The translations under genes and the position numbers were made by a program. The notes beneath the pieces are model-generated. The model was given only the letters and a program-made list of their open reading frames with translations, made no database searches and was not told the DNA's origin. Shown here one piece after another: positions 1-64,000 of a stretch of DNA of 64,000 nucleotides (its first letter is position 1; each line of letters starts with the position of its first letter). The stretch is from Sinomonas gamaensis (lineage in GTDB: Bacteria > Actinomycetota > Actinomycetes > Actinomycetales > Micrococcaceae): positions 388,151-452,150 of the forward strand of contig NZ_SSCL01000001.1 in NCBI RefSeq assembly GCF_005876955.1. Reading direction: 5' to 3'.

Positions 1-37
1 CTTTGGCTGTTTGCTCCACGGAACCCCCACCGGGCCG

Positions 38-75
38 CGGGGGGGGGGGCCCCCCCCCCGGGGGGGCCCCCCCCC
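38..75. repeat. Alternating G and C homopolymer runs
   Basis: Runs of 11 G, 10 C, 7 G and 9 C follow one another at positions 39-75. The stretch can fold on itself and codes for nothing recognisable. It lies very close to the window edge, and such runs are hard to sequence and assemble, so the exact base count may be wrong. It could also be the stem of a terminator for a gene to the left of the window. Confidence 0.5.
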
Positions 76-95
76 GCCGTCGTCCTTTGGGGAGG

Positions 96-139
96 TATCT
101 GTACCCGAGCTGATCTGGGAGGGGATTATCTGTACCCGA
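96..139. repeat. Short direct repeat pair
   Basis: The 13-mer TATCTGTACCCGA occurs at 96-108 and again at 127-139, a period of 31 bases or about three helical turns. It lies between the homopolymer tract and the 3' end of the VKOR gene. Possible readings are a pair of operator sites or sub-terminal repeats of an insertion sequence lying to the left. Nothing inside the window decides between them. Confidence 0.4.
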
Positions 140-162
140 AACGGAGAAGAGGGAGGGGGCAG

Positions 163-810
163 TTACATGGTCGAGGGCACGAACATCGGCAGGAAGCGGA
201 AGAAGATCGACGCGATGACACCGACGTACAGCACGGCCACGATGACCCATCCCCACTCGCCGAGGGCGCGCACCAGACCGGCCGGCGCGGGGATGATCCC
301 ATGCTGGAGGTTGCGGACGGTGGTCCAGACGAACATCGGGATCATCATGGCCCACACGATCATGCACAGCGGACAGAGGATTCCGATGGCATAGAGGGCC
401 TGGCTCCACAGCCACACAATGAAGACGAAGCCGAGCGTCACGCCGGTCTGGAGCCCCATCCAGTACCAGCGGCCGAAGCGAGCACCGGCCAGGATTCCCA
501 TGGCCGTGGTGGTCGTGATCGCGAACGCGACGATGCCGATGAACATGTTGGGGAACCCGAACGCCGAACTCTGCCACGTGTTCATGACCTCGCCGCAGGA
601 GATCCATGGATTGACGTCGCAGATGGTGGTGTGCTGGGGATTGACGAGCTTCTCGAGCTTCTCGAGCACCAGCTCGCCGGAAGCAAGCCAACCCACCACG
701 CTCGTGACGAGCAGGAGCCAGGCGTAGGGGCGGGTCCTCGTCATGGCAGGACCGGCCTCGTCCGGGCGCGTCGAGGGGCGGATCTGCTCGGCGTCGGGGG
801 CCTTCGTCAT
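163..810 (-). CDS. Vitamin K epoxide reductase (VKOR) family membrane protein
   Basis: A 215-residue polytopic membrane protein. VKOR homologues in actinobacteria re-oxidise DsbA-like partners so that disulphides form in exported proteins. About five hydrophobic segments are visible. The loop cysteine pair lies in CDVNPWISC and the active-site motif CPLC sits in a late membrane segment, as expected for the family. I placed the start at the ATG at 810 because an AGGAAGG ribosome site lies just upstream; the frame stays open to 918 but that extension is basic and unlike the family. It is transcribed divergently from rne. No partner thioredoxin-like gene is adjacent in the window. Confidence 0.88.
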   Translation of the reverse strand: MTKAPDAEQIRPSTRPDEAGPAMTRTRPYAWLLLVTSVVGWLASGELVLEKLEKLVNPQHTTICDVNPWISCGEVMNTWQSSAFGFPNMFIGIVAFAITTTTAMGILAGARFGRWYWMGLQTGVTLGFVFIVWLWSQALYAIGILCPLCMIVWAMMIPMFVWTTVRNLQHGIIPAPAGLVRALGEWGWVIVAVLYVGVIASIFFRFLPMFVPSTM

Positions 811-1188
811 GGCTGGGGCGTCCTTCCTGCGGTGTTGTCCCGATTCTAGGCCGCGAGTCTGACACCAGGCTGGTTGGGGTCGGTGTGAGACAATGCAATT
901 GGCCGGACGCCGACCCACATTCGGCGACCGGTCCGATGCACTGCCACGAAGACCGCCGGCTCAACGCCGGGCGCACGGGAGTTTCCCGCTTGCCGCCCGC
1001 TGGGTCCAAGCGGCACCTTGCCGGCCGGACAGGCCGCGGGTCCTCAGCGCATCGGCCCGAACGGACGGCAAAGCCGCGGCCGATCGGGTACCGGAGACGA
1101 CTTCGTCGGCGCCTGCGGGTGCCGGCACGTGGTGCCGTCCCGACGCCGAATGTGGCGGCGTTGCGGGCGGCTTGTGGAGTACGCACAA
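811..1188. other. Divergent intergenic region between VKOR gene and rne
   Basis: This 378-base gap should hold the promoters of both flanking genes and a long rne leader. It is very GC-rich, and several open frames cross it, but none has a plausible ribosome site or a recognisable product. RNase E leaders are autoregulatory in other bacteria, so a structured 5' UTR is possible. I see no clear -35/-10 pair or operator. Confidence 0.4.
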
Positions 1189-4100
1189 ATGGACATTGAG
1201 CAGCAGGCCCAGGAAAACTCCGAACGCGAGCCCGAGGAAGCAGCGCCGGCGAAGGCCCGCCGGGCGCCCCGCAAGGCAAAGGCGGTCGCCGCTGAGTCGG
1301 CAGAGACCGCGAACGAGGGCGGGGCAGCGCCCCAGGGCGACGGCGGCGCCGAGCAGGCGGCGATGCAGCCGGAGGCGGCCGAGCCGGCTGCGGCGGAGAA
1401 GCCCAAGAGGGCTAGCCGCAGCCGGAAGAAGGCCGTGGAAGTGCCGGTGGAGCAGAAGTCCACCGAGACGGCCGAGGACCAGTCGGTGGCCGAGGCCGCC
1501 GTCGCGGCCACCGAGTCGGCGGCCGAGGAGGCCACCGCTGCGCCGCGGAAGGCGGCGACCCGGTCGCGCCGAACGTCGGCCCGGGCTGCGGCCGCGCAGG
1601 CGGATTCGAAATCCGCCTCCACCAACCCGAGCCTGCCTTTGGCGGACGACGGCGACACCTCGGCCGAGCCTGTTCCCGCCGGTTCGGCGTCGCGGGCCAA
1701 GAGCTCAGTGCGGGCACGGCGTCGCGCGGCCGGTGCGGCTTCAGCGACGCAACCGACTCCAATCCCCGAGCGGCCAACGGAGGATGCGCCGGCACCGACG
1801 GAGGCTGCCCCCGCTTCCAAGGCACGAGCGCTCAAGGCCGCCTCGCCCGAGGACCCCGCGGCGGCCGAGCCGACGCAGCGGCCCGCGGCGGAGGCCCAGT
1901 CGGAGGTCCGGCAGCCTGTCGCTGAAACGCCGGCCGAGGAGGCTCCCAGCCCGTTCGCCGCCCTGTTCAGCGAGCCGCTTTCGCCGACATCGATGATCTT
2001 CCAGGCCCCGGACCTCAGCGTCATCACCCGCTCGGCGCCGCCCGTCGTCGCCGAAGCCGAGGAGGAAGAAGAGGAGGAGGACGAGGAGTCGGGCGGTGCC
2101 CGCCGTCGTCGTCGCAACCGCGGCCGCCGCGGTCGTGGACGCCTCGAGGAAGGCGCCGAAGGGAACGGCGAGGAATCCGAGGAAGCTGACGACGAGGAGC
2201 AGGAGGAGGTGACCTCCCGCCGTCGTCGTCGGCGTCGGCGGGGCGAAGCCGACCTCGAACTCGAGGGCGGTCAGGATGACGATCCGCCTGGAACCGTCAC
2301 CCGCGTCCGCGCCCCGCGGACACCCTCCGAGAGCACGAGCAACCGCGTGCAGAGCGTCAAGGGATCGACCCGGCTCGAGGCGAAGAAGCAGCGCCGTCGC
2401 GAGTCGCGCGAGTCGGGCCGCCGCCGCCACGTGATCACCGAGGCCGAATTCCTTGCGCGCCGCGAGTCGGTTGACCGGCAGATGGTGGTGCGCCAGAAGG
2501 AGGACCGCATCCAGATCGCGGTGCTCGAAGACGGCGTCCTCGCCGAGCACTTCGTCTCGAAGACCCAGCAGGATTCGCTGATCGGCAACGTCTACCTCGG
2601 CAAGGTGCAGAACGTCCTGCCGTCGATGGAGGCAGCCTTCGTCGACATCGGGCGCGGGCGCAATGCTGTCCTGTACGCGGGTGAGGTCAACTGGGATGCG
2701 GCTGGCCTCGAGGGTGCTCCGCGCCGCATCGAGAATGCCCTCAAGTCGGGCGATTCTGTGCTGGTCCAGGTCACGAAGGACCCGGTGGGGCACAAGGGCG
2801 CGCGGCTCACGAGCCAGATCTCGCTCCCGGGCCGCTACCTCGTGTACGTCCCCGGCGGGTCGATGACGGGTATCTCCCGGAAGCTCCCCGACGTCGAGCG
2901 CAATCGGCTCAAGCGGATCCTCAAGGACCGCCTGCCCGCCGATGCCGGTGTGATCGTCCGCACCGCGGCCGAGGGAGCGAGCGAGGAAGAGCTCACGCAC
3001 GACATCAACCGCCTCCGCGCCCAGTGGGACGCGATCCAGAATCAGGCGACCTCCACGAAGGTCCTGGCGCCTGAGCTCCTGTACGCCGAGCCTGACCTCA
3101 CCATCAAGGTGGTCCGTGACGTCTTCAACGAGGACTTCTCGAAGCTCATCGTGAGCGGCGAGGACGCGTGGGACACGATCGAGGCGTACGTCACGTACGT
3201 GGCCCCGGATCTCCTGGGCCGCCTCGAGAAGTACCAGGGCGAGGCGGACGTTTTCGCTGAATGGCGGATCGACGAGCAGATCCACAAGGCGCTCGACCGC
3301 AAGGTCTTCCTGCCGTCGGGCGGCTCCTTGGTGATCGACCGTACCGAGGCGATGACGGTCATCGACGTCAACACGGGCAAGTTCACGGGTTCTGGCGGCA
3401 ATCTCGAAGAGACCGTGACGAAGAACAATCTCGAGGCAGCCGAGGAGATCGTCCGGCAGCTGAGGCTGCGAGACATTGGCGGCATCATCGTCATCGACTT
3501 CATCGACATGGTGCTCGAGTCGAACCGCGACCTCGTGCTGCGCCGTCTCGTCGAGTGCCTCGGCAGGGACCGCACGAAGCACCAAGTCGCGGAGGTCACG
3601 TCGCTCGGCCTTGTCCAGATGACCCGCAAGCGCATGGGCACAGGCCTGCTCGAAGTGTTCAGCGAAACCTGTGAGGTCTGCGGCGGTCGCGGCGTGATCA
3701 CTCATGAGGAGCCGGTGGAGAGGGGCCGGCCCCAAGGCTCGACCTCCGAGCACCAGCCTGTGCGCACTGAACCCGCGCAGCAGCAGGGCGGAAGGCAGGA
3801 CCGCTCCGATCGGACCGATCGATCCGACCGCCGTCGTCGGCGCGGCCGGACGGGTCAGCCCGAGGTAGCCGGCAGCGCCCCGGCCCACGAGCACGTCGGC
3901 GAGGTCGACGACGCCGAGCGCCAGGCGCGTGCGCAGGCAACTCGCGCCGCTCTCGCCGCTGTCGCTGCCGCGGCTCACGCTGCTCACGTGCACGACGACG
4001 AGAAAGCGCGCGCAGCGGGTGAGACCGAGCACCCCGCGGCTGAACTCACTGCCGAAGCACCTCAGGCTCCGGCGCCCGCTTCGCCGCCTCCCGCACCTGC

Positions 4101-4467
4101 GGCGCCGGCTTCCCCGCATGTGCCGGTCCTGACGATTGGTGGAGAGCGGATTGAGCTCCCCATCGGGGAGACCCGCCCGCCGGCGCCGCACCCCCAGCCG
4201 GCGCTGAGCCTCGACGCGCTGAGCCATGCGTTCGACGAGCTCACCGGCGAACGCCACTCGGGCGAGGAGCGTCCGGGCAAGCGGCGCAGGAGCCGGGGGG
4301 CCCGCAGCGGCCAGGGCTCCGCCGAGGTGACGCGGGTGGACGAGACCGAGGGCGCAGTGGGCGGCAAGACGAGCACCTCCGCATCACAGCCCGCGCCCGC
4401 ACCGTCCAAGCCGGAGGGTGACGAACCGCTGATTCTTGGCGTCGGCGTCCCGGCGTCGGAGCTCTAG
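1189..4467 (+). CDS. rne: Ribonuclease E/G family endoribonuclease
   Basis: A 1092-residue RNase E/G that would initiate mRNA decay and process rRNA and tRNA precursors. The conserved core sits in the middle: an S1 RNA-binding domain from about residue 430, the catalytic DVNTGKFTG segment near 726, the second metal aspartate in VIDFIDM near 771, and the zinc-link CEVCGGRG near 828. It is flanked by a low-complexity N-terminal arm rich in Ala/Glu/Lys with acidic and poly-Arg patches (residues 1-420) and a Pro/Ala-rich C-terminal arm. Actinobacterial enzymes carry such arms on both sides, unlike the E. coli layout. The ATG at 1189 starts MDIEQQ; the frame is open further upstream but that part lacks family character. 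thiD-tenA follows after 2 bases. Confidence 0.95.
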   Translation: MDIEQQAQENSEREPEEAAPAKARRAPRKAKAVAAESAETANEGGAAPQGDGGAEQAAMQPEAAEPAAAEKPKRASRSRKKAVEVPVEQKSTETAEDQSVAEAAVAATESAAEEATAAPRKAATRSRRTSARAAAAQADSKSASTNPSLPLADDGDTSAEPVPAGSASRAKSSVRARRRAAGAASATQPTPIPERPTEDAPAPTEAAPASKARALKAASPEDPAAAEPTQRPAAEAQSEVRQPVAETPAEEAPSPFAALFSEPLSPTSMIFQAPDLSVITRSAPPVVAEAEEEEEEEDEESGGARRRRRNRGRRGRGRLEEGAEGNGEESEEADDEEQEEVTSRRRRRRRRGEADLELEGGQDDDPPGTVTRVRAPRTPSESTSNRVQSVKGSTRLEAKKQRRRESRESGRRRHVITEAEFLARRESVDRQMVVRQKEDRIQIAVLEDGVLAEHFVSKTQQDSLIGNVYLGKVQNVLPSMEAAFVDIGRGRNAVLYAGEVNWDAAGLEGAPRRIENALKSGDSVLVQVTKDPVGHKGARLTSQISLPGRYLVYVPGGSMTGISRKLPDVERNRLKRILKDRLPADAGVIVRTAAEGASEEELTHDINRLRAQWDAIQNQATSTKVLAPELLYAEPDLTIKVVRDVFNEDFSKLIVSGEDAWDTIEAYVTYVAPDLLGRLEKYQGEADVFAEWRIDEQIHKALDRKVFLPSGGSLVIDRTEAMTVIDVNTGKFTGSGGNLEETVTKNNLEAAEEIVRQLRLRDIGGIIVIDFIDMVLESNRDLVLRRLVECLGRDRTKHQVAEVTSLGLVQMTRKRMGTGLLEVFSETCEVCGGRGVITHEEPVERGRPQGSTSEHQPVRTEPAQQQGGRQDRSDRTDRSDRRRRRGRTGQPEVAGSAPAHEHVGEVDDAERQARAQATRAALAAVAAAAHAAHVHDDEKARAAGETEHPAAELTAEAPQAPAPASPPPAPAAPASPHVPVLTIGGERIELPIGETRPPAPHPQPALSLDALSHAFDELTGERHSGEERPGKRRRSRGARSGQGSAEVTRVDETEGAVGGKTSTSASQPAPAPSKPEGDEPLILGVGVPASEL

Positions 4468-4469
4468 GG

Positions 4470-6008
4470 GTGGGGCGCCACGTTCCGCGCGTTCTGAGCA
4501 TCGCCGGCTCTGATCCCTCGGGCGGAGCCGGCATTCAGGCGGACCTCAAGAGCATTGCCGCGATGGGCGGCTACGGGATGGCCGCGATCACGGCCCTCAC
4601 GGCGCAGAACACGCGCGGCCTGACGGGCGTCCACACGCCTCCCGCCGACTTCCTGAGGGCTCAGCTCGACGCGGTGTCGTCGGACATCATCGTCGACGCT
4701 GTCAAGATCGGCATGCTCGCCGACGCCGAGGTGATTCGCGTCGTGGGGGACTGGCTTGAGAGCGCGCGGCCCGCCGTCGTTGTCCTCGATCCGGTGATGG
4801 TCGCCACGAGCGGCGATCGACTCCTCGCGGACGACGCCGCCACGGCCCTCCGCGGGCTCCTCGCCAAGGCGGACCTCGTCACACCGAACCTCCCTGAGCT
4901 CGGCGTCCTCCTCGACGAACCGGTTGCGCTGACGTGGGCCGAGGCGCTGGCGCAGGCCGAGCGGCTGTCGGAGCGGATCGGCGCGGTGGTTCTGGTCAAG
5001 GGCGGTCACCTGAGCGGGCTCGACTGCCCTGATGCGCTCGTCGACGCGGCAGCCGACGAGGATGCGCGGATCGTCGAGGTGCCTGGGCCCCGCATTGAGA
5101 CGCGGAACACGCATGGCACGGGGTGTTCCCTGTCGTCGGCTATGGCCACGATGCAGGCGCGGACCGGTGACTGGGCCGCTTCCCTGAAGGTCGTGAAGGA
5201 GTGGCTCCTGGGCGCTCTGGCAGCCTCGGGCGAGCTCGAGGTCGGCGGTGGGCACGGACCGGTGCACCACTTCCACCACGCCGAGGGGTCCGTTCCGCTG
5301 GCGGACGGCGAATTCGCTGCCCGCTTATGGGACGCGACAGCAAAGATCCGCGCCGAAATCGACGCATTGCCGTTCGTGGCGCAGCTCGACGCCGGCTCAC
5401 TGCCCGAGGCGCAGTTCGCGTACTACCTTGCGCAGGATGCCCAGTATCTCAACGGGTTCTCGAGGGCGCTGGCTCGGGCGAGTGCCCTGGCGCCCACGGA
5501 GGAGGAGCAGACATTCTGGGCCAACTCGGCCCAAGTGTGCCTCGTGGTCGAGGCGGAACTCCATCGCACGTGGCTCGCGCAGCATCCGCTGCCGCCAGGG
5601 GAGGCGCTCAGACAGGGTCCCGTCACCAAGGCCTATCTGGACCATCTGCTCGCCGCTTCCGCGATGGGCAGCTACGCGGTGCTCGCGGCCGCCGTTCTTC
5701 CGTGCTACTGGATCTACGCTGTGGTGGGCGAGGAGCTGCACAAGCGGCATCTCCAGCGGACCTCGCCGGGCGCAGGGGGTCTCTCAGGCGGCGCAGAAGA
5801 TCCGTCAGGCACAGAACATCCATATGGAGCGTGGATCGAGACCTACGCCGACGAGGCCTTCGCGGAGTCCACGCGGCGTGCAATCAGCTTCGCTGACCGG
5901 GCCGGTCGCGCAGCCTCTGCGGCCGACAGGGAGGCGATGATGGAGGCCTTCGTGCAGTCCACGGTGTACGAGCGCGACTTCTTCGACGCGCCGTCGAAGT
6001 ACGCCTGA
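4470..6008 (+). CDS. thiD: ThiD-TenA fusion: HMP kinase/HMP-P kinase joined to aminopyrimidine aminohydrolase
   Basis: A 512-residue bifunctional thiamine protein. Residues 1-265 are a ThiD ribokinase-fold kinase (SIAGSDPSGGAGIQADLK near the N-terminus, NTHGTGCSLSSA as the anion hole), which phosphorylates hydroxymethylpyrimidine twice. Residues 285-512 are TenA: AYYLAQDAQYL carries the substrate aspartate, PCYWIY the nucleophilic cysteine, and VYERDFFD the C-terminal glutamate region. TenA regenerates HMP from degraded thiamine, so the fusion feeds salvage product directly to the kinase. The start is the GTG at 4470, only 2 bases after the rne stop, which implies translational coupling with rne. 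No THI-box riboswitch is seen. Confidence 0.93.
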   Translation: MGRHVPRVLSIAGSDPSGGAGIQADLKSIAAMGGYGMAAITALTAQNTRGLTGVHTPPADFLRAQLDAVSSDIIVDAVKIGMLADAEVIRVVGDWLESARPAVVVLDPVMVATSGDRLLADDAATALRGLLAKADLVTPNLPELGVLLDEPVALTWAEALAQAERLSERIGAVVLVKGGHLSGLDCPDALVDAAADEDARIVEVPGPRIETRNTHGTGCSLSSAMATMQARTGDWAASLKVVKEWLLGALAASGELEVGGGHGPVHHFHHAEGSVPLADGEFAARLWDATAKIRAEIDALPFVAQLDAGSLPEAQFAYYLAQDAQYLNGFSRALARASALAPTEEEQTFWANSAQVCLVVEAELHRTWLAQHPLPPGEALRQGPVTKAYLDHLLAASAMGSYAVLAAAVLPCYWIYAVVGEELHKRHLQRTSPGAGGLSGGAEDPSGTEHPYGAWIETYADEAFAESTRRAISFADRAGRAASAADREAMMEAFVQSTVYERDFFDAPSKYA

Positions 6009-6267
6009 GACGGGGTTGCCTCAGAGGTGGGCTAAACTGGTAGAGCGTGCTTCCGGCAAGGCTCATTTGCGGCCGGATGGAGGAGTGACGTAGTCTAGAT
6101 CCTCGGTGCTGACGCCTACCACTGGGTTTTGCTCCCAGGGAATCCCCTCGCGGGCTCACGGCAAGAAGCACAGTCGAGTGTTGTCGTCACCGCTGCGAGG
6201 AGCAGCGGCGTCGAGAGCGCCGCGCGCAAGAGCTTTCAGTAATAACGTCGAGAGAAGTGAGTTCCCA
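6009..6267 (+). promoter_or_regulatory. Promoter region and 5' leader of rplU-rpmA
   Basis: A long gap before a ribosomal protein operon. A TAAACT hexamer at 6033-6038 fits an actinobacterial -10 element, though the -35 is weak. The leader holds two clean hairpins: CTGGG/CCCAG at 6122-6138, and a 7-bp stem CCGCTGC/GCAGCGG at 6190-6208 with the loop GAGGA. L21 leaders bind the protein product in some phyla, so feedback control is plausible but unproven here. Confidence 0.4.
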
Positions 6268-6579
6268 GTGGTGTACGCGATTGTCCGTGCAGGCGGCCGC
6301 CAGGAGAAGGTTTCCGTCGGAGACTTCGTGACCCTCAACCGCGTGGCCGGCGGTGCCGGCAGCACCATCGAGCTGCCCGCCCTCCTGCTGGTCGACGGTG
6401 AGAAGGTCACTTCGGATTCCACCGAGCTGGCCAAGGTCAAGGTCACAGCTGAGGTCCTCGAGGACCTCCGTGGCCCGAAGATCGTCATCCAGAAGTACAA
6501 GAACAAGACGGGCTACAAGAAGCGCCAGGGTCACCGTCAGGACCTGACGAAGGTCAAGATCACCGGCATTACTGCCTGA
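6268..6579 (+). CDS. rplU: 50S ribosomal protein L21
   Basis: A 103-residue protein with the L21 signature: an N-terminal [13 protein letters not shown] beta-barrel start and the C-terminal [13 protein letters not shown]-binding tail. It binds 23S rRNA with L20. I chose the GTG at 6268, giving [10 protein letters not shown]; the adjacent GTG at 6271 would remove one residue. A GAGAAG ribosome site lies upstream. The longer open frame back to 6106 covers the leader hairpins and is not protein-like. It is co-transcribed with rpmA, 53 bases downstream. Confidence 0.96.
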
Positions 6580-6632
6580 TCTCGGCTCCCGGTACTTCCC
6601 TAACCCAACAGATTCCAAGGTAGGCACAGCTT

Positions 6633-6887
6633 ATGGCACACAAGAAGGGCGCAAGCTCCACCCGCAACGGCCGCGACTCGAACGCTCAGCGCCTCGGCGT
6701 CAAGCGCTTCGGCGGCCAGACCGTGAACGCCGGCGAGATCCTCGTCCGCCAGCGCGGCACGCACTTCCACCCGGGCAACGGCGTGGGCCGTGGCAAGGAC
6801 GACACCCTGTTCGCCCTTGAGGCGGGCGCCGTGCAGTTTGGCACGCGTCGCGGCCGCCGCGTGGTGGACATCGTCGCCGCCCAGTAG
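6633..6887 (+). CDS. rpmA: 50S ribosomal protein L27
   Basis: An 84-residue protein starting [10 protein letters not shown], with the family core [19 protein letters not shown] and [16 protein letters not shown]. The N-terminus of L27 reaches the peptidyl transferase centre. Unlike Firmicutes versions, no cleaved N-terminal extension is present. It is the second gene of the rplU operon and is followed by a strong terminator. Confidence 0.97.
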
Positions 6888-6930
6888 TCTGGGTGGCTCG
6901 GATGTCCGAGCGCAGCTAGTTTTTTTCAGG

Positions 6931-6967
6931 GTGGAGCGGGCCAATCGGCCCGCTCCACTTGTTTTTT
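6931..6967 (+). terminator. Rho-independent terminator after rpmA
   Basis: A perfect 12-bp stem, GTGGAGCGGGCC at 6931-6942 with GGCCCGCTCCAC at 6947-6958, closes a 4-base loop and is followed by a T-rich tail to 6967. A run of seven T lies just before the stem, so it could also act on the other strand. It separates the ribosomal operon from obg. Confidence 0.93.
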
Positions 6968-7002
6968 AGAATCGGGGGTGACCCCGGCGTAAGGAGAATG
7001 GC

Positions 7003-8604
7003 GTGGCGAGCTTCGTCGACCGCGTAGTGCTGCACGTTTCTGGAGGCCACGGTGGCCACGGCTGCGTGTCGGTCAAGCGAGAGAAGTTCAAGCCTCTCGG
7101 GGGCCCGGATGGTGGGAACGGAGGCAACGGGGGAGACGTGGTCCTCCGGGTCTCGTCGCAGACCACCACCCTCCTCGACTATCACCACTCTCCGCATCGG
7201 GTTGCCCAGAACGGCGGACCCGGGATGGGCGACTGGCGCGCTGGGCACAGGGGCGAGACGCTCGTGCTGCCCGTGCCCGACGGCACGGTCGTGAAGTCCC
7301 GCGACGGCGAAGTCCTCGCGGATCTCGTCGGCGAGGGCGCAGAATTCGTTGCCGCGGCCGGAGGCCAAGGCGGATTGGGCAACGCAGCCCTCGCCACGGC
7401 CAAGCGCAAGGCGCCCGGCTTCGCCCTCCTCGGCATCGAGGGCGAAGAGCGGGACATCGTCCTCGAGCTCAAGTCGATCGCCGACGTGGCCCTCGTCGGG
7501 TTCCCCTCGGCCGGAAAGTCGAGTCTCATCGCGGCCATGTCCGCCGCGCGTCCGAAGATCGCCGACTACCCGTTCACCACTCTCGTCCCGAATCTTGGGG
7601 TCGTCCAGGCTGGCGATGTCCGTTTCACGATCGCTGACGTTCCCGGCCTCATCGAGGGCGCGAGCGAGGGTCGCGGCCTCGGCCATGACTTCCTCCGGCA
7701 CGTTGAGCGCTGCGCCGCGATCGTGCATGTCCTCGACTGCGGAACTCTGGAGTCGGACCGCAATCCGTTGGACGATCTGGACGTGATCGAGCGCGAGCTC
7801 GCGAAGTACAGCGTGGACATGAGCTTTGCCGGACCCGACGGCGAAGTCGTCCCGCTCAACGAGCGGCCGAGGCTCGTTGCCCTCAACAAGGTGGACCTGC
7901 CCGATGGCAAGGCGATGGCGGATCTGGTTCGTCCGGAGCTCGAGGGCCGCGGCTACCGGGTCTTCGAGGTGTCGGCGACGAGCCACGAGGGGCTGCGGTC
8001 CCTCGGCTTCGCCATGGCCGAGATCGTCCAGAAAGCCCGCGCCGAGGTCAAGACCGCGCCGCCCAAGGTCGCCCCTGCCGTCCTCCGCCCCCGGGCGGTC
8101 AACGAGAAGGGGTTCGTGATCCGGCGGGAGGAGCGCAACCTCGAGCCGCTCTTCCGGATCATCGGTGAGAAGCCGGAGCGCTGGGTCAAGCAGACCGACT
8201 TCACGAATGACGAGGCCGTGGGGTACCTCAGTGACCGGCTCAACCGGCTTGGGGTCGAGGACGAGCTGTTCAAGATCGGAGCGAACGCGGGCGACACGGT
8301 GGTGATCGGCGAGGACGACGCCGTCGTCTTCGACTGGGAGCCCACGATGTCTGCGGGCGCCGAGCTCCTCGCAGGGCCGCGCGGCACCGACCTCCGGCTC
8401 TCGGACTGGTCGCGTCCGACGCGCGCCCAGAAGCGCGAGGACTACGAGGACCGGAAGGCTGCCAGGGCAGCGGCCCGCGACGAACTCGAGGCGGAGCGGC
8501 GCGCAGGCATCTGGACCGAATCGAGCCGCCGGAAGGAGTGGGCGCCGGACCTGACGTCCGAGGAAGAGGCGGAGGGTGATGACGATTACGAGTCCGAGCG
8601 CTGA
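7003..8604 (+). CDS. obg: GTPase Obg/CgtA
   Basis: A 533-residue Obg GTPase involved in 50S maturation and stress signalling. The N-terminal glycine-rich Obg fold ([14 protein letters not shown]) covers about residues 1-160. The G domain shows G1 [10 protein letters not shown]3 [10 protein letters not shown] and G4 NKVDL. A C-terminal OCT domain follows, then a charged tail. The start is the GTG at 7003, with AAGGAG six bases upstream. It overlaps proB by 26 bases, and the order L21-L27-Obg-ProB-ProA is typical of Arthrobacter relatives. Confidence 0.96.
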
Positions 8605-9724
8605 TCTGGGCGCGCGCGGGCGCGAGTGGCTGCCCGAGGCGCGGCGGATCGTCGTCAAGGTCGGGTCGTCGTCGCTCACGACGATCCGCGGCGGCATCTC
8701 CGAACAATCCCTCGCAGCACTCGTCGACACCTTGGCCGAGCGGGCGAATGCAGGAACTGAGATTGTGCTCGTCTCCTCGGGTGCGATCGCTGCAGGTCTG
8801 GCGCCCCTTGGCCTGGCCAAGCGCCCGCGCGACCTCGCGACCCAGCAGGCGGCGGCGAGCGTGGGCCAGGGGTTGCTGATGGCCCGCTACACGCAGGCCT
8901 TCGGAGCGCACGGCGTGACCGTGAGCCAAGTCCTGCTCACGGCCGACGACCTCGTTCGCCGCACGCAGTACAAGAATGCGCACCGGGCACTCGAGAAGCT
9001 CCTCCACCTCGGCGTGGTGCCAGTGGTGAACGAGAACGACACCGTGGCCACCCACGAGATCCGCTTCGGCGACAACGATCGGCTGGCGGCACTCGTCGCC
9101 CACCTCGTGCACGCAGACGCGCTTGTGCTGCTCTCCGACATCGATTCTGTCTACACGGGGCCGCCGTCCGCGGGCGGCTTGCGGATTCCCCATGTTAGGG
9201 GTGCGGATGACCTTGACGGCGTGGTCATCGGCAGCACAGGGGCCGCCGGGGTCGGCACGGGCGGCATGGCCACGAAAGTCGAGGCCGCGAGCATCGCCGC
9301 CAGCTCGGGCATTCCTGCGTTGGTGACGTCGACGGCGGCCGCCCACCGCGCGCTGGCCGGCGAGGACGTCGGGACGTGGTTCAGCGTGAGCGGGCGTCGG
9401 AAGCCGGTTCGCCTTCTCTGGCTGGCTCACCTTGCCGCCACCCGCGGGACCCTGACGCTCGACGACGGTGCCGTACGGGCCGTGGCGCAGCGTCACCGAT
9501 CGCTTCTCCCGGCTGGTATCACCGCCGTGACCGGGGATTTCGAAGCTGGCGATCCGGTGGAGATCGCAGATCAGGCGGGCAAGGTCGTTGCCCGGGGACT
9601 GGTGAATTTCTCGGCCGACGAGCTGCCCGGCATGCTCGGGCGATCCACGAAGGAGCTCGGACGCGAGTTGGGCCCTGAGTACGAGCGTGTAGTCGTTCAC
9701 ACTGACGACCTCGTTATCGTCTAG
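8579..9724 (+). CDS. proB: Glutamate 5-kinase
   Basis: A 381-residue kinase for the first step of proline synthesis: glutamate plus ATP to gamma-glutamyl phosphate. The amino-acid-kinase domain opens with [13 protein letters not shown] and includes [20 protein letters not shown] and [14 protein letters not shown]-terminal PUA domain follows from about residue 280. The start is the ATG at 8579, with GTG at 8576 as an alternative; GGAGG at 8571-8575 is unusually close to either. It overlaps the end of obg, suggesting coupling. Confidence 0.94.
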
Positions 9725-9729
9725 CTCGG

Positions 9730-9742
9730 TAGACTTGACCGT
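9730..9742 (+). promoter_or_regulatory. Candidate -10 element for a leaderless proA transcript
   Basis: TAGACT at 9730-9735 matches the actinobacterial TANNNT -10, and the ATG of proA begins 7 bases later with no ribosome site between. That spacing is typical of leaderless transcripts. No good -35 is visible at the expected distance, so this is suggestive only. Confidence 0.35.
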
Positions 9743-11089
9743 ATGACTGACACCGTCGCCCACCACGAGACTGCCTCCGTCGCTGCCGCCGCTCAGGAAG
9801 CCGCCGTCCCGCCGGCGGCCGCCCAGCCGGTCGACGTCGAGGCCGCCGTGCTCGCGATCGGCGACCGTGCCCGCTTGGCGTCGCGCGCCGTCGCACGTGC
9901 CAACCGAGCGTGGAAGGACCGCGCCCTTCACGCCATCGGCGCGGCGCTCAAGGAGCACGAGGCGCGGATCCTGGCCGCCAATGAGAAAGATCTCGAGGCC
10001 GGCCGGGAGAACGGGACGTCGAAGGCACTGCTCGACCGGCTCGCGCTGACGCCCGCACGCATCGACGGGCTCGTCTCCGCGCTCGAGAACCTCGCCGGCC
10101 TTCCGGATCCTGTCGGGAATGTGGTGCGCGGGCAGACGCTGCCCAACGGACTGCGGATGCGGCAGGTCAACGTCCCGATGGGCGTGGTTGCCGCCATCTA
10201 TGAAGCCCGGCCCAACGTGACCGTGGACATTGCCGGTCTTGCTCTCAAGAGCGGCAATGCGGTGATCCTTCGGGGCGGAAGTGCCGCCGCGCACACCAAC
10301 CGCGAGTTGGTGGCGATCCTGCGTGACACGCTTGAAGCGGTCGGGCTTCCGGCTGACTCGGTGCAGACGATCGATGAGTACGGGCGCGCAGGCGCGGACG
10401 TGCTCATGAAGGCCCGTGGGCGAGTCGATGTCCTCATCCCGCGCGGTGGGCGCGATCTCATCCAGAATGTGGTCCTCAACTCGACGGTCCCCGTGATCGA
10501 AACGGGCGAGGGCAACGTCCATATCTTCGTCGACGAGTCGGCCAGCGAGGACATGGCCGTGGAGATCCTGCTCAACGCCAAGACTCAGCGCCCGAGCGTC
10601 TGCAACACCGTTGAGACCCTTCTCGTCCACTCGAAGAGCACGGTGCTCCCCGCAGTTGCCTGCGCGCTGGCCGAACGCGGCGTTCGGCTCCACGTGGACG
10701 GTCGTGCCTACGAGGCGCTGCCGGAGGGGATTGAGTCGGTCCCGGCCACGGACTACGACTGGGCCACCGAGTACATGGATCTTGACCTCGCGGTGGCAAC
10801 GGTGGATTCGCTGGACGAGGCCCTCGATCACATCCGGCGCTGGAGCACAGGGCATACCGAGGCGATCATCACGAACGACCTCCGGAACGCGGAACGCTTC
10901 ATCGCGGAGATCGACTCGGCCGCGGTGATTGTCAACGCGTCGACACGCTTCACCGACGGCGGGGAGCTCGGACTGGGCGCCGAAGTAGGCATTTCCACGC
11001 AGAAGCTCCACGCCAGGGGACCGATGGGGCTCACCGAGCTCACCACGACCAAGTGGATCGTGCAGGGCGAGGGACAGGTGCGGGGCTGA
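9743..11089 (+). CDS. proA: Gamma-glutamyl phosphate reductase
   Basis: A 448-residue NADPH-dependent reductase that makes glutamate-5-semialdehyde in proline synthesis. It belongs to the aldehyde dehydrogenase superfamily: the thioester cysteine is in RPSVCNTVETLL, and IYEARPNVTVDIAG and ILRGGSAA shape the cofactor site. An Ala-rich extension of about 30 residues precedes the conserved part. It lies 18 bases after proB and may also be read from its own promoter. Confidence 0.95.
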   Translation: MTDTVAHHETASVAAAAQEAAVPPAAAQPVDVEAAVLAIGDRARLASRAVARANRAWKDRALHAIGAALKEHEARILAANEKDLEAGRENGTSKALLDRLALTPARIDGLVSALENLAGLPDPVGNVVRGQTLPNGLRMRQVNVPMGVVAAIYEARPNVTVDIAGLALKSGNAVILRGGSAAAHTNRELVAILRDTLEAVGLPADSVQTIDEYGRAGADVLMKARGRVDVLIPRGGRDLIQNVVLNSTVPVIETGEGNVHIFVDESASEDMAVEILLNAKTQRPSVCNTVETLLVHSKSTVLPAVACALAERGVRLHVDGRAYEALPEGIESVPATDYDWATEYMDLDLAVATVDSLDEALDHIRRWSTGHTEAIITNDLRNAERFIAEIDSAAVIVNASTRFTDGGELGLGAEVGISTQKLHARGPMGLTELTTTKWIVQGEGQVRG

Positions 11090-11179
11090 CGGCTTCGCCG
11101 ACAATTGCCGGGGTAGGATGAACGGAAGACCGGTCACGGCTGTGACCATGCGAATCCGAGAGGCTTGAAGGGGTAGACC

Positions 11180-11431
11180 ATGTTGGCAACGCTTTTGACC
11201 ACCGCACTCACAGTGAGTGCAGAGGCCACGGGGGAGGAAGCGCCGGCGCCGACGATTGCACCGCCGTTCGTCATCGGGATCACGCTGTTTGTCGTCTTCG
11301 TCGTGCTGCTTTTCGTGACGCTCTCCTACACCAACCTCGGCCGTCGCCACGAGGCGATCGACGAGCACGCGGATCCGCACCGCCAGCACCCGAACAAGCA
11401 CGACCGCCATCAGGGCGCGCCGAGCCACTGA
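11180..11431 (+). CDS. Small single-pass membrane protein of unknown function
   Basis: An 83-residue protein. It has a short N-terminal hydrophobic segment, an acidic Pro-rich linker, one clear membrane span ([19 protein letters not shown]), and a hydrophilic His-rich tail ending in [13 protein letters not shown]. The ATG at 11180 has a GAAGGGG ribosome site. Position between proA and nadD suggests it belongs to the local core gene set. I do not recognise a family. The many histidines in the tail could bind metal, but no conserved spacing is evident. Confidence 0.75.
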
Positions 11432-11447
11432 CCCCTTGACGGAACCA

Positions 11448-12149
11448 ATGCAGGTGCCCGAAGGGCGGCGTATCCGTCTGGGCGTGATGGGTGGGACGTT
11501 CGATCCCATCCATCACGGGCACCTCGTCGCCGCGAGCGAGGTTGCGTCCAAGTTCGGGCTGGACGAGGTGGTCTTCGTCCCGACGGGCGAGCCTTGGCAG
11601 AAGTCGAGCCGAAGGGTCAGCCTGGCGGAGCACCGCTACCTCATGACGGTCATCGCGACGGCGTCGAATCCGCGGTTCACGGTGAGCCGCGTGGATATCG
11701 AACGGCCCGGTCCCACGTACACGATCGACACACTGCGCGATCTGCGGGCCGAACGTCCTGAGGCCGACCTTTACTTCATCACGGGCGCTGACGCCATGGC
11801 GCAGATCGTCTCGTGGAAGGACGTCGACGAGCTGTGGAGCCTTGCCCATTTTGTCGGGGTGACACGTCCCGGGCACGAGCTTCCTGACCTCGCCCGCGCG
11901 GAAGTCAGCCTCCTTGAGGTTCCCGCGATGTCGATCTCGTCGACGGACTGCCGTGCCCGCGTCGCGGCGCACGAGCCGGTGTGGTACCTGGTGCCGGACG
12001 GTGTGGTCCAGTACATCGCGAAGTACGGGCTGTACCAGAACGGCACCGAGATGCAGAGTTCCCGCATGGACGGCGTGGTCCAGTTGGCCCGTATCGATTC
12101 GCCTCTGGGGAGTGCTGGCAACGCTGGCAGCGCTTCGGCGACCGGGTGA
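11448..12149 (+). CDS. nadD: Nicotinate-nucleotide adenylyltransferase
   Basis: A 233-residue nucleotidyltransferase that makes deamido-NAD from NaMN and [15 protein letters not shown] carries the HxGH motif, and SISSTDCR is the ISSTxIR-like phosphate motif with Cys at the usual Ile place. [18 protein letters not shown] is the usual central segment. The ATG at 11448 is preferred; an in-frame TTG at 11436 lacks a ribosome site. About 30 C-terminal residues after KYGLY are not part of the family core. Confidence 0.94.
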
Positions 12150-12156
12150 TGAAGCT

Positions 12157-13332
12157 ATGAACAACGAGCAGAAGCCGATCATGAGCCGCCGCGAGCGTCG
12201 GCTGGCGCAAGCGGCGCGCGGCGAGGGCAACGCCGTCGAGCTGACCCCTGCCCAGGCGCGGGCCGAAGCGGTGGCCAGGGCCGAGGCCGAAGCGCGCGCA
12301 GAGGCTGAAGCGAGGGCCGAGGCCGAGTCTCGGGCCGCATCCGCTCCGGCTCGGGCTGCAGCGGATGCGGGCGCAGCCTCGCGGGCGCGCTCGCGCCGGG
12401 CTCTCGACACGGCGCCGGACGAGGCCAGCCGTGAAGCGGCCGCCCGAGCGGAACGCACCTCCCAGGCGCGCGCCCGTGACCGGGAGGCGCATCGCCGGCT
12501 CCGCGAGCTCGCGGAGAAGGAGCAGGCCGCCTCGTTCCCGAGTCGTCGCGCTTTGCGGCAGCAGGCTGAGCAGGCGGGAGACGTTCCCGCAGCTCCGCTT
12601 CCCGTGGTTTCGGCCCAGGCTGTCCAGCCCGCACCGGCGAATGCTCCCCGCCCGCCCAGCCGACCGCCGTCGTCCGGCGCCCCGTTCCGGGAGCCCACGC
12701 CTACGGCGCCGATCAAGATCCCGAAGAATCCCGCTGGCGAGCCGGTTCTGGGTCCTGAGACGGGCTCGTTCCGTGCGCTGAGCCACGAGCAGATCACGGC
12801 TGCCCGCGAGTTGCTGCGCGTGCAGGCGCAGAATCAGGCGGAGATGCTCGCGGGCCAGAAGAAGGGCCCTTCCGCCGTCGATCCTGAGCAGCGCAAAGAG
12901 CAGGTGGCGAAGGCAGAGCGGGAAGCGGTCCTGAGCCGTCGTGCCCAGGCCCGCCAGCGGCTCGCCGAGGAGACTCGCCGGGATGTCGAGGCCACGCGGA
13001 AGACCGGGCCGGCGCCGACCGCGGCCAATAACCTCGCCATGGTGACCCCGCTGGAATACGTCAAGGTCCCCGGAATACCGCATCCTGTGATGAAGCCTCC
13101 GACGACGCATCATGTGCCTGTCGTCACGGATCGCACGCCGAAGCAGCGAGGGGCCTCGGCCGCTGGCCGGCAGGAGGCGGCACCGATCTCGGCGGTGTCG
13201 GCCCATGGGCTCGAGCCTCTGGGGCCGCAGGCAGCACGCACCGATCGGGAACGGATCGTGTTCCTTGGAATCGGCGCTTTCGGCATCGTGGCCCTCATTG
13301 CGGCCGTCCTCATTGTGCTGCTGGGCAGATAG
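12157..13332 (+). CDS. Alanine/glutamate/arginine-rich tail-anchored protein, function unknown
   Basis: A 391-residue protein with three parts. Residues 1-150 are a highly charged helix built of repeating Ala-Glu-Ala-Arg units, likely a coiled coil. A Pro/Ala-rich linker and a second charged helix follow, and the C-terminus is a single membrane span (IGAFGIVALIAAVLIVLL) ending in GR. There is no signal peptide, so most of it should be cytoplasmic and tail-anchored. The ATG at 12157 starts MNNEQKP, just after nadD. It lies between nadD and rsfS. I know no function for it; a scaffold or envelope-linked role would fit the architecture but is only a guess. Confidence 0.8.
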   Translation: MNNEQKPIMSRRERRLAQAARGEGNAVELTPAQARAEAVARAEAEARAEAEARAEAESRAASAPARAAADAGAASRARSRRALDTAPDEASREAAARAERTSQARARDREAHRRLRELAEKEQAASFPSRRALRQQAEQAGDVPAAPLPVVSAQAVQPAPANAPRPPSRPPSSGAPFREPTPTAPIKIPKNPAGEPVLGPETGSFRALSHEQITAARELLRVQAQNQAEMLAGQKKGPSAVDPEQRKEQVAKAEREAVLSRRAQARQRLAEETRRDVEATRKTGPAPTAANNLAMVTPLEYVKVPGIPHPVMKPPTTHHVPVVTDRTPKQRGASAAGRQEAAPISAVSAHGLEPLGPQAARTDRERIVFLGIGAFGIVALIAAVLIVLLGR

Positions 13333-13375
13333 CCCCGACAGCTACATGAATTCTTCACACCTAACAAGGAGCAGA

Positions 13376-13768
13376 GTGAGCGCAGACGTAACGGCTATCG
13401 AGTCCGCGAAGGTCGCGGCGAAGGCCGCAGCGGACAAGTTGGCCGAGAACATCGTGGCAGTCGACGTGAGCGAGAGGCTCGCCATCACTGACCTCTTCCT
13501 CATCGCCTCGGCGTCGACCGAGCGGCAGGTCAATTCGATCGTCGACAACATCGAGGACGAGCTCATCAAGGTCGATCGGCGCCCAGTGCGGCGCGAGGGC
13601 CGGAGCGAGGGCCGGTGGGTCCTGCTCGACTACGGCGACATGGTCATCCACGTGATGCACGACGAGGACCGTTCCTTCTACGCGCTCGAGCGCCTGTGGA
13701 AGGACTGCCCCGTGGTCGACCTCGGGCTCGAGGAGCCCGGGGAGTCCGCAGCCTCGGCGGCCGGCTGA
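13376..13768 (+). CDS. rsfS: Ribosomal silencing factor RsfS
   Basis: A 130-residue RsfS/Iojap protein. It binds L14 and blocks joining of the subunits when nutrients run low. The core shows IVAVDVSERLAITDLFLIASASTERQVNSI and WVLLDYGDMVIHVM, with the expected YALERLWKD end. The start is the GTG at 13376 with AAGGAG at 13366-13371. The nadD-(unknown)-rsfS order is characteristic of actinobacteria. Confidence 0.95.
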   Translation: MSADVTAIESAKVAAKAAADKLAENIVAVDVSERLAITDLFLIASASTERQVNSIVDNIEDELIKVDRRPVRREGRSEGRWVLLDYGDMVIHVMHDEDRSFYALERLWKDCPVVDLGLEEPGESAASAAG

Positions 13769-13774
13769 GTCGGC

Positions 13775-14434
13775 GTGGGGAGACGACGCAGGATAGTCTT
13801 CTGGCGCCACGGGCGCACCGACTGGAATGCGGCTGGCCGCTTCCAAGGGCAGACTGACATCCCGTTGAACGACGACGGCGTGCGCCAGGCAGCGCACGCC
13901 GCCCGCCTGCTTGCCGCGATGGGGCCGACGGCGATCGTCGCGTCTGACCTCGATCGGGCTCAGGCGACGGCGGAGGCACTCGCCACCGAGACAGGGCTCG
14001 CCGTGGCAACCGATCCTGGGCTTCGGGAGACGAACGCCGGGAGCTGGCAGGGCAAGACGTTCGACGAGATCCGCCTCACTGACCGCGAGGAGCTTGCGCG
14101 GTGGGAGGACGGCGATGTGAGCGTTCCAGCGGGAGGCGCCGAGACGAGGCTCGACGTGGCACGGCGGACCCGGAAAGCAGTCGAAAGTGCGCTCGGCGAG
14201 GTGGGCGAGAAGGGCACGCTAGTGGTCGTGAGCCACGGCGGCGCCATTCGCGTGGCCCTCGCTGAGCTGCTGGGTCTTCCGCACGGTTTGTGGGGCGCCC
14301 TTTCGGGGCTTTCCAACTGCAATTGGTCAGTGCTTGAGGAGCGTTCTCCGGCTGACGACGGGGCGGTTCGCTGGCGGCTGGGGGAGCACAATGCAGGCAG
14401 TTTGCTGGTGCCTGTACCCATCGTCGAAGGCTGA
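13775..14434 (+). CDS. Histidine phosphatase family protein (phosphoglycerate-mutase-like)
   Basis: A 219-residue phosphatase of the branch 1 histidine phosphatase superfamily. The catalytic RHG is in FWRHGRTDWN near the N-terminus, the second histidine in VVSHGGAIR, and the general acid glutamate is probably in LRETNAGSWQG. The substrate cannot be read from sequence; relatives act on sugar phosphates or 3-phosphoglycerate analogues. The GTG at 13775 lies 6 bases after rsfS, so it is co-transcribed. Genes of this family commonly follow rsfS in actinobacteria. Confidence 0.9.
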   Translation: MGRRRRIVFWRHGRTDWNAAGRFQGQTDIPLNDDGVRQAAHAARLLAAMGPTAIVASDLDRAQATAEALATETGLAVATDPGLRETNAGSWQGKTFDEIRLTDREELARWEDGDVSVPAGGAETRLDVARRTRKAVESALGEVGEKGTLVVVSHGGAIRVALAELLGLPHGLWGALSGLSNCNWSVLEERSPADDGAVRWRLGEHNAGSLLVPVPIVEG

Positions 14435-14453
14435 TCCGAGCGGCCCTTTCGAT

Positions 14454-14483
14454 TTGTGCCGCTCGGCCGCGCCGGGCTAAGAT
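14454..14483 (+). promoter_or_regulatory. Promoter of the tRNA-Ala pair
   Basis: TTGTGC at 14454-14459 and TAAGAT at 14478-14483 are separated by 18 bases, a good housekeeping-sigma layout. The leader that follows contains a 6-bp hairpin (GGGGAT/ATCCCC, 14509-14525) before the first tRNA. Confidence 0.65.
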
Positions 14484-14553
14484 AGTCGAGTTGCTTCGGA
14501 GCAGGCAAGGGGATTCGAGATCCCCGATTTGGTGCTTTTCGAAGCGGCGACAC

Positions 14554-14626
14554 GGGGCTGTGGCGCAGCTGGTAGCGCACCTGCATGGCATGCAGGGGGT
14601 CAGGGGTTCGAGTCCCCTCAGCTCCA
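14554..14626 (+). tRNA. tRNA-Ala (anticodon GGC)
   Basis: All four arms fold. The acceptor GGGGCTG pairs with CAGCTCC including one G-U, the D arm is GCGC/GCGC, the anticodon stem CCTGC/GCAGG encloses ATGGCAT with anticodon GGC, and the T arm AGGGG/CCCCT carries TTCGAGT. The discriminator is A. The CCA end is not encoded. Confidence 0.97.
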
Positions 14627-14627
14627 C

Positions 14628-14700
14628 GGGGGTATGGCGCAGTTGGTAGCGCGTCTGCATGGCATGCAGAAGGTCAGGGGTTCGAATCCCCTTACCTCCA
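14628..14700 (+). tRNA. tRNA-Ala (anticodon GGC), second copy
   Basis: A second complete cloverleaf begins one base after the first. The acceptor GGGGGTA pairs with TACCTCC, the anticodon loop is again ATGGCAT (GGC), and the T loop is TTCGAAT. It differs from its neighbour in the acceptor stem, the variable region and several stem pairs, so it is a diverged duplicate rather than an assembly copy. Confidence 0.96.
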
Positions 14701-14706
14701 CCCGTA

Positions 14707-14732
14707 GAGGCCCGGAGTTCCGGGCCTCTTTT
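14707..14732 (+). terminator. Terminator of the tRNA-Ala pair
   Basis: A 9-bp stem, GAGGCCCGG at 14707-14715 and CCGGGCCTC at 14720-14728, closes an AGTT loop and is followed by four T. Confidence 0.88.
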
Positions 14733-14856
14733 CGTTGGAGTGGACGTGGCGCCCTGATTCTGTGGATGCGCCGGGCTAGGATCGGGCCCATCATGAGAGA
14801 CCCGAGAGATCGAGGTCGACGCCCCTGTTACCAGTAGCCCAGCCACCAATTGGGCT

Positions 14857-16188
14857 TCAGGGCCGTGTCAGCCACCTACAGGGAATGTCTGCGGACCAAT
14901 TCTTGGGCACTCCGGTCGGCGTCATCTGAACCCGCGCCACCGATCGTCCGACACATTCGTGGCGAGCCTTGTCGACGGTCTCAGCCCACGTTGGGCCCCT
15001 GGTATTCCAAGGATCGCCGGCGGAGTCTGCGACGAAAGCCAGGATCAGAACACCGATGGTGATCCCCCTAGCCAAACGGTCGAAAACAATCCGGGATAGG
15101 TTAGCGGCGGCGAGGATGATGCCTTGACCTATGAGGATGCCCGGTAGCACTGAATAACGAGAAGCCTGTCCGACGGTCCAGTATTCCGTGAGCCTGATCA
15201 TCTCTAGGTCGGCGAATATGAGGGTGCCACCTAGGAATACCAACCCGGCAAGCGTGAGAATGATCGCAAGCAGCCGGCCGTCCCCCAGTAGATTCCGCGT
15301 GCCCCGCACGAGGACTATTGCTGGAAGGATAAGGGCTGTGGTAACGATCGGCAGACCTACGAGCTTGATGGCGAGTTCCGTGGCATTTTGACCGAACTGC
15401 GCGACCATTGGACCCCGTACGAGAAGTTGGGTGACCATCTCGACGGGTTCACGAAAATACATTGCGATATCTGCAGTTCGTGCTCCTGGCTGGAGCGCCA
15501 CAATGTGTCCAATCGAGGCGGCTAGATATCCGATCGGCAGAACGCGAGCCCAGCCTGTGAGGGTGGCGGCACGCCATAGTGCGAGGGGAATGAGAACCAG
15601 CGCGAGTGGGTCGCTGAGAACACAGATTGCCGCGATTAGGGTTGAGCCGATGGCCGGGATCGGGCGGCGAAAGGCGCCGAGGAGGAGAATCAGGGCGGCT
15701 GCGTCGCAGAACCACCTCAGATTTGTGAGATTTCCCAGCGCCTCTTGCTGACCGACCGGGACGGCAACGAACAGGGCGGACGCAGCAAGAGCCCATCGCC
15801 AATTCTTGCTATAGGGCATGAACACGGCGAGCGCTGCAACTGCGAGGATCATCCTGAACCCGGCGCTGCCGACGCCAATGCAGGCAGCGAAAGCGCCAGT
15901 TGGTACCTGGGCACACGCAGCCGTAAGCGCGCGGGGCCCGGCATGGAGGTAGCCGGTGTACGGCTCGATCAGGCTGCCGAGGCCTGTCCACGTGTACACG
16001 GCGAGGAAGATTTGGCCGTCTTCCTTGTGGAGGTGCTCGAGCGTCCACCCTGTCCACCGAGGGATAAGTAGGAGCGCCGTGAATGCAGCTATCCCTGCGA
16101 GTGACCACGCGAGGGGCCCACCGCGTGGCAGCCGGCTCTCCAGCAGTAGCTTTCGTGGCGTGCGGCGCTGGACTGCGACTTCGTACAT
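14857..16188 (-). CDS. Polytopic membrane protein, GT-C glycosyltransferase-like
   Basis: A 443-residue protein with about ten membrane spans. After the first span an extracytoplasmic loop carries HKEDGQIF; an acidic pair in this loop is the hallmark of GT-C lipid-linked-sugar glycosyltransferases, which is the best guess. The C-terminus is a short soluble tail with WNTRGPTW. The ATG at 16188 has GGGGGA five bases upstream; the frame remains open to 16293. Base composition is clearly lower in GC (52-57% in the stretches I counted) than the core genes, and it sits directly behind the tRNA-Ala pair facing it, so acquisition by transfer is likely. No sugar-nucleotide genes are adjacent. Confidence 0.65.
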   Translation of the reverse strand: MYEVAVQRRTPRKLLLESRLPRGGPLAWSLAGIAAFTALLLIPRWTGWTLEHLHKEDGQIFLAVYTWTGLGSLIEPYTGYLHAGPRALTAACAQVPTGAFAACIGVGSAGFRMILAVAALAVFMPYSKNWRWALAASALFVAVPVGQQEALGNLTNLRWFCDAAALILLLGAFRRPIPAIGSTLIAAICVLSDPLALVLIPLALWRAATLTGWARVLPIGYLAASIGHIVALQPGARTADIAMYFREPVEMVTQLLVRGPMVAQFGQNATELAIKLVGLPIVTTALILPAIVLVRGTRNLLGDGRLLAIILTLAGLVFLGGTLIFADLEMIRLTEYWTVGQASRYSVLPGILIGQGIILAAANLSRIVFDRLARGITIGVLILAFVADSAGDPWNTRGPTWAETVDKARHECVGRSVARVQMTPTGVPKNWSADIPCRWLTRP

Positions 16189-16402
16189 GTGTCCCCCGTT
16201 GTGTGCATCGTCATGCAACACCCGCGTGGCTGGCTCGCATCTGTCGATGATACGGAGCTTTGCGACCCACCTACACACCAAGAGCGGCCTCACCTCCGTG
16301 GAAGGAGATCAGGCCGTTGTTGAGTCAGGTATCACGCTCCCATCAGGGAAGCGGTGCAGGGGGCAGTAGATTGAGGTCGGTTACCTGCAGACGGTCGGAC
16401 CG

Positions 16403-17071
16403 GTGGACCACTTGGTCGAGCGCTATCTTGGCGTAGCTGATGCTGTTGCCAACCGGCACCGCTACCCTGGGCACGACCCGGAGGACCTTCGCCAGGTGGC
16501 CAGGCTTGGCCTGATGCTGGCGATCCGTCGCTACCGGGAGGGCGCCGGACAGGGGTTTGTGCCCTACGCTGTCCCGACCATCACCGGAATGATCAAGCGC
16601 TACGTGCGGGACCAATCATGGGCGGTGCGTCCACCTCGTCCCATCCAGGAGCTGCGACTGGAGGTCAACGCTGTCTGCCTGCGCCTCACTGCCGAACTCG
16701 GCCGCGAACCGGACCGGAAGGAGATCGCCGCGGCGGCCGGACTTTCCGAGGACCTGGTCGTGGAAGCGCAGCTGGGAGCAGCAGCGATGGTCGGCGTGCC
16801 GATCGAACAGCCCACTACCACGGAGGGGCACTCCGCCGTAACCGGAAGGGAACTCAGCAGCATCGAGGCAGGCTGCGAGGAGGTCGAGCAGAAGCAGATC
16901 CTCGCCGCAGCCCTCACCGGCATCACTGACGAGGAACGGCAGCTGCTGCGCCTGCGCTTCATCGAGGAGATGAGCCAGAGCGACATCGCTGAAATCCTGG
17001 GGGTGAGCCAGATGCAGGTCTCGCGGCTCCTCAAACAGCTCTTGGGACGCCTGCGCAGAAAGGTCGCATAG
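16403..17071 (+). CDS. RNA polymerase sigma factor, SigB/SigF-like group 3
   Basis: A 222-residue sigma-70 factor. Region 2 is HDPEDLRQVARLGLMLAIRRY with VPYAVPTITGMIKRYVRD, region 3 is around LRLTAELGREPDRKEIAAAAGLS, and region 4 is LLRLRFIEEMSQSDIAEILGVSQMQVSRLLKQLLGRLRRK. The pattern fits stress/sporulation-type sigma factors. The start is uncertain: GTG at 16403 lacks a good ribosome site, whereas an in-frame ATT at 16370 behind a G-rich tract would add 11 residues. No anti-sigma or anti-anti-sigma gene is beside it, which is unusual for this class. Confidence 0.85.
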   Translation: MDHLVERYLGVADAVANRHRYPGHDPEDLRQVARLGLMLAIRRYREGAGQGFVPYAVPTITGMIKRYVRDQSWAVRPPRPIQELRLEVNAVCLRLTAELGREPDRKEIAAAAGLSEDLVVEAQLGAAAMVGVPIEQPTTTEGHSAVTGRELSSIEAGCEEVEQKQILAAALTGITDEERQLLRLRFIEEMSQSDIAEILGVSQMQVSRLLKQLLGRLRRKVA

Positions 17072-17085
17072 CACCTGAACGATGA

Positions 17086-18138
17086 TCAGCTTGGGGGTGC
17101 CGGGGCCCTACCAGTGGACTCCCTCAGGATGAGCTTCATAGAGGTGGACTCGTCTCCGTAGGAGCCATCAGGCTCGTTCCGTATGCGGGAGATCAACTCC
17201 CTCATGCTGTTCCGGCCTGCAGCTTCAAAGTCCATGCTCACTGTGGAGAGCGAGGGGATGAAGTATTCGCCTTCCTCCAGGTTGTCCCATCCGAAAACGC
17301 TGACGTCCTCTGGCACCCTCTTGCCGCGTTCGTGCAGAGCGCGCATGACTCCTAAGGCCATGTGGTCGTTCGCTGCGAACACCGCGGTGACGGGTCCGTC
17401 ATCCAGAGGTATTCCCAGTCCGGCCCGGTAACCCGAGAGCATGGACCAGTCGCCGACCACGGAACCGGCTGAGTGGAGACCGAGTCGGGCGATGGTCGTC
17501 TCGTAGGTCTTGCGCCTGTTGGCAGCTGATGTCCATAGCTGTGGTCCGGCGACGTGGTAAAAGCAGCGGTGGCCAAGGGTGGCCAGATGCTCGATCATTT
17601 CTGCAGCTGGAGTTGCGTCCGCTAGGAAGCCGCGCGCATGCATCTTCTCGTCATAGTTCGCGGCGACGACGAGTGGAATGTCGGAGTGCTTGGACGTGAT
17701 CTGCTCTTCCAGTGGACCCAGTGGTATCAGCGAGAAGATCCCGGCGAGCCGTTCGGTCGACACCAGAGTCAGAAGGCGATCCGAAGCCTTGGACGCTTCG
17801 GTACCTATCTGGACGACCTCAGTCACATACCCAGCTTCATCGGCCGTGCTGACTGCGCTTCGAAGGACGCGAGATGCAGGAAAACGAACGTCCTCGGGAG
17901 TGGCGATAAGGATCCGATAGGACTGCTTGCTGCGCAACGCACGCGCTGCAAGGTTCGGCGTATAGTCGAGCCGTGCCATGGCGTCTTCGACCTTGGCGAC
18001 CGTTTGGGGCTTGAGGCCCCCATTCCCCTTGAGGTAACGCGAGACGGTCTGGTGCGAGACGCCGGCGAGCCGCGCGACTTCATAGATCGTGGACGGCTTA
18101 GGCGTCCGAGCGGGAACAGGGCTGCTGCCAAAGCTCAA
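17086..18138 (-). CDS. LacI family transcriptional regulator
   Basis: A 350-residue repressor. The DNA-binding helix-turn-helix is TIYEVARLAGVSHQTVSRYLKG with the hinge NLAARALRSKQS, and a periplasmic-binding-protein-like effector domain fills the rest. The TTG at 18138 has GGAGG nine bases upstream and is preferred to the GTG at 18174, which has none. It lies 98 bases after the second oxidoreductase gene in the same direction, so it may be part of that operon. It probably binds the two GTGATCGGTCAC sites at 20630 and 20718; the central CG fits LacI operators. Confidence 0.92.
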   Translation of the reverse strand: MSFGSSPVPARTPKPSTIYEVARLAGVSHQTVSRYLKGNGGLKPQTVAKVEDAMARLDYTPNLAARALRSKQSYRILIATPEDVRFPASRVLRSAVSTADEAGYVTEVVQIGTEASKASDRLLTLVSTERLAGIFSLIPLGPLEEQITSKHSDIPLVVAANYDEKMHARGFLADATPAAEMIEHLATLGHRCFYHVAGPQLWTSAANRRKTYETTIARLGLHSAGSVVGDWSMLSGYRAGLGIPLDDGPVTAVFAANDHMALGVMRALHERGKRVPEDVSVFGWDNLEEGEYFIPSLSTVSMDFEAAGRNSMRELISRIRNEPDGSYGDESTSMKLILRESTGRAPAPPS

Positions 18139-18236
18139 CTTATTGGTCCTCCATGGCCTCTTCTCGCCAAGCACGCACTAACCGAGACGTGCTCGCGATC
18201 TGGACCCTGAAACAGTATCGTTCTCCTGCCCTCTCC

Positions 18237-19346
18237 TTACGTAACGCTAATCGGTCGGTTTCCAATTCTCGGAGTTAGATCCCGGGCGGCAAGTTGAGCT
18301 TTGACGCTCAGTTCGGCCGCCTTGAGTGCGTGCTCTTGGGTCATCGCGGTCTCGGTGCGGTCGAGGCAGTCGCGGATGAGGGCTCCGAAGAAGGGGTAGC
18401 CCACTTGTCCCGTTGCGTCGATGTGATGCTCGCCGTCGTCGTTGACGAGGAAGACATGGCCTCCTCCCTCGCCGGTGGCGATGTTCACGTACTTGCGCAG
18501 CTCGATGTAGCCCTCGGTGCCGAGGATGATTGTCCGTCCGTCGCCCCAGGTGCTAAGGCCCGCGGGGGTGAACCAGTCAACCCGGGCGAATCCGGTTGCG
18601 CCGTTGTCCATCACGATGTGGGCGTCGCCGAAGTCCTCGAATGTGGGGTATTCCTGATGGGCGTGGTTGGCGACGGATGCGCTGACCACCTCCGCGTCCT
18701 TTGCGCCCGCGAAGTAGAGCATCTGCTCGAAGTTGTGGCTGCCGATGTCGCAGAGGATTCCGCCGAATTTGTCTCTGTCGAAGAACCAGCTTGGACGCGT
18801 GTTAGGGTCACCGATTCGATGGGGGCCAAGGCAGATGACTTGGACGACCTTGCCGATCGCGCCTTGCTCAATAAGCTGCCCGGCGAACACAGCGGCTTCC
18901 ACATGAATTCGCTCCGAGTAGTACACGGCGTATTTGAGCCCAGTGCGGGCGGTCGCCTCCCTGACGGCCTCCAGCTGTGCGAGTGTGGTCAGAGGCGCCT
19001 TGTCCGTGAAGTAGTCCTTGCCCGCCGCGATGACCCGCAATCCGAGGTCCGCCCGCTCTGAGGCAACGGCCGCCCCAGCAACCAGCCGCACCTCGGGGTC
19101 GGCGAGGATCTCTGCCTCGCTGTCGGCGATCTGGGCCTGTGGGAACCGGGTCTGGAAGGCCTCGGCCTTCGCCGGGTCCGAGTCGTAGACCCACTTGAGC
19201 GTGGCACCCGCGCCGATCAGGCCTTCGCTCATTGCGTAGATGTGGCCATGGTCGAGATGGGCGGCGGCGAAGATGAATTCGCCGGGGCCGACGACCGGCC
19301 GCGGCATAGGGGCGGGGGCGTAGTTGGCGCCTTCCGATGCAGGCAT
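18237..19346 (-). CDS. Gfo/Idh/MocA family oxidoreductase
   Basis: A 369-residue NAD(P)-dependent sugar or cyclitol oxidoreductase. The N-terminal part is a Rossmann fold with an atypical first strand (FIFAAAHLDHGHIYAM instead of a plain GxGxxG). KYAVYYSERIH and CDIGSHNFEQMLYFAG line the usual catalytic cleft, where DIGSHN carries the expected aspartate and histidine. The ATG at 19346 has GAAAGGA upstream; an in-frame ATG at 19373 would overlap the previous gene by 8 bases. It pairs with the neighbouring oxidoreductase, and substrates of such pairs are often inositols, anhydrosugars or keto-sugars. Confidence 0.88.
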   Translation of the reverse strand: MPASEGANYAPAPMPRPVVGPGEFIFAAAHLDHGHIYAMSEGLIGAGATLKWVYDSDPAKAEAFQTRFPQAQIADSEAEILADPEVRLVAGAAVASERADLGLRVIAAGKDYFTDKAPLTTLAQLEAVREATARTGLKYAVYYSERIHVEAAVFAGQLIEQGAIGKVVQVICLGPHRIGDPNTRPSWFFDRDKFGGILCDIGSHNFEQMLYFAGAKDAEVVSASVANHAHQEYPTFEDFGDAHIVMDNGATGFARVDWFTPAGLSTWGDGRTIILGTEGYIELRKYVNIATGEGGGHVFLVNDDGEHHIDATGQVGYPFFGALIRDCLDRTETAMTQEHALKAAELSVKAQLAARDLTPRIGNRPISVT

Positions 19347-19365
19347 CAGCAGTCCTTTCGAAGCT

Positions 19366-20535
19366 TCAGTCATTGGATGTGGGAGTGGAGGCGCCTACGA
19401 TGATTTCGCCGGACTGCTCGCCGACGGATGCCCGTTTCTCGTAGAAGTGAGGGGCGCGCTGGACGAGAGTTCCGGACCGGTAGTAAGGGTCCTCGGGGTC
19501 AAGAGGAAGCTCTACGACTTCCCGCTCGATGCCAGCCTTGTAGATGGCCGTCACGACTTCGACGGCGTTGCGGCCATCCGTGCCATCAATCGCCGGCTCG
19601 CGGTGCTCACGAATCGCCGCGATGACGTCCCCGATCTGACCCTCGTGTCCCTGGTGGGGCAAAGGGACGTGTGCGTCGGCGAGGGCGTTGAGCTCATCGA
19701 TCAGCGCTGTGTTGCCGCCGGGAATCGGGAAGCCGTTGGGCTGAGACAGTTCTGCGGTCACCCGCCAGGGCTGCGAGATCCTGGCGAACTGGCCCTGGAT
19801 GACGATTTCCTGCTCCTCGCCGTGGTGCACGACCGAGCTTGTGAGCTGGGCAAGTCCGCGGCCATAGCGCAGCACTGCGACTGAGAGGTCTTCGACCTCG
19901 GCATTGTCGTGTTGCGCATTGGCGAGCATGGCGGTCACCTCGGTCGGCCGCCCCATGAGCCAGAGGGCGAGGTCGATGTGGTGGATAGCGTGGTTGAGCG
20001 TACAGCCGCCGCCCTCCGACTCCCAGGTGCCGCGCCACCACAGATCGTAGTAGGCCAGTCCTCGCCACCATGCTGAGTCAATACGGAGGTGCGAAACCGA
20101 GCCGATCAAGCCCGAGTCAACAGCCTCCTTGAGGGTTGCCATGTCGTCTCGGAACCGGTTCTGCGCAACTACGGAGAGGATCTTGCCCGATTCGCGCTGG
20201 GCGGCGATCATGGCATCGCATTCTTCCAGCGAGGGAGCCATCGGCTTCTCGACGATCACGTTCACCCCTCCGCGCAGAAAGGCGACGGTGAGGGAGGCGT
20301 GGCTGGACGGCGGCGTGGTGATGCTCACCAGGTCTAGTCGCTCCGCGGCCAGCATCTGGTGCGGGTCCTCGTAGGCCCGGGCCCCCAGGATCCCGTGTAA
20401 CTCCAGCTTGGAGGCGGCCTTCCCGGGCGCAGTGTCGGCAACGGCGACGATCTCGCATTCTTCGCTGAAGGCCAGATAGGCGCCGATATGGGCGTTGGAG
20501 ATCCCGCCGGCACCAATGATTCCTACTCTGAGCAT
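19366..20535 (-). CDS. Gfo/Idh/MocA family oxidoreductase
   Basis: A 389-residue NAD(P)-dependent oxidoreductase. It has a clean cofactor site GIIGAGGISNAHIGAY, the EKPMAPSLEECDAM segment with the catalytic lysine, and GGCTLNHAIHHIDLALWLMG with the active-site histidines. The ATG at 20535 has an AGAGGGAA ribosome site. It is the first gene of a minus-strand unit continuing into the second oxidoreductase and LacI, divergent from an ABC sugar importer. It should act on the sugar that the importer brings in; the identity cannot be read from sequence. Confidence 0.92.
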   Translation of the reverse strand: MLRVGIIGAGGISNAHIGAYLAFSEECEIVAVADTAPGKAASKLELHGILGARAYEDPHQMLAAERLDLVSITTPPSSHASLTVAFLRGGVNVIVEKPMAPSLEECDAMIAAQRESGKILSVVAQNRFRDDMATLKEAVDSGLIGSVSHLRIDSAWWRGLAYYDLWWRGTWESEGGGCTLNHAIHHIDLALWLMGRPTEVTAMLANAQHDNAEVEDLSVAVLRYGRGLAQLTSSVVHHGEEQEIVIQGQFARISQPWRVTAELSQPNGFPIPGGNTALIDELNALADAHVPLPHQGHEGQIGDVIAAIREHREPAIDGTDGRNAVEVVTAIYKAGIEREVVELPLDPEDPYYRSGTLVQRAPHFYEKRASVGEQSGEIIVGASTPTSND

Positions 20536-20620
20536 CTGCGGTTCCCTCTGTAGACGGATTGGTTCGGGCGTGCATCGGGTCGCGCCCACTCTTGGGCTGC
20601 TCCCATTGACGAGCCGACGA

Positions 20621-20649
20621 AGGTTAAAGGTGATCGGTCACTTCAAATA
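20621..20649 (-). promoter_or_regulatory. Operator and probable promoter of the oxidoreductase-LacI operon
   Basis: GTGATCGGTCAC at 20630-20641 is an imperfect palindrome with a central CG, as LacI-family operators have. On the minus strand a weak TATTTG (20649-20644) and TAACCT (20626-20621) are 17 bases apart with the operator inside the spacer, mirroring the site for the divergent transporter. Confidence 0.6.
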
Positions 20650-20706
20650 CTTCAACCATCGCTCGCACTTAGTCAAGGGGCAGTGATTTCGGGCAGTACG
20701 AGGCGA

Positions 20707-20735
20707 TTGACCAAAAAGTGATCGGTCACTAAGCT
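20707..20735 (+). promoter_or_regulatory. Operator inside the promoter spacer of the ABC importer
   Basis: TTGACC at 20707-20712 and TAAGCT at 20730-20735 are 17 bases apart. GTGATCGGTCAC occupies 20718-20729, exactly filling the end of the spacer. It is identical to the site at 20630. A repressor bound here would exclude RNA polymerase. Confidence 0.75.
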
Positions 20736-20811
20736 GGCGTCTTGTGACACAGGTCATAAGGCCTCAGGCGCTCACGGAACGCAGCAGGCCATCCCCAGAG
20801 AGGTGAACCCC

Positions 20812-22113
20812 ATGAGACTTCGTACCAAGATCGCCGCTCTTTGCGCGGTGGTTCTCGCGACGAGCCTGAGTGCGTGCGCGCCTGGCTCACCGCAGTCGGA
20901 CGCCGGGCCGAGTGCACCGGCGAGCGTCGACTTCAACAGCTTCAAGGGTCAGACGCTGACGTACGTGTACTTCACAGACGGGCCCGATGAGCAGGCAACG
21001 AAGGACATGATCGCCAAGTTCGAAGCGGCGACCGGCGCGAAGGTGAACTTGCAGATCGTGGCGTTCGCCAACTTGGCGACCTCGCTTCAAGCGCGGCTTT
21101 CCGCGGGCAACGCCCCCGAAGTCGCGCGCGTTACCGACTGGCACCCGTACGCCGACAAGGAAGTCGACTTCAAGCAGTACTTCGGCAGCGGCTTTCCGTC
21201 CGAGTTCGCTTCCGGAGCGGCCGCCACGGCCATGGACAGCACGGGACGCATGCTCGCCGTGCCGAGCGACGTCACGATCAACGGGCCGATGATCAACGTC
21301 GATGCGTTCAAGAAGGCGGGTGTTCCTGTGCCCGCCAAATGGACCTGGGACGAGCTGGTCGCCGACGCCAAGAAGGTGGCCGCCGCCAACAACATGCCGT
21401 ACGCATTCGCCATCGACAAGTCGGGCAATCGGCTGAGCACGATCTTGAGCCAGTTCGGCACCGTGATGATCGGACCCGACGGCAAGAACGCCCTCGACAA
21501 GGACAAGGCGGCCAAGGCCCTCACCTTCTTCACCGACCTCGTGAAAAGCAACGTCTCCCCGAAGGACTTCTGGCTGGGTTCGGGCAGCAAGTACACGGGC
21601 GCCAACGAGATCTTCCTGGCCGGGCAGGTTCCCGTGTACCTGTCGGGGCCTTGGCAGGTGGGCGCATTTGCCAAGAGCGCCACGTTCAACTGGGCGGCCG
21701 CCCCGAACCCCTGCCAGGAGCGCTGCGGCGGCTTCCCTGGCGGCAAGTTCATGATCGCCTTCAAGGACAGCAAGAACCCGGCCCTCGCCGCTGCGTTCGT
21801 CCAGTGGATGAATCGATCTGAGAACCAGCGCGAGGTCGACAAGACCGCGTATTGGCTTCCCACGCGCAAAGACCTGACCGACTCCGGGGTCACGTACGCC
21901 AATCGCCAAAGCGACATGAGCAGCTTCCTCTCGCAGATCAACGAGACCCCGTCCGACACCTGGACGGATGCGAACAGCCCTGCCTTCACGGCCTCGGCGA
22001 CCGCACTGATCAGCGAGACGGACAAGGTCGTTGCGGGCCAGCAGGACGTTCGGACCGCCGTCGAGAACATCTCCGCCGCTATTGACAAGGCCATCAAGGC
22101 GGCAGGCTCATGA
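20812..22113 (+). CDS. ABC transporter sugar-binding lipoprotein (CUT1 type)
   Basis: A 433-residue extracellular solute-binding protein. The signal peptide ends in the lipobox LSAC, so Cys is acylated and the protein tethered to the membrane. The body follows the family-1 pattern: GQTLTYVYFTDGPDEQATKDMIAKFEAATGAKV, then DWHPYADK, and WTWDELVADAKK in the second lobe. The ATG at 20812 has AGAGAGG upstream; a GTG at 20803 is less likely. First gene of an importer operon, overlapping the next gene by 4 bases. Confidence 0.93.
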   Translation: MRLRTKIAALCAVVLATSLSACAPGSPQSDAGPSAPASVDFNSFKGQTLTYVYFTDGPDEQATKDMIAKFEAATGAKVNLQIVAFANLATSLQARLSAGNAPEVARVTDWHPYADKEVDFKQYFGSGFPSEFASGAAATAMDSTGRMLAVPSDVTINGPMINVDAFKKAGVPVPAKWTWDELVADAKKVAAANNMPYAFAIDKSGNRLSTILSQFGTVMIGPDGKNALDKDKAAKALTFFTDLVKSNVSPKDFWLGSGSKYTGANEIFLAGQVPVYLSGPWQVGAFAKSATFNWAAAPNPCQERCGGFPGGKFMIAFKDSKNPALAAAFVQWMNRSENQREVDKTAYWLPTRKDLTDSGVTYANRQSDMSSFLSQINETPSDTWTDANSPAFTASATALISETDKVVAGQQDVRTAVENISAAIDKAIKAAGS

Positions 22114-23021
22114 GCGTCATGGCCCCCGCCCGGGCTCGCGGGTTCCGGGGGTGGATGAGGGGCAAGAACCTTGCGCCCTACCTTTTCGTCCTGCCCAACA
22201 TGTTGATCTTCGGGGTCTTCACCATCTGGCCCGCGTTCAACGGCTTCAACCTGAGCTTCTACGACAGCAGCAACGGAAGGACGTACCGCCCCGTTGGGAC
22301 TGGCAACTACACCAACATCCTCAGCGACTCCCAGTTCTGGGGCGTGGTGCAGCACACCGTTCTCTTCACGCTTGGATTCGTTGTGCTCTCCACGGTGCTC
22401 GGCACAGCCCTCGCCCTCATGCTCAATAGCCAGCGGCGCGGGCGAGGGGCCCTCAGCGCCGCCTACTTCCTGCCGGTCCTCATCTCACCGGTCGTCGTGG
22501 GCATCATTTGGAAGGCTGCCCTCGATCGCACCACGGGCCTCGTCAATCAGGTCCTGTCCGCAATCGGCCTCGGCTCACCGGGATGGCTGGTGGACTCCAG
22601 CCTCTCCCTCATATCGGTCATCCTCGTGGGGACATGGATCCACCTCGGCTTCTACGCCGTGATCCTGATCTCAGGCCTGCAGGCCATCGATACCTCGCTG
22701 TATGAGGCGGCCAGAATGGACGGCGCGAGCGTGTGGCAGTCGGTGCGTCTCATCACCCTTCCTCTCCTGCGCCCGACGCTCATGGTGGTCATCATCTTGG
22801 CCACCATCGCAGGCTTCCAAGCCTTCGACTTCGTGTACACCCTGACCGGCGGCGGACCCGTCGGGGCCACGACGCTGATCATCCAGTACATCTACGAGAA
22901 TGCCTTCAGCTATCCCATCCAGTACGGTCTCGCCAGCGCTGCCGCGGTAATCCTCTTCGTCGTGGTCTTTGCCGTGACCTTCATCAACTACGCCATCGGC
23001 CGACGGAGTGAGTCGATATGA
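22110..23021 (+). CDS. ABC sugar transporter permease (MalF/UgpA type)
   Basis: A 303-residue inner-membrane permease with six spans. The cytoplasmic coupling helix is the EAA-like YEAARMDGASVWQSVRLITLPLL, where the ATPase docks. It starts in an ATGA overlap with the binding-protein gene and ends in another with the second permease, so all three are translationally coupled. No ATPase gene follows; a shared MsiK/UgpC-type ATPase encoded elsewhere probably energises it, as is usual for actinobacterial CUT1 systems. Confidence 0.94.
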   Translation: MSVMAPARARGFRGWMRGKNLAPYLFVLPNMLIFGVFTIWPAFNGFNLSFYDSSNGRTYRPVGTGNYTNILSDSQFWGVVQHTVLFTLGFVVLSTVLGTALALMLNSQRRGRGALSAAYFLPVLISPVVVGIIWKAALDRTTGLVNQVLSAIGLGSPGWLVDSSLSLISVILVGTWIHLGFYAVILISGLQAIDTSLYEAARMDGASVWQSVRLITLPLLRPTLMVVIILATIAGFQAFDFVYTLTGGGPVGATTLIIQYIYENAFSYPIQYGLASAAAVILFVVVFAVTFINYAIGRRSESI

Positions 23022-23920
23022 GTGCACAAACCCCGTCGACCCTGGCCCAGCGGTCCGGTTCGGCCAACCCCCAGCAGCCCAAATGGACGTCGACAGGTGG
23101 CAGCGCACCCAGCACCGGCGCCGTCGTCCGCGCGACCCTGCTCATCGCCGGAGCCATCCTCGTCGTCACCCCGGTCTTGTGGGCGGCCATGTCCTCCTTC
23201 AAAACCCAAGCGGAGCTAGCTCAGACTCCGCCCACTCTCTGGCCCAACCACCCGACAGCGGACAACTACACGAGCGGGTTGCAGGCGTTCGACTTCGTGC
23301 ACTTCCTCACGAACAGCATCATCGTCACGGTGTCCGCGACCGTGCTCACCCTCATCATCAATTCGATGGCAGCCTACGCCCTGTCCAAGTACAACTTCCG
23401 TGGCCGTACGGTGCTTTTCCTCATCACCCTGTCGACGATCATGATCCCGCTTCAGGTGATCCTTCTGCCCGTCTACCAGGTCATTGCCTCGTTCGGGATG
23501 GTCAACTCGCTCTGGGGGCTGATCATCCCGCCGGCCGCGACGCCGACGGGAGTGTTCCTCCTGCGTCAGTACATGCTGAGCTTGCCGGACGAGATGATCG
23601 AGGCCGCGCGCATCGACGGCGCGGGGGAGTTCAAGATCTTCCTGCGGATCATCCTTCCGCTCAGCCGCCCAGCATTGGCGGTCGTCGCGATCTTCTCCGT
23701 GATCTGGCGCTGGAACGACTTCCTCTGGCCGCTCATCGTCGCCCAAGACGAGTCCGTCCAGACACTGCCGGTGGCCATCGCTCGGTTCGCCAGCCAGCAG
23801 GCCATACCGTTCAATCAGATCCTGGCCGTCTCGGTCGTGACCATCCTCCCGATCATCGTCATATTCCTGTTCCTCCAGCGGCACATCATTGCTGGTCTCG
23901 CCCAAGGCAGTATCAAATGA
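23018..23920 (+). CDS. ABC sugar transporter permease (MalG/UgpE type)
   Basis: A 300-residue second permease, with a longer polar N-terminal segment, then six spans and the coupling motif MIEAARIDGAGEFKIFLRIILPLSRPAL. The start ATG overlaps the stop of the first permease by 4 bases. It is the last gene of the operon and converges on the phosphoesterase gene after 36 bases. Confidence 0.94.
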   Translation: MSAQTPSTLAQRSGSANPQQPKWTSTGGSAPSTGAVVRATLLIAGAILVVTPVLWAAMSSFKTQAELAQTPPTLWPNHPTADNYTSGLQAFDFVHFLTNSIIVTVSATVLTLIINSMAAYALSKYNFRGRTVLFLITLSTIMIPLQVILLPVYQVIASFGMVNSLWGLIIPPAATPTGVFLLRQYMLSLPDEMIEAARIDGAGEFKIFLRIILPLSRPALAVVAIFSVIWRWNDFLWPLIVAQDESVQTLPVAIARFASQQAIPFNQILAVSVVTILPIIVIFLFLQRHIIAGLAQGSIK

Positions 23921-23956
23921 CCCGCTTGCTGCCAACGGGAGCCCCTGACGAACACC

Positions 23957-25105
23957 TCAGAGGCTCTTGTTGAAGACGTCCAGGCCAAAGCGGTTGAGCC
24001 CGGGTGTCCCCGCATATCCGAGGTATGGCAGGTGGAAGAGGTCCTCGATGCTGGCCAGGAGACTGTAGTGGTTGTACGGGGTAGTGGACCACGTGCCGGC
24101 GGCCGTGAACGGAGAGAGCACGAGTGCCCCGACGCGGCCGCCTCCCAGTCCCGTGATCCCCGGGAGAGGCGCATTGGGCCCCGGGCCCTCACCACAGCAC
24201 GCGCTGGCGTCTGACTGGGGGCCGTCGGATTCGTCGAAGGTGATCACCAGCACGCCGTCCTGTTTGAACGCTGGCGATCCCATGATCGTCGGCACCCACT
24301 GCTTGAGCCACGAGTCGGCGGAGACCAGTCCTCCCGGCTCGCCGTCGACGCACGGCGAATCGTGCCCATCGTGGCACAGGTTCGGCGTGATGAAGGAGAC
24401 GCTCGGGGTCGTGGAGACTGAGGTGAGGTCGTTCGGGAGGGCGGCCAGGTCGACGTCGTCCGCTGCGCACGAGGGCGAGCCGGTGATGCTCGAGAAATAG
24501 ACGAAGGGATTGTGCCGCGCCGCATACTGGTCCCCGACGCGTGCCTTCTGGGTATCGTCAGCGGCGCCGAGCTGCGGGTGGCGGCACGCCCTCCCCATGT
24601 CCTCCATGTAGCCCTTCCAGCTCTTCCCTGCGGTGGTGAGCTGGTCGGCCAGGGTAGGCACGTTCGAGGGGTACACGCACCCGCTGCCCACGGCCTGGCC
24701 GGGCGAAGTCGTCCCGGTCTGCGCGAAGGGACTATAGATCTGGCAGTCGGCCTGAGTCTGGTCGTTGGGGCCCTGGCCCGAGACCTCTGCGATGTAGTTG
24801 GCGAGCGAGTTGTGCCCGATTCCGTAGTACGAGTTGAGCAGGACGCCCTGCCCGCGGAGCGTCTGAGACAGGTAGGGCGCCTGGGAGCCGGGTCCCCAGG
24901 TCTCGTCGTAGCCCTTGTTCTCGAGGTTGATGACGAACACATGCGCGCTCGGCGGCAGGTACTGCGGCGTCTGGTCCGCGGCGGTGGCTTGGCCGAAGCT
25001 CCCGCGCAGCAGCGCAGCCGCCACGAGTGCGACAACGGCAACAGCCGAGAGAACGACGGCGGCGGGCCGGCGACGCACGACGGCGAGGAGCTGGCTTCTG
25101 GTCAC
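23957..25105 (-). CDS. Secreted phosphoesterase-family protein (acid phosphatase-like)
   Basis: A 382-residue exported hydrolase of the phosphoesterase family that includes acid phosphatases and phospholipase C. One N-terminal hydrophobic segment (AAVVLSAVAVVALVAAALL) is a signal anchor. The metal-site motifs are HVFVINLENKGYDETWG, GIGHNSLANYIAEVSGQGP and ITFDESDG. Several cysteines in the second half suggest disulphides. I prefer the GTG at 25105, which forms a GTGA overlap with the gene upstream and has GGAGA at the right distance; ATG at 25117 is the alternative. It is translated with its paralogue as a pair. Confidence 0.85.
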   Translation of the reverse strand: MTRSQLLAVVRRRPAAVVLSAVAVVALVAAALLRGSFGQATAADQTPQYLPPSAHVFVINLENKGYDETWGPGSQAPYLSQTLRGQGVLLNSYYGIGHNSLANYIAEVSGQGPNDQTQADCQIYSPFAQTGTTSPGQAVGSGCVYPSNVPTLADQLTTAGKSWKGYMEDMGRACRHPQLGAADDTQKARVGDQYAARHNPFVYFSSITGSPSCAADDVDLAALPNDLTSVSTTPSVSFITPNLCHDGHDSPCVDGEPGGLVSADSWLKQWVPTIMGSPAFKQDGVLVITFDESDGPQSDASACCGEGPGPNAPLPGITGLGGGRVGALVLSPFTAAGTWSTTPYNHYSLLASIEDLFHLPYLGYAGTPGLNRFGLDVFNKSL

Positions 25106-26379
25106 GTGAGTCTCCATCCTTCGGCGATCGCCTTGTTCTTGAGCGGGTGCCACTCGTCCTCCGGGTCCCCGCCCGGGAGCGGCGTGCAGGCCGGGCCAGC
25201 CACGAAAGGCGGCACGGTGAACGTCGGCGCAGAGAGGTTGGGGCCGCTCGAGAAGTCGAGGACTTCGGCGAGGTTCCGCGCGTTCGCGTCGCGCGGGGTG
25301 AGGGCCGGAAGGCCCCATCGCCACTCAATGGCCTTGAGGACGGAGGCGTGGTCGTACAGCCCGCTCGCGATGGTGCCCCGGCGAGCGTAGGGCGAGATGA
25401 CGAGTGCCGGGACGCGGAAGCCGCGCAGCGCCGTCGTCGTGCTCACATCGGGTGCGGTGCCTGGGGCGACATGGTCGTAGAAGCCGCCCCACTCGTCAAA
25501 GTTCACCACCAGGAGGGTCCTCGGCCAAGCCGGCGACTGCGTGATCGCCGCGTAGACCTCGTTGAGGAAGAGTTCGCCCGAGCGGACATCCGCGTGCGGA
25601 TGGTCGTCACCGGAGGTGCCCGAGGACTCGTCTGTGAAGCGGGGGTCAACGAAGCTCACCGACGGAAGCGCACCTGCGGCGCAGTCGCTGAGGAACTGCG
25701 AGTACGGCGACGAGATCGGCAGGTACTTGGTGCCCCAGAGGGCGAGGAAGGGAACGTCGGAGTAGTAGTACTTCCCGGTGAGGCCTGCGGAGGCGAGGCT
25801 GTCCCAGATGGTGGGCATCGTGGCGGTCGCAGTCGAGTTGTGGATCCGATCGGTCTGCGCGGCGTGCTGGTAGAAGCGGTTCGGGTACGTCTCGGCCATG
25901 ACGGCGGCGAAGTAGTTGTCGCACACGGTCCACGCGGGAGCGGCCTGCGCAAAGAAGGCCAGGTCGTCCTGTGTGTAGTAGCCGACGGCGAAGTCGTCGT
26001 TCTCGCCTGCCCGCAACCAGCCGTCGCACTTGCCGTTGTTGAACTCGATCCGGCCGCCTTCATAGGAGTGGTCTGGATCGGGATGGCTGCAGCCCTGGTA
26101 GTCGGTGAGGTGATGGGTTCCGTGCGGAACCCCGTAGCGGTCGACGTAGGTCAGCCCGCTCTGCTTCCCATTGGCTGCCGGCAACCACCCTAGGAAGTGA
26201 TCGAAGGAGCGGTTCTCCATCATCACGACGACGATGTGGTCGATTCCCGAGGCGGCGGGGTCAGGGAGAGGAGGGGGCGCAGCGCTGTGGGCAGCGGGCT
26301 GGGGGGCGGCGCCCGGCACGACGGCGGCGCCTGCCGCGGCGAGCGTCGCTCCCGAGAGGAAGTTTCGGCGGGAGATCAT
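25102..26379 (-). CDS. Tat-exported phospholipase C-like phosphoesterase
   Basis: A 425-residue phosphoesterase-family protein. The N-terminus MISRRNFLSGATLAAAGAA is a twin-arginine signal. HIVVVMMENRSFDHFLGWL holds the metal-binding Glu-Asn of the family, HPHADVRSGE and FDEWGGFYDHV form the rest of the active site, and WGLPALTPRDANARN is near the C-terminus. Likely substrates are phospholipids or other phosphate mono- or diesters outside the cell. The ATG at 26379 follows a GGAG site. It overlaps the downstream paralogue by 4 bases. Confidence 0.9.
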   Translation of the reverse strand: MISRRNFLSGATLAAAGAAVVPGAAPQPAAHSAAPPPLPDPAASGIDHIVVVMMENRSFDHFLGWLPAANGKQSGLTYVDRYGVPHGTHHLTDYQGCSHPDPDHSYEGGRIEFNNGKCDGWLRAGENDDFAVGYYTQDDLAFFAQAAPAWTVCDNYFAAVMAETYPNRFYQHAAQTDRIHNSTATATMPTIWDSLASAGLTGKYYYSDVPFLALWGTKYLPISSPYSQFLSDCAAGALPSVSFVDPRFTDESSGTSGDDHPHADVRSGELFLNEVYAAITQSPAWPRTLLVVNFDEWGGFYDHVAPGTAPDVSTTTALRGFRVPALVISPYARRGTIASGLYDHASVLKAIEWRWGLPALTPRDANARNLAEVLDFSSGPNLSAPTFTVPPFVAGPACTPLPGGDPEDEWHPLKNKAIAEGWRLT

Positions 26380-26501
26380 CACAGCACTCCAAGTTACCCG
26401 CCGGTAGCAGGCCCAGAGGCGCCGTTTCCCAACTGTTCACGCCGCGTTCATTGACGCTACCCAAGCGGACCTACTGCGGATCTGGCACGCTCACAAGACT
26501 C

Positions 26502-26560
26502 TTGCGTGAGCGCAATGAGCTTAAGTTCAGGCCTATTGCGTAGACGCAACCATTGCGCAA
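26502..26560. promoter_or_regulatory. Repeated TTGCG-N4-CGCAA operators upstream of the MFS gene
   Basis: TTGCG-TGAG-CGCAA at 26502-26515 and TTGCG-TAGA-CGCAA at 26536-26549 are perfect inverted repeats with start points 34 bases apart. A collapsed copy, TTGCGCAA, sits at 26553-26560. They lie in the 299-base divergent gap between the phosphoesterase pair and the MFS gene. The arrangement looks like a multi-site operator, but no regulator gene is adjacent. Confidence 0.6.
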
Positions 26561-26678
26561 CCATGGATTTTAGCGGCGCCCTTAGGAGGTGCCCGGGAGG
26601 GAACCTGCATGAGCTGACCCACTCACCCGAAGCACCGAATCAAAGAAATTTTTGGAGAAGGAAAGTAGGAGGACTGCC

Positions 26679-27995
26679 GTGGCCGGAGTCGTCCGCGAAG
26701 CCGTCGGGAGGAAGCGTTGGACGCGCTTGATCCCGGTGGCCATCATCGTCTACATCATCTCGTTCATGGACCGGACCAACATCGGGTTCGCCTTGGGCGG
26801 TCTCCAGAAGGACCTCGGCATTGACGCTGCGCAGCAGGGTCTCGCCGCGGGGATCTTCTTCATTGGCTACCTGACTCTGCAGATCCCGGGCGGTCATCTG
26901 GCCGAACGCTGGAGCGCGAAGAAGTTCGTCGGGATCATGGTTCTTGTCTGGGGTCTCCTGGCGGTGGCTACTGGATTCGTCCAGAACTTTGGCCAGCTGC
27001 TCGTCGTCCGCTTCCTGCTCGGGGTGGCGGAAGCCGGCATCTGGCCCGCGATCCTGGTTCTTATCAGCCACTGGTTCCCGGCTGCCGAACGCGCTCGTGC
27101 TTACGCCTTCTGGATGATGAATATCGCGATCGCATCGATCATCACGGCCCCCCTCTCGGGTTGGATTCTCTCCTTCTCCGATTGGCGCTGGCTGTTCATC
27201 ATCGAGGGCCTCTTCCCGTTCGTGATTGCTGCGCCCATTTGGTGGCTGTTGATCTCCGACCGTCCGCGCGATGCCAAGTGGTGCTCCCCTGAGGAGCGCG
27301 CCTTCATCGAAGAGGGCCTGGCCGCAGACCAGGCTGCCGCCCCAGTCCACGAGCACGTCAGCATCAAGCACGTCTTCTCGAACAGCGCGGTCTGGCGTCT
27401 CACCCTGGTGTATTTCCTGATCCAGATCGGCTTCTACGGGCTGAATATCTGGCTGCCGAAGGTGGTCAAGACGATCACGTCCGGCTCCGCACTCGAGGTC
27501 GGATTCGTGACGGCAATCCCGTACGTACTCGCCATGGTCGCCCTCTGGTACAACGCCAAGGGAGCAGACAGGTCCGGGCGCTACTCGACCCACGTTCTTC
27601 TGTCCATGGCGATCGGTGCCGTAGCGCTCGTCATCTCGGTGGCCACCGGAAGCGCCATGCCGATCCTCGCTGTGGCGTTCATCAGCATTGCGATGGCTGG
27701 AGCACTCGCGTACGACGGGCCTTTCTGGGCCTCCGCTTCACGGGCTATGCCGGTGATGGTCGCGGGAAGTGCCATGGGGCTCATCAACGCCGTTGGCAAC
27801 CTCGGCGGCTTTGTCGGACCGTACGTGGGTGGCTTCCTCCAAGACGTCACCAACGGGAGCTTCCTTGCCGCGTCGGTCTTCCTCGCCGCGTGCCTGCTTG
27901 CGGCTGGCCTGGTGATGCTGACGCTGCGGAAGACCGGCGACCGGCCAGTGCCCAAGGAGTCGAGAGTGGCAGGGTCCTCACACCGTATCGCCTGA
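26679..27995 (+). CDS. MFS transporter, anion:cation symporter family
   Basis: A 438-residue twelve-span permease of the family that carries hexuronates, glucarate, phthalate and other organic anions with protons. YIISFMDRTNIGFAL in the first span and GHLAERWSAKKFVGI in loop 2-3 are the family signatures, and WFPAAERARAYA precedes span 5. The GTG at 26679 has a perfect AGGAGG six bases upstream; the longer frame from the TTG at 26652 would place that ribosome site inside the gene. The repeated operators upstream suggest tight substrate induction. The anion is unknown. Confidence 0.9.
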   Translation: MAGVVREAVGRKRWTRLIPVAIIVYIISFMDRTNIGFALGGLQKDLGIDAAQQGLAAGIFFIGYLTLQIPGGHLAERWSAKKFVGIMVLVWGLLAVATGFVQNFGQLLVVRFLLGVAEAGIWPAILVLISHWFPAAERARAYAFWMMNIAIASIITAPLSGWILSFSDWRWLFIIEGLFPFVIAAPIWWLLISDRPRDAKWCSPEERAFIEEGLAADQAAAPVHEHVSIKHVFSNSAVWRLTLVYFLIQIGFYGLNIWLPKVVKTITSGSALEVGFVTAIPYVLAMVALWYNAKGADRSGRYSTHVLLSMAIGAVALVISVATGSAMPILAVAFISIAMAGALAYDGPFWASASRAMPVMVAGSAMGLINAVGNLGGFVGPYVGGFLQDVTNGSFLAASVFLAACLLAAGLVMLTLRKTGDRPVPKESRVAGSSHRIA

Positions 27996-28139
27996 GCTCG
28001 CTTCGCCGAAAAGAGTCTGAAGGGACACCTTGCATTTGTTGCCTCTCTCGATCACAATATCTATGTCCGTAAGAGTAGATTTAGTGAGCGGACAGCACGT
28101 AGGTATTGCAGAGGGTCTCTTGAAAAGGAGGTTCCAGTG

Positions 28140-28562
28140 ATGCTGATGCGAACAGATCCCTTCGGGGAGCTCGACCGGCTGACCCGGCAGGTGCTGGGGA
28201 ATACCGCCCTCCCGTCAGCGATGCCGTTGGAGGCGTGGCGGCAGGACGGCGAATTCGTCGTGGAGTTCGATCTGCCCGGGGTTGAGCCGGAGACGATCGA
28301 CGTCGGAGTCGAGCGCAACGTCCTGACCGTTCGGGCCGAGCGCCGCACCCACCGGCCGGAGCAGGCCGAGGTGGTCGCGGACGAGCGGGCGCAGGGGGCC
28401 TTCACCCGGGAACTGATCCTGGGCGACGCCCTGGACACCGAGAAGATCCAGGCGAACTACGAGGACGGTGTCCTGACCCTGCACGTGCCCGTGGCCGAGC
28501 AGGCCAAGCCGCGGAAGATCGAGGTTCAGGCTCCGGCGACGAAGAAGGAGATCAACGCCTGA
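28140..28562 (+). CDS. Hsp20/alpha-crystallin family small heat shock protein
   Basis: A 140-residue small heat shock protein acting as an ATP-independent holdase. The alpha-crystallin domain runs from about residue 35 (DGEFVVEFDLPGVEPETIDVGVERNVLTVRAER) to YEDGVLTLHVPVAE, and the C-terminal tail is Lys-rich. The ATG at 28140 lies 8 bases after AAAGGAGG; GTG at 28137 is directly adjacent. No HspR inverted repeat is recognised in the 144-base gap upstream. The SPW protein gene follows after 63 bases. Confidence 0.94.
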   Translation: MLMRTDPFGELDRLTRQVLGNTALPSAMPLEAWRQDGEFVVEFDLPGVEPETIDVGVERNVLTVRAERRTHRPEQAEVVADERAQGAFTRELILGDALDTEKIQANYEDGVLTLHVPVAEQAKPRKIEVQAPATKKEINA

Positions 28563-28625
28563 GAACGGGCATGCAACTGACTTCCTCCCTGAGAACGCGA
28601 GGGAGGAATGTGAGGAGGGAATGAA

Positions 28626-28982
28626 ATGAAGAAGTGGACACGATGGGAGGACTACGTCGCGGGGATCTGCGGTCTGTACGCCGCGCTGTCGGTCATCTGG
28701 ACCAAGCAGACTGGCGCGTCGATGGCCCTCATGCTTGTTTTCGGCATCCTGCTGATCGTCGCGGGCGTGCTGAACCTATCCCTGCCGGGCACACCGTGGC
28801 TTGAGTATGTTCAGTGCGCGCTCGGGGTCCTGCTGTTCATCTCCCCGTGGGTCGGCGCGTACTACGACCTCACTGGCGCAGCGTGGACGTCGTGGATCAC
28901 AGGGATCATCGCGGCAGTCGTTACTGCGGCGGCCATCAAGCCCGCCATCGACACCCAGCACCGGATGCGGCTATCTCACTAG
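28626..28982 (+). CDS. SPW repeat membrane protein
   Basis: A 118-residue protein with four hydrophobic segments. The SPW-family motif is seen as FISPWVGAYYDLTGAAWTSWITG, preceded by a related first repeat around WEDYVAGICGLYAALSVIW. Function of the family is unknown; in actinobacteria it often sits near stress genes, as here beside hsp20. The ATG has an AGGAGGGA ribosome site. Confidence 0.88.
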   Translation: MKKWTRWEDYVAGICGLYAALSVIWTKQTGASMALMLVFGILLIVAGVLNLSLPGTPWLEYVQCALGVLLFISPWVGAYYDLTGAAWTSWITGIIAAVVTAAAIKPAIDTQHRMRLSH

Positions 28983-28994
28983 CGCAACAACCAA

Positions 28995-29030
28995 GGCAGG
29001 GGTCTCGGCCTGTGGGCCCAGACCCCTGCC
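28995..29030 (+). terminator. GC-rich hairpin after the SPW gene
   Basis: GGCAGGGGTCT at 28995-29005 pairs perfectly with AGACCCCTGCC at 29020-29030, and the loop can form a further small GGCC/GGCC stem. No U-run follows, so termination here would be of the intrinsic U-less type or Rho-assisted. Confidence 0.6.
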
Positions 29031-29213
29031 CTTGCGGCCCCTGCCCTTGCGGAACGGGACCAAAGGCCTTTCCCGTCCTCTCGTGGCGATGGATACATTG
29101 GGCTCGCACGCTCCGGACCTCTCGGTTCCAGGATGCGGGTTCGATCGTTGTGGGGGAGGACTCGACATGGCGGAAGGTTGCCTTGCCTGGATTCGTCCGC
29201 CTGGAGGCACACG

Positions 29214-29468
29214 ATGAATGCCTGGGCGCTCTGGGAAGATGCCGGGCTTCCCTGCCGGGTCATCGCCATCACCCAGCATGGAGAGGTCCACGGGTACCTC
29301 GTCAGCAGAAGTGACGACAGGGGGAGGGTTGCCTGGTGCACAGCCTCAGGCCGGGTGCGGCACCTCCTCGCCCGCCCCTCTGAGCTGCAGCTTCCCAGCA
29401 TTGAGCGACCTTGGGAGGGCTGGGAGATTCACGGGCTGCTCAGCAACCGGCCCGCGCGGCACTCGTAG
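29214..29468 (+). CDS. Small conserved-looking hypothetical protein
   Basis: An 84-residue protein beginning MNAWALWEDAGLPCRVIAITQHGEVHG. An ordered, beta-rich composition (HGEVHGYLVSR, RVAWCTASGRVRHL) and a GGAGG ribosome site seven bases before the ATG support a real gene. It ends 49 bases before the YjbR-like gene on the same strand. I do not recognise a family, and no catalytic motif is evident. Confidence 0.55.
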   Translation: MNAWALWEDAGLPCRVIAITQHGEVHGYLVSRSDDRGRVAWCTASGRVRHLLARPSELQLPSIERPWEGWEIHGLLSNRPARHS

Positions 29469-29517
29469 CCTGGTTCGTGCCTCCCGGGAAGGGACAGGCT
29501 CGGATAGCCTCGGAGGC

Positions 29518-29874
29518 ATGACGCCCGAAGAGCTGAAGTCGTATTGTCTGGCGAAGCCGGGCGCGTGGCTCGATGAGCCTTGGGAAGGGGACGTCGTTGC
29601 CAAGGTTGGCGACCGCATCTTCGCGTTCACGGGCGTTTCGTCGGTGGGCGTGAAGTGTGGGGTGGGTCGCGAAGAGGCCGACGAGTGGCTGTTTCAGTAT
29701 CCCGACGATGCGGTGAAGATGGCCTACCTGGGGCGCTCAGGCTGGAACACGCTGCGGATGGGCGGGGCGATACCCGACGACGAGATCCGGGACGCGATCG
29801 ACGGGTCCTATGCGCTTGTTGTCGCCAAGCTGCCAAAGTCCAAACGGCCGGCCGCGAGGGCTAGCGACAGCTGA
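29518..29874 (+). CDS. MmcQ/YjbR family protein
   Basis: A 118-residue protein of the YjbR/CyaY-like fold. The family pattern is clear: SYCLAKPGAWLDEPWEGDVVAKVGDRIFAF, then VKCGVGREEADEWLFQYPDDAVKMAYLG and GWNTLRMGGAIPDDEIRDAIDGSYALVVAKLPK. Members are proposed to bind DNA, but the role is not settled. The ATG at 29518 is preceded very closely by GGAGG. It converges with the polymerase gene, whose stop lies 2 bases beyond. Confidence 0.9.
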   Translation: MTPEELKSYCLAKPGAWLDEPWEGDVVAKVGDRIFAFTGVSSVGVKCGVGREEADEWLFQYPDDAVKMAYLGRSGWNTLRMGGAIPDDEIRDAIDGSYALVVAKLPKSKRPAARASDS

Positions 29875-29876
29875 CC

Positions 29877-30956
29877 TCACCAGCCGCTGCGCGTGGGAGT
29901 GTGTCCTTTTCGGGCATCATCGGGCATGGGCATTTCGGCCCTCAGGCCCAAAAGTCGGATGGGGTGGCCCGCTTCAATTCCCGATGCGAGCTCCAACACG
30001 CGGGTGAGGATTTCGTTCCCATCGGACGTCGCGGGAATCTTCCGCGCATAGGTCTTGGTGGAGAACGGGGCATAGCGCACCTTGAGAGTCAGCCCGATGA
30101 CCGGCCGGCCTTCGGCCGCAATGTCCTCGAGAACACGGGACGTCAGCTCCCTGAGGGCTTCGTGCACCTGTGCGGCCCCTGTCAGGTCTCGCTGGAACGT
30201 GGTCTCCCGGCTGTGCCCGCGGGCGACCCACGGAGTGTCGTCGACAACGTTTGCCCCCTCTCCGCGTCCGAGCTGCGCATACCAAGGACCCATTCTGGGA
30301 CCGAACTCTGGGATCAGATCCTGGGGATCGGCAGCCGCGAGCTCTGCGACCGTGGCAATTCCGAGCTTGGAGAGGCGTCCGGACACTTTGGCTCCGACGC
30401 CCCACAGTTCCTTCGTTGGCCGGCCGCCCATGACGTCCAGCCAGTTCGCCGCGGTGAGACGGAAGACGCCCGCCGGCTTTCCGAAGCCGGTTGCTACCTT
30501 GGCTCGGACGAGGGTGTCACCAATGCCCACGCTGCAGTGCAGCTGGGTTCTCTCGAAGACAGCCGCCTGCACCGCGCGCGCGTAGGCTTCCGGGTCTGCT
30601 GTTTCGATGCCCACAAAGGCTTCGTCCCAGCCGAGCACTTGGACGGTAGCCGCGGGCTGCGCACGGAGGGTGGCCATCACCCTTTCGGAGGCCTCCAAGT
30701 ACGCCTCGTGATCCACGGGAAGGATCACGGCGTCAGGCACTTTCCGAGCGGCGATGCGCAACGGCATTCCTGAGCCCACTCCGAACGCTCTGGCCTCGTA
30801 GGACGCGGTCGAGACCACTGCCCGCTCGTTCGGGTCGCCGCGGCCGCCCACAATGATCGGCTTCCCGGCGAGCTCGGGCCGCCGGAGCACTTCGACCGCC
30901 GCGATGAACTGATCGAGGTCGACGTGGAGCACCCATGGGGTATCAGCCACGATCAC
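29877..30956 (-). CDS. dinB: Y-family DNA polymerase IV (DinB) with a non-aromatic steric gate
   Basis: A 359-residue translesion polymerase. Catalytic carboxylates are Asp13 (HVDLDQFIAAVE), Asp111 and Glu112 (GWDEAFVG). The fingers segment VVSTASYEARAFGV and the C-terminal little-finger domain (ETTFQRDL onward) are present. It lacks a typical beta-clamp QLxLF tail. The position that is Phe or Tyr in most DinB enzymes (the second aromatic of DxDxFF/Y) is Ile18 here, resembling the Leu14 variant of mycobacterial DinB2, which accepts ribonucleotides. The ATG is at 30956. No convincing LexA box was found upstream. Confidence 0.92.
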   Translation of the reverse strand: MIVADTPWVLHVDLDQFIAAVEVLRRPELAGKPIIVGGRGDPNERAVVSTASYEARAFGVGSGMPLRIAARKVPDAVILPVDHEAYLEASERVMATLRAQPAATVQVLGWDEAFVGIETADPEAYARAVQAAVFERTQLHCSVGIGDTLVRAKVATGFGKPAGVFRLTAANWLDVMGGRPTKELWGVGAKVSGRLSKLGIATVAELAAADPQDLIPEFGPRMGPWYAQLGRGEGANVVDDTPWVARGHSRETTFQRDLTGAAQVHEALRELTSRVLEDIAAEGRPVIGLTLKVRYAPFSTKTYARKIPATSDGNEILTRVLELASGIEAGHPIRLLGLRAEMPMPDDARKGHTPTRSGW

Positions 30957-31398
30957 ATCGCCTCGAGCCTGTAGATGTGGACTGCATTTCCGTCTGCAAA
31001 TGAATCATCGAACTTGCCATTGAAGAGGGAAAGAGTACGGCTTTCCTGCACGGTCACGCCTGCTCCTCATTGCAGATTGGCCTGTCTCGGCCTCGGCGGC
31101 CTTGACCCCTATTTCCGAGCCCTCTTTGGCGCGGATAGAATTTGAGGCTGGCGGCGCGCCCGGTGCTCTGCCCGTTGATTCCCGGGCGCGCCGGCGCACA
31201 ACCGGCCCCCAGCGGGCGGTGGTGCGCTCCACCACCGTAACGTGGTCCACCGACGGTTCGTCAACTGCTCATCTCGAACTTTTCGACATGTATAACCAAT
31301 GTCATTCCGGAGGGCGAGGCTCCCGTTATCTGCGCACTGTCTGGCAAGAGGCCGACGCGCAGAATCAAGGCCGCCGAGGCGGTATACACACTGGTCTT
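30957..31398. other. Non-coding stretch with strong inverted repeats
   Basis: The gap upstream of dinB has no supported gene. A perfect 12-bp inverted repeat lies at 31152-31163 / 31182-31193 (CGGCGCGCCCGG) with an 18-base loop. A second 7-bp hairpin (CGGTGGT/ACCACCG, 31217-31237) follows. These may be transcription terminators or remnants of a mobile element. Open frames here show no family resemblance. Confidence 0.4.
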
Positions 31399-31630
31399 AT
31401 GACTGACACCTTTGCCATGTCCGCTCTGGAGGGATCGGCACGTCTACATTTCTTCGCAGTGGTACACGTGGCGGTGTCTGGCAGGACCGGAGAAGGGACT
31501 TGCCGATACCGACGAGAATGGCGTGTGGGAAATTCGAGCGGGGATCTATGGCTTCGCGTGGCGTGAGAAAGTGATTCCCTGCGCTTCACTCACCAATGCG
31601 GATCTTCGACAGACTGCTTTCGGCCACTCT
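31399..31630 (+). pseudogene. Probable remnant of a small protein gene, frameshifted
   Basis: An ATG at 31399 opens MTDTFAMSALEG in one frame. From about 31420 a different frame reads as convincing protein: WYTWRCLAGPEKGL, then VWEIRAGIYGFAWREKVIPC and ASLTNADLRQTAFG. Together they look like the start and the end of one short beta-rich protein whose middle is missing and whose frame has shifted. The pattern reminds me of MoaF/lipocalin-like proteins, but that is weak. Base composition here is lower in GC than the surroundings. Confidence 0.35.
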
Positions 31631-31642
31631 TCATCCTGCCGC

Positions 31643-32497
31643 CTAGGATCCGACGGAGCCCGTCAGATAGTGCGATAGCGGCGAGAGCACGGGTTGGGAG
31701 GCGGCCTGAGTGACGGCGTGCGCGCCGACCCGATTCGCCACAGCGAGGGCGTCGGGGTAGCTCATCCTCGCGCGCAAGGCGAGCACAAGAGCCGCGCAGA
31801 ATGCGTCTCCTGCGCCGATGGTATTGACGACGTCGACCTTCTCGCCGGGCACCCGAGCCACCAGTTTTCCCTGCTCGAAAATTGCCGAGCCTTCCGCGCC
31901 GAAGGTCACGGCCACCAGGCGCGCATGGGCGAGTTCTGGCATGCTGGCATATTCCGTCTCATTGACGATCACGAGGTCGCATCGCGTCACCAATTCCTGA
32001 GGTAATGGCTGCGCGGGGGTCGCATTCAGGGCAAGGAACCCAGGGTGTCGGCGGGAGGCAGCGAGCACGACGTCGACACCCACCTCGAGTTGGCAGAGCA
32101 GCAGATCGTCGTGATCCAGATGAATCCCGTCGAGCGTGACGTGCGAATTGGCGCCGGGGCAGACGACAATTTCGTTCTCACCGAATGCATCAACGAGGAT
32201 CAGCGCCGTGCCCGTGGGTTCCTCGCGAATGGCGACGTCGACCGTGCCGACTCCTATCGCCGTCAAGGCGGCGAGCATCTCGCGTGCCGGCTCGTCGTCG
32301 CCCACCGCGCCGACGAGTCGTGAGCTCCCGTCGAGCCGAGCGGCCGCCGCGGCCTGATTCGCCCCTTTTCCTCCGGGCTGGCGGGTCAGGACCCCACCGC
32401 CCACCGTCTCACCGGGCTGCGGCAGGCGCTCGGCAGTCGCGATGAGATCGAGGTTGATGCTGCCGAGGATCACCAGGGGTCGCGGGCGAGTCGCCAT
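31643..32497 (-). CDS. rbsK: Ribokinase (PfkB family)
   Basis: A 284-residue sugar kinase making ribose-5-phosphate from ribose. VILGSINLDLIATAERLPQPGETV at the N-terminus and RQPGGKGANQAAAAARL form the substrate site, and DVVNTIGAGDAFCAALV carries the catalytic aspartate. It is slightly shorter than the usual 300 residues. The ATG at 32497 has only a weak ribosome site. It follows the lytic transglycosylase gene by 17 bases, an odd partner; no ribose transporter is near, so the true substrate may be another pentose or nucleoside-derived sugar. Confidence 0.88.
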   Translation of the reverse strand: MATRPRPLVILGSINLDLIATAERLPQPGETVGGGVLTRQPGGKGANQAAAAARLDGSSRLVGAVGDDEPAREMLAALTAIGVGTVDVAIREEPTGTALILVDAFGENEIVVCPGANSHVTLDGIHLDHDDLLLCQLEVGVDVVLAASRRHPGFLALNATPAQPLPQELVTRCDLVIVNETEYASMPELAHARLVAVTFGAEGSAIFEQGKLVARVPGEKVDVVNTIGAGDAFCAALVLALRARMSYPDALAVANRVGAHAVTQAASQPVLSPLSHYLTGSVGS

Positions 32498-32514
32498 GTC
32501 CGTGCGCCGAAAGG

Positions 32515-33558
32515 TCAGGAGAACTTCGCCATCCTGGCCTTGACCTGAGCCACGTAGGCCTTCGTGTCCGGGTACATGCCGTATGCCTGCACGCCGTAGA
32601 GCCCCTGGTAGTATCCCGCGATGGCAATGTCCTGGCTCGCGGCATTCTGCAGGAGCCACCGCAGCATGGCGACGCCGGCCGTGACGTTGTCTGTCGTATT
32701 GCGGAGGTCCAGCGTGCGGCCGGCGAGGCTCGAAACCCACCCGGCGTTCGCAGGCATGATCTGCATTACGCCAATGGCACCTGCCGAAGACGTGACGTTC
32801 TGCCGGAATCCCGACTCCTGCTCTGCGATCGCAAGAGCCAGGTTGGTGGGAACTCCCATGCTCGCCGCGACTTGGCGGACGATCGCCTGGACCTGGGCGA
32901 CGGTCTCGGTGGCGGGAGCGGAGGCGCCGCCCTTCATGAGCGTCTCGAGCGGGATTCCGGTCTTCTCGGAAATGCCCCACAGGGTCTTCCGCCGGGCAGC
33001 CGCGTCATCCCACATCGACGAGGACCAGGCCGGCTGTGGCGCCGTGGCCGCTTGAGCATTTCCGCGGGCGGGAGCGACAGCGCCGGAAGGCGGGCCCGAA
33101 GCCACCGCCGGAGCCGGCGCCGTGGTGGTGGCCGACTCGCGCAGGACAATCCGCTGCCCGGGATAGATGGTCGAGGTCGATCCCAGCGCGTTGAGCCGGA
33201 AGAGATCCCTCAGCGGAACGCCGGTCTGCTGTGAGATGCCCCAGAGCGTGTCACCGCTTTTGACCGTGTAGGTCACGGCGGGCGCGGACTGGGCCGGGGA
33301 AGGCGAGGCCGGAGCCGCTCCGGTGTCGGAGAGGCGGATTTGCTGCCCCGGGTAGATGATCGAGCTCCAGCCGAGGCCGTTGAGCTGGAAGAGGGTATTG
33401 AGAGGGACTCCGGTTCGTGCCGAGATTCCGCTGAGGGTGTCGCCGGCCCGGACTGTGTAGAGGTCGCCACTGGCCACGGCGGGCGCAGCGATGGCAGCTG
33501 TCAGCGCCGCGGCCGAAGCGGTCACCGACGCGGCTCTGAACCGACGTGCATTGGTCAT
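32515..33558 (-). CDS. LysM-domain lytic transglycosylase
   Basis: A 347-residue exported cell-wall enzyme. A signal peptide ends near APAVASG. Two LysM peptidoglycan-binding domains follow (YTVRAGDTLSGIS, about residues 34-76, and YTVKSGDTLWGIS, about 97-139). A third, vestigial LysM-like stretch (KTLWGISEKTGIPLETL) precedes an SLT transglycosylase domain with the catalytic Glu in AIAEQESGF near residue 248. The ATG at 33558 follows GGAGGAG; the longer frame to 33609 would add a basic stretch across that site. Likely acts in wall remodelling. Confidence 0.93.
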   Translation of the reverse strand: MTNARRFRAASVTASAAALTAAIAAPAVASGDLYTVRAGDTLSGISARTGVPLNTLFQLNGLGWSSIIYPGQQIRLSDTGAAPASPSPAQSAPAVTYTVKSGDTLWGISQQTGVPLRDLFRLNALGSTSTIYPGQRIVLRESATTTAPAPAVASGPPSGAVAPARGNAQAATAPQPAWSSSMWDDAAARRKTLWGISEKTGIPLETLMKGGASAPATETVAQVQAIVRQVAASMGVPTNLALAIAEQESGFRQNVTSSAGAIGVMQIMPANAGWVSSLAGRTLDLRNTTDNVTAGVAMLRWLLQNAASQDIAIAGYYQGLYGVQAYGMYPDTKAYVAQVKARMAKFS

Positions 33559-33642
33559 GACGGCAATACTCCTCCCCACCTTTGCTGCCATCCGTCGGTG
33601 CCGAGCCACAAGGCAGGCGGCGGGAATTCCGCGGATTTCAGC

Positions 33643-33658
33643 CGTTGGACATATCCAA
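33643..33658. promoter_or_regulatory. Inverted repeat upstream of the transglycosylase gene
   Basis: GTTGGA-CATA-TCCAAC, with perfect 6-bp arms, lies about 85 bases upstream of the transglycosylase start in the 142-base gap after the IclR gene. It may be an operator or a leader hairpin. No c-di-AMP riboswitch consensus, common ahead of such genes, was found. Confidence 0.35.
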
Positions 33659-33700
33659 CCACATGCTTTCCGAAAGTTCGGTCACATTTCCCTTATTAGC

Positions 33701-34462
33701 TCAGCCGACTTTTGTGTCGGCCCGCACCCAGCCCAGCGCTTCGGAGATCGCGTGGGTGCAGGAAATGAGCTCCGGGAGGAGGCCCAACAGCCCAGCCCGG
33801 TCCAGGAGGACGACGGGAACTGAGCATGAAGCCGCTGCGACGACGCGGCCCGTTTCGTCGCGGATAGGTGCCGCAATGCAGTGGACGAATTCTTCGTGCT
33901 CCGAGGCGTCGAGGGCCCAGCCCTGGCGTGCGACGTCTTCGAGTTCGGCCAGGAGTGCAGCAGAATCGGTGAGAGTTCTGGCCGTGAACTGCGTGTACTC
34001 AAGAGAGGCTGCAATGGCCTCGCGCCGTTCTCGGGGCAGGTCCGCGAGCAGGACCTTCGCGACGGCGGCTGCGTGGAGTGCCGCCGTCAGCCCGATCCGT
34101 GAGTACATCCTCACGGGATGGCGGGATTCGAGCTTGTCGATGTAGGTGACCTCAGGCCCCTCGAACGCAGCGAGGTGCACAGTGTGGCCAGTGGCCTCGT
34201 TCAGCCGCTGGAGGTGCGGGCGGGCGAGCGCGCGGAGATCCCGCTGCTCGAGGGCAAGCGAGGAGAGCTCGAAGAGCTTCCGGCCCAGGCGGTACCGCTG
34301 CTGCTCGTCCCGCACCACGAAGCGCTTCTCCTCGAGGTCGTGGAGCAGCCGCATCACGGTTGTCTTGTGGACGGTGGCCCGTGAGGCGAGCTCATCGAGG
34401 GTCGCAGGGCCTGCCGCGAGCTCGCCGAGGAGGTCGAGGGCCCGCAGAAGACTTTGACTCAT
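33701..34462 (-). CDS. IclR family transcriptional regulator
   Basis: A 253-residue regulator. The N-terminal winged helix-turn-helix is SLLRALDLLGELAAGPATLDELASRATVHKTTVMRLLHDLEE, and the C-terminal effector domain includes RIGLTAALHAAAVAKVLLADLP and GWALDASEHEEFVHCIAAPI. The ATG at 34462 forms an ATGA overlap with the KDG kinase gene, so it is part of that operon. By analogy with KdgR-type members it should respond to 2-keto-3-deoxygluconate and bind the palindrome at 35541. Confidence 0.92.
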   Translation of the reverse strand: MSQSLLRALDLLGELAAGPATLDELASRATVHKTTVMRLLHDLEEKRFVVRDEQQRYRLGRKLFELSSLALEQRDLRALARPHLQRLNEATGHTVHLAAFEGPEVTYIDKLESRHPVRMYSRIGLTAALHAAAVAKVLLADLPRERREAIAASLEYTQFTARTLTDSAALLAELEDVARQGWALDASEHEEFVHCIAAPIRDETGRVVAAASCSVPVVLLDRAGLLGLLPELISCTHAISEALGWVRADTKVG

Positions 34463-35481
34463 GGCCGGACTGCCTCGACCCCGATTGCCTGGCCGGCGAT
34501 GGCGAAGCCAGCTCGGGAGGCCGAGGTCGCCGACCACTCGTCATCCGTGCAGCCGAGGATCCGCTCGAGAACAGGGGCCGAAGGAAGCGGCCCGTGGTCT
34601 CCGGCGACGACGAGCGTGCAGGCCGCGGCCACATGACCCCTGCGCAGGCTCGCCCTCTGATCCAGACCAAGGAGGACCCCGCTCAAGTAGCCTGCTGCGA
34701 AGGAATCGCCCGCGCCCACGGGCTCGACGACGTCGACCGTGAGGGAAGGCACCTCCCAGCGCTGTCCATCCTTCGTGAGGGCGATGGCGCTCGTCGACTC
34801 ATTCTTGATGACCACCACCTCGGGGTCGGGCAGCAGCGCGCGGATGGCGGCGTCGTCGCCCGTTCCCAGCGCAAGCTCCGCCTCGTCGCGGCCCACAAGC
34901 ACGATGTCAGTTTGATTTGCGAGTTCCCGGAGGATGCCTGGGTCGCGCCCAGCCCAGAGCGACGGGCGCCAGTTGACGTCGAAACTCACCCGCGCGCCGT
35001 GGCGGGGCCGCGAGAGCACAGCCTGCAGGAAGGCGAGGCAGTCGTCCGAGAGCGCGGCCGTGATGCCGCTGAGGTGGATGAGCGATGCCCGGTCGAGCAG
35101 ATTGGCGACGTCGGGGCGGTCCAGGAGCTGCGGTCCCATGGCAGAGGCGGCCGAGCCGCGGCGGTAGTAGAGGACCGAAGCTGCGGACTGGGCTGTGCGG
35201 GGGATCTTGACGTAGAGGCCCGTCGGATGGGCCTCGTCCGTCTCGACTGCCGAGACGTCCACGCCTCGCTGACCGAGCTCGGCGAGGATGCGAGTCCCGA
35301 AACCGTCGCGGCCCACGCGGCTCACCCAGTGCGAGTCGAGTCCCATCGCCGCGAAACCGATGGCAACATTCGACTCCGCGCCGCCGATGCCGACGTTGAG
35401 CACGTTCGCCGCCTCGAGCGGCTGACCCGGTTCGGGGCTCAGCACGGCCATGGTCTCGCCCACGCATACGGCAGTCGGCAT
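34459..35481 (-). CDS. kdgK: 2-keto-3-deoxygluconate kinase (PfkB family)
   Basis: A 340-residue PfkB sugar kinase. The N-terminus AVCVGETMAVLSPEPGQPLE with GGAESNVAIGFAAMGLDSHWVSRVG is typical of KDG kinases, and EPVGAGDSFAAGYLSGVL holds the catalytic aspartate. It would phosphorylate KDG to KDPG, which the divergently encoded aldolase cleaves. Together they form the lower part of hexuronate or gluconate breakdown. The pairing with the aldolase is the main reason for choosing KDG over other PfkB substrates. Confidence 0.87.
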   Translation of the reverse strand: MPTAVCVGETMAVLSPEPGQPLEAANVLNVGIGGAESNVAIGFAAMGLDSHWVSRVGRDGFGTRILAELGQRGVDVSAVETDEAHPTGLYVKIPRTAQSAASVLYYRRGSAASAMGPQLLDRPDVANLLDRASLIHLSGITAALSDDCLAFLQAVLSRPRHGARVSFDVNWRPSLWAGRDPGILRELANQTDIVLVGRDEAELALGTGDDAAIRALLPDPEVVVIKNESTSAIALTKDGQRWEVPSLTVDVVEPVGAGDSFAAGYLSGVLLGLDQRASLRRGHVAAACTLVVAGDHGPLPSAPVLERILGCTDDEWSATSASRAGFAIAGQAIGVEAVRP

Positions 35482-35540
35482 CGGAACTCCACTCCTGTTG
35501 ACGGCGCTTTCCCGGCAATGCTAAACAGGAAGGCGAAAAC

Positions 35541-35568
35541 TTGCAACGCGCGTTGCAAAATATGCAAC
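35541..35568. promoter_or_regulatory. Palindromic operator between kdgK and eda
   Basis: TTGCAACGCGCGTTGCAA at 35541-35558 is a perfect 18-base palindrome, followed by a further half-site TATGCAAC at 35561-35568. It lies in the 117-base divergent gap and is ideally placed to control both arms. The IclR protein encoded in the same operon is the obvious candidate. Confidence 0.75.
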
Positions 35569-35598
35569 GGAGCCCCTGATGAGGGATTCGAAGGGAAG

Positions 35599-36258
35599 AT
35601 GCACGTGACTCAGGAAGAACTCCTCGCCCTGCTCGCCGCGGACCGGACACTCGCCGTCGTCCGCGCGCCCTCGATCCCGGACGCCGCCGAGCTTGCAGCC
35701 GCCCTCGCCGCGGGGGGCATCCGCGCTCTCGAGCTGACCTTCACCACCCCGGATGTGCTCACTCACATTCGCCGGGCGGTGAACACCGCCAGCCAGCACG
35801 GAGCCGCCATCGGCGTGGGCACGGTCCTCACGGCAGACCAGGCCCGCGCGGCCATCGACGCCGGCGCCCAGTTCCTCGTGACGCCGGGGATCCGCCCCGA
35901 GGTCGCTGCGGTCGCGACCGAGGCCGGAGTTCCGATCAGCCTCGGTGCGATGACTCCGTCCGAGGTCGCTCAAGCTCTCGATCTCGGTTCGGAGATCGTC
36001 AAGATCTTCCCGGCCCGTCAGGTTGGCCCCATGTTCCTCAAGGATCTCCACGGACCGTATCCCGGGGTCAAGCTGCTCCCGTCGGGCGGGATCGACGCCT
36101 CCAACGCGCGGTCCTACCTTGACGCCGGGGCGCTCGCGGTGTGCTGCGGCACCTCGGTAGTTCCGCCGGCGGCCGTCCAGGCGGGGGAGTGGGCGTCCAT
36201 CACCTCCCGCGCCTCCGACTTCACGGCGGCGCTCGGAGTGGCCGCTGCGGGTTCCTGA
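35599..36258 (+). CDS. eda: KDPG / 2-keto-4-hydroxyglutarate aldolase
   Basis: A 219-residue class I aldolase splitting 2-keto-3-deoxy-6-phosphogluconate into pyruvate and glyceraldehyde-3-phosphate. ALELTFTTPD contains the conserved acid, GVGTVLTADQARAAIDAGAQFLVTPG follows, and the Schiff-base lysine is in SEIVKIFPARQVG. LLPSGGID binds phosphate. The ATG at 35599 has GAAGGGAAG before it. It is divergent from kdgK and shares the palindromic operator. Confidence 0.94.
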   Translation: MHVTQEELLALLAADRTLAVVRAPSIPDAAELAAALAAGGIRALELTFTTPDVLTHIRRAVNTASQHGAAIGVGTVLTADQARAAIDAGAQFLVTPGIRPEVAAVATEAGVPISLGAMTPSEVAQALDLGSEIVKIFPARQVGPMFLKDLHGPYPGVKLLPSGGIDASNARSYLDAGALAVCCGTSVVPPAAVQAGEWASITSRASDFTAALGVAAAGS

Positions 36259-36314
36259 GCGGAGAGTCTGCGCCAGAAACAGAATCTGCGCCCAGGCTCC
36301 TGCAGGATAGGACC

Positions 36315-36980
36315 ATGAGCGGACGCAGCGAACGCATCTCCATCCCGGCGCCAGAAGGGGACGTCTCCGGCGTCGTGACGCTCGTCGACGGAGCGGACGC
36401 GATGGTGGTCGTGGCGCACGGCGCCGGCGCCGGGATGGACCATCCCTTCATGGTGGGCTTCTGCGACGGACTCGCTGCCGAGGGCCTCTCGACGCTTCGG
36501 TTCAATTTCGCGTACATGGATGCAGGCCGGCGCCTTCCCGACCGCGCACCGAAAGCGCTCCCAGTCTGGTCTGCTGCTGTTGACGAGGCGCGACGGCGGT
36601 CGGACGGGACGCCGATCTGGGCCGCCGGCAAATCCTTCGGCGGCCGGATGGCATCGATGGCCGTCGCCGAGGGCGCCATGGACGTCGCGGGACTGATCTT
36701 CCTCGGGTACCCGCTGCATCCCGCCGGCAAGCCCGAGAAGCTCCGCGACGAGCACCTCTACGGGCTCACGCTTCCCATGCTCTTCCTTCAAGGCACGCGC
36801 GACACGCTGGCCCTGCCTGAGCTGCTCGAGTCCGTCGTGGGCCGGTTGCCCACCGCGACCCTTGCCTGGCAGGACGGTGCCGATCATTCCTTCGGAGTGA
36901 AAGGGGTCAAGCGGACCCCGCACGAGATTGCCGAGTCGTTGGCGGCGCCAGCGGCCGCTTTCGTGCGTTCGGCTGGCTGA
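36315..36980 (+). CDS. Alpha/beta hydrolase family protein (KANL3/Tex30-like)
   Basis: A 221-residue serine hydrolase fold. VVVAHGAGAGMDHPFM forms the oxyanion hole, GKSFGGRMAS is the nucleophile elbow, LFLQGTRDTLA carries the acid aspartate and GADHSFG the catalytic histidine. This small branch lacks a lid domain and its substrate is unknown. The ATG at 36315 has an AGGATAGG site. It is convergent with the SulP gene, separated by 10 bases. Confidence 0.88.
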   Translation: MSGRSERISIPAPEGDVSGVVTLVDGADAMVVVAHGAGAGMDHPFMVGFCDGLAAEGLSTLRFNFAYMDAGRRLPDRAPKALPVWSAAVDEARRRSDGTPIWAAGKSFGGRMASMAVAEGAMDVAGLIFLGYPLHPAGKPEKLRDEHLYGLTLPMLFLQGTRDTLALPELLESVVGRLPTATLAWQDGADHSFGVKGVKRTPHEIAESLAAPAAAFVRSAG

Positions 36981-36990
36981 GGCAACGCCC

Positions 36991-38646
36991 TCACGCTGAA
37001 CTGTCCGAACGAAGCGCGCGCACGGCCGCGCTGACCGTCGGGTAGAAGTGGTGGGGCCCGAACCGCTCCGGTGGCGCGAACCGGAGCAGCCGATCCTTGA
37101 CTGGGCCCTTCAGCTCGGCGAACACGAGTTCGATGCCGCGCGCGGCCAGCCAGTCGTCGAGGAGGATCAGCTCGTCGAGAGCTGTGGTGTCCAGGCCGGT
37201 GACGGGCTCTGCCGCGACGACCACATGGGTGACGGGCCGGTCTGCTCTCTCCACGAGATCCCGAATGAATGCCGAGAACACGGGCCCGTTTGCGAAGAAC
37301 AGGGGCGCGTCGAATCGCGCCAGGATGAGCCCGGGCACGCGCTGCGCCTCCGGATGGCGGGAGATGTCGTGGTAGCCGGGAACGACCGGGAGGTCTCCGA
37401 GCTCTGCCCGGTATGGTCCCCATGCGCGCCGCACGAATTCGAGAAGTGACAGACCCACAGCAACGACGATTCCCTGGAGCACGCCGATCGTCGTGACCCC
37501 AGCGAACGCCGCGAGCATCAGCATCGATTCGCCGCGGCTCATGCGCCAGAGCCTTGCGATCGCGCCGGGGCTGGCGAGCGTCGTCGCCGCAACGACGACG
37601 ACGGTCGCGAGCGTCGCGGTGGGCAGGAACGCGGTGACTCCCGGCACCAGCGCCAGGAACGCGAAGACGAGGACCGCGGCCGTGACGCCCGTCAGCTGCG
37701 TGCGGCCCCCGGCCTCGATGGCCACGGGCGTACGGGAGGAGCTCGCCGAGATAGGGAAGCCGCCGAGCAGGCCGGCGGCGAGATTCGCGGCGCCGAGCGC
37801 AGACAGTTCGCGCGATCCCGACACTCGGCGGCCCTCACGACCCGCGAGACTCTGAGCGAGTACTCCGGTGTCCACGAAGACGATAAGCGCGATGCCCAGC
37901 GCGGGTGCCGCGAGCAGCGCGGCATCTTGTAGAGACAGCCCGCCGAACTCCGGCGCAGGCAGACCGCGGGGGAGTGCCCCCGCCACCGGAACGCGCCCTG
38001 AGAGGCCACTGGCCCAGACGACGAAGACAGAGCCGATCACGGCCACGAAAGCACCGGGAATCCGCGAGTGAAGCACGCGGGACGCCAGGATGACGGCGAG
38101 CGAACCGAGCCCGAAGGCGAACGGCACCCGGTCCACTCCATGGACGACGACGGCGTTGGCAAGCGAGGCAAGCTTTTCCCAGGGCATGTTGCCCGAGACC
38201 TCGACGCCCAGGATCATAGGCAGCTGGCTCGCAATGATCGTTAGTCCGATGCCGGCGAGATACCCGAGGCGTATAGGTCCCGATAGGAGCCCGGTGAGCG
38301 TCCCGAAGCGCAGGAGCGCGCCCAGCAGCAGTGCGATGCCCACGAAGACCGCGAGCAGCCCGGCCAGAGCGAGAGCATGCTGGCTGCCGGCGGACGCGAC
38401 GGGAAGCACCGCCGCCGCGATCATCGGCGCGAGCGCCGAATCGGGACCGAGGATGAGCAAACGGGACGGCCCCACGACCGCATAGACGAGAAGTGGCACC
38501 ACCGTGGCATACAGTCCCGCCACCGGGGGCAGCCCCGCGACCTGCGCATACGCCATCCCCGCAGGTATGAGCAGACCCACGAGGGAAGCCCCCGCGAACA
38601 GATCCTGGCGGAGCCACGAGCGTTCGTAGCCGCGAAGCCACGTCAT
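36991..38646 (-). CDS. SulP family anion transporter with STAS domain
   Basis: A 551-residue SLC26/SulP transporter for sulphate, bicarbonate or related anions. The membrane part begins with LFAGASLVGLLIPAGMAYAQVAGLPPVAGLYATVVP, the family signature. A C-terminal STAS domain from about residue 425 includes LFFANGPVFSAFIRDLVER and GLDTTALDELILLDDWLAARGIELVFAELK. The ATG at 38646 is chosen; the open frame extends upstream into the divergent oxidoreductase gene. Substrate cannot be assigned; no carbonic anhydrase or sulphur genes adjoin. Confidence 0.92.
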   Translation of the reverse strand: MTWLRGYERSWLRQDLFAGASLVGLLIPAGMAYAQVAGLPPVAGLYATVVPLLVYAVVGPSRLLILGPDSALAPMIAAAVLPVASAGSQHALALAGLLAVFVGIALLLGALLRFGTLTGLLSGPIRLGYLAGIGLTIIASQLPMILGVEVSGNMPWEKLASLANAVVVHGVDRVPFAFGLGSLAVILASRVLHSRIPGAFVAVIGSVFVVWASGLSGRVPVAGALPRGLPAPEFGGLSLQDAALLAAPALGIALIVFVDTGVLAQSLAGREGRRVSGSRELSALGAANLAAGLLGGFPISASSSRTPVAIEAGGRTQLTGVTAAVLVFAFLALVPGVTAFLPTATLATVVVVAATTLASPGAIARLWRMSRGESMLMLAAFAGVTTIGVLQGIVVAVGLSLLEFVRRAWGPYRAELGDLPVVPGYHDISRHPEAQRVPGLILARFDAPLFFANGPVFSAFIRDLVERADRPVTHVVVAAEPVTGLDTTALDELILLDDWLAARGIELVFAELKGPVKDRLLRFAPPERFGPHHFYPTVSAAVRALRSDSSA

Positions 38647-38740
38647 GCACCTGATGATCGCGGCTCGGTGCAGCCGGCACCACCTGCCGACGCGTCCCGT
38701 TTCCCAACGCCGTCGGGAGGTCGGGTGCAAGGATGGAGGC

Positions 38741-40192
38741 ATGACAACCGCCGTCGTCGTGGGGAGCGGGCCGAACGGACTCGCCGCCGCCGTCCGGCTC
38801 GCGCAGGCGGGCATCGCCGTCCGCGTGCTTGAGGCCGAGCCGGGCATCGGGGGAGGCGCCCGCTCCGTTCAGCGGCCTGCGCCGGTCGGCCTCGCGGGTC
38901 GGCTCATCTTCGATGAGTGCTCCGCCTTCCACCCCATGGCCGTCGCCTCGCCTTTCCTCGCGAGCCTGGGACTCGAACGGCACGGGCTCCGCTGGAGATG
39001 GCCGGAGGTGCAGCTCGCCCACCCGCTGGACGGGGGCCGGGCCGGGCTGCTGTGGCGCGACGCGGGCAGGACCGCCGAGGGGCTCGGCGACGACGGCAAG
39101 GCCTGGGAGGCGATCGTCGGCGGCATTGCGCGCCGTTTCGAACAGCTCGTCCCGGACATCCTCGGACCGATCCTCCGCGTGCCCCGGCATCCGCTCGCCT
39201 TGGCCCGCTTTGGAGCGCTCGCCGCACTTCCCGCAACCGTGCTCGCGAAGGTCTGGCGGCACGACGAGGCCCGCGCGCTTTTCGGCGGCGTGGCTGCCCA
39301 CTCCTTCGCCTCGCTCGACGCGCCCTTCTCCAGCTCAGTCGGCCTGGTCCTCACCGCGGCTGCGCACGCGGTGGGCTGGCCGGTACCGGAGGGCGGCACC
39401 CAGGCGATTTCCGACGCGCTCGCGGCCAGGCTCCGTGAACTCGGGGGAATCATCGAGACGGGAAAGCGAGTTGAGCGACTCGGCGAGGCGGGAGATCCGG
39501 ACCTGCTTCTCCTCTGCGTCTCGCCGCAGACTGCGGCGACGCTGCTCGACGGAAGGCTGCCGGCCGCCGTCGCACGCTCCTATCGCCGCTATCGCTACGG
39601 GGCCGCGGCCTTCAAAGTCGACTACGCGATTCGGGGCGAAGTTCCCTGGGAGGCGCCCGACGTGCGGCTCGCCGGCACGGTTCACGTCGGCGGCACCCTC
39701 GAGGAGATCGCCCGCGCCGAAGAACAGAACGTGCGCGGCAGCATGCCCGAGCGACCCTTCGTCCTCGTCGGGCAGCAGTTCGCCGCAGATCCGTCCCGCT
39801 CGGCCGACGGCGTCAACCCGCTCTGGGCCTACGCGCATGTTCCACACGGGTACCCCGGCGACGCCACCGAGGCCATCACGGCGCAGATCGAGCGCTTCGC
39901 TCCCGGCTTCAGGGACCGCATTCTCTCGGTGTCTGTGCGATCCGTGGCCGCGCTCGAAGCACACAACGCGAACTATGTGGGCGGTGACATCAGCACCGGA
40001 GCCAACTCCGGCCTCCAGATCGTGTTCCGGCCCCGCGTGACGGCGGACCCGTACGCGACCGGGGTGCCCGGGGTCTTCCTCTGTTCGGCGGCGACCCCGC
40101 CGGGCGGGGGAGTGCACGGCATGGCGGGCTTCCACGCAGCGGAGCGGGCCCTGGCCTACCTCCGCCGCCGCGGAGCATCCCGGCCCGCATAG
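38741..40192 (+). CDS. FAD-dependent oxidoreductase, phytoene-desaturase-like
   Basis: A 483-residue flavoprotein. The N-terminal dinucleotide site is AVVVGSGPNGLAAAVRLAQAG with LEAEPGIGGGARS, and the C-terminal FAD motif is GVFLCSAATPPGGGVHGMAGFHAAERAL. The overall pattern matches the COG1233 branch that includes carotenoid isomerase-like and PYROXD2-like proteins. No carotenoid synthesis genes are nearby, so a carotenoid role is doubtful. The ATG at 38741 has GGAGG very close and AAGGA at better distance. A methyltransferase gene follows after 9 bases. Confidence 0.88.
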   Translation: MTTAVVVGSGPNGLAAAVRLAQAGIAVRVLEAEPGIGGGARSVQRPAPVGLAGRLIFDECSAFHPMAVASPFLASLGLERHGLRWRWPEVQLAHPLDGGRAGLLWRDAGRTAEGLGDDGKAWEAIVGGIARRFEQLVPDILGPILRVPRHPLALARFGALAALPATVLAKVWRHDEARALFGGVAAHSFASLDAPFSSSVGLVLTAAAHAVGWPVPEGGTQAISDALAARLRELGGIIETGKRVERLGEAGDPDLLLLCVSPQTAATLLDGRLPAAVARSYRRYRYGAAAFKVDYAIRGEVPWEAPDVRLAGTVHVGGTLEEIARAEEQNVRGSMPERPFVLVGQQFAADPSRSADGVNPLWAYAHVPHGYPGDATEAITAQIERFAPGFRDRILSVSVRSVAALEAHNANYVGGDISTGANSGLQIVFRPRVTADPYATGVPGVFLCSAATPPGGGVHGMAGFHAAERALAYLRRRGASRPA

Positions 40193-40201
40193 AGTAGTCG
40201 G

Positions 40202-41395
40202 GTGCACGTTGACCCGGCGCAGCCCTTCCCGTACGAGCTCCTGCGCCGCTTTCCCGATGTCGAGGCGCCCAACCTGCAGGCGTGGGATGCCACGGACCGC
40301 CTGCTGGCCGAGCGCGGGCTCGCTGTGGCGGCGTCGCGCTCTCTGGCTGGGGGCGACATCGCCGTCATCGGAGACGGCTACGGCGCCCTCGCGCTGCGCC
40401 TTGCGGCCGCTGGCTTGAGCGGCGTCCGGGTGCATCAGGATCTCGCGACCGGACGGGCCGCCTTCGAGCGCAACGCGGCAACGCTCGGCCTCGCAGGCAC
40501 CCAGCTCCCCAAGGAACTCGGGCCCGATCTTCTGAACGGCGCCCGGCTCGTCCTCCTCCAGCTCCCGCGGGGACTCGCCGAGCTCGAGGAGGTCGCTGAC
40601 GCCATCGCCCGCTGGGCGGCGCCGGACGTCCAGCTGATCGCAGGTGGCCGCGTCAAGCACATGACGCTAGCGATGAATGAGGTCCTGCGCTCGCACTTCG
40701 GCTCGGTGCGGGCCGAGCTTGCGGTCCAGAAGTCGCGGCTGCTGGTCGCCGAGGAGCCGCTGCCGGTCCCCGAGCGTCCGCCGTTCCCGGTGTGCGAAAG
40801 GCACGACGACGTCGGCCTCACCCTGTGTGCGCATGGCGCCGCCTTTGCGGGACCGCGCCTGGACCTCGGGACTCGGTTCCTCCTGGGCTTCGTGGACCGC
40901 ATGCCGGCAGGCAACGCCGTCGACCTCGGATGCGGAACCGGTGCCCTTGCGGCGGCGTACGCGCTCGCGCACCCCACGGCGACGATGGCAGCGACTGATC
41001 GCTCGGCGGCGGCCGTGCGTTCCGCGCGCGCAACCATGGAGGCCAACGGCGTCGCGCCTCGCGTCGCCGTCGAGCACGACGACGCGGCCTCCTCGCGCGC
41101 GGAGGCTTCCGCCGACGTCGTGCTCCTCAACCCGCCGTTCCACCTCGGGGCGAGCGTCCACGCGGGAGCCGCCCTCAAGCTCTTCGACGCTGCGGCCCGC
41201 GTCCTCAGGCCGGGCGGCGAGCTGTGGACCGTCTACAACACCCATCTGGACTACCGGCAGCGGCTGAAGGCCACGGTGGGCCCGACGTCGGTGGAGGGCC
41301 GATCCGGGAAGTTCACCGTGACCCGATCCGTGAGACGCGGCACGGCCGGACTCGGGGATGGACAGGGTAACGTAAGTGAGAGGACAATCACGTAG
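40202..41395 (+). CDS. RsmC/RlmG-like class I methyltransferase
   Basis: A 397-residue protein with two Rossmann-like halves, as in the small- and large-subunit rRNA guanine-N2 methyltransferases RsmC and RlmG. The N-terminal half is a degenerate domain; the C-terminal half has the SAM site VDLGCGTGALAAAYALAHP and the catalytic LLNPPFHLGA. Its start is the GTG at 40202. It probably methylates rRNA, but whether 16S or 23S is open. It may be translated with the preceding oxidoreductase gene. Confidence 0.86.
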   Translation: MHVDPAQPFPYELLRRFPDVEAPNLQAWDATDRLLAERGLAVAASRSLAGGDIAVIGDGYGALALRLAAAGLSGVRVHQDLATGRAAFERNAATLGLAGTQLPKELGPDLLNGARLVLLQLPRGLAELEEVADAIARWAAPDVQLIAGGRVKHMTLAMNEVLRSHFGSVRAELAVQKSRLLVAEEPLPVPERPPFPVCERHDDVGLTLCAHGAAFAGPRLDLGTRFLLGFVDRMPAGNAVDLGCGTGALAAAYALAHPTATMAATDRSAAAVRSARATMEANGVAPRVAVEHDDAASSRAEASADVVLLNPPFHLGASVHAGAALKLFDAAARVLRPGGELWTVYNTHLDYRQRLKATVGPTSVEGRSGKFTVTRSVRRGTAGLGDGQGNVSERTIT

Positions 41396-41411
41396 CAGTC
41401 GAAAGGACCTC

Positions 41412-42674
41412 GTGACGGAGCAGCCACGCCAGCCCGCGCCGCGGCGCGGGACGAATCTGCCGCGCATGGGGGACTTCAATCTGACGGTCATCCTTGACGC
41501 GATCCGCCGTTCCGAGGCCGGACTGAGCCGTGTGGAACTCGCCCAGCTCGTGGGCCTCTCGCCGCAGACGATCTCCAACATCTCCCGCCGGCTGCTCGAC
41601 CAGAAGCTCATCGTCGAGGCCGGAAAAGAGGGGACCGGTCCCGGCAAGCCGCGCACCATCCTTCGGCTGAATCCCAAGGGCATGTACGCGATGGGTGTCC
41701 ACCTGGACCCTGCCCTCATCACGGTCGTGCTCCTGGACCTGGTGGGTTCCGTGGTCGAGAAGAACACCTTCGTCACGCCCCAAAGCCACGATCCGCAGGA
41801 GATCGTCGACGCGATCGCTGAATGTGTCGAGAAGCTGCTCGCGCATTCGGGAGTCGATCGCAGTCTCGTCGCGGGCCTCGGGGTTGCCGCTCCCGGACCG
41901 ATCGACCTCGAGCGCGGGGCAGTGGTGGGCCCGCCTCTTCTGCACGGCTGGGTGGACGTTCCCCTGCAGGACATGGTGCACCGTGCCACGGGACTTCCGA
42001 CGACGGTGGACAAGGACGTCACGGGCGCGGCGGTCGCCGAGATCTGGGCGGGCGGCCCGGGCGGCTCCGGCAGCTTCATCTTCTTCTACCTCGGGACCGG
42101 CCTCGGCTGTGGCCTCGTGCTCAATGGCGAGGTGTACCGCGGCGCTTCCGGCAACGCCGGGGAGATCGGCCACATCATCGTGGACCCGGACGGCCCCGTG
42201 TGCAGCGACGGCTGCGGCATGCGTGGAACGATCGGCACTGTCCTCGAGCCCCAGGTCATCGTGAGCCAGGCCGTCGTGGCCGGGATCCTTCCCGTCCTGC
42301 CGGACAATCCGACCGCGCGGGACTTCCAAGGCGCCTTCGCGCGGCTCTCGGAGCTCGCGGGGGAGGGCGACGAGACCGCGATCTCCATCATGCGTGGGGC
42401 CGCCCGCAGTCTCGCGTGGGGTGTGTCCGTCGTCGGCAATCTCGTGGACGTCGACCGGATGGTGTTCGGCGGGCCTTTCTGGCACCCGGTGGCCGGTTTC
42501 GTGCTGGACGTGCTGCCCGACTTGGTCAACGCCCGCTTGGCCACGCAGGGCATCCACCGCGTCCGCCTCGATGGGACGCGGCTTGGCGAGGACGTCGGCG
42601 CCGTCGGGGCGGCGTGCCTCGTCCTGGAGCGGGCCCTTGCCCCGCGGGCCGAGCGCCTGCTGCTGGAGGGCTGA
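41412..42674 (+). CDS. ROK family transcriptional regulator
   Basis: A 420-residue ROK repressor. A winged helix at the N-terminus (GLSRVELAQLVGLSPQTISNISRRLLDQKLI) precedes a sugar-kinase-like domain with GLGVAAPGPIDLERG, FFYLGTGLGCGLVLNGEVYRG and GNAGEIGHIIVDPDG. The zinc-site cysteines are reduced to CSDGCGM, so the usual CxCGxxGC motif is incomplete. The GTG at 41412 follows GAAAGGA. No sugar genes lie next to it, so its target is likely elsewhere. Confidence 0.9.
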   Translation: MTEQPRQPAPRRGTNLPRMGDFNLTVILDAIRRSEAGLSRVELAQLVGLSPQTISNISRRLLDQKLIVEAGKEGTGPGKPRTILRLNPKGMYAMGVHLDPALITVVLLDLVGSVVEKNTFVTPQSHDPQEIVDAIAECVEKLLAHSGVDRSLVAGLGVAAPGPIDLERGAVVGPPLLHGWVDVPLQDMVHRATGLPTTVDKDVTGAAVAEIWAGGPGGSGSFIFFYLGTGLGCGLVLNGEVYRGASGNAGEIGHIIVDPDGPVCSDGCGMRGTIGTVLEPQVIVSQAVVAGILPVLPDNPTARDFQGAFARLSELAGEGDETAISIMRGAARSLAWGVSVVGNLVDVDRMVFGGPFWHPVAGFVLDVLPDLVNARLATQGIHRVRLDGTRLGEDVGAVGAACLVLERALAPRAERLLLEG

Positions 42675-42994
42675 CTGTTCTGAGGAGGGCGACGGCGCTG
42701 CGCGCCACTTGGCGCGTCACGTGACGTCACCGAACGTCTTCTTCGTAGCATTCGGGGGATTTGGGTGGGATTGGCCGCGATCGCTTGATGCGCGGCTGCG
42801 GCGTCCTTAGTCTCATTACCAAGTTGCTGCTGCAACGTGTCAGCGATCCCCGGTTCGGGGATGTGGGTGCCCCCGTGCGGGCCTGACATTTGCCGCAGGC
42901 AGCCGGTCTCCTGAGACGCCAGCCGCGGCGGCGTTGCTGGACCGGCGTGCCCTGCGTTCCCTGAATAGCCCTCACCGGAATCCAAGGTCTGCAA
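42675..42994 (+). promoter_or_regulatory. Structured leader upstream of metF-metE
   Basis: A 320-base gap with no gene. A compact three-way fold is visible: GTGTCAG (42837-42843) pairs with CTGACAT (42883-42889) around two hairpins, ATCCCCG/CGGGGAT (42846-42862) and GCCC/GGGC (42869-42882). A competing stem TGCGG/CCGCA (42876-42880 with 42893-42897) would disrupt it. It matches no SAM, SAH or cobalamin riboswitch consensus that I know. Its position ahead of methionine genes suggests a metabolite- or translation-sensing leader. Confidence 0.45.
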
Positions 42995-43942
42995 ATGTCC
43001 CCACCCACCCTGATCGACGCACCGACTTCCACCACCACCGCACCCGTAGCCCTCTCCTACGAGCTCTTCCCGCCGCGCAGCGATGCGGCAGCGGTCACGC
43101 TCTGGAACACCATTCGCGAGCTCGAGTGCACCAACCCGGACTACGTCTCCGTGACATACGGCGCCGGAGGTTCCAACCACGCCAAAGCCCTCGACCTCGT
43201 CGATCGGCTCCAGTTGGAGACCACCCTCCGCCCGCTCGCGCACCTCACCTGCGTGGGGGGAACGCCCGAGGAGCTCAACGCCGTCGTCAATGAGATCCTC
43301 GACCGCGGCGTGCGCGGCATCCTCGCCCTGCGCGGCGACCGGCCGAGGGACGGAGCGCTCCCGGCAAACGGCCTGCAGTACGCGCAGGACCTCATCGAGC
43401 TGATCCGCCGGATCGAGCTGCGCCGGTCGGCGCAGTTCGCGGCCGGCAAGGTCGCGATCGGCGTCGCTGCCTACCCCATGAAGCATCCCGAGTCGCCGAG
43501 CGAAGGCCACGACGTGGAAGTGCTGCTCGCCAAGCAGCGTTCGGGCGCGGACTTCGCGATCACGCAGGTCTTCTTCGAGCCGGAACAGTACTCGTCGCTC
43601 GTCCACCGGGCTCGTCGGGCGGGGGTCACGATCCCGATCATCCCCGGGATCATGCCGCTCACGAGCCTGCGCCGGATCCTCAAGCTCTCCGAGCTCAGCG
43701 GCGTGGCACCGTCCGCGGCGCTCCTGGACCGCATCCGCTCGGCGGGCGACGACGTCGCTGGCGCTCGGCGGATCGGCGTCGAGGCGACCGTGGGCCTCGC
43801 CGAAGCGGCTCTTGCAGCCGGCGCGCCCGGACTGCACCTCTACACGTTCAACGAACACGAGAGCGCGCTCGAAGTGCTCTCCCGCCTCAACCTCCCCCGG
43901 CCGTCTCGGCCTTCCCTGGCGGCCCACCACCGGGCGCGCTGA
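42995..43942 (+). CDS. metF: Methylenetetrahydrofolate reductase
   Basis: A 315-residue flavoprotein reducing 5,10-methylene-THF to 5-methyl-THF, the methyl donor for MetE next door. SYELFPPRSD carries the catalytic glutamate, VSVTYGAGGSN follows, and LRGDRPRDG and DFAITQVFFEPEQYSSLV bind folate and FAD. The ATG at 42995 lies 7 bases after an AAGG site. It is co-directional with metE after 26 bases, forming the methyl-supply operon. Confidence 0.95.
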   Translation: MSPPTLIDAPTSTTTAPVALSYELFPPRSDAAAVTLWNTIRELECTNPDYVSVTYGAGGSNHAKALDLVDRLQLETTLRPLAHLTCVGGTPEELNAVVNEILDRGVRGILALRGDRPRDGALPANGLQYAQDLIELIRRIELRRSAQFAAGKVAIGVAAYPMKHPESPSEGHDVEVLLAKQRSGADFAITQVFFEPEQYSSLVHRARRAGVTIPIIPGIMPLTSLRRILKLSELSGVAPSAALLDRIRSAGDDVAGARRIGVEATVGLAEAALAAGAPGLHLYTFNEHESALEVLSRLNLPRPSRPSLAAHHRAR

Positions 43943-43968
43943 CACCGACCCCGACCGAAGGACTCATC

Positions 43969-46299
43969 ATGACTGATTTCTCCCAGCCCGCGTTTCCCTC
44001 CGCGACCATCCTCGGCTACCCGCGCATCGGCCGCCGCCGCGAGCTCAAGAAGGCCGTCGAAGCCTACTGGGCCGGCAAGACGAGCGCGGCGGAGCTCGAG
44101 GCTGCTGCGGAGGGCATCCAGCTCGCGACCCTCCGCCGCCTCACGGAGCTCGGGCTGACCGAGCCCTCGGCCATCCCGGGCACGTTCTCCTACTACGACC
44201 AGGTCCTCGACACCGCCGTCGCCCTGGGCGCCGTTCCTGCCCGGTTCGGCCAGCTGCACGACGCCGAGGGCCGCCTCGGACTCGACGCCTACTTCACGCT
44301 CGCCCGCGGCAACGCCGAGCAGCAGCCGCTCGAGATGACCAAGTGGTTCGACTCGAACTACCACTACCTCGTTCCCGAGATCGGCCCCGAGACCGAGTTC
44401 TCGCTCTCGTCCGAGCGCGTGGTCGAGGAGTTCCGCTTCGCGAAGTCCCACGGCGTGGTCACGCGCCCGTACCTTGTGGGTCCCGTGACCTTCCTCCTCC
44501 TGAGCAAGGCTTCCGACGACGCGCCGGAGGGCTTCTCGCCGCTCTCGCGCCTCGACGACGTCCTCCCCGTGTACGCCGAGCTCCTCGCGCGCCTCGGCGA
44601 GGCTGGGGCCGAGTGGGTCCAGTTCGACGAGCCTGCGCTTGTTGCGGATCTGGACGTGCCGGCCGCTGAGGTGAGCTCCGCCGTCGAACGCGCCTACGCC
44701 GCTCTCACCGCCGTCCCGGGCCGCCCGCAGCTCCTGCTCTCCGCCCCGTACGGTGGGCTCGGCGAGCAGGCAGCAGCGGTTGCCGCAACCGGCGTCGAAG
44801 CCGTGGCTCTCGACGTGTTCAAGGGCGCGCTGCCCTCGGCCCAAGACCTCGAGGCGTTCGCCGGAAAGACCGTGGTGGCCGGCGTCGTCGACGGCCACAA
44901 CATCTGGCGAAACGACCTCGCGGCCTCGGCCGCGAAGCTCGATGCCCTTCGCTCGGCAGGTGCGAAGCTGGCCGTGGGCACCTCGACCTCGACCTTCCAC
45001 GTCCCGCACGACGTCGAGGAGGAGACCCAGCTCGACGCCCAGCTGCGCAGTTGGCTCGCGTTCGCGGACCAGAAGGTCGGCGAGGTCGTCTCGCTCGCTG
45101 CCTACCTCGCGGACCCCGAGTCGGCTCAGGCCGCCATCGACGAGGCTTCGCGCGTCATCGCCTCGCGGGCCGAGGCGCCCGGCGTGCGCCGCCCGGAGGT
45201 GCGCGAGCGCACCAGCGCGCTCACGGACGCTGACTTCTCCCGCTCGGCCTTCGCCGTCCGTGCTGCCGCGCAGGACGAGGTCCTGCACCTGCCGCCGCTG
45301 CCGACGACGACGATCGGCTCCTTCCCGCAGACCGCCGAGGTCCGCGGTGCCCGCGCCCGCCTCATCAAGGGCGCGATCGACGCGGCCGAGTACGAGCGGC
45401 TCATGAAGGACGAGATCAAGCGCGTCATCGACCTCCAGGAGGAGCTCGGCTTTGACGTCCTGGTCCACGGCGAGCCCGAGCGCAACGACATGGTGCAGTA
45501 CTTCGCCGAGAACCTCGACGGCTTCGACGTCACGGTCCACGGCTGGGTCCAGTCGTACGGCTCGCGCTGCACCCGCCCGTCGATCCTCTGGGGCGACGTC
45601 TCCCGCCCCGCCCCGATCACGGTCCCGTGGGCCGCGTACGCGCAGTCGCTCACCGAGAAGCCGCTCAAGGGCATGCTCACCGGCCCGGTGACCATCCTCG
45701 CGTGGTCCTTCGTCCGCGACGACCAGCCGCTCGCCGAGACCGCCAACCAGGTCGCCCTCGCCCTCCGCGACGAGATCGCCGACCTCGAGACCGCCGGCAT
45801 CAAGGTCATCCAGGTCGACGAGCCCGCGCTGCGTGAGCTTCTCCCGCTGCGCCGGGCGGACCAGCCGGCGTACCTCGACTGGTCGGTCAAGTCGTTCCGT
45901 CTCGCGACGGCAGGCGCCCAGGACGCGACGCAGGTTCACACCCACCTGTGCTACTCCGAGTTCGGCGTGATCATCGACGCCATCGACGGCCTCGACGCCG
46001 ACGTGACCTCCATTGAGGCCGCCCGCTCGCGCATGGAGGTCGTCAACGACCTCGAGGCGCACGGCTTCGGCCGCGGCGTGGGTCCCGGCGTCTACGACAT
46101 CCACTCGCCCCGTGTGCCCTCGCAGGGCGAGATCGAAGAACTGCTCGCGACCGCCGTCGCCCATGTTCCCTCGCGCCAGCTCTGGGTGAACCCGGACTGC
46201 GGCCTCAAGACCCGCGGATACGCGGAGACCGAGGAGTCGCTGCGGAACCTTGTCGAGGCCGCAAAGGCCGCGCGCGGAGTCCTCGCCGCCAACGCCTAG
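43969..46299 (+). CDS. metE: Cobalamin-independent methionine synthase
   Basis: A 776-residue enzyme transferring methyl from 5-methyl-THF-polyglutamate to homocysteine. The two barrels are visible: the N-terminal one starts GYPRIGRRRELKKAVEAYW, and the C-terminal one contains the zinc ligands in THLCYSEF (His, Cys), the glutamate in TSIEAARS, and the last cysteine in VNPDCGLKTRGY. TTTIGSFPQTAEVR opens the second half. It is full length. It ends just before a strong hairpin. Confidence 0.97.
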   Translation: MTDFSQPAFPSATILGYPRIGRRRELKKAVEAYWAGKTSAAELEAAAEGIQLATLRRLTELGLTEPSAIPGTFSYYDQVLDTAVALGAVPARFGQLHDAEGRLGLDAYFTLARGNAEQQPLEMTKWFDSNYHYLVPEIGPETEFSLSSERVVEEFRFAKSHGVVTRPYLVGPVTFLLLSKASDDAPEGFSPLSRLDDVLPVYAELLARLGEAGAEWVQFDEPALVADLDVPAAEVSSAVERAYAALTAVPGRPQLLLSAPYGGLGEQAAAVAATGVEAVALDVFKGALPSAQDLEAFAGKTVVAGVVDGHNIWRNDLAASAAKLDALRSAGAKLAVGTSTSTFHVPHDVEEETQLDAQLRSWLAFADQKVGEVVSLAAYLADPESAQAAIDEASRVIASRAEAPGVRRPEVRERTSALTDADFSRSAFAVRAAAQDEVLHLPPLPTTTIGSFPQTAEVRGARARLIKGAIDAAEYERLMKDEIKRVIDLQEELGFDVLVHGEPERNDMVQYFAENLDGFDVTVHGWVQSYGSRCTRPSILWGDVSRPAPITVPWAAYAQSLTEKPLKGMLTGPVTILAWSFVRDDQPLAETANQVALALRDEIADLETAGIKVIQVDEPALRELLPLRRADQPAYLDWSVKSFRLATAGAQDATQVHTHLCYSEFGVIIDAIDGLDADVTSIEAARSRMEVVNDLEAHGFGRGVGPGVYDIHSPRVPSQGEIEELLATAVAHVPSRQLWVNPDCGLKTRGYAETEESLRNLVEAAKAARGVLAANA

Positions 46300-46316
46300 G
46301 CCTCTCACACCAGACG

Positions 46317-46352
46317 GCCCGGCGCCGGCGCCACCAGCGCCGGCGGCCGGGC
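46317..46352 (+). terminator. Very stable hairpin after metE
   Basis: A 15-bp GC stem at 46317-46331 / 46337-46352 with one bulged G closes a 5-base loop. No T-run follows; instead a G-rich stretch does. It lies between metE and the convergent DUF2004 gene and likely halts transcription from both sides. Confidence 0.7.
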
Positions 46353-46360
46353 GGCGGGGG

Positions 46361-46882
46361 TTATGGGGGGTGGGCGGGCGAAACCCACCCGACCTCGTCG
46401 TCGACCACTCCGTCTTCGTCCGCGGCCGCGAGGAGCACCTCGTCGGTGAAGCCCTCGCCGAGGGTGAAGCCGAGCACAAAGTAGCGCTCCGGCTGCCCTG
46501 GGTAGATGCCCACCTTGGTGAGGCGGAGGGCCTGGACGAAGCGGTCGTCGTCGACCTCGTCGGGGCTTTCGACGCCGAAGACCTCGCGGACCTTCCCACC
46601 CTGCAGGTTCTGGCAGTGGAAATGCCGGTATTCGACCGCCGCCGAATCCTCATCGCGCAGATCTTGCGCGATGCGTTCGCGGGCGGAATCGATGAGCTCC
46701 GGGAGGAACCTCAGGCGGTAGTCCACCTTGTGAAGACAGGCTTCGTCCAGGCGGTCATGCTCGCCGATGCTCAGGTCCAGATTGATGGGCACACCATCGT
46801 GCTCGTAGCGGCCAGGGATGCTCCGTTGCCCCGCCGGCGCAAGGGCGATCTCCCCGAAATGCCGGCTTACTGCCGTCTCCAT
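46361..46882 (-). CDS. DUF2004 family protein
   Basis: A 173-residue protein of unknown function. The family pattern is recognisable: VDYRLRFLPELIDSARERIAQDL early, then FVQALRLTKVGIYPGQPERYFVLGFTLGEGFTDEVLLAAADEDG toward the end. It is acidic and soluble. The ATG is at 46882. It converges on metE and is followed upstream by the DUF72 gene on the same strand with an 18-base gap. Confidence 0.75.
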   Translation of the reverse strand: METAVSRHFGEIALAPAGQRSIPGRYEHDGVPINLDLSIGEHDRLDEACLHKVDYRLRFLPELIDSARERIAQDLRDEDSAAVEYRHFHCQNLQGGKVREVFGVESPDEVDDDRFVQALRLTKVGIYPGQPERYFVLGFTLGEGFTDEVLLAAADEDGVVDDEVGWVSPAHPP

Positions 46883-46900
46883 GAGAAAAAGATAGTCCCC

Positions 46901-47716
46901 TCACGCGAGGCGCGCGAGGAGGTTCAGCGCATCGTGCGGGGCTCGGCCGTCGGCGTCGTTGTCGAAGTACACATAGGTGTCGTGATCATCGGAGAGCCAG
47001 CGGCGGATCTGGTCTGCCCACCTGTCCAGGGTGCTGTCCGCGTAGCCGCCGCCGTAGAGCCGGGACTCGCCGTGGAGGCGGACGTAGCGGAAGCCCGCGG
47101 TCTCGTCGTGGAGCACCGGCCAGCGGCCCGCGCTGTCGGCGATCACGGTGCAGATGCCATGGCTCGCGAGGAAGGCCCGGGCCTCCGGAGTGTCGAAGCT
47201 CTCGTGCCGGGGCTCAAGGGCATGGATCAGCGGGCGCCGCGTGAGGGCGGTGGTCACGGCGCGCTGTTCCGGGAGCTTCTCGTCGTGCCGCTCGGCGAGC
47301 AATGCGGCGTCCTGTGAGGTCCGGGGGAGGAGGGCGAAGAACGGCGCGAGCACCTCGGGATCGAACGTCATGCGTTCGGGCAGCTGCCACAGGAACGGCC
47401 CGAGCTTGTCGCCCAGCGTCAGGATCCCCGAGGCGAAGAAGTTCGCAAGCGCCGTGTCGACGCCCCGCAGTTGCTTCATGTGCGTGATGAACCGCCCGCC
47501 CTTGACCGCGAAGACGAAGTCTTCTGGCGTGGCGTCGCGCCACGTCTCGTACGACGACGGCCGCTGCAGAGAGTAGAACGACCCGTTGATCTCCACGGAG
47601 GTCATGCGCTCCGCGGCGTAGGCCAGTTCGTCCTTCTGGCGCAGCCCCCGCGGATAGAAGTCGCCCCGCCACCTCGCGTAGCGCCATCCCGAGACGCCCA
47701 CATATGCCCTCGCCAC
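46901..47716 (-). CDS. DUF72 domain-containing protein
   Basis: A 271-residue TIM-barrel-like protein of the DUF72 (YecE) family. It starts ARAYVGVSGWRYARWRGDFYP and has the conserved VEINGSFYSLQRPSSYETWRDATPEDFVFAVKG and YVYFDNDADGRAPHDALNLL. The family's role is not established; the fold suggests a nuclease or isomerase. The start is the GTG at 47716. It lies 19 bases after the LysR gene. Confidence 0.9.
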   Translation of the reverse strand: MARAYVGVSGWRYARWRGDFYPRGLRQKDELAYAAERMTSVEINGSFYSLQRPSSYETWRDATPEDFVFAVKGGRFITHMKQLRGVDTALANFFASGILTLGDKLGPFLWQLPERMTFDPEVLAPFFALLPRTSQDAALLAERHDEKLPEQRAVTTALTRRPLIHALEPRHESFDTPEARAFLASHGICTVIADSAGRWPVLHDETAGFRYVRLHGESRLYGGGYADSTLDRWADQIRRWLSDDHDTYVYFDNDADGRAPHDALNLLARLA

Positions 47717-47735
47717 GGTCCCCAGCGTAGGCGCC

Positions 47736-48668
47736 TCAGCGGCGCGAACCGCCGGGATTGCGCGCCTGGATCGCTTTGAGCGTGTCCGCCACGAGGTCGA
47801 GGAAGAGACCGGTCTGCGTCTCGCCCGGCCCTCCGGGGCGGAGGGCGAAGATGTTCCGCGCGAGCTTGATCTCGGGGACATCGACAACGACGACGCCCTC
47901 CGGCCGGGATTGCAGCGCCAGCTCCGGCACGAGGGCGGCTCCGAGGCCGGCGGAGGCGAGCCCGATGCTCGCGTTGAAGTCGTCGCTGTACGCAACGACA
48001 CGCGGCTCGAGGCCGCAGCTTGCGAAGAGGCGGTCGATGACGGCGGAGTCGCTCGTGCCTGGGTGATGGACGATCCACGGCATGCCGCCGAGCTGACGCG
48101 CGGTCACTTGTGCGCCGTCGGCGATTCCCCACGACGACGGCAGGACGACGCAGAACGGGTCGTCTCCGATCCATTGGCGGTCCATGGTGTTGGGCCACGC
48201 AATGCCGGTCTGGCCTACCTGATAGACGAGGACGACGTCGAGATCGCCTCCGGCGAGGAGGCCCCGGATCGTCTCGCCCGGCTCGGCCACCGAGACATGG
48301 AGGTCCAGTCCGAGATGCCGCCAGCGGTCGCTCTTCAGGACCGCGGGCAGGACGTAGGTGGCGAGGCTCGGGAAGATCCCCAGCCGCAGGCGGTGGCCCG
48401 CTGCTTCCGCCGCCCGCGCGGTCGCCGCCTTGAGCGCGTCGATGTCCGTCAGCACCTTGGTCGCGTGGCGCGTCATGACGACGGCGGCCTCGGTGGGCGT
48501 CACGCTCTTGGGGGAGCGGATGAAGAGCTGCACGCCCGTCTCGCGCTCGAGCGCGGCCATCTGCTGGGACACCGCCGAGGCCGTGTACCCGAGCCGCTGG
48601 GCGGCGGCCGCGAACGAGCCTTGGCGGACGACCTCGAGGAGTGTCTGGAGGTGGACAGGGTTCACCAT
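47736..48668 (-). CDS. LysR family transcriptional regulator
   Basis: A 310-residue regulator. The N-terminal helix-turn-helix is HLQTLLEVVRQGSFAAAAQRLGYTASAVSQQMAALERETGVQLFIR, and the C-terminal periplasmic-binding-like domain senses the effector. The ATG is at 48668. LysR regulators usually control a divergent gene, but the divergent operon here is nrdHIEF, 384 bases away and with its own NrdR-like boxes, so its target is unclear. Confidence 0.91.
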   Translation of the reverse strand: MVNPVHLQTLLEVVRQGSFAAAAQRLGYTASAVSQQMAALERETGVQLFIRSPKSVTPTEAAVVMTRHATKVLTDIDALKAATARAAEAAGHRLRLGIFPSLATYVLPAVLKSDRWRHLGLDLHVSVAEPGETIRGLLAGGDLDVVLVYQVGQTGIAWPNTMDRQWIGDDPFCVVLPSSWGIADGAQVTARQLGGMPWIVHHPGTSDSAVIDRLFASCGLEPRVVAYSDDFNASIGLASAGLGAALVPELALQSRPEGVVVVDVPEIKLARNIFALRPGGPGETQTGLFLDLVADTLKAIQARNPGGSRR

Positions 48669-48906
48669 CTGGGCCTCCTCGGGTGGTGTGTCAGGGGGTG
48701 GATCACCAGATTACGGCACGAGTGACGGTTGTGGACCGATGCCGCGACACGCCGACGGCGAACGACACGATCTTTTTCTCGTGTGTGCATGGAGCCCTCC
48801 ACATCCTGTGGACGGAAGGCCGCGATGGCCGGAAATTCGCGGCTCGCCCTGTGTGTTAAGTGTGCAGGACATGTGGACTGCCAGCGCGAGAAATGACATA
48901 CTTGTA

Positions 48907-48955
48907 AGACATCATCTTGGGGTCCGCGGCGGCGCCAACCACTACATGTAGTATC
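48907..48955 (+). promoter_or_regulatory. Tandem NrdR-like boxes and -10 element of nrdHIEF
   Basis: Two 16-base sites, at 48907-48922 (core ACATCATCTTG) and 48939-48954 (core ACTACATGTAGT, a perfect 12-base palindrome), have centres 32 bases apart, three helical turns, as NrdR boxes do. TAGTAT at 48950-48955 overlaps the second box and fits a -10. The rest of the 384-base gap upstream of nrdH shows nothing else I can name. Confidence 0.65.
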
Positions 48956-49052
48956 GAGGCAGCCGAGGGCAGTCCGATCCATTGGGAAGGCCACCGGCCA
49001 TATGGGGGGCCCGCAACGGGCCAAAGCTGAGTCTTCCAGGAGGGAAGGAACC

Positions 49053-49298
49053 ATGAACGTCACGGTCTACACGAAGCCTGCGTGTGTTCAGTGCAACGCC
49101 ACCTACCGTGCGCTGGACAAGAAGGGCATCGCCTACCAGAGCGTTGACGTCACCCAGGACCCGGAGGCCCTCGAGCGACTCAAGGCCATGGGCTACATGC
49201 AGGCTCCCGTTGTCGTCACCGATGGCGGCCACTGGTCCGGCTTCCGTCCCGACAAGATCGAGGAGCTCGCCCAGGCGTCCTCCGCTTCGGTGGCCTGA
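49053..49298 (+). CDS. nrdH: Glutaredoxin-like protein NrdH
   Basis: An 81-residue redoxin that reduces the class Ib ribonucleotide reductase. The active site is CVQC in VYTKPACVQCNATYRAL, and APVVVTDGGHWSGFRPDKI is the usual C-terminal half. The ATG at 49053 has AGGAGGG and GAAGGA before it. It is the first gene of nrdHIEF; nrdI starts 39 bases later. Confidence 0.96.
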   Translation: MNVTVYTKPACVQCNATYRALDKKGIAYQSVDVTQDPEALERLKAMGYMQAPVVVTDGGHWSGFRPDKIEELAQASSASVA

Positions 49299-49792
49299 TC
49301 CGCCGTCGTCCGTTTTTCTCACTCAGGGGGTGCCGAGGTGACCTCTCTGGTCACGGCTTCGGCAGGCGCGGGTGCGCCTGCCGCTCAGCCTGAGCCCCGC
49401 CTCGTTTCAAGCCGGCTGATCTACTTCTCGTCCGTCTCGGGCAACACTCATCGCTTTGTGATGAAGCTGGGACTCGACGCCGAACGCATTCCGCTCCACC
49501 CCCACGACCGCCCGCTCCGTGCGACTGAGCCCTTCGTGCTCGTTGTGCCGACGTATGGCGGGACTGGGGGAGCGGGCTCGGTTCCGAAGCAGGTCATCAG
49601 GTTCTTGAACGACCCGCAGAACCGATCGCTCATCCGAGGGGTCATCAGCGCGGGCAACACGAATTTCGGGGACAACTTCTGTGCTGCCGGCGACATCGTC
49701 GCCGTCAAGTGCAAAGTCCCTCACCTATACCGTTTCGAGCTCATGGGCACGGCCGAGGACGTCGAGCGCGTGAAACAAGGATTGGACGCATT

Positions 49793-52991
<3,199 letters not shown>

Positions 52992-53000
52992 GAGTGTGTG

Positions 53001-53087
53001 AGATAGAGGTCTAATTGCGAGTCTGGGCCTCTATCTGTAGGAAGCGGACGGCCTATCTGCAAGTTTTGGCAGATAGGCGGTGCGTTT
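53001..53087 (+). terminator. Two related hairpins after nrdF
   Basis: AGATAGAGG at 53001-53009 pairs with CCTCTATCT at 53028-53036. Twenty-two bases on, GCCTATCTGC (53051-53060) pairs perfectly with GCAGATAGGC (53069-53078) around an 8-base loop, followed by TTTT at 53084-53087. The two stems share the CTATCTG core, so alternative pairings are possible. Confidence 0.75.
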
Positions 53088-53185
53088 TCTCTATTCCGAG
53101 GTGGATCCTATTCTGATGGGAGGTCTGGTCTATAGCGAGAACCCGATCACTCTCCGCAACGAGGCCTCACTAACGAGGAGATCCG

Positions 53186-53228
53186 CGGCGATGGCGGGCT
53201 TTCCTCGAAGCGAGCCGGGCCATCGCCG
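53186..53228. terminator. Bidirectional hairpin between nrdF and the XRE-cupin gene
   Basis: CGGCGATGGC at 53186-53195 pairs with GCCATCGCCG at 53219-53228, with a further inner GGCT/AGCC stem. It lies just beyond the stop of the minus-strand regulator gene at 53238, so it probably ends the amine-utilisation operon. Confidence 0.6.
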
Positions 53229-53237
53229 GGTTGGACG

Positions 53238-53861
53238 CTAGCGGGCCGCGACGGCGAGGAAGCGGATGGGGAGTTCGAGGAGGCGAAGGGGGCCGTGGGG
53301 TCCTTCGCCTTCGAAGACGAGGGAGTCGCCGGGGGCGAGCTCGTATTCGTAGGAGCCGTGCCCGTAGACCATGCGGCCTTCGAGCATGTAGATGAACTCG
53401 GTTCCGCTGTGCTGGAACAGCGGGAAGACGTCGGACGCGCTCGTGAGCGTCACGAGGCTCGGCTCGATCGGGTTCTCCCGCCGCTGCAGGGTGCCGAGCG
53501 AGCGGTATTCGTGGCCGTGGCGGGTGCCGGTGCGAACCGTGACGCTGCCTTCCCCGGCCTTGGTGAAGGTGGCTTCGCGTTCGGTGTCTGCCCCCTTGAA
53601 GAGCGCTGTGACCGGCACGTCGAGAGCCTGGGCTAGCCGCTGGACCGTGGTGAGGGAGCACGAGGTGCTGGCGGACTCGATCTTCGAGACCATGGCCTTG
53701 GAGAGCCCCGTCCGGCTCGCGAGCTCGGCCGCCGAGATCCCGGCTTCGCTCCGATACCGTTTGACCTGCCCTGCGATGACGAGCTCGAGGGAGCCGGGAG
53801 CGCTAGGGGTGCCCTCGGCTTCCTCGGTCGTCATGGTGCGAGTATAGGCAGCGGCGGTCAT
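53238..53861 (-). CDS. XRE family regulator with C-terminal cupin domain (PuuR-like)
   Basis: A 207-residue two-domain regulator. The helix-turn-helix is VKRYRSEAGISAAELASRTGLSKAMVSKIESAST, and a cupin sensor follows with HSGTEFIYMLEGRMVYGHGSYEYELAPGDSLVFEGEGPHG. This architecture is that of PuuR, which governs gamma-glutamylated polyamine breakdown. It is the last gene of the operon and overlaps the amidohydrolase gene by 4 bases (ATGA); an internal ATG at 53834 lacks a ribosome site. It likely senses an amine or gamma-glutamyl amine. Confidence 0.9.
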   Translation of the reverse strand: MTAAAYTRTMTTEEAEGTPSAPGSLELVIAGQVKRYRSEAGISAAELASRTGLSKAMVSKIESASTSCSLTTVQRLAQALDVPVTALFKGADTEREATFTKAGEGSVTVRTGTRHGHEYRSLGTLQRRENPIEPSLVTLTSASDVFPLFQHSGTEFIYMLEGRMVYGHGSYEYELAPGDSLVFEGEGPHGPLRLLELPIRFLAVAAR

Positions 53862-55141
53862 ACGCGGCGCCCTGCGAGGCCCTCGAGGACCCCGGCGAGG
53901 GCGAGCGCGCCCGCCTCGGCGTCGTCGTCCTCCACGTGCTCTTCCGGAGAATGGGAGACGCCGGTGGGATTGCGGACGAAGAGCATGGCGGTCGGCAGCG
54001 CCGCGGCGAGGACGCCCGCGTCATGGCCCGCTCCCGTGGGGAGCACGGGGGCGTCGGGCAGCAGTTCCCCGAGTCGGTGCCTGAGGGCGGGATCGAAGTG
54101 GACGGTGGGGCTGAGCGATTCCTCCCGCAGCTCGAGGGAGCAGCCTTCGACGGCGGCGGCTCGCCTGGCGTCGGCATGGATGCGCTCGACGACGGCGGCC
54201 GTCACGGCGTCGTCGGCGTGCCGGACGTCGAGCCAGAGGCTGACCGAGGACGCGATCACGTTCGTACCGCCCGGCACGGGGACGATGCGCCCGACGGTCG
54301 CGCGCGCGCCCGAGTGCCGGAGGGCAGCCTCGCGGGCAGCTTGGACGATCGCCGCCGCGGCGACGAGCGGGTCACGCCGGTCTTCCATGAGCGTGGTCCC
54401 GGCGTGGTTGCCCTGCCCGGTGATGGTGATCCTCCATCGTCCGTGGCCCAGGATGGTCGAGCCGACCGCGACGGGCTGGCCGAGGTCGATGAGTCCGCGG
54501 CCCTGTTCGACATGGAGTTCGACGAAGGAGCCGATCCTGCCCACGGCTTCTGGGTCCGGGCCGAGGAAGCGGGGGTCGAGGCCTGCTTTCGCTGTGACGT
54601 CGGCGAAGGTGTTCCCCTCGGGGTCGCGCAGCGTGCGGGCCCTGTCCGGGTCGATCAGGCCGGTGAGCAGCCGGGAGCCGAGGCACGCGACCCCGAAGCG
54701 GGAGCCCTCCTCCTCGGGGAAGACGGCGAGGGCGAGGGGCTTGCTGGGTGTCAGCCCGCGTTCGCGCAGGCGGTCGATGGCGATGAGCGCCGAGGCGACG
54801 CCGAGCGGGCCGTCGAAGGCGCCCCCTCCGGGGACGGAATCCAGGTGGCTGCCGGTGACGACGGCGTCCCGCCGATCGGCGCCTGGTGCGTCCCACCAGG
54901 CCCAGAGGATGCCATTCCGGTCGCTCTCGACGTCCAGACCGCGCCGTGACGCCTGGTCGATGAACCACTCGCGGAGCTCGTGCTCGGCCACCGAGTAGAC
55001 GGGCCTGCTGTAGCCTCCCCGGGCGTCGTCCCTGCCGACGTCCGCGATCTCGGCCATGAGCCCCGCGACGCTCGCGCCCGCCGGGCCCGCCCGGCCCCCC
55101 GCCGTCGTCGGCACTGTGCCAGTCGACGGTCCCGCGCTCAC
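53858..55141 (-). CDS. M20 family amidohydrolase (allantoate/N-carbamoyl amino acid hydrolase type)
   Basis: A 427-residue dimetal hydrolase of the hydantoinase/carbamoylase branch. Metal ligands are seen in TGSHLDSVPGGGAFDG, FPEEEGSRFG, SFVELHVEQGRGL and GVSHSPEEHV; the dimerisation lid includes ITGQGNHAGTTLM. Family members release ammonia or an amine from ureido, carbamoyl or amide substrates. The GTG at 55141 overlaps the oxidase stop (GTGA), so it belongs firmly to the operon. A role in opening an N-substituted amide fits the neighbours, but the substrate is not determined. Confidence 0.9.
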   Translation of the reverse strand: MSAGPSTGTVPTTAGGRAGPAGASVAGLMAEIADVGRDDARGGYSRPVYSVAEHELREWFIDQASRRGLDVESDRNGILWAWWDAPGADRRDAVVTGSHLDSVPGGGAFDGPLGVASALIAIDRLRERGLTPSKPLALAVFPEEEGSRFGVACLGSRLLTGLIDPDRARTLRDPEGNTFADVTAKAGLDPRFLGPDPEAVGRIGSFVELHVEQGRGLIDLGQPVAVGSTILGHGRWRITITGQGNHAGTTLMEDRRDPLVAAAAIVQAAREAALRHSGARATVGRIVPVPGGTNVIASSVSLWLDVRHADDAVTAAVVERIHADARRAAAVEGCSLELREESLSPTVHFDPALRHRLGELLPDAPVLPTGAGHDAGVLAAALPTAMLFVRNPTGVSHSPEEHVEDDDAEAGALALAGVLEGLAGRRV

Positions 55142-56289
55142 GCACGCCTCCCGGCACCGACGAGCGAGGGCCGGAACCGCAGCGGAATCTCGCGAGCTCC
55201 GGTGGCGAGGTCTGCCGCCAGCTCGCCCAGCAGCGGGGCGAACTTCGCACCGTGGCCACTGCAGGGGGAGAGGATGGTGATGCCGTGCGCGGTGTCGATG
55301 ATGAACTCCTCGTCGGGGGTGTTGGTGAACAGGCAGGTGGTCTCGGCGTAGGGCTCGGGGAGGAGGCCCGGGACGTACTGCTTGACGTAGTCGACGATCC
55401 GCTCACGGTGCGCGGGGTCGATGAGCCCGTCCTGGGCGGAGGCGTCGGCGATCGCCCTGCCGCCGTTGAACTCGGCCACCTTCTGCCCGCGGAAGTCGGC
55501 GTCCCGGCCTCCGGGGAGTCCATAGGTCTGGATGCCTGGCCGCTTGTGGATGAATGTCGGCCAGAAGGTCCCGGGGTCGGGCTGTTCGCGGTAGGGGAAG
55601 TGGAAGGCAGTCTCCTGCATGACCGTGAGAGCCGGGAGCGAGGAAAGGAACGCCGAGGGAAGGTCGAGGCCGCCAAGGAGTTGGGGCAGCCAGCCGCCGG
55701 CGGCGACAATCACATTCCCGGCCAGCAGCTCTTCTCCGCGCTCGCTCGTGAGGAGGTAGCCGGCACCGGCTCGGCTGGCGGTGGCCAGTGCCCAGTCTTC
55801 GTAGAGGCGTGCGCCGTGTGCGGAGGCGGCCCGCACCATCGCGTGAACGCTCTCGTGCGCGTCGATCACCCCCGCGCCGGAATGCCACAGCACCTCGGTG
55901 TCGAAGGCGAACTGCGGCCAGCGCGACCTGGCTTCCGCTGGGGAGAGCAGCTCGTGGGCGACCCCCACGGTCGCGAGGACTTCGGCCAGCTCGCCGGGTT
56001 TGCGGATCTGGCCGTGGTCCACACAGCCGGTGGGCGTGATGAGCTGGAAGCCCGCCAGGGCGCTGAGCTCCTTCCAGCCGGCGAGGGATTCCTTCACGAG
56101 GGCGGCGTAGCCGGTGTCTGGGTAGGCGTAGCGGAAGATGCGCGCCGAGCCGTGGGAGCTTCCGGCATGGTTCGCGGGCTCGGAGCGTTCGACGACGGCG
56201 ACCTGATGGCCGCGCTGGGCCAGACGCCACGCCGTGGCGGCGCCGGCAAGGCCGGCGCCGACCACGACATAGTCGAAGGAGTCGGGCAT
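55138..56289 (-). CDS. Monomeric sarcosine oxidase-like flavoprotein
   Basis: A 383-residue FAD-dependent N-methyl amino acid oxidase of the MSOX/MTOX group. The FAD site is DYVVVGAGLAGAATAWRLAQRG, followed by SSHGSARIFRYAYPD. The cysteine in TTCLFTNTPDEEFIID aligns with the residue that binds FAD covalently in MSOX, and SPCSGHGAKFAP is the active-site loop. Such enzymes oxidise N-methyl amino acids with O2 to the amino acid, formaldehyde and peroxide. It starts at the ATG at 56289, sharing a base with the stop of the FMN subunit gene (TGATG). Confidence 0.9.
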   Translation of the reverse strand: MPDSFDYVVVGAGLAGAATAWRLAQRGHQVAVVERSEPANHAGSSHGSARIFRYAYPDTGYAALVKESLAGWKELSALAGFQLITPTGCVDHGQIRKPGELAEVLATVGVAHELLSPAEARSRWPQFAFDTEVLWHSGAGVIDAHESVHAMVRAASAHGARLYEDWALATASRAGAGYLLTSERGEELLAGNVIVAAGGWLPQLLGGLDLPSAFLSSLPALTVMQETAFHFPYREQPDPGTFWPTFIHKRPGIQTYGLPGGRDADFRGQKVAEFNGGRAIADASAQDGLIDPAHRERIVDYVKQYVPGLLPEPYAETTCLFTNTPDEEFIIDTAHGITILSPCSGHGAKFAPLLGELAADLATGAREIPLRFRPSLVGAGRRA

Positions 56290-57665
56290 CAGAGCCCCGT
56301 TCCCGTCGCGCCCGGGATCCATGAGGTCCCGGCGAGCGGCACTCGGGCCATCGCGGCGGATTCGATGGTCAGGGCGACGAGGTCCTCGGGCTCGAGGTTG
56401 TGGAGGTGGGCCTTGCCGCATGCGCGGGCGATGGTCTGGGCCTCCATGGTCAGTACGCGCAGGTAATTCGCGATCCGCCGGCCGCCCACGACGGGGTCGA
56501 GCCTGGCGGAGAGCTCAGGATCCTGGGTGCTGATGCCGGCGGGATCGCGGCCGTCCTGGAAGTCGTCGTAGTAGCCGGCCGCGGAGCCGAGCTTGGCGTA
56601 CTCGGCAGCGTAGCGGGGGCTGTTGTCGCCGAGGGCGATGAGCGCGGCGGTGCCGATGGCCACTGCGTCGGCGCCGAGGGCCATGGCCTTAGCGACGTCT
56701 GCGCCGGTGCGGATTCCGCCCGAGACGATGAGCTGGACCTTGCGGTGCATCCCGAGCTCCTGCAGGGCCTGGACGGCCTGCGGGATGGCGGCGAGGGTAG
56801 GGATGCCGACGTTCTCGATGAACACCTGTTGGGTGGCGGCGGTCCCGCCCTGCATCCCGTCCAGGATCACGACATCCGCCCCCGACTTCACGGCGAGGGC
56901 CGTGTCGTAGTACGGGCGGGAGGCCCCGATCTTGACGTAGATCGGCTTCTCCCAGTCGGTGATCTCGCGAAGTTCGGCGATCTTGATCTCGAGGTCGTCC
57001 GGGCCCGTCCAGTCGGGGTGGCGGCAGGCCGAGCGCTGGTCGATGCCGATGGGAAGGGTGCGCATCTCGGCCACTCGCTCGGTGATCTTCTGGCCCAGCA
57101 GCATCCCGCCGCCGCCGGGCTTGGCGCCCTGGCCGAGCACGACCTCGATCGCGTCGGCCTTGCGCAGGTCGTCCGGGTTCATGCCGTAGCGGGACGGAAG
57201 GTACTGGTAGACGAGGTGCTTGGACTGGCCGCGCTCCTCGGGCGTCATACCGCCGTCGCCCGTTGTCGTGGAGGTGCCCACGGCGCTCGCGCCGCGGCCC
57301 AGCGCCTCCTTCGCGTTGGCCGACAGCGCGCCGAAGCTCATGCCGGCGATGGTGACGGGGATGTCGAGGCGGAGCGGCTTGGACGCGTAGCGGTCGCCGA
57401 GGACGATGTCGGTGCCGCACTTCTCACGGTAGCCCTCCAGGGGGTAGCGGGACATGGAGGCGCCGAGGAAGAGCAGGTCGTCGAAGTGAGGGACCTTGCG
57501 CTTGGCGCCCCAGCCCCGGATGTCGTAGATGCCGGTCTCGGCAGCGCGCTGGATGTCGGCTATCGTGGCGCGGTCGAAGGTCGCGGACTCGCGCAGGCCG
57601 AGCTCGGCCAGGGCGGGCGCGGGGAGGGCAGGTGCGACGGTCTGGTCTGGTGCGGTGAGGGTCAT
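56289..57665 (-). CDS. FMN-binding glutamate synthase-like subunit (GlxD/MgsC type)
   Basis: A 458-residue protein equal to the FMN domain of glutamate synthase. IAGMSFGALSANAKEALGRGA and GQGAKPGGGGMLLGQKI start the barrel, and DGMQGGTAATQQVFIENVG with VSGGIRTGADVAKAMALGADAVAIGTAAL bind FMN. Where glutamate synthases have CHxxxCPVGIATQDP with 3Fe-4S ligands, this one reads YYDDFQDGRDPAGISTQDP, so all the cluster cysteines are missing. With the two preceding genes it forms a split glutamate synthase-like enzyme, comparable to N-methylglutamate synthase. Confidence 0.9.
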   Translation of the reverse strand: MTLTAPDQTVAPALPAPALAELGLRESATFDRATIADIQRAAETGIYDIRGWGAKRKVPHFDDLLFLGASMSRYPLEGYREKCGTDIVLGDRYASKPLRLDIPVTIAGMSFGALSANAKEALGRGASAVGTSTTTGDGGMTPEERGQSKHLVYQYLPSRYGMNPDDLRKADAIEVVLGQGAKPGGGGMLLGQKITERVAEMRTLPIGIDQRSACRHPDWTGPDDLEIKIAELREITDWEKPIYVKIGASRPYYDTALAVKSGADVVILDGMQGGTAATQQVFIENVGIPTLAAIPQAVQALQELGMHRKVQLIVSGGIRTGADVAKAMALGADAVAIGTAALIALGDNSPRYAAEYAKLGSAAGYYDDFQDGRDPAGISTQDPELSARLDPVVGGRRIANYLRVLTMEAQTIARACGKAHLHNLEPEDLVALTIESAAMARVPLAGTSWIPGATGTGL

Positions 57666-57674
57666 GGCCGTCTC

Positions 57675-58391
57675 CTAGTAGGCGCTGGAGTTGTCGACGT
57701 GGAAGTTGTAGAGGGTGCGGGCGGAGCCATAGCGGGTGAAGTCGACTGGGTCGTCGTCGCGGCCGGCGGCCCGCAGGAGTTCGCCGAGTTCGGCCAGGTG
57801 CTCCTCGCGCATCTCCTTGACGACGCAGTCGGCGCCGAGGGAGGCGACCTTGCCCCTGACGTATAGGCGGGCCTCGTAGATGGAATCGCCGAGGGCCTCT
57901 CCGGCGTCGCCGCAGACCACGAGCCGCCCGGCTTGGGCCATGAAGGCCGACATGTGCCCGATGTTCCCGCCGACGACGATGTCGATGCCCTTCATCGAGA
58001 TGCCGCAGCGGGCGGAGGCATTCCCGTCGATGACGAGCAGCCCGCCGTGCGCCGTGGCGCCTGCGGACTGCGAGGCGTCGCCGGTGACGTGCACCGTGCC
58101 CGACATCATGTTCTCGGCGACGCCGACCCCGGCGTTGCCGTTGACGGTGATGCGCCCGCCCTGGTTCATTCCGGCCGCGTAGTAGCCGACGTGGCCGTTG
58201 ATTTCGATCTCGACTTCGGAGTTCACGCCGACGGCGATGCTGTGCTTCCCGCCGGGATGGTCGACGGCGAAAGCGTCGCCGTCCGCGGCGTGGTGGAGGG
58301 TCCTGTTGAGCTCGCGGACGCCGCCGAGCTTGAGGTCGAAGGCCCGGGGAGCGGTCCGCTGGGATTCGCGGCTCTCGAGAGTTGTTGTCAT
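57675..58391 (-). CDS. GXGXG-domain glutamate synthase-like subunit (GlxC/MgsB type)
   Basis: A 238-residue right-handed beta-helix protein matching the C-terminal GXGXG domain of glutamate synthase. Repeats are visible in GHVGYYAAGMNQGGRITVNGNAGVGVAENMMSGTVHVTGDA and in GNIGHMSAFMAQAGRLVVCGDAGEALGDS. This domain is structural and links the ammonia channel. The ATG at 58391 has AAAGGA. It lies 26 bases after the amidotransferase gene and 9 before the FMN subunit gene. Confidence 0.9.
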   Translation of the reverse strand: MTTTLESRESQRTAPRAFDLKLGGVRELNRTLHHAADGDAFAVDHPGGKHSIAVGVNSEVEIEINGHVGYYAAGMNQGGRITVNGNAGVGVAENMMSGTVHVTGDASQSAGATAHGGLLVIDGNASARCGISMKGIDIVVGGNIGHMSAFMAQAGRLVVCGDAGEALGDSIYEARLYVRGKVASLGADCVVKEMREEHLAELGELLRAAGRDDDPVDFTRYGSARTLYNFHVDNSSAY

Positions 58392-58417
58392 GGGAGTTCC
58401 TTTGGGACGTGGGGTGT

Positions 58418-59326
58418 TCAGAGCGACCAGGTGTAGACCTTGCCGGGCTCAGGCTCGAAGATGCGGGCGTTCTCGATGCCCGGCAGCTCGGCCAGGGCGC
58501 GGAACTCCGAGGCCATGGCGACCCAGTCCTCGGTCTCGGCGATGATGGCCGGCTTGCACGCGATGGGGTCACGGACCACAGCCATGCTGTCCGCGGTGGT
58601 CACGACGAGTGTGTAGAACCCATCGAGGGTTTCTCCGAGGTTCACGAGTGCGGTCTCTAGGTCGTCGCCCTGCTCGAGGCGGTGTGCCACGTAGCGGGCG
58701 CCGACCTCGGTGTCGTTCTCGGAGTCGAAGTGGACGCCGAGGCGCTGCAGCTCGCGGCGGACGGAGGCATGGTTCGAGAACGAGCCGTTGTGGACGAGAC
58801 ACAGGTCGTCGGCGACGGAGAACGGGTGCGAGCCGCCAGCTGTGACTGCTGACTCGGTGGCCATGCGCGTGTGGGTCACGGCCTGCGTGCCGCGCATCGC
58901 CTTGACACCGTGCCGCTCGGCAACCTCGACCGGGTGTCCGACACTCTTCATCACCGCCACGCGCTCGCCGCGACCGGCGACGACGACCTCGGGGTAGGCC
59001 TTGGCGATCATCTTCGCGAGGTCCTCGGCTGGGACTTCGGCCGAGATGAACGTCGTGTCGCCGACCACCTTGATCTCTGTACCGCCGCTCTCGGGGAGGA
59101 GTTCGCCCAGGAGGGCGTCGACGTCGTCCGCGCGGATCCCGAGGTCGCCTCCGAGGAGGCTCAGGGTGGAGAGGCCCTCTGCGGTGAGGGCGGGGTTGTC
59201 GTAGACGGCGAGGCCTGCGGAGTCGGGTCCCCGGTCGACGATCTCGCAGAGCATGGTGGTGAGCAGGGAACCCATGCTTGAGCGCAGTTCTGGGTTGCGC
59301 AGCTGCAGGGCGGCAATTCCGCACAT
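58418..59326 (-). CDS. Class II glutamine amidotransferase-like subunit (GlxB/MgsA type)
   Basis: A 302-residue Ntn hydrolase. Its N-terminus MCGIAAL provides Cys2 as the nucleophile after Met removal. THTRMATESAV and LVHNGSFSNHASVRREL are the glutamine-site motifs. In glutamate synthase-like complexes this subunit frees ammonia, or an amine from a gamma-glutamyl amide, and passes it to the FMN subunit. It follows the ligase gene by 36 bases. Confidence 0.91.
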   Translation of the reverse strand: MCGIAALQLRNPELRSSMGSLLTTMLCEIVDRGPDSAGLAVYDNPALTAEGLSTLSLLGGDLGIRADDVDALLGELLPESGGTEIKVVGDTTFISAEVPAEDLAKMIAKAYPEVVVAGRGERVAVMKSVGHPVEVAERHGVKAMRGTQAVTHTRMATESAVTAGGSHPFSVADDLCLVHNGSFSNHASVRRELQRLGVHFDSENDTEVGARYVAHRLEQGDDLETALVNLGETLDGFYTLVVTTADSMAVVRDPIACKPAIIAETEDWVAMASEFRALAELPGIENARIFEPEPGKVYTWSL

Positions 59327-59362
59327 AGTGATTCCTCTTCTTTCGGTGGCCGTGGCAGGCGA

Positions 59363-60760
59363 TCAAACAGCGGTGAGGTAGCGGCTGACTTCCCAGGACG
59401 TGACGTGGCTGTGCCATTCGAGGAACTCGGCCTCTTTGGCGGCCGCGTAGTAGCTGCCGACCTCGGCCGAGCCGCTGAGCGCGGTGAGCATGACCGGGTC
59501 CTGGCGGAGTTCCTGGACCGCGTGGAGCAGCGTGGGCGGGAGTGCCTTGGCGTCGAGCCCACGCTCGCCCGGGGCGCAGGGGGCACCGGGGTCGAGCCCG
59601 CGGTCCATGCCGTCCAGGCCCGCGGTGACCGCGGCGGCGATCGCGAGATAGGGGTTCGCCGAGCCGTCGCCGGAGCGCAGCTCGATGCGGTGCGGGTCGG
59701 GGACCCTGATCATGTGGGTCCTGTCGTTGCCGCCGTAGGAGGCCTTGTTCGTCGACCAGGTCGCCCCGGACTCGGTCGCTGTGGCGCCCGTGCGCTTGTA
59801 CGAATTGACCGTGGGGGCGAGGAACACCTGGAGGGCGGGGGCATGGTCGAGGATCCCCGCCACGAACGCGTAGGCCGTCTCGGAGAAGCCGAGCCCATGG
59901 CGATCGTCCCAGTCCGCCGGGAAGAGCTCCTCACCGCTCTCGTTCCAGAGCGAGAGGTGGAAGTGGAGTCCGTTTCCTGTGCGGTTCGTGAACGGCTTGG
60001 GCATGAACGTGGCCACCATGCCCCGCTGTTCCGCGAGGACGTTGAGCAGGTAGCGCAGGGTGACCACGCGGTCGGCGGTCACGAGCGCGTCGTCGTAGTC
60101 GAAGTTCTGCTCGAACTGTCCCGCGCCGTCCTCGTGGTCGTTCGCATAGTTGCCCCACCCGAGGGCGTTCATGGTCTCGGAGACCTCGGTGAGGTGCTCG
60201 TACATGCGGGTGACGCCTCGGGCGTCGTAGCACGGGTGCGCTCCATCGTCCTTCGAATCTGCCGGGGCGAGTGAGCCGTCGTCGCCCTTCGTGACGAGGA
60301 AGTACTCCACCTCCGCGCCAGCCTTCGCCGTCATCCCCTTTTCCGCGAGACGGGCGAGGGCATTCTTGAGGATGACGCGCGGGGCGTAGGGCCAGGGCTT
60401 GCCGTCGACGTACGGATCGCAGTGCACGAGCGCCAGACCGGATCGGACCGCGTCCAGAGGTGTGAAGCTCGAGGCGTCCGGAATCGCGCAGAGGTCCCCG
60501 TCCTGGGGCTTCTGGCCGACGAGCCCGGCGGCGTAGCCTGCGAAGCCGAGCTTGCCGGCCTCGAGTTCGGCCAGTGCAGAGACTGGGACAAGCTTGGCGC
60601 AGGGCTTGCCGTTCATGTCGACAAAGGTGGCGAGGATGAACTTCGTGCCGTGGGCCTCCGCCAACTCGGCGAGCGGGCTCTGGGCCGCCTGAAGGTCGAG
60701 AGCGGGGGGATCTGAGGCGAGGGCTGTCATCGAGGATCCAATCTGCTCATTCGTTCTCAT
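59363..60760 (-). CDS. Type III glutamine synthetase-like ligase (GlnT / gamma-glutamylmethylamide synthetase type)
   Basis: A 465-residue ATP-dependent glutamate-amine ligase. AGAEVEYFLV and NDHEDGAGQFEQNFDYDDALVTADR carry metal ligands, GNGLHFHLSLW and NSYKR bind glutamate, and HRIELRSGDGSANPYLAIAAAV is the C-terminal motif. The DHEDGAGQFE stretch is typical of GlnT and of gamma-glutamylmethylamide synthetase rather than of GlnA. The ATG at 60760 has AGGGAA five bases upstream; ATG at 60730 is an alternative. First gene of the minus-strand operon, divergent from amt. Confidence 0.9.
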   Translation of the reverse strand: MRTNEQIGSSMTALASDPPALDLQAAQSPLAELAEAHGTKFILATFVDMNGKPCAKLVPVSALAELEAGKLGFAGYAAGLVGQKPQDGDLCAIPDASSFTPLDAVRSGLALVHCDPYVDGKPWPYAPRVILKNALARLAEKGMTAKAGAEVEYFLVTKGDDGSLAPADSKDDGAHPCYDARGVTRMYEHLTEVSETMNALGWGNYANDHEDGAGQFEQNFDYDDALVTADRVVTLRYLLNVLAEQRGMVATFMPKPFTNRTGNGLHFHLSLWNESGEELFPADWDDRHGLGFSETAYAFVAGILDHAPALQVFLAPTVNSYKRTGATATESGATWSTNKASYGGNDRTHMIRVPDPHRIELRSGDGSANPYLAIAAAVTAGLDGMDRGLDPGAPCAPGERGLDAKALPPTLLHAVQELRQDPVMLTALSGSAEVGSYYAAAKEAEFLEWHSHVTSWEVSRYLTAV

Positions 60761-60971
60761 TCGTTCCCTGGTAGGAAACTATGTTGAATCCAGTTACGCA
60801 TACAGTTCGTTTCGACCGCGTGCAGGGAATGTAAATGCTGCGTTGCCGCAACCTCTCTGCAGGTCGGCCATCTGGCGGGGGAGGGGAATTTAACGGGCCG
60901 GAAACCCGTGCGGGTTGAACGTGGGTCATCTTTGTTTCATCCCATTCCAACCTTTCCCGGATAGGAGTCCC
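60761..60971. promoter_or_regulatory. Divergent control region between the ligase operon and amt
   Basis: A 211-base gap that must drive both units. GTTAC at 60793-60797 and several GAAAC/GTTTC-like pentamers nearby (60774-60815) recall the actinobacterial GlnR box (GTnAC-n6-GAAAC), but the spacing is not canonical. An XRE-cupin site would also be expected here. No definite -35/-10 pair was fixed. Confidence 0.3.
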
Positions 60972-62261
60972 ATGGACACCGGACACACCGCGTGGATTCT
61001 GGCCGCCTCGGCCCTGGTCTGCATGCTCATCCCAGCGCTCGCTCTCTTCTACGGGGGCATGGTCGGCTCCCGGCGCATCCTGAATATGATGCTGATGTGC
61101 TTCGGCGGCGTGAGCGTCGTCGCCGTCCTCTGGGCACTGTTCGGCTACTCGGCCGTCTTCGGGAGCTCGGTCGGCGGCCTCGGGCTCATTGGAGACGTCA
61201 CGCAATACCTCGGTCTCGGCCAGGTCCTGCCCGAGGATCCGAAGGCTCCCATACCGCCCGCGGTCTTCGCGGCCTTCCAGCTCTTCTTCGCCGGAATCAC
61301 GACGGCGATCATCGCCGGGGCGGCGGCGGGCCGCATGAAGTTCGGCGCGTGGATGCTTTTCGCCGGGATCTGGTCGACTGTCGTCTACCTCCCGGTCGCC
61401 CACTGGGTCTTCGCCGCGAGCTCGGCGGATGGCAGCGTCGTCGGGGGCTGGATCCTCAACGGCATCAAGGCCGTCGACTTCGCCGGCGGGACCGCCGTGC
61501 ACATCAACTCCGGCGTCGCGGCCCTCGCCCTCTCCCTGGTCCTCGGCCGCAGCGCCGGCTGGCCGAAGAGCGAGCATGTTCGGCCCCACAGCCGTCCGCT
61601 CGTCCTGGTCGGGGCTGGCCTCCTGTGGGCCGGCTGGTTCGGGTTCAACGCCGGCTCCGCTCTCACGGCCGGCAACAGCGCCGCCGTCGTCTTCCTCAAC
61701 ACCGCCATCGCCGGCGCCGCCGGCCTCCTCGGCTGGATCGCCCTCGAGCGGATCCGGCTCGGCAGCTCCAGCAGCATCGGCGCCGCCTCGGGGCTCGTCG
61801 CAGGCCTCGTTGCCATCACTCCTGCGTGCGGCGCCGTCAACCCCGTCGGTGCCATCGCGATCGGCGCCATCGCTGGAGCCGTCTGCTCGCTCGCCATCGA
61901 ATGGAAGTACCGGCTGGGCTTCGACGACTCGCTCGACGTCGTCGGCGTCCACCTCGTCGGCGGCATCATCGGCACGCTCCTGATCGGGCTGTTCGCCACC
62001 GACTCCGCCCCCAACAAGGTCAGCGGGCTCTTCTACGGCGGCGGACTCCAGCTGCTCGGCGTCCAGGCCCTCGCCGTCGCCGCCGTGCTCGTGTATTCCT
62101 TCGCCCTCACGTGGGTGATCGCAGTCGTCGTCAAGCGCACCGTAGGCCTCCGGATCGACCCGGCCGGCGAGCTTCGCGGGATCGACCTTGCCGCCCACGC
62201 GGAGGAGGCCTACCTGGTAGACGAAGAGCCCGTGGAACTGGGCGCCCCCACCCTCAGGTGA
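60972..62261 (+). CDS. amt: Ammonium/methylammonium transporter
   Basis: A 429-residue Amt channel with eleven spans. ALALFYGGMVGSRRILNMMLMCF is the opening signature, the twin-histidine region is seen in DFAGGTAVHINSG (first His) and VVGVHLVGGIIGTLL (second His), and WFGFNAGSALTAGNSA precedes span 7. It could carry ammonium or methylammonium. The ATG at 60972 follows AGGAG. The usual partner glnK is not adjacent; instead a HutD-like gene overlaps by 4 bases. The divergent amine-utilisation operon points to methylammonium or recovered ammonium as cargo. Confidence 0.94.
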   Translation: MDTGHTAWILAASALVCMLIPALALFYGGMVGSRRILNMMLMCFGGVSVVAVLWALFGYSAVFGSSVGGLGLIGDVTQYLGLGQVLPEDPKAPIPPAVFAAFQLFFAGITTAIIAGAAAGRMKFGAWMLFAGIWSTVVYLPVAHWVFAASSADGSVVGGWILNGIKAVDFAGGTAVHINSGVAALALSLVLGRSAGWPKSEHVRPHSRPLVLVGAGLLWAGWFGFNAGSALTAGNSAAVVFLNTAIAGAAGLLGWIALERIRLGSSSSIGAASGLVAGLVAITPACGAVNPVGAIAIGAIAGAVCSLAIEWKYRLGFDDSLDVVGVHLVGGIIGTLLIGLFATDSAPNKVSGLFYGGGLQLLGVQALAVAAVLVYSFALTWVIAVVVKRTVGLRIDPAGELRGIDLAAHAEEAYLVDEEPVELGAPTLR

Positions 62262-62809
62262 ACGGCGTGATCATCCGGTTCTCCACTCTCCATGCTGCGT
62301 TCTGGCGCAATGGAGGAGGCGAAACCGTCGAGATAGCCTCCGAAACAGGAGGAGACCCGGATGGGGGCTGGAGATGGCGAATCAGTCTCGCAACGGTTGC
62401 ACGCCCTGGGCCCTTTTCTGCCTTCCCTGGGATGCACCGTATTCTCACCGTGGTCGATGGCGCAGAACTCGATCTCAGGATCGGCAACAAGGCTCATAGG
62501 GCACGTCGCCATGAGCCGCTGGCCTTCGACGGCGCCGCCCCAGCCGCTGCTTCGCTCCATGGCTCCGGTCCAGCCCGAGCGCTCAATGTGATCTTCGACC
62601 CCGTAGCCGTTCGGGCACACGTTGAAGTCGGGCGGCTGGATGGGCGGACTTCGTTGGCGACCGAAGATGTTGCTGTCGCCCTGGGCGGCGACCTCAGCGT
62701 CGGCGGCTTTGGGCTCGCGCCCTTCGACACTGTCCTGAGTGGTTCTCCGCCCCCTACCGTGCACGGTCGAGGCCTTCTGGCTCGGATCACTGTGGGACCT
62801 CGAGTGTGA
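62258..62809 (+). CDS. HutD/Ves family protein
   Basis: A 183-residue cupin-like protein. AAFWRNGGGETVEIASE, WRWRISLATVARPGPFSAFPGMHRILTVVDGAELDL and GSGPARALNVIFD follow the HutD (Ves) family. Members occur in nitrogen-compound operons and may control or protect them, but no activity is agreed. The GTG at 62258 overlaps the amt stop (GTGA); a second GTG at 62267 is possible. A much longer frame running back through amt is only a shadow. Coupling to amt suggests joint expression. Confidence 0.82.
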   Translation: MNGVIIRFSTLHAAFWRNGGGETVEIASETGGDPDGGWRWRISLATVARPGPFSAFPGMHRILTVVDGAELDLRIGNKAHRARRHEPLAFDGAAPAAASLHGSGPARALNVIFDPVAVRAHVEVGRLDGRTSLATEDVAVALGGDLSVGGFGLAPFDTVLSGSPPPTVHGRGLLARITVGPRV

Positions 62810-63083
62810 AGGACGACGGCGGTGGGCTGGCAGATTTGCTGGCTCACCGCCGGTCGTCCGGCGTTCCGTTGCGCGATTTTGCCTGGACCTCGTTGTAACA
62901 GCACTCGTTGCCACTGAAATGGCGCGTCATTTCCAGCGCGCTCAACCGCCTCGCCCTTCAATTCCTATCGGTGGGAAGGCGGCATTTAGCCAAAGAACAA
63001 ATGTCAGGAAATTGCGCGGGTACCGGGGGCGCGTAGAAGGATTTTGCGACTCGCCCGGGTCTGCTCTCTGCTTCGGCTGCGGC
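62810..63083. other. Gap between the HutD-like and aldehyde dehydrogenase genes
   Basis: A 274-base convergent gap. It is less GC-rich in the centre, and I see no gene, repeat or clear terminator in it. Confidence 0.4.
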
Positions 63084-64000
63084 TCAGCCGTTGATGATCT
63101 GGGGCTGGCCGAGGTGTTTCAGTCCTTCGGCGCCGAATTCGAGGCCGTAGCCGGACTGCTTGGCGCCGCCGAAGGGGACGCGGGGGTCGACGGCGCCGTG
63201 GGCGTTGATCCACACGGTGCCGGCCTCGATCCGGGCGGCGACCTCGCGGGCCTTCTCGGCATCGGCGGACCATACCGAGGCGCCGAGGCCGACCTCGAGG
63301 GCGTTGGCCATCTGAACGGCCTCGTCGACGGTGGAGTACTTGATGATCGGCAGGGCGGGGCCGAACTGCTCCTGGGCGACGAGGGGGTTCTCGTTGTCGA
63401 TGTCCGCGACGAGGGTGGTGGGGTAGAAGAACCCGGGCTGGGTCTCGTCGGGGTTGCCGCCCAGGAGGACGCGCGCGCCGGAGGCCTTGGCGGCCTCGAC
63501 CAAACCGGCGACGATCTCGTACTGCGCCTTGTTCTGCAGCGGGCCGAGCACGTTCTGCTCCTCCAGGCCCACTCCCATGGGCACCTGGGCGGCGTACTCG
63601 CTGAGGGCCTCGCACACCGACTCGTAGATGTCGGCGTGGACGTAGAGGCGCTTGAGGGCGGCGCAGGTCTGGCCGGTGTTGATGAACGCGCCCCAGAACA
63701 GGCCCTCGGCGATGGCCTGGGGGTCGGCGTCGGGCAGGACGATGCCGGCGTCGTTGCCGCCGAGCTCGAGGGTCAGGCGCTTCACCGTGTCGGCGGAGGA
63801 GCGGATGATGGCCTTGCCGGTCGCTGTGGAACCGGTGAACATGACCTTCCCGATCGCGGGGTGGGTGGTGATCGCGGCGCCGACCTCGCGATCGCCCGAG
63901 ACCACGGAGACCAAGCCCTCCGGCAGCGCACCGTTGATGACCCGCACCAGGGCCAGGACCGAGAGCGGGGTGTACTCGCTGGGCTTGACCACGACGGCGT
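63084..64000 (-). CDS. Aldehyde dehydrogenase family protein (partial, C-terminal two thirds)
   Basis: The frame runs off the right edge, so only the C-terminal 304 or so residues are seen. VKPSEYTPLSVL is the cofactor-binding strand, TLELGGND has the general-base glutamate, GQTCAALKRLY the catalytic cysteine, and EQFGPALPIIKY and GGAKQSGYGLEFG are later signatures. It oxidises an aldehyde with NAD(P). Its position beside the amine cluster might link it to aldehydes released there, but a 274-base gap and opposite orientation to amt make this only a possibility. Confidence 0.93.
   Translation of the reverse strand, partial: AVVVKPSEYTPLSVLALVRVINGALPEGLVSVVSGDREVGAAITTHPAIGKVMFTGSTATGKAIIRSSADTVKRLTLELGGNDAGIVLPDADPQAIAEGLFWGAFINTGQTCAALKRLYVHADIYESVCEALSEYAAQVPMGVGLEEQNVLGPLQNKAQYEIVAGLVEAAKASGARVLLGGNPDETQPGFFYPTTLVADIDNENPLVAQEQFGPALPIIKYSTVDEAVQMANALEVGLGASVWSADAEKAREVAARIEAGTVWINAHGAVDPRVPFGGAKQSGYGLEFGAEGLKHLGQPQIING

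Follow-up and report, generated by a model that had tools for sequence, protein, structure and literature searches.

Methylamine is a common nitrogen source in soil and marine environments, and the known glutamate route for its use has been described with a four-subunit dehydrogenase. The genes of this N-methylglutamate pathway are gmaS, mgsABC and mgdABCD, as in Methyloversatilis, Methylobacterium and marine bacteria. An operon in the soil actinobacterium Sinomonas gamaensis has the GmaS-type ligase and the GlxBCD/MgsABC subunits in common with this pathway, but is devoid of mgdABCD and carries a single-chain oxidase, an M20 hydrolase of the histidine-breakdown (hut) type, amt, and genes for a HutD-family and an XRE-cupin protein. 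It lies in a stretch of 64,000 nucleotides (contig NZ_SSCL01000001.1, positions 388,151 to 452,150), here termed the window, to which all coordinates refer. The operon is probably an actinobacterial variant of the pathway, in which methylamine would serve mainly as a nitrogen source.

Two other known arrangements are close. Plasmids of Rhizobium etli and Thioclava (L134 and L133) carry the same ligase and synthase genes and a helix-turn-helix regulator, but have a heterotetrameric SoxBDAG nearby (together with purU in R. etli), whereas the window has one chain of 383 amino acids. In methylotrophic Mycobacterium, an actinobacterial gma-mgsABC set is likewise proposed to act on methylamine, according to the part of PMC5023230 consulted. 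The same part names non-adjacent mgdA-D genes, yet a single-chain oxidase (clade B, see below) directly follows glxD on a Ca. Mycobacterium methanotrophicum plasmid (L130) and in its tree neighbours. No statement of a single-chain oxidase in the N-methylglutamate pathway was found in the literature consulted, including parts of PMC7948447, PMC3160333, PMC4447125 and PMC5023230.

Operon layout and the ligase–synthase core

The original prediction described seven genes on the minus strand that overlap or lie at most 36 bases apart, together with a divergent amt–hutD pair; gene set and coordinates are confirmed. From glnT to the XRE-cupin gene, the junctions are gaps of 36, 26 and 9 bases, followed by overlaps of 1, 4 and 4 bases. 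The comparison of the full set across genomes that had been suggested finds the complete set, with amt alongside, in 15 of 40 loci retrieved via the oxidase, and because of this recurrence the operon is more than a chance arrangement. Gene-neighbour clusters contained antisense shadow ORFs and were never used alone.

The first gene, glnT/gmaS (59363..60760, minus strand; alternative start 60730), encodes a gamma-glutamylmethylamide synthetase-type ligase, as expected from the earlier reading. Its product scores 573.7 bits against TIGR03105 (cut-off 469.6) and keeps 16 of 17 catalytic and pocket residues of GmaS, the sole change being Q175A; the Asp50 and Glu-flap of GS are lacking. The reference residues were taken from the consulted part of PMC7948447, and the alignment comprises 93 partly overlapping, non-independent glnT rows. 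Among the residues kept are K30, A48, Y147, D177, E186, N188, W300 and R312; a GS paralogue of the same genome (L002) has V, D, F, H, E, D, E and R at these eight positions. The best solved structural relatives are 7cql and 9qur.

Three further minus-strand genes follow: glxB (mgsA-like, 58418..59326), for a class II glutamine amidotransferase subunit with an MCGI start; glxC (mgsB-like, 57675..58391), for a GXGXG subunit (PF01493); and glxD (mgsC-like, 56289..57665), for an FMN-binding glutamate-synthase-type subunit (PF01645, 4.1e-90). Their designation as a GlxBCD/MgsABC-like trio holds by homology and gene order, against comparators that are not biochemically proven MgsABC. Window GlxB is 45–65% identical to the 43 other strong matches, and GlxD is 82% identical to the plasmid-encoded GlxD of Methylobacterium sp. 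DM1.

The last minus-strand gene (53238..53861) encodes an XRE-cupin transcriptional regulator (PF01381 and PF07883). The earlier label 'PuuR-like' fits loosely as regards the XRE plus cupin_2 architecture, but the protein falls outside the PuuR family model (36.9 bits against NF007408, cut-off 211). On the plus strand, amt (60915..62261, ATG 60972) encodes a predicted ammonium/methylammonium transporter that is 39% identical to an annotated ammonium transporter (locus L132); amt recurs beside the operon. Its end is overlapped by the gene for the HutD-family protein (62258..62809, plus strand; PF05962, 1.6e-32). An aldehyde dehydrogenase gene adjoins the operon region from 63084 onward. In the amt/glnT intergenic region (60775..60938), an element of the form GAAAC...GTTGAA...GTTTC is present twice (60775-60813 and 60901-60938), both in the sequence and in an alignment with 12 relatives, and the two copies are candidate operator/promoter sites. 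A script search of this spacer for inverted repeats of at least 7 perfect bases found none.

The single-chain oxidase and its distribution

The proposed N-methylglutamate oxidase (55138..56289, minus strand; start MPDSF) belongs to a clade of FAD enzymes related to monomeric sarcosine oxidase (MSOX), termed clade A. With MSOX, N-methyltryptophan oxidase (MTOX) and NikD it has the fold and Cys315, Lys265, Arg49/52 and Lys348 (MSOX numbering) in common, but it is only about 25–33% identical to them and scores below both family cut-offs (181.3 against 479.65 for TIGR01377, monomeric sarcosine oxidase; 225.3 against 257 for NF008425, MTOX). Its substrate can therefore not be read from its family. 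An AF2 model (pLDDT 88.5) has MSOX as its best PDB fold match, with a TM of about 0.85. R49, R52, K265, C315 and K348 (Cys315 being the covalent-FAD residue) are kept in the window and in every one of the 47 clade A rows; the row counts use L005 in the window's stead, the window residues being read separately. Changes near these residues in sequence are F256L, F342C and F347A, with CSGHGAKF in place of FSGHGFKF. Compared with MSOX types, the window's part of the clade also has F or Y for H269 and F for Y317. The H269/Y317 change was considered as a marker of M20 linkage and rejected, since it follows the tree: F317 with Y/F269 is present in all 30 M20-linked clade A rows and also in 11 of 17 unlinked ones (L103 included). 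The oxidase tree omits L040 (truncated), L126 (broken, two frames), L044 and duplicate copies, and its long branches are flagged. A literature search for the term 'tyramine oxidase subunit B' (NF004848) did not find it.

Strong glxB matches occur in 44 of 394 Actinomycetes genomes, namely 31 with an oxidase of clade B, which is single-chain and unrelated to clade A, 8 with clade A (window included), and 5 with glx-adjacent SoxBDA. At the score cuts used, these three sets do not overlap (at least 252 bits for clade A; G102, G200 and G330 were assigned by score and are absent from the tree). At the sensitivity of a search that scored few first-look candidates per genome (e.g. 5 or 4), 34 of the 43 other strong-glxB genomes have no SoxB at E <= 1e-60, which makes MgdABCD an unlikely partner there. 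With related genomes treated as independent, clade B and glxB co-occur by genome with a Fisher p of 2e-31, and a hand-compiled genus table gives 13/17 versus 7/121 (p 2.5e-10). Clade A- or B-like genes are present in 12 of 350 genomes without strong glxB; around six of the eight A-like and all three fetched B-like genes, no glx, OCD or M20 was found. The prediction that an oxidase replaces the dehydrogenase is well supported genomically by the disjoint split and the lack of SoxB matches in most of the other glxB genomes, and a single-chain FAD oxidase appears to stand in place of MgdABCD in the operon.

The heterotetrameric MgdABCD is absent from the operon, and the remaining concern was that homologues elsewhere in the genome might serve the pathway. 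One SoxB above cut-off does exist, in a glyA-soxBDAG-sdaA-like run (G000:C32) with a folD-like gene nearby (genes recognised by eye). That this SoxBDAG is the real N-methylglutamate dehydrogenase, with a different job for the operon oxidase, would agree with its presence and with the assignment by McTaggart et al. 2015 of mgdA-D clusters non-adjacent to gma-mgsABC in Mycobacterium (part of PMC5023230). Such a role is nevertheless highly improbable, given the gene context, a SoxB score of 625 over the cut-off of 529 for sarcosine oxidase beta, and the many glxB genomes in which SoxB was not detected. Since MgdABCD is missing from the operon and SoxBDAG sits in a sarcosine-type operon, the system is classed as a variant of the pathway.

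Linkage to the synthase genes is not universal. In the oxidase-based fetch, 22 of the 39 real loci have no glnT-glxBCD (L041 being truncated on its upstream side), and oxidase–M20 pairs stand without adjacent glnT-glxBCD in 11 of 40 loci and in five clade B pairs (L152-L156). Oxidase and M20 might thus be a separate module for the breakdown of N-formyl or N-carbamoyl amino acids that merely lies beside glnT-glxBCD. This is very unlikely: the genomes of the five clade B pairs carry glxB elsewhere, glx linkage is seen in 6 of the 7 clade A rows that branch early, and an ornithine-cyclodeaminase-family gene in 10 of the 11 loci could, speculatively, supply N-alkylglutamate instead.

The M20 hydrolase and the fate of the methyl group

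The amidohydrolase (53858..55141, minus strand) had been thought to have no place in the known route and perhaps to extend the substrate range to N-acyl or carbamoyl amines. Neither view is supported; the protein belongs to the same family as the M20 enzymes encoded in actinobacterial hut operons, a context in which an N-formylglutamate deformylase is expected, and we propose that it is a hut-type (HutG-position) N-formyl-L-glutamate deformylase. It scores 631.8 bits against NF006770 (cut-off 372). The hut-operon enzymes, named 'allantoate amidohydrolase' in NCBIfam, are 50–67% identical to it in the fetched regions; unlike theirs, its gene is part of a methylamine-type operon and adjoins that of an amine oxidase. 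Hut genes are found beside 39 of 40 homologues sampled outside oxidase modules (one of the 39, L181, by a weak partial HutU match), and HutF in 37; these regions were picked from the homologue list for spread, with known oxidase-linked places omitted. An earlier choice of seven regions gave six hut operons and one other (L158). The homologues occupy the place of HutG, as in L164, where curated models give the order HutH-HutU-M20-HutF-HutI with an M20 above the NF006770 cut-off. An allantoate amidohydrolase function was rejected in view of these neighbours and a score against AllC (TIGR03176) of 199.6, far below the cut-off of 597.75. The idea of a partner specific to oxidase modules was also dismissed, the family being present in 186 of 394 genomes.

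Oxidase-linked M20 proteins form two separate groups on a tree thinned by 11 near-duplicate Micrococcaceae loci. Among the glxB genomes, M20 adjoins the oxidase in 3 of the 8 with clade A and in 9 of the 31 with clade B; one more of the latter has a fragment. HutD is found by tblastn in 10 oxidase–M20 loci, window included, 8 of them checked with Pfam; six weaker matches (40–56 bits; L089, L091, L098, L107, L153, L157) were discounted, as they lie in different reading frames where adjacent genes end. The window's genome carries HutU/HutH, and no HutF above cut-off was found in it.

A deformylase of the histidine-breakdown type suggests that the carbon would leave as formate and not as toxic formaldehyde. 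In L053 (clade A) and L102 (clade B), S-(hydroxymethyl)mycothiol dehydrogenase directly follows the oxidase; as both loci are devoid of M20, some of these oxidases, at least, probably do no more than set formaldehyde free. The same could apply in the window, the oxidase yielding only formaldehyde and glutamate while M20 would deal with N-formylglutamate formed inadvertently or act on an N-acyl amino acid that has nothing to do with the route. HxlA and a mycothiol formaldehyde dehydrogenase, both above cut-off in the same genome, would fit this, as would the presence of M20 beside the oxidase in only 12 of 39 single-chain glxB genomes. It is unlikely in view of the hut-type M20 beside two unrelated oxidases and in two tree groups, the recurring HutD and the lack of a HutF above cut-off; it is compatible with the first four steps of the route below, and its likelihood overlaps with theirs.

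Another primary amine such as ethylamine, giving N-alkylglutamate and a higher aldehyde, would suit the neighbouring aldehyde dehydrogenase gene and the acceptance of ethylamine by GMAS in theanine synthesis (consulted part of PMC7677707). This substrate is quite unlikely, since the linked S-(hydroxymethyl)mycothiol dehydrogenase, the formyl-glutamate-type hydrolase and a formate-THF ligase near the oxidase in six Brevibacterium loci indicate a one-carbon group.

Proposed route and implications

Most likely, the operon turns methylamine into usable nitrogen via glutamate; we infer the activities and transport from gene content, conservation, residues and distribution. Amt would import methylammonium, and the GmaS-type ligase would use ATP to join methylamine and glutamate to gamma-glutamylmethylamide, from which GlxBCD would form N-methyl-L-glutamate. 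The N-methyl group would then be oxidised with O2 by the covalently flavinylated single-chain oxidase, not by MgdABCD. These four steps probably hold. In M20-carrying operons, the oxidase probably continues, or acts on the N-hydroxymethyl form, to give N-formyl-L-glutamate, which the HutG-type M20 would split into formate and glutamate; the odds that N-formylglutamate arises in this way, as an intermediate or a by-product, are about even. HutD and the XRE-cupin protein may have accessory or regulatory roles.

A wider picture, slightly less likely than not, is a route largely avoiding free formaldehyde, in which two unrelated oxidase clades make N-formylglutamate by four-electron oxidation, the deformylase was recruited from histidine catabolism on two or more occasions, and an OCD-family imine reductase supplies N-alkylglutamate in relatives without glnT-glxBCD. 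Four-electron oxidation of N-methyl to N-formyl by an MSOX-type fold was not found documented in the portions of the literature consulted.

If the proposed route is true, the common actinobacterial form of the pathway (39 of the 44 carriers seen) employs simple oxidases, and published 'mgdA-D' labels on non-adjacent actinobacterial sox clusters merit re-examination. Genes annotated 'allantoate amidohydrolase' and 'FAD-dependent oxidoreductase' would gain a function, and the deformylase would show how a methyl group can be passed on as formate without free formaldehyde.

Operon structure and the first two enzymes

The seven-gene minus-strand operon of the original prediction is borne out at 53238-60760, with gaps of 36, 26 and 9 bases followed by overlaps of 1, 4 and 4. 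Profiles identify the first product as a type III glutamate-ammonia ligase (TIGR03105, 573.7 against a cut-off of 469.6). Next come a class II amidotransferase and two further subunits, one GXGXG and one FMN subunit of glutamate-synthase type; the last three genes encode a flavoenzyme of the DAO family, an amidohydrolase of family M20 and a regulator of XRE-cupin type. The genes for Amt and a HutD protein (PF05962) diverge from the operon. The amt/glnT spacer holds two similar GAAAC...GTTGAA...GTTTC elements (60775-60813 and 60901-60938), and the one on the glnT side falls within a block visible in an alignment of 12 relatives. An aldehyde dehydrogenase gene lies just past HutD (minus strand, 63084-64000; complete in the fetched locus L086, 13084-14574). 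Elsewhere in the window, two directly adjacent tRNA-Ala genes, both with anticodon ggc, occupy 14554-14702.

The genome comprises 4.32 Mb in 35 contigs, and its operon oxidase shares 95% identity with the Sinomonas albida enzyme. All seven genes and amt are present in 15 of the 40 loci fetched by oxidase similarity. In L037 only glnT is missing, and in L017 glx is represented by a glxD fragment only. Oxidase and M20 occur without glnT-glxBCD in 11 loci, and the oxidase occurs without either in 12, among them one spurious 34-residue match (L044) and two contig-end cuts (L040, L041).

The solved proteins closest to the ligase are gamma-glutamylmethylamide synthetase (GMAS, 7cql; 378 bits) and a 'glutamate-methylamine ligase' (9qur; 322 bits). 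Among 17 GmaS residues mapped from PMC7948447, 16 are kept, including Lys30, Ala48, Asp177, Glu186, Asn188, Trp300 and Arg312. The sole departure, Gln175 to Ala, is shared by 89 of the 93 partly overlapping glnT rows of the fetched loci. Glutamine synthetases carry Asp at the position of Ala48 and the flap Glu at that of Trp300; in the genome's own enzyme (L002), the seven residues named above are replaced by V, D, H, E, D, E and R. Judged by these residues, the ligase is a GMAS-type enzyme, not a glutamine synthetase. The genes glxB, glxC and glxD follow in this sequence; GlxD shares 82% identity with its counterpart on a Methylobacterium sp. DM1 plasmid. By analogy with the known pathway, GlxBCD would act as N-methylglutamate synthase.

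Single-chain oxidases as probable partners of glxBCD

The GlxB protein was searched in 394 Actinomycetes genomes, and 44, the window's included, matched strongly (171 bits or more). In the other 43 glxB regions, the partner is a clade A oxidase (MSOX-related single-chain enzymes, including that of the window) in 7, a clade B oxidase (another single-chain FAD clade; reference L130, a Candidatus Mycobacterium methanotrophicum plasmid) in 25, SoxBDA in 5 and none in 6. In L091, the clade A oxidase lies upstream together with M20. In all six genomes lacking a regional partner, clade B is encoded at another site (52-54% identity); the five Sox genomes yield clade B matches of 32% at best. The 44 genomes thus divide into 8 with clade A, 31 with clade B and 5 with SoxBDA, with no overlap at the cuts used. 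SoxB (E <= 1e-60) occurs in 9 of the 43, adjacent to glx in five (487-519 bits, short of the 529 required for sarcosine oxidase) and elsewhere in four (above this cut-off). Since no SoxB was found at this threshold in the remaining 34, MgdABCD is unlikely to be the next enzyme there. This distribution gives genomic support to the proposal that an MSOX-like oxidase replaces the multi-subunit dehydrogenase.

Of 35 genomes with clade B, 31 also have glxB (Fisher p 2e-31, a test that treats genomes as independent although they are related; p 2.5e-10 in a hand-compiled genus-level table). Against this, 12 of the 350 genomes without strong glxB hold an A- or B-like gene. Eleven of these regions were fetched: L141 and L143 show an ornithine-cyclodeaminase-family gene with oxidase, M20 and amt, and in the remaining nine no searched partner appears, bar single weak matches. 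In the oxidase tree, where long branches were flagged, the clades lie far apart, A with solved MSOX and B on the SoxB side; therefore, the same position is taken by two distinct families of single-chain enzymes.

The window's genome also encodes SoxBDAG (C32), between glyA-like and L-serine-dehydratase-like genes and with a folD-like gene downstream, all named by eye; by gene order, this layout is that of sarcosine breakdown. The operon oxidase scores under the cut-offs of both MSOX-type families, so its substrate may be other than sarcosine. Its AF2 model (pLDDT 88.5) best matches MSOX (TM about 0.85), with NikD a close second. R49, R52, K265, C315 and K348 are kept in the window oxidase and in all 47 clade A rows, beside the changes F256L, F342C and F347A. 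A gene for S-(hydroxymethyl)mycothiol dehydrogenase (mscR) directly follows the oxidase gene in one clade A locus (L053) and one clade B locus (L102), which points to a one-carbon product. The window's genome encodes this dehydrogenase and hexulose-phosphate synthase, both above cut-off.

The M20 amidohydrolase

The original prediction placed the amidohydrolase outside the known route, as a possible means of widening the substrate range to N-acyl or carbamoyl amines; its relatives call for a different reading. NCBIfam names it allantoate amidohydrolase (NF006770, 632 against 372), but its score falls short of the AllC cut-off (200 against 598). The family occurs in 186 of the 394 genomes (E <= 1e-90). 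Six of the first seven near relatives fetched (L159-L164) lie in histidine operons. In the seventh (L158, 5888-7389), a window-type M20 is preceded by an 84-residue oxidase match only, a decayed module. Curated models read L164 as HutH-HutU-M20-HutF-HutI, so that M20 is the sole member of the run besides the four hut genes; its M20 (6626-7837), labelled 'allantoate amidohydrolase' by the NCBI model, is probably a misnamed N-formylglutamate deformylase. Among 40 further regions hand-chosen from the family list (L165-L204), 39 hold a hut gene and 37 HutF. HutF is formiminoglutamate deiminase and HutG formylglutamate amidohydrolase, with glutamate and formate as end products (PMC4447125); given these roles and neighbours, M20 fills the place of HutG.

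The M20 tree requires at least three changes between hut- and oxidase-linked states, and the oxidase-linked rows form two well separated groups. One contains the window and oxidases of both clades, with a single, weakly supported hut row (L159) inside; the other (L098, L152-L156; 100/100) has clade B oxidases only and lies among hut rows. If the hut state is older, as its majority on both sides of the tree suggests, this amounts to at least two recruitments of M20 to oxidases.

HutD was detected by tblastn in 10 oxidase-M20 loci, the window counted (8 Pfam-confirmed). The window's genome has HutU and HutH, but the best HutF score in it is 90.7 against a cut-off of 362, so that no histidine-derived N-formylglutamate is evident for M20. 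Because the M20 is of hut type, HutD recurs and HutF stays below cut-off, we infer that the oxidase step would yield N-formylglutamate, wholly or in part, which M20 would then hydrolyse. On the other hand, among the glxB genomes M20 adjoins the oxidase in only 3 of the 8 with clade A and 9 of the 31 with clade B, and it is absent from the two operons that carry mscR; a plain formaldehyde route must therefore also exist.

Related modules and the known pathway

In Microbacterium, Agromyces, Pseudoclavibacter and Glutamicibacter, the oxidase-M20 pair is accompanied by an ornithine-cyclodeaminase-family gene (NF004848 above cut-off in L007; tblastn match in 10 of 11 loci) and LysR, most loci adding amt, PII or HutD. 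One may speculate that its product is an imine reductase acting on methylamine and 2-oxoglutarate, a stand-in for glnT-glxBCD. Six loci (L023, 8822-13705; L030, L033, L036, L141, L143) carry such a gene ('tyramine oxidase subunit B'), a clade A oxidase, M20 and amt in one run, several of them adding PII and/or HutD, and LysR being divergent: the same oxidase-M20 core with a different front end. On four proteobacterial plasmids (L135-L138), an NF004848-like gene, RidA and an FAD oxidoreductase form a triad, which in Sphingobium xenophagum (L137) is embedded in a cluster for nicotine breakdown (ndpB, ndpC). On a Streptomyces cadmiisoli plasmid (L054, 6694-9062), the gene overlapping a clade A oxidase encodes a Glu/Leu/Phe/Val dehydrogenase, possibly another N-alkylglutamate maker. 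In six Brevibacterium loci (L026, L029, L031, L032, L034, L043), the clade A oxidase has neither glx nor M20 near it, and a gene for formate-THF ligase lies about 5 kb away or closer.

The operon shares its ligase and GlxBCD with the known N-methylglutamate pathway and differs in having a single-chain oxidase instead of MgdABCD. Plasmids of Thioclava and R. etli likewise carry glnT-glxBCD, but with soxBDAG nearby. In Acinetobacter, a sox-alpha-like gene is near glnT-glxBCD; the Methylobacterium stretch carrying these genes contains no sox gene. In SAR11, soxBDAG has likewise been assigned to the pathway (PMC3160333). The literature that our searches returned, as far as its text was accessible, holds no description of a single-chain oxidase variant. 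Methylotrophic Mycobacterium has been reported to carry gma-mgsABC without intact methylamine oxidase genes, non-adjacent clusters being named mgdA-D (McTaggart et al. 2015, PMC5023230). L130 and the f11 genomes, regarded as relatives of mycobacteria since L130 branches within their group on the oxidase tree, suggest that the true partner there would be the clade B gene that follows mgsC. Overall, the genomic evidence supports the main interpretation, in which the operon represents a variant form of the N-methylglutamate pathway.
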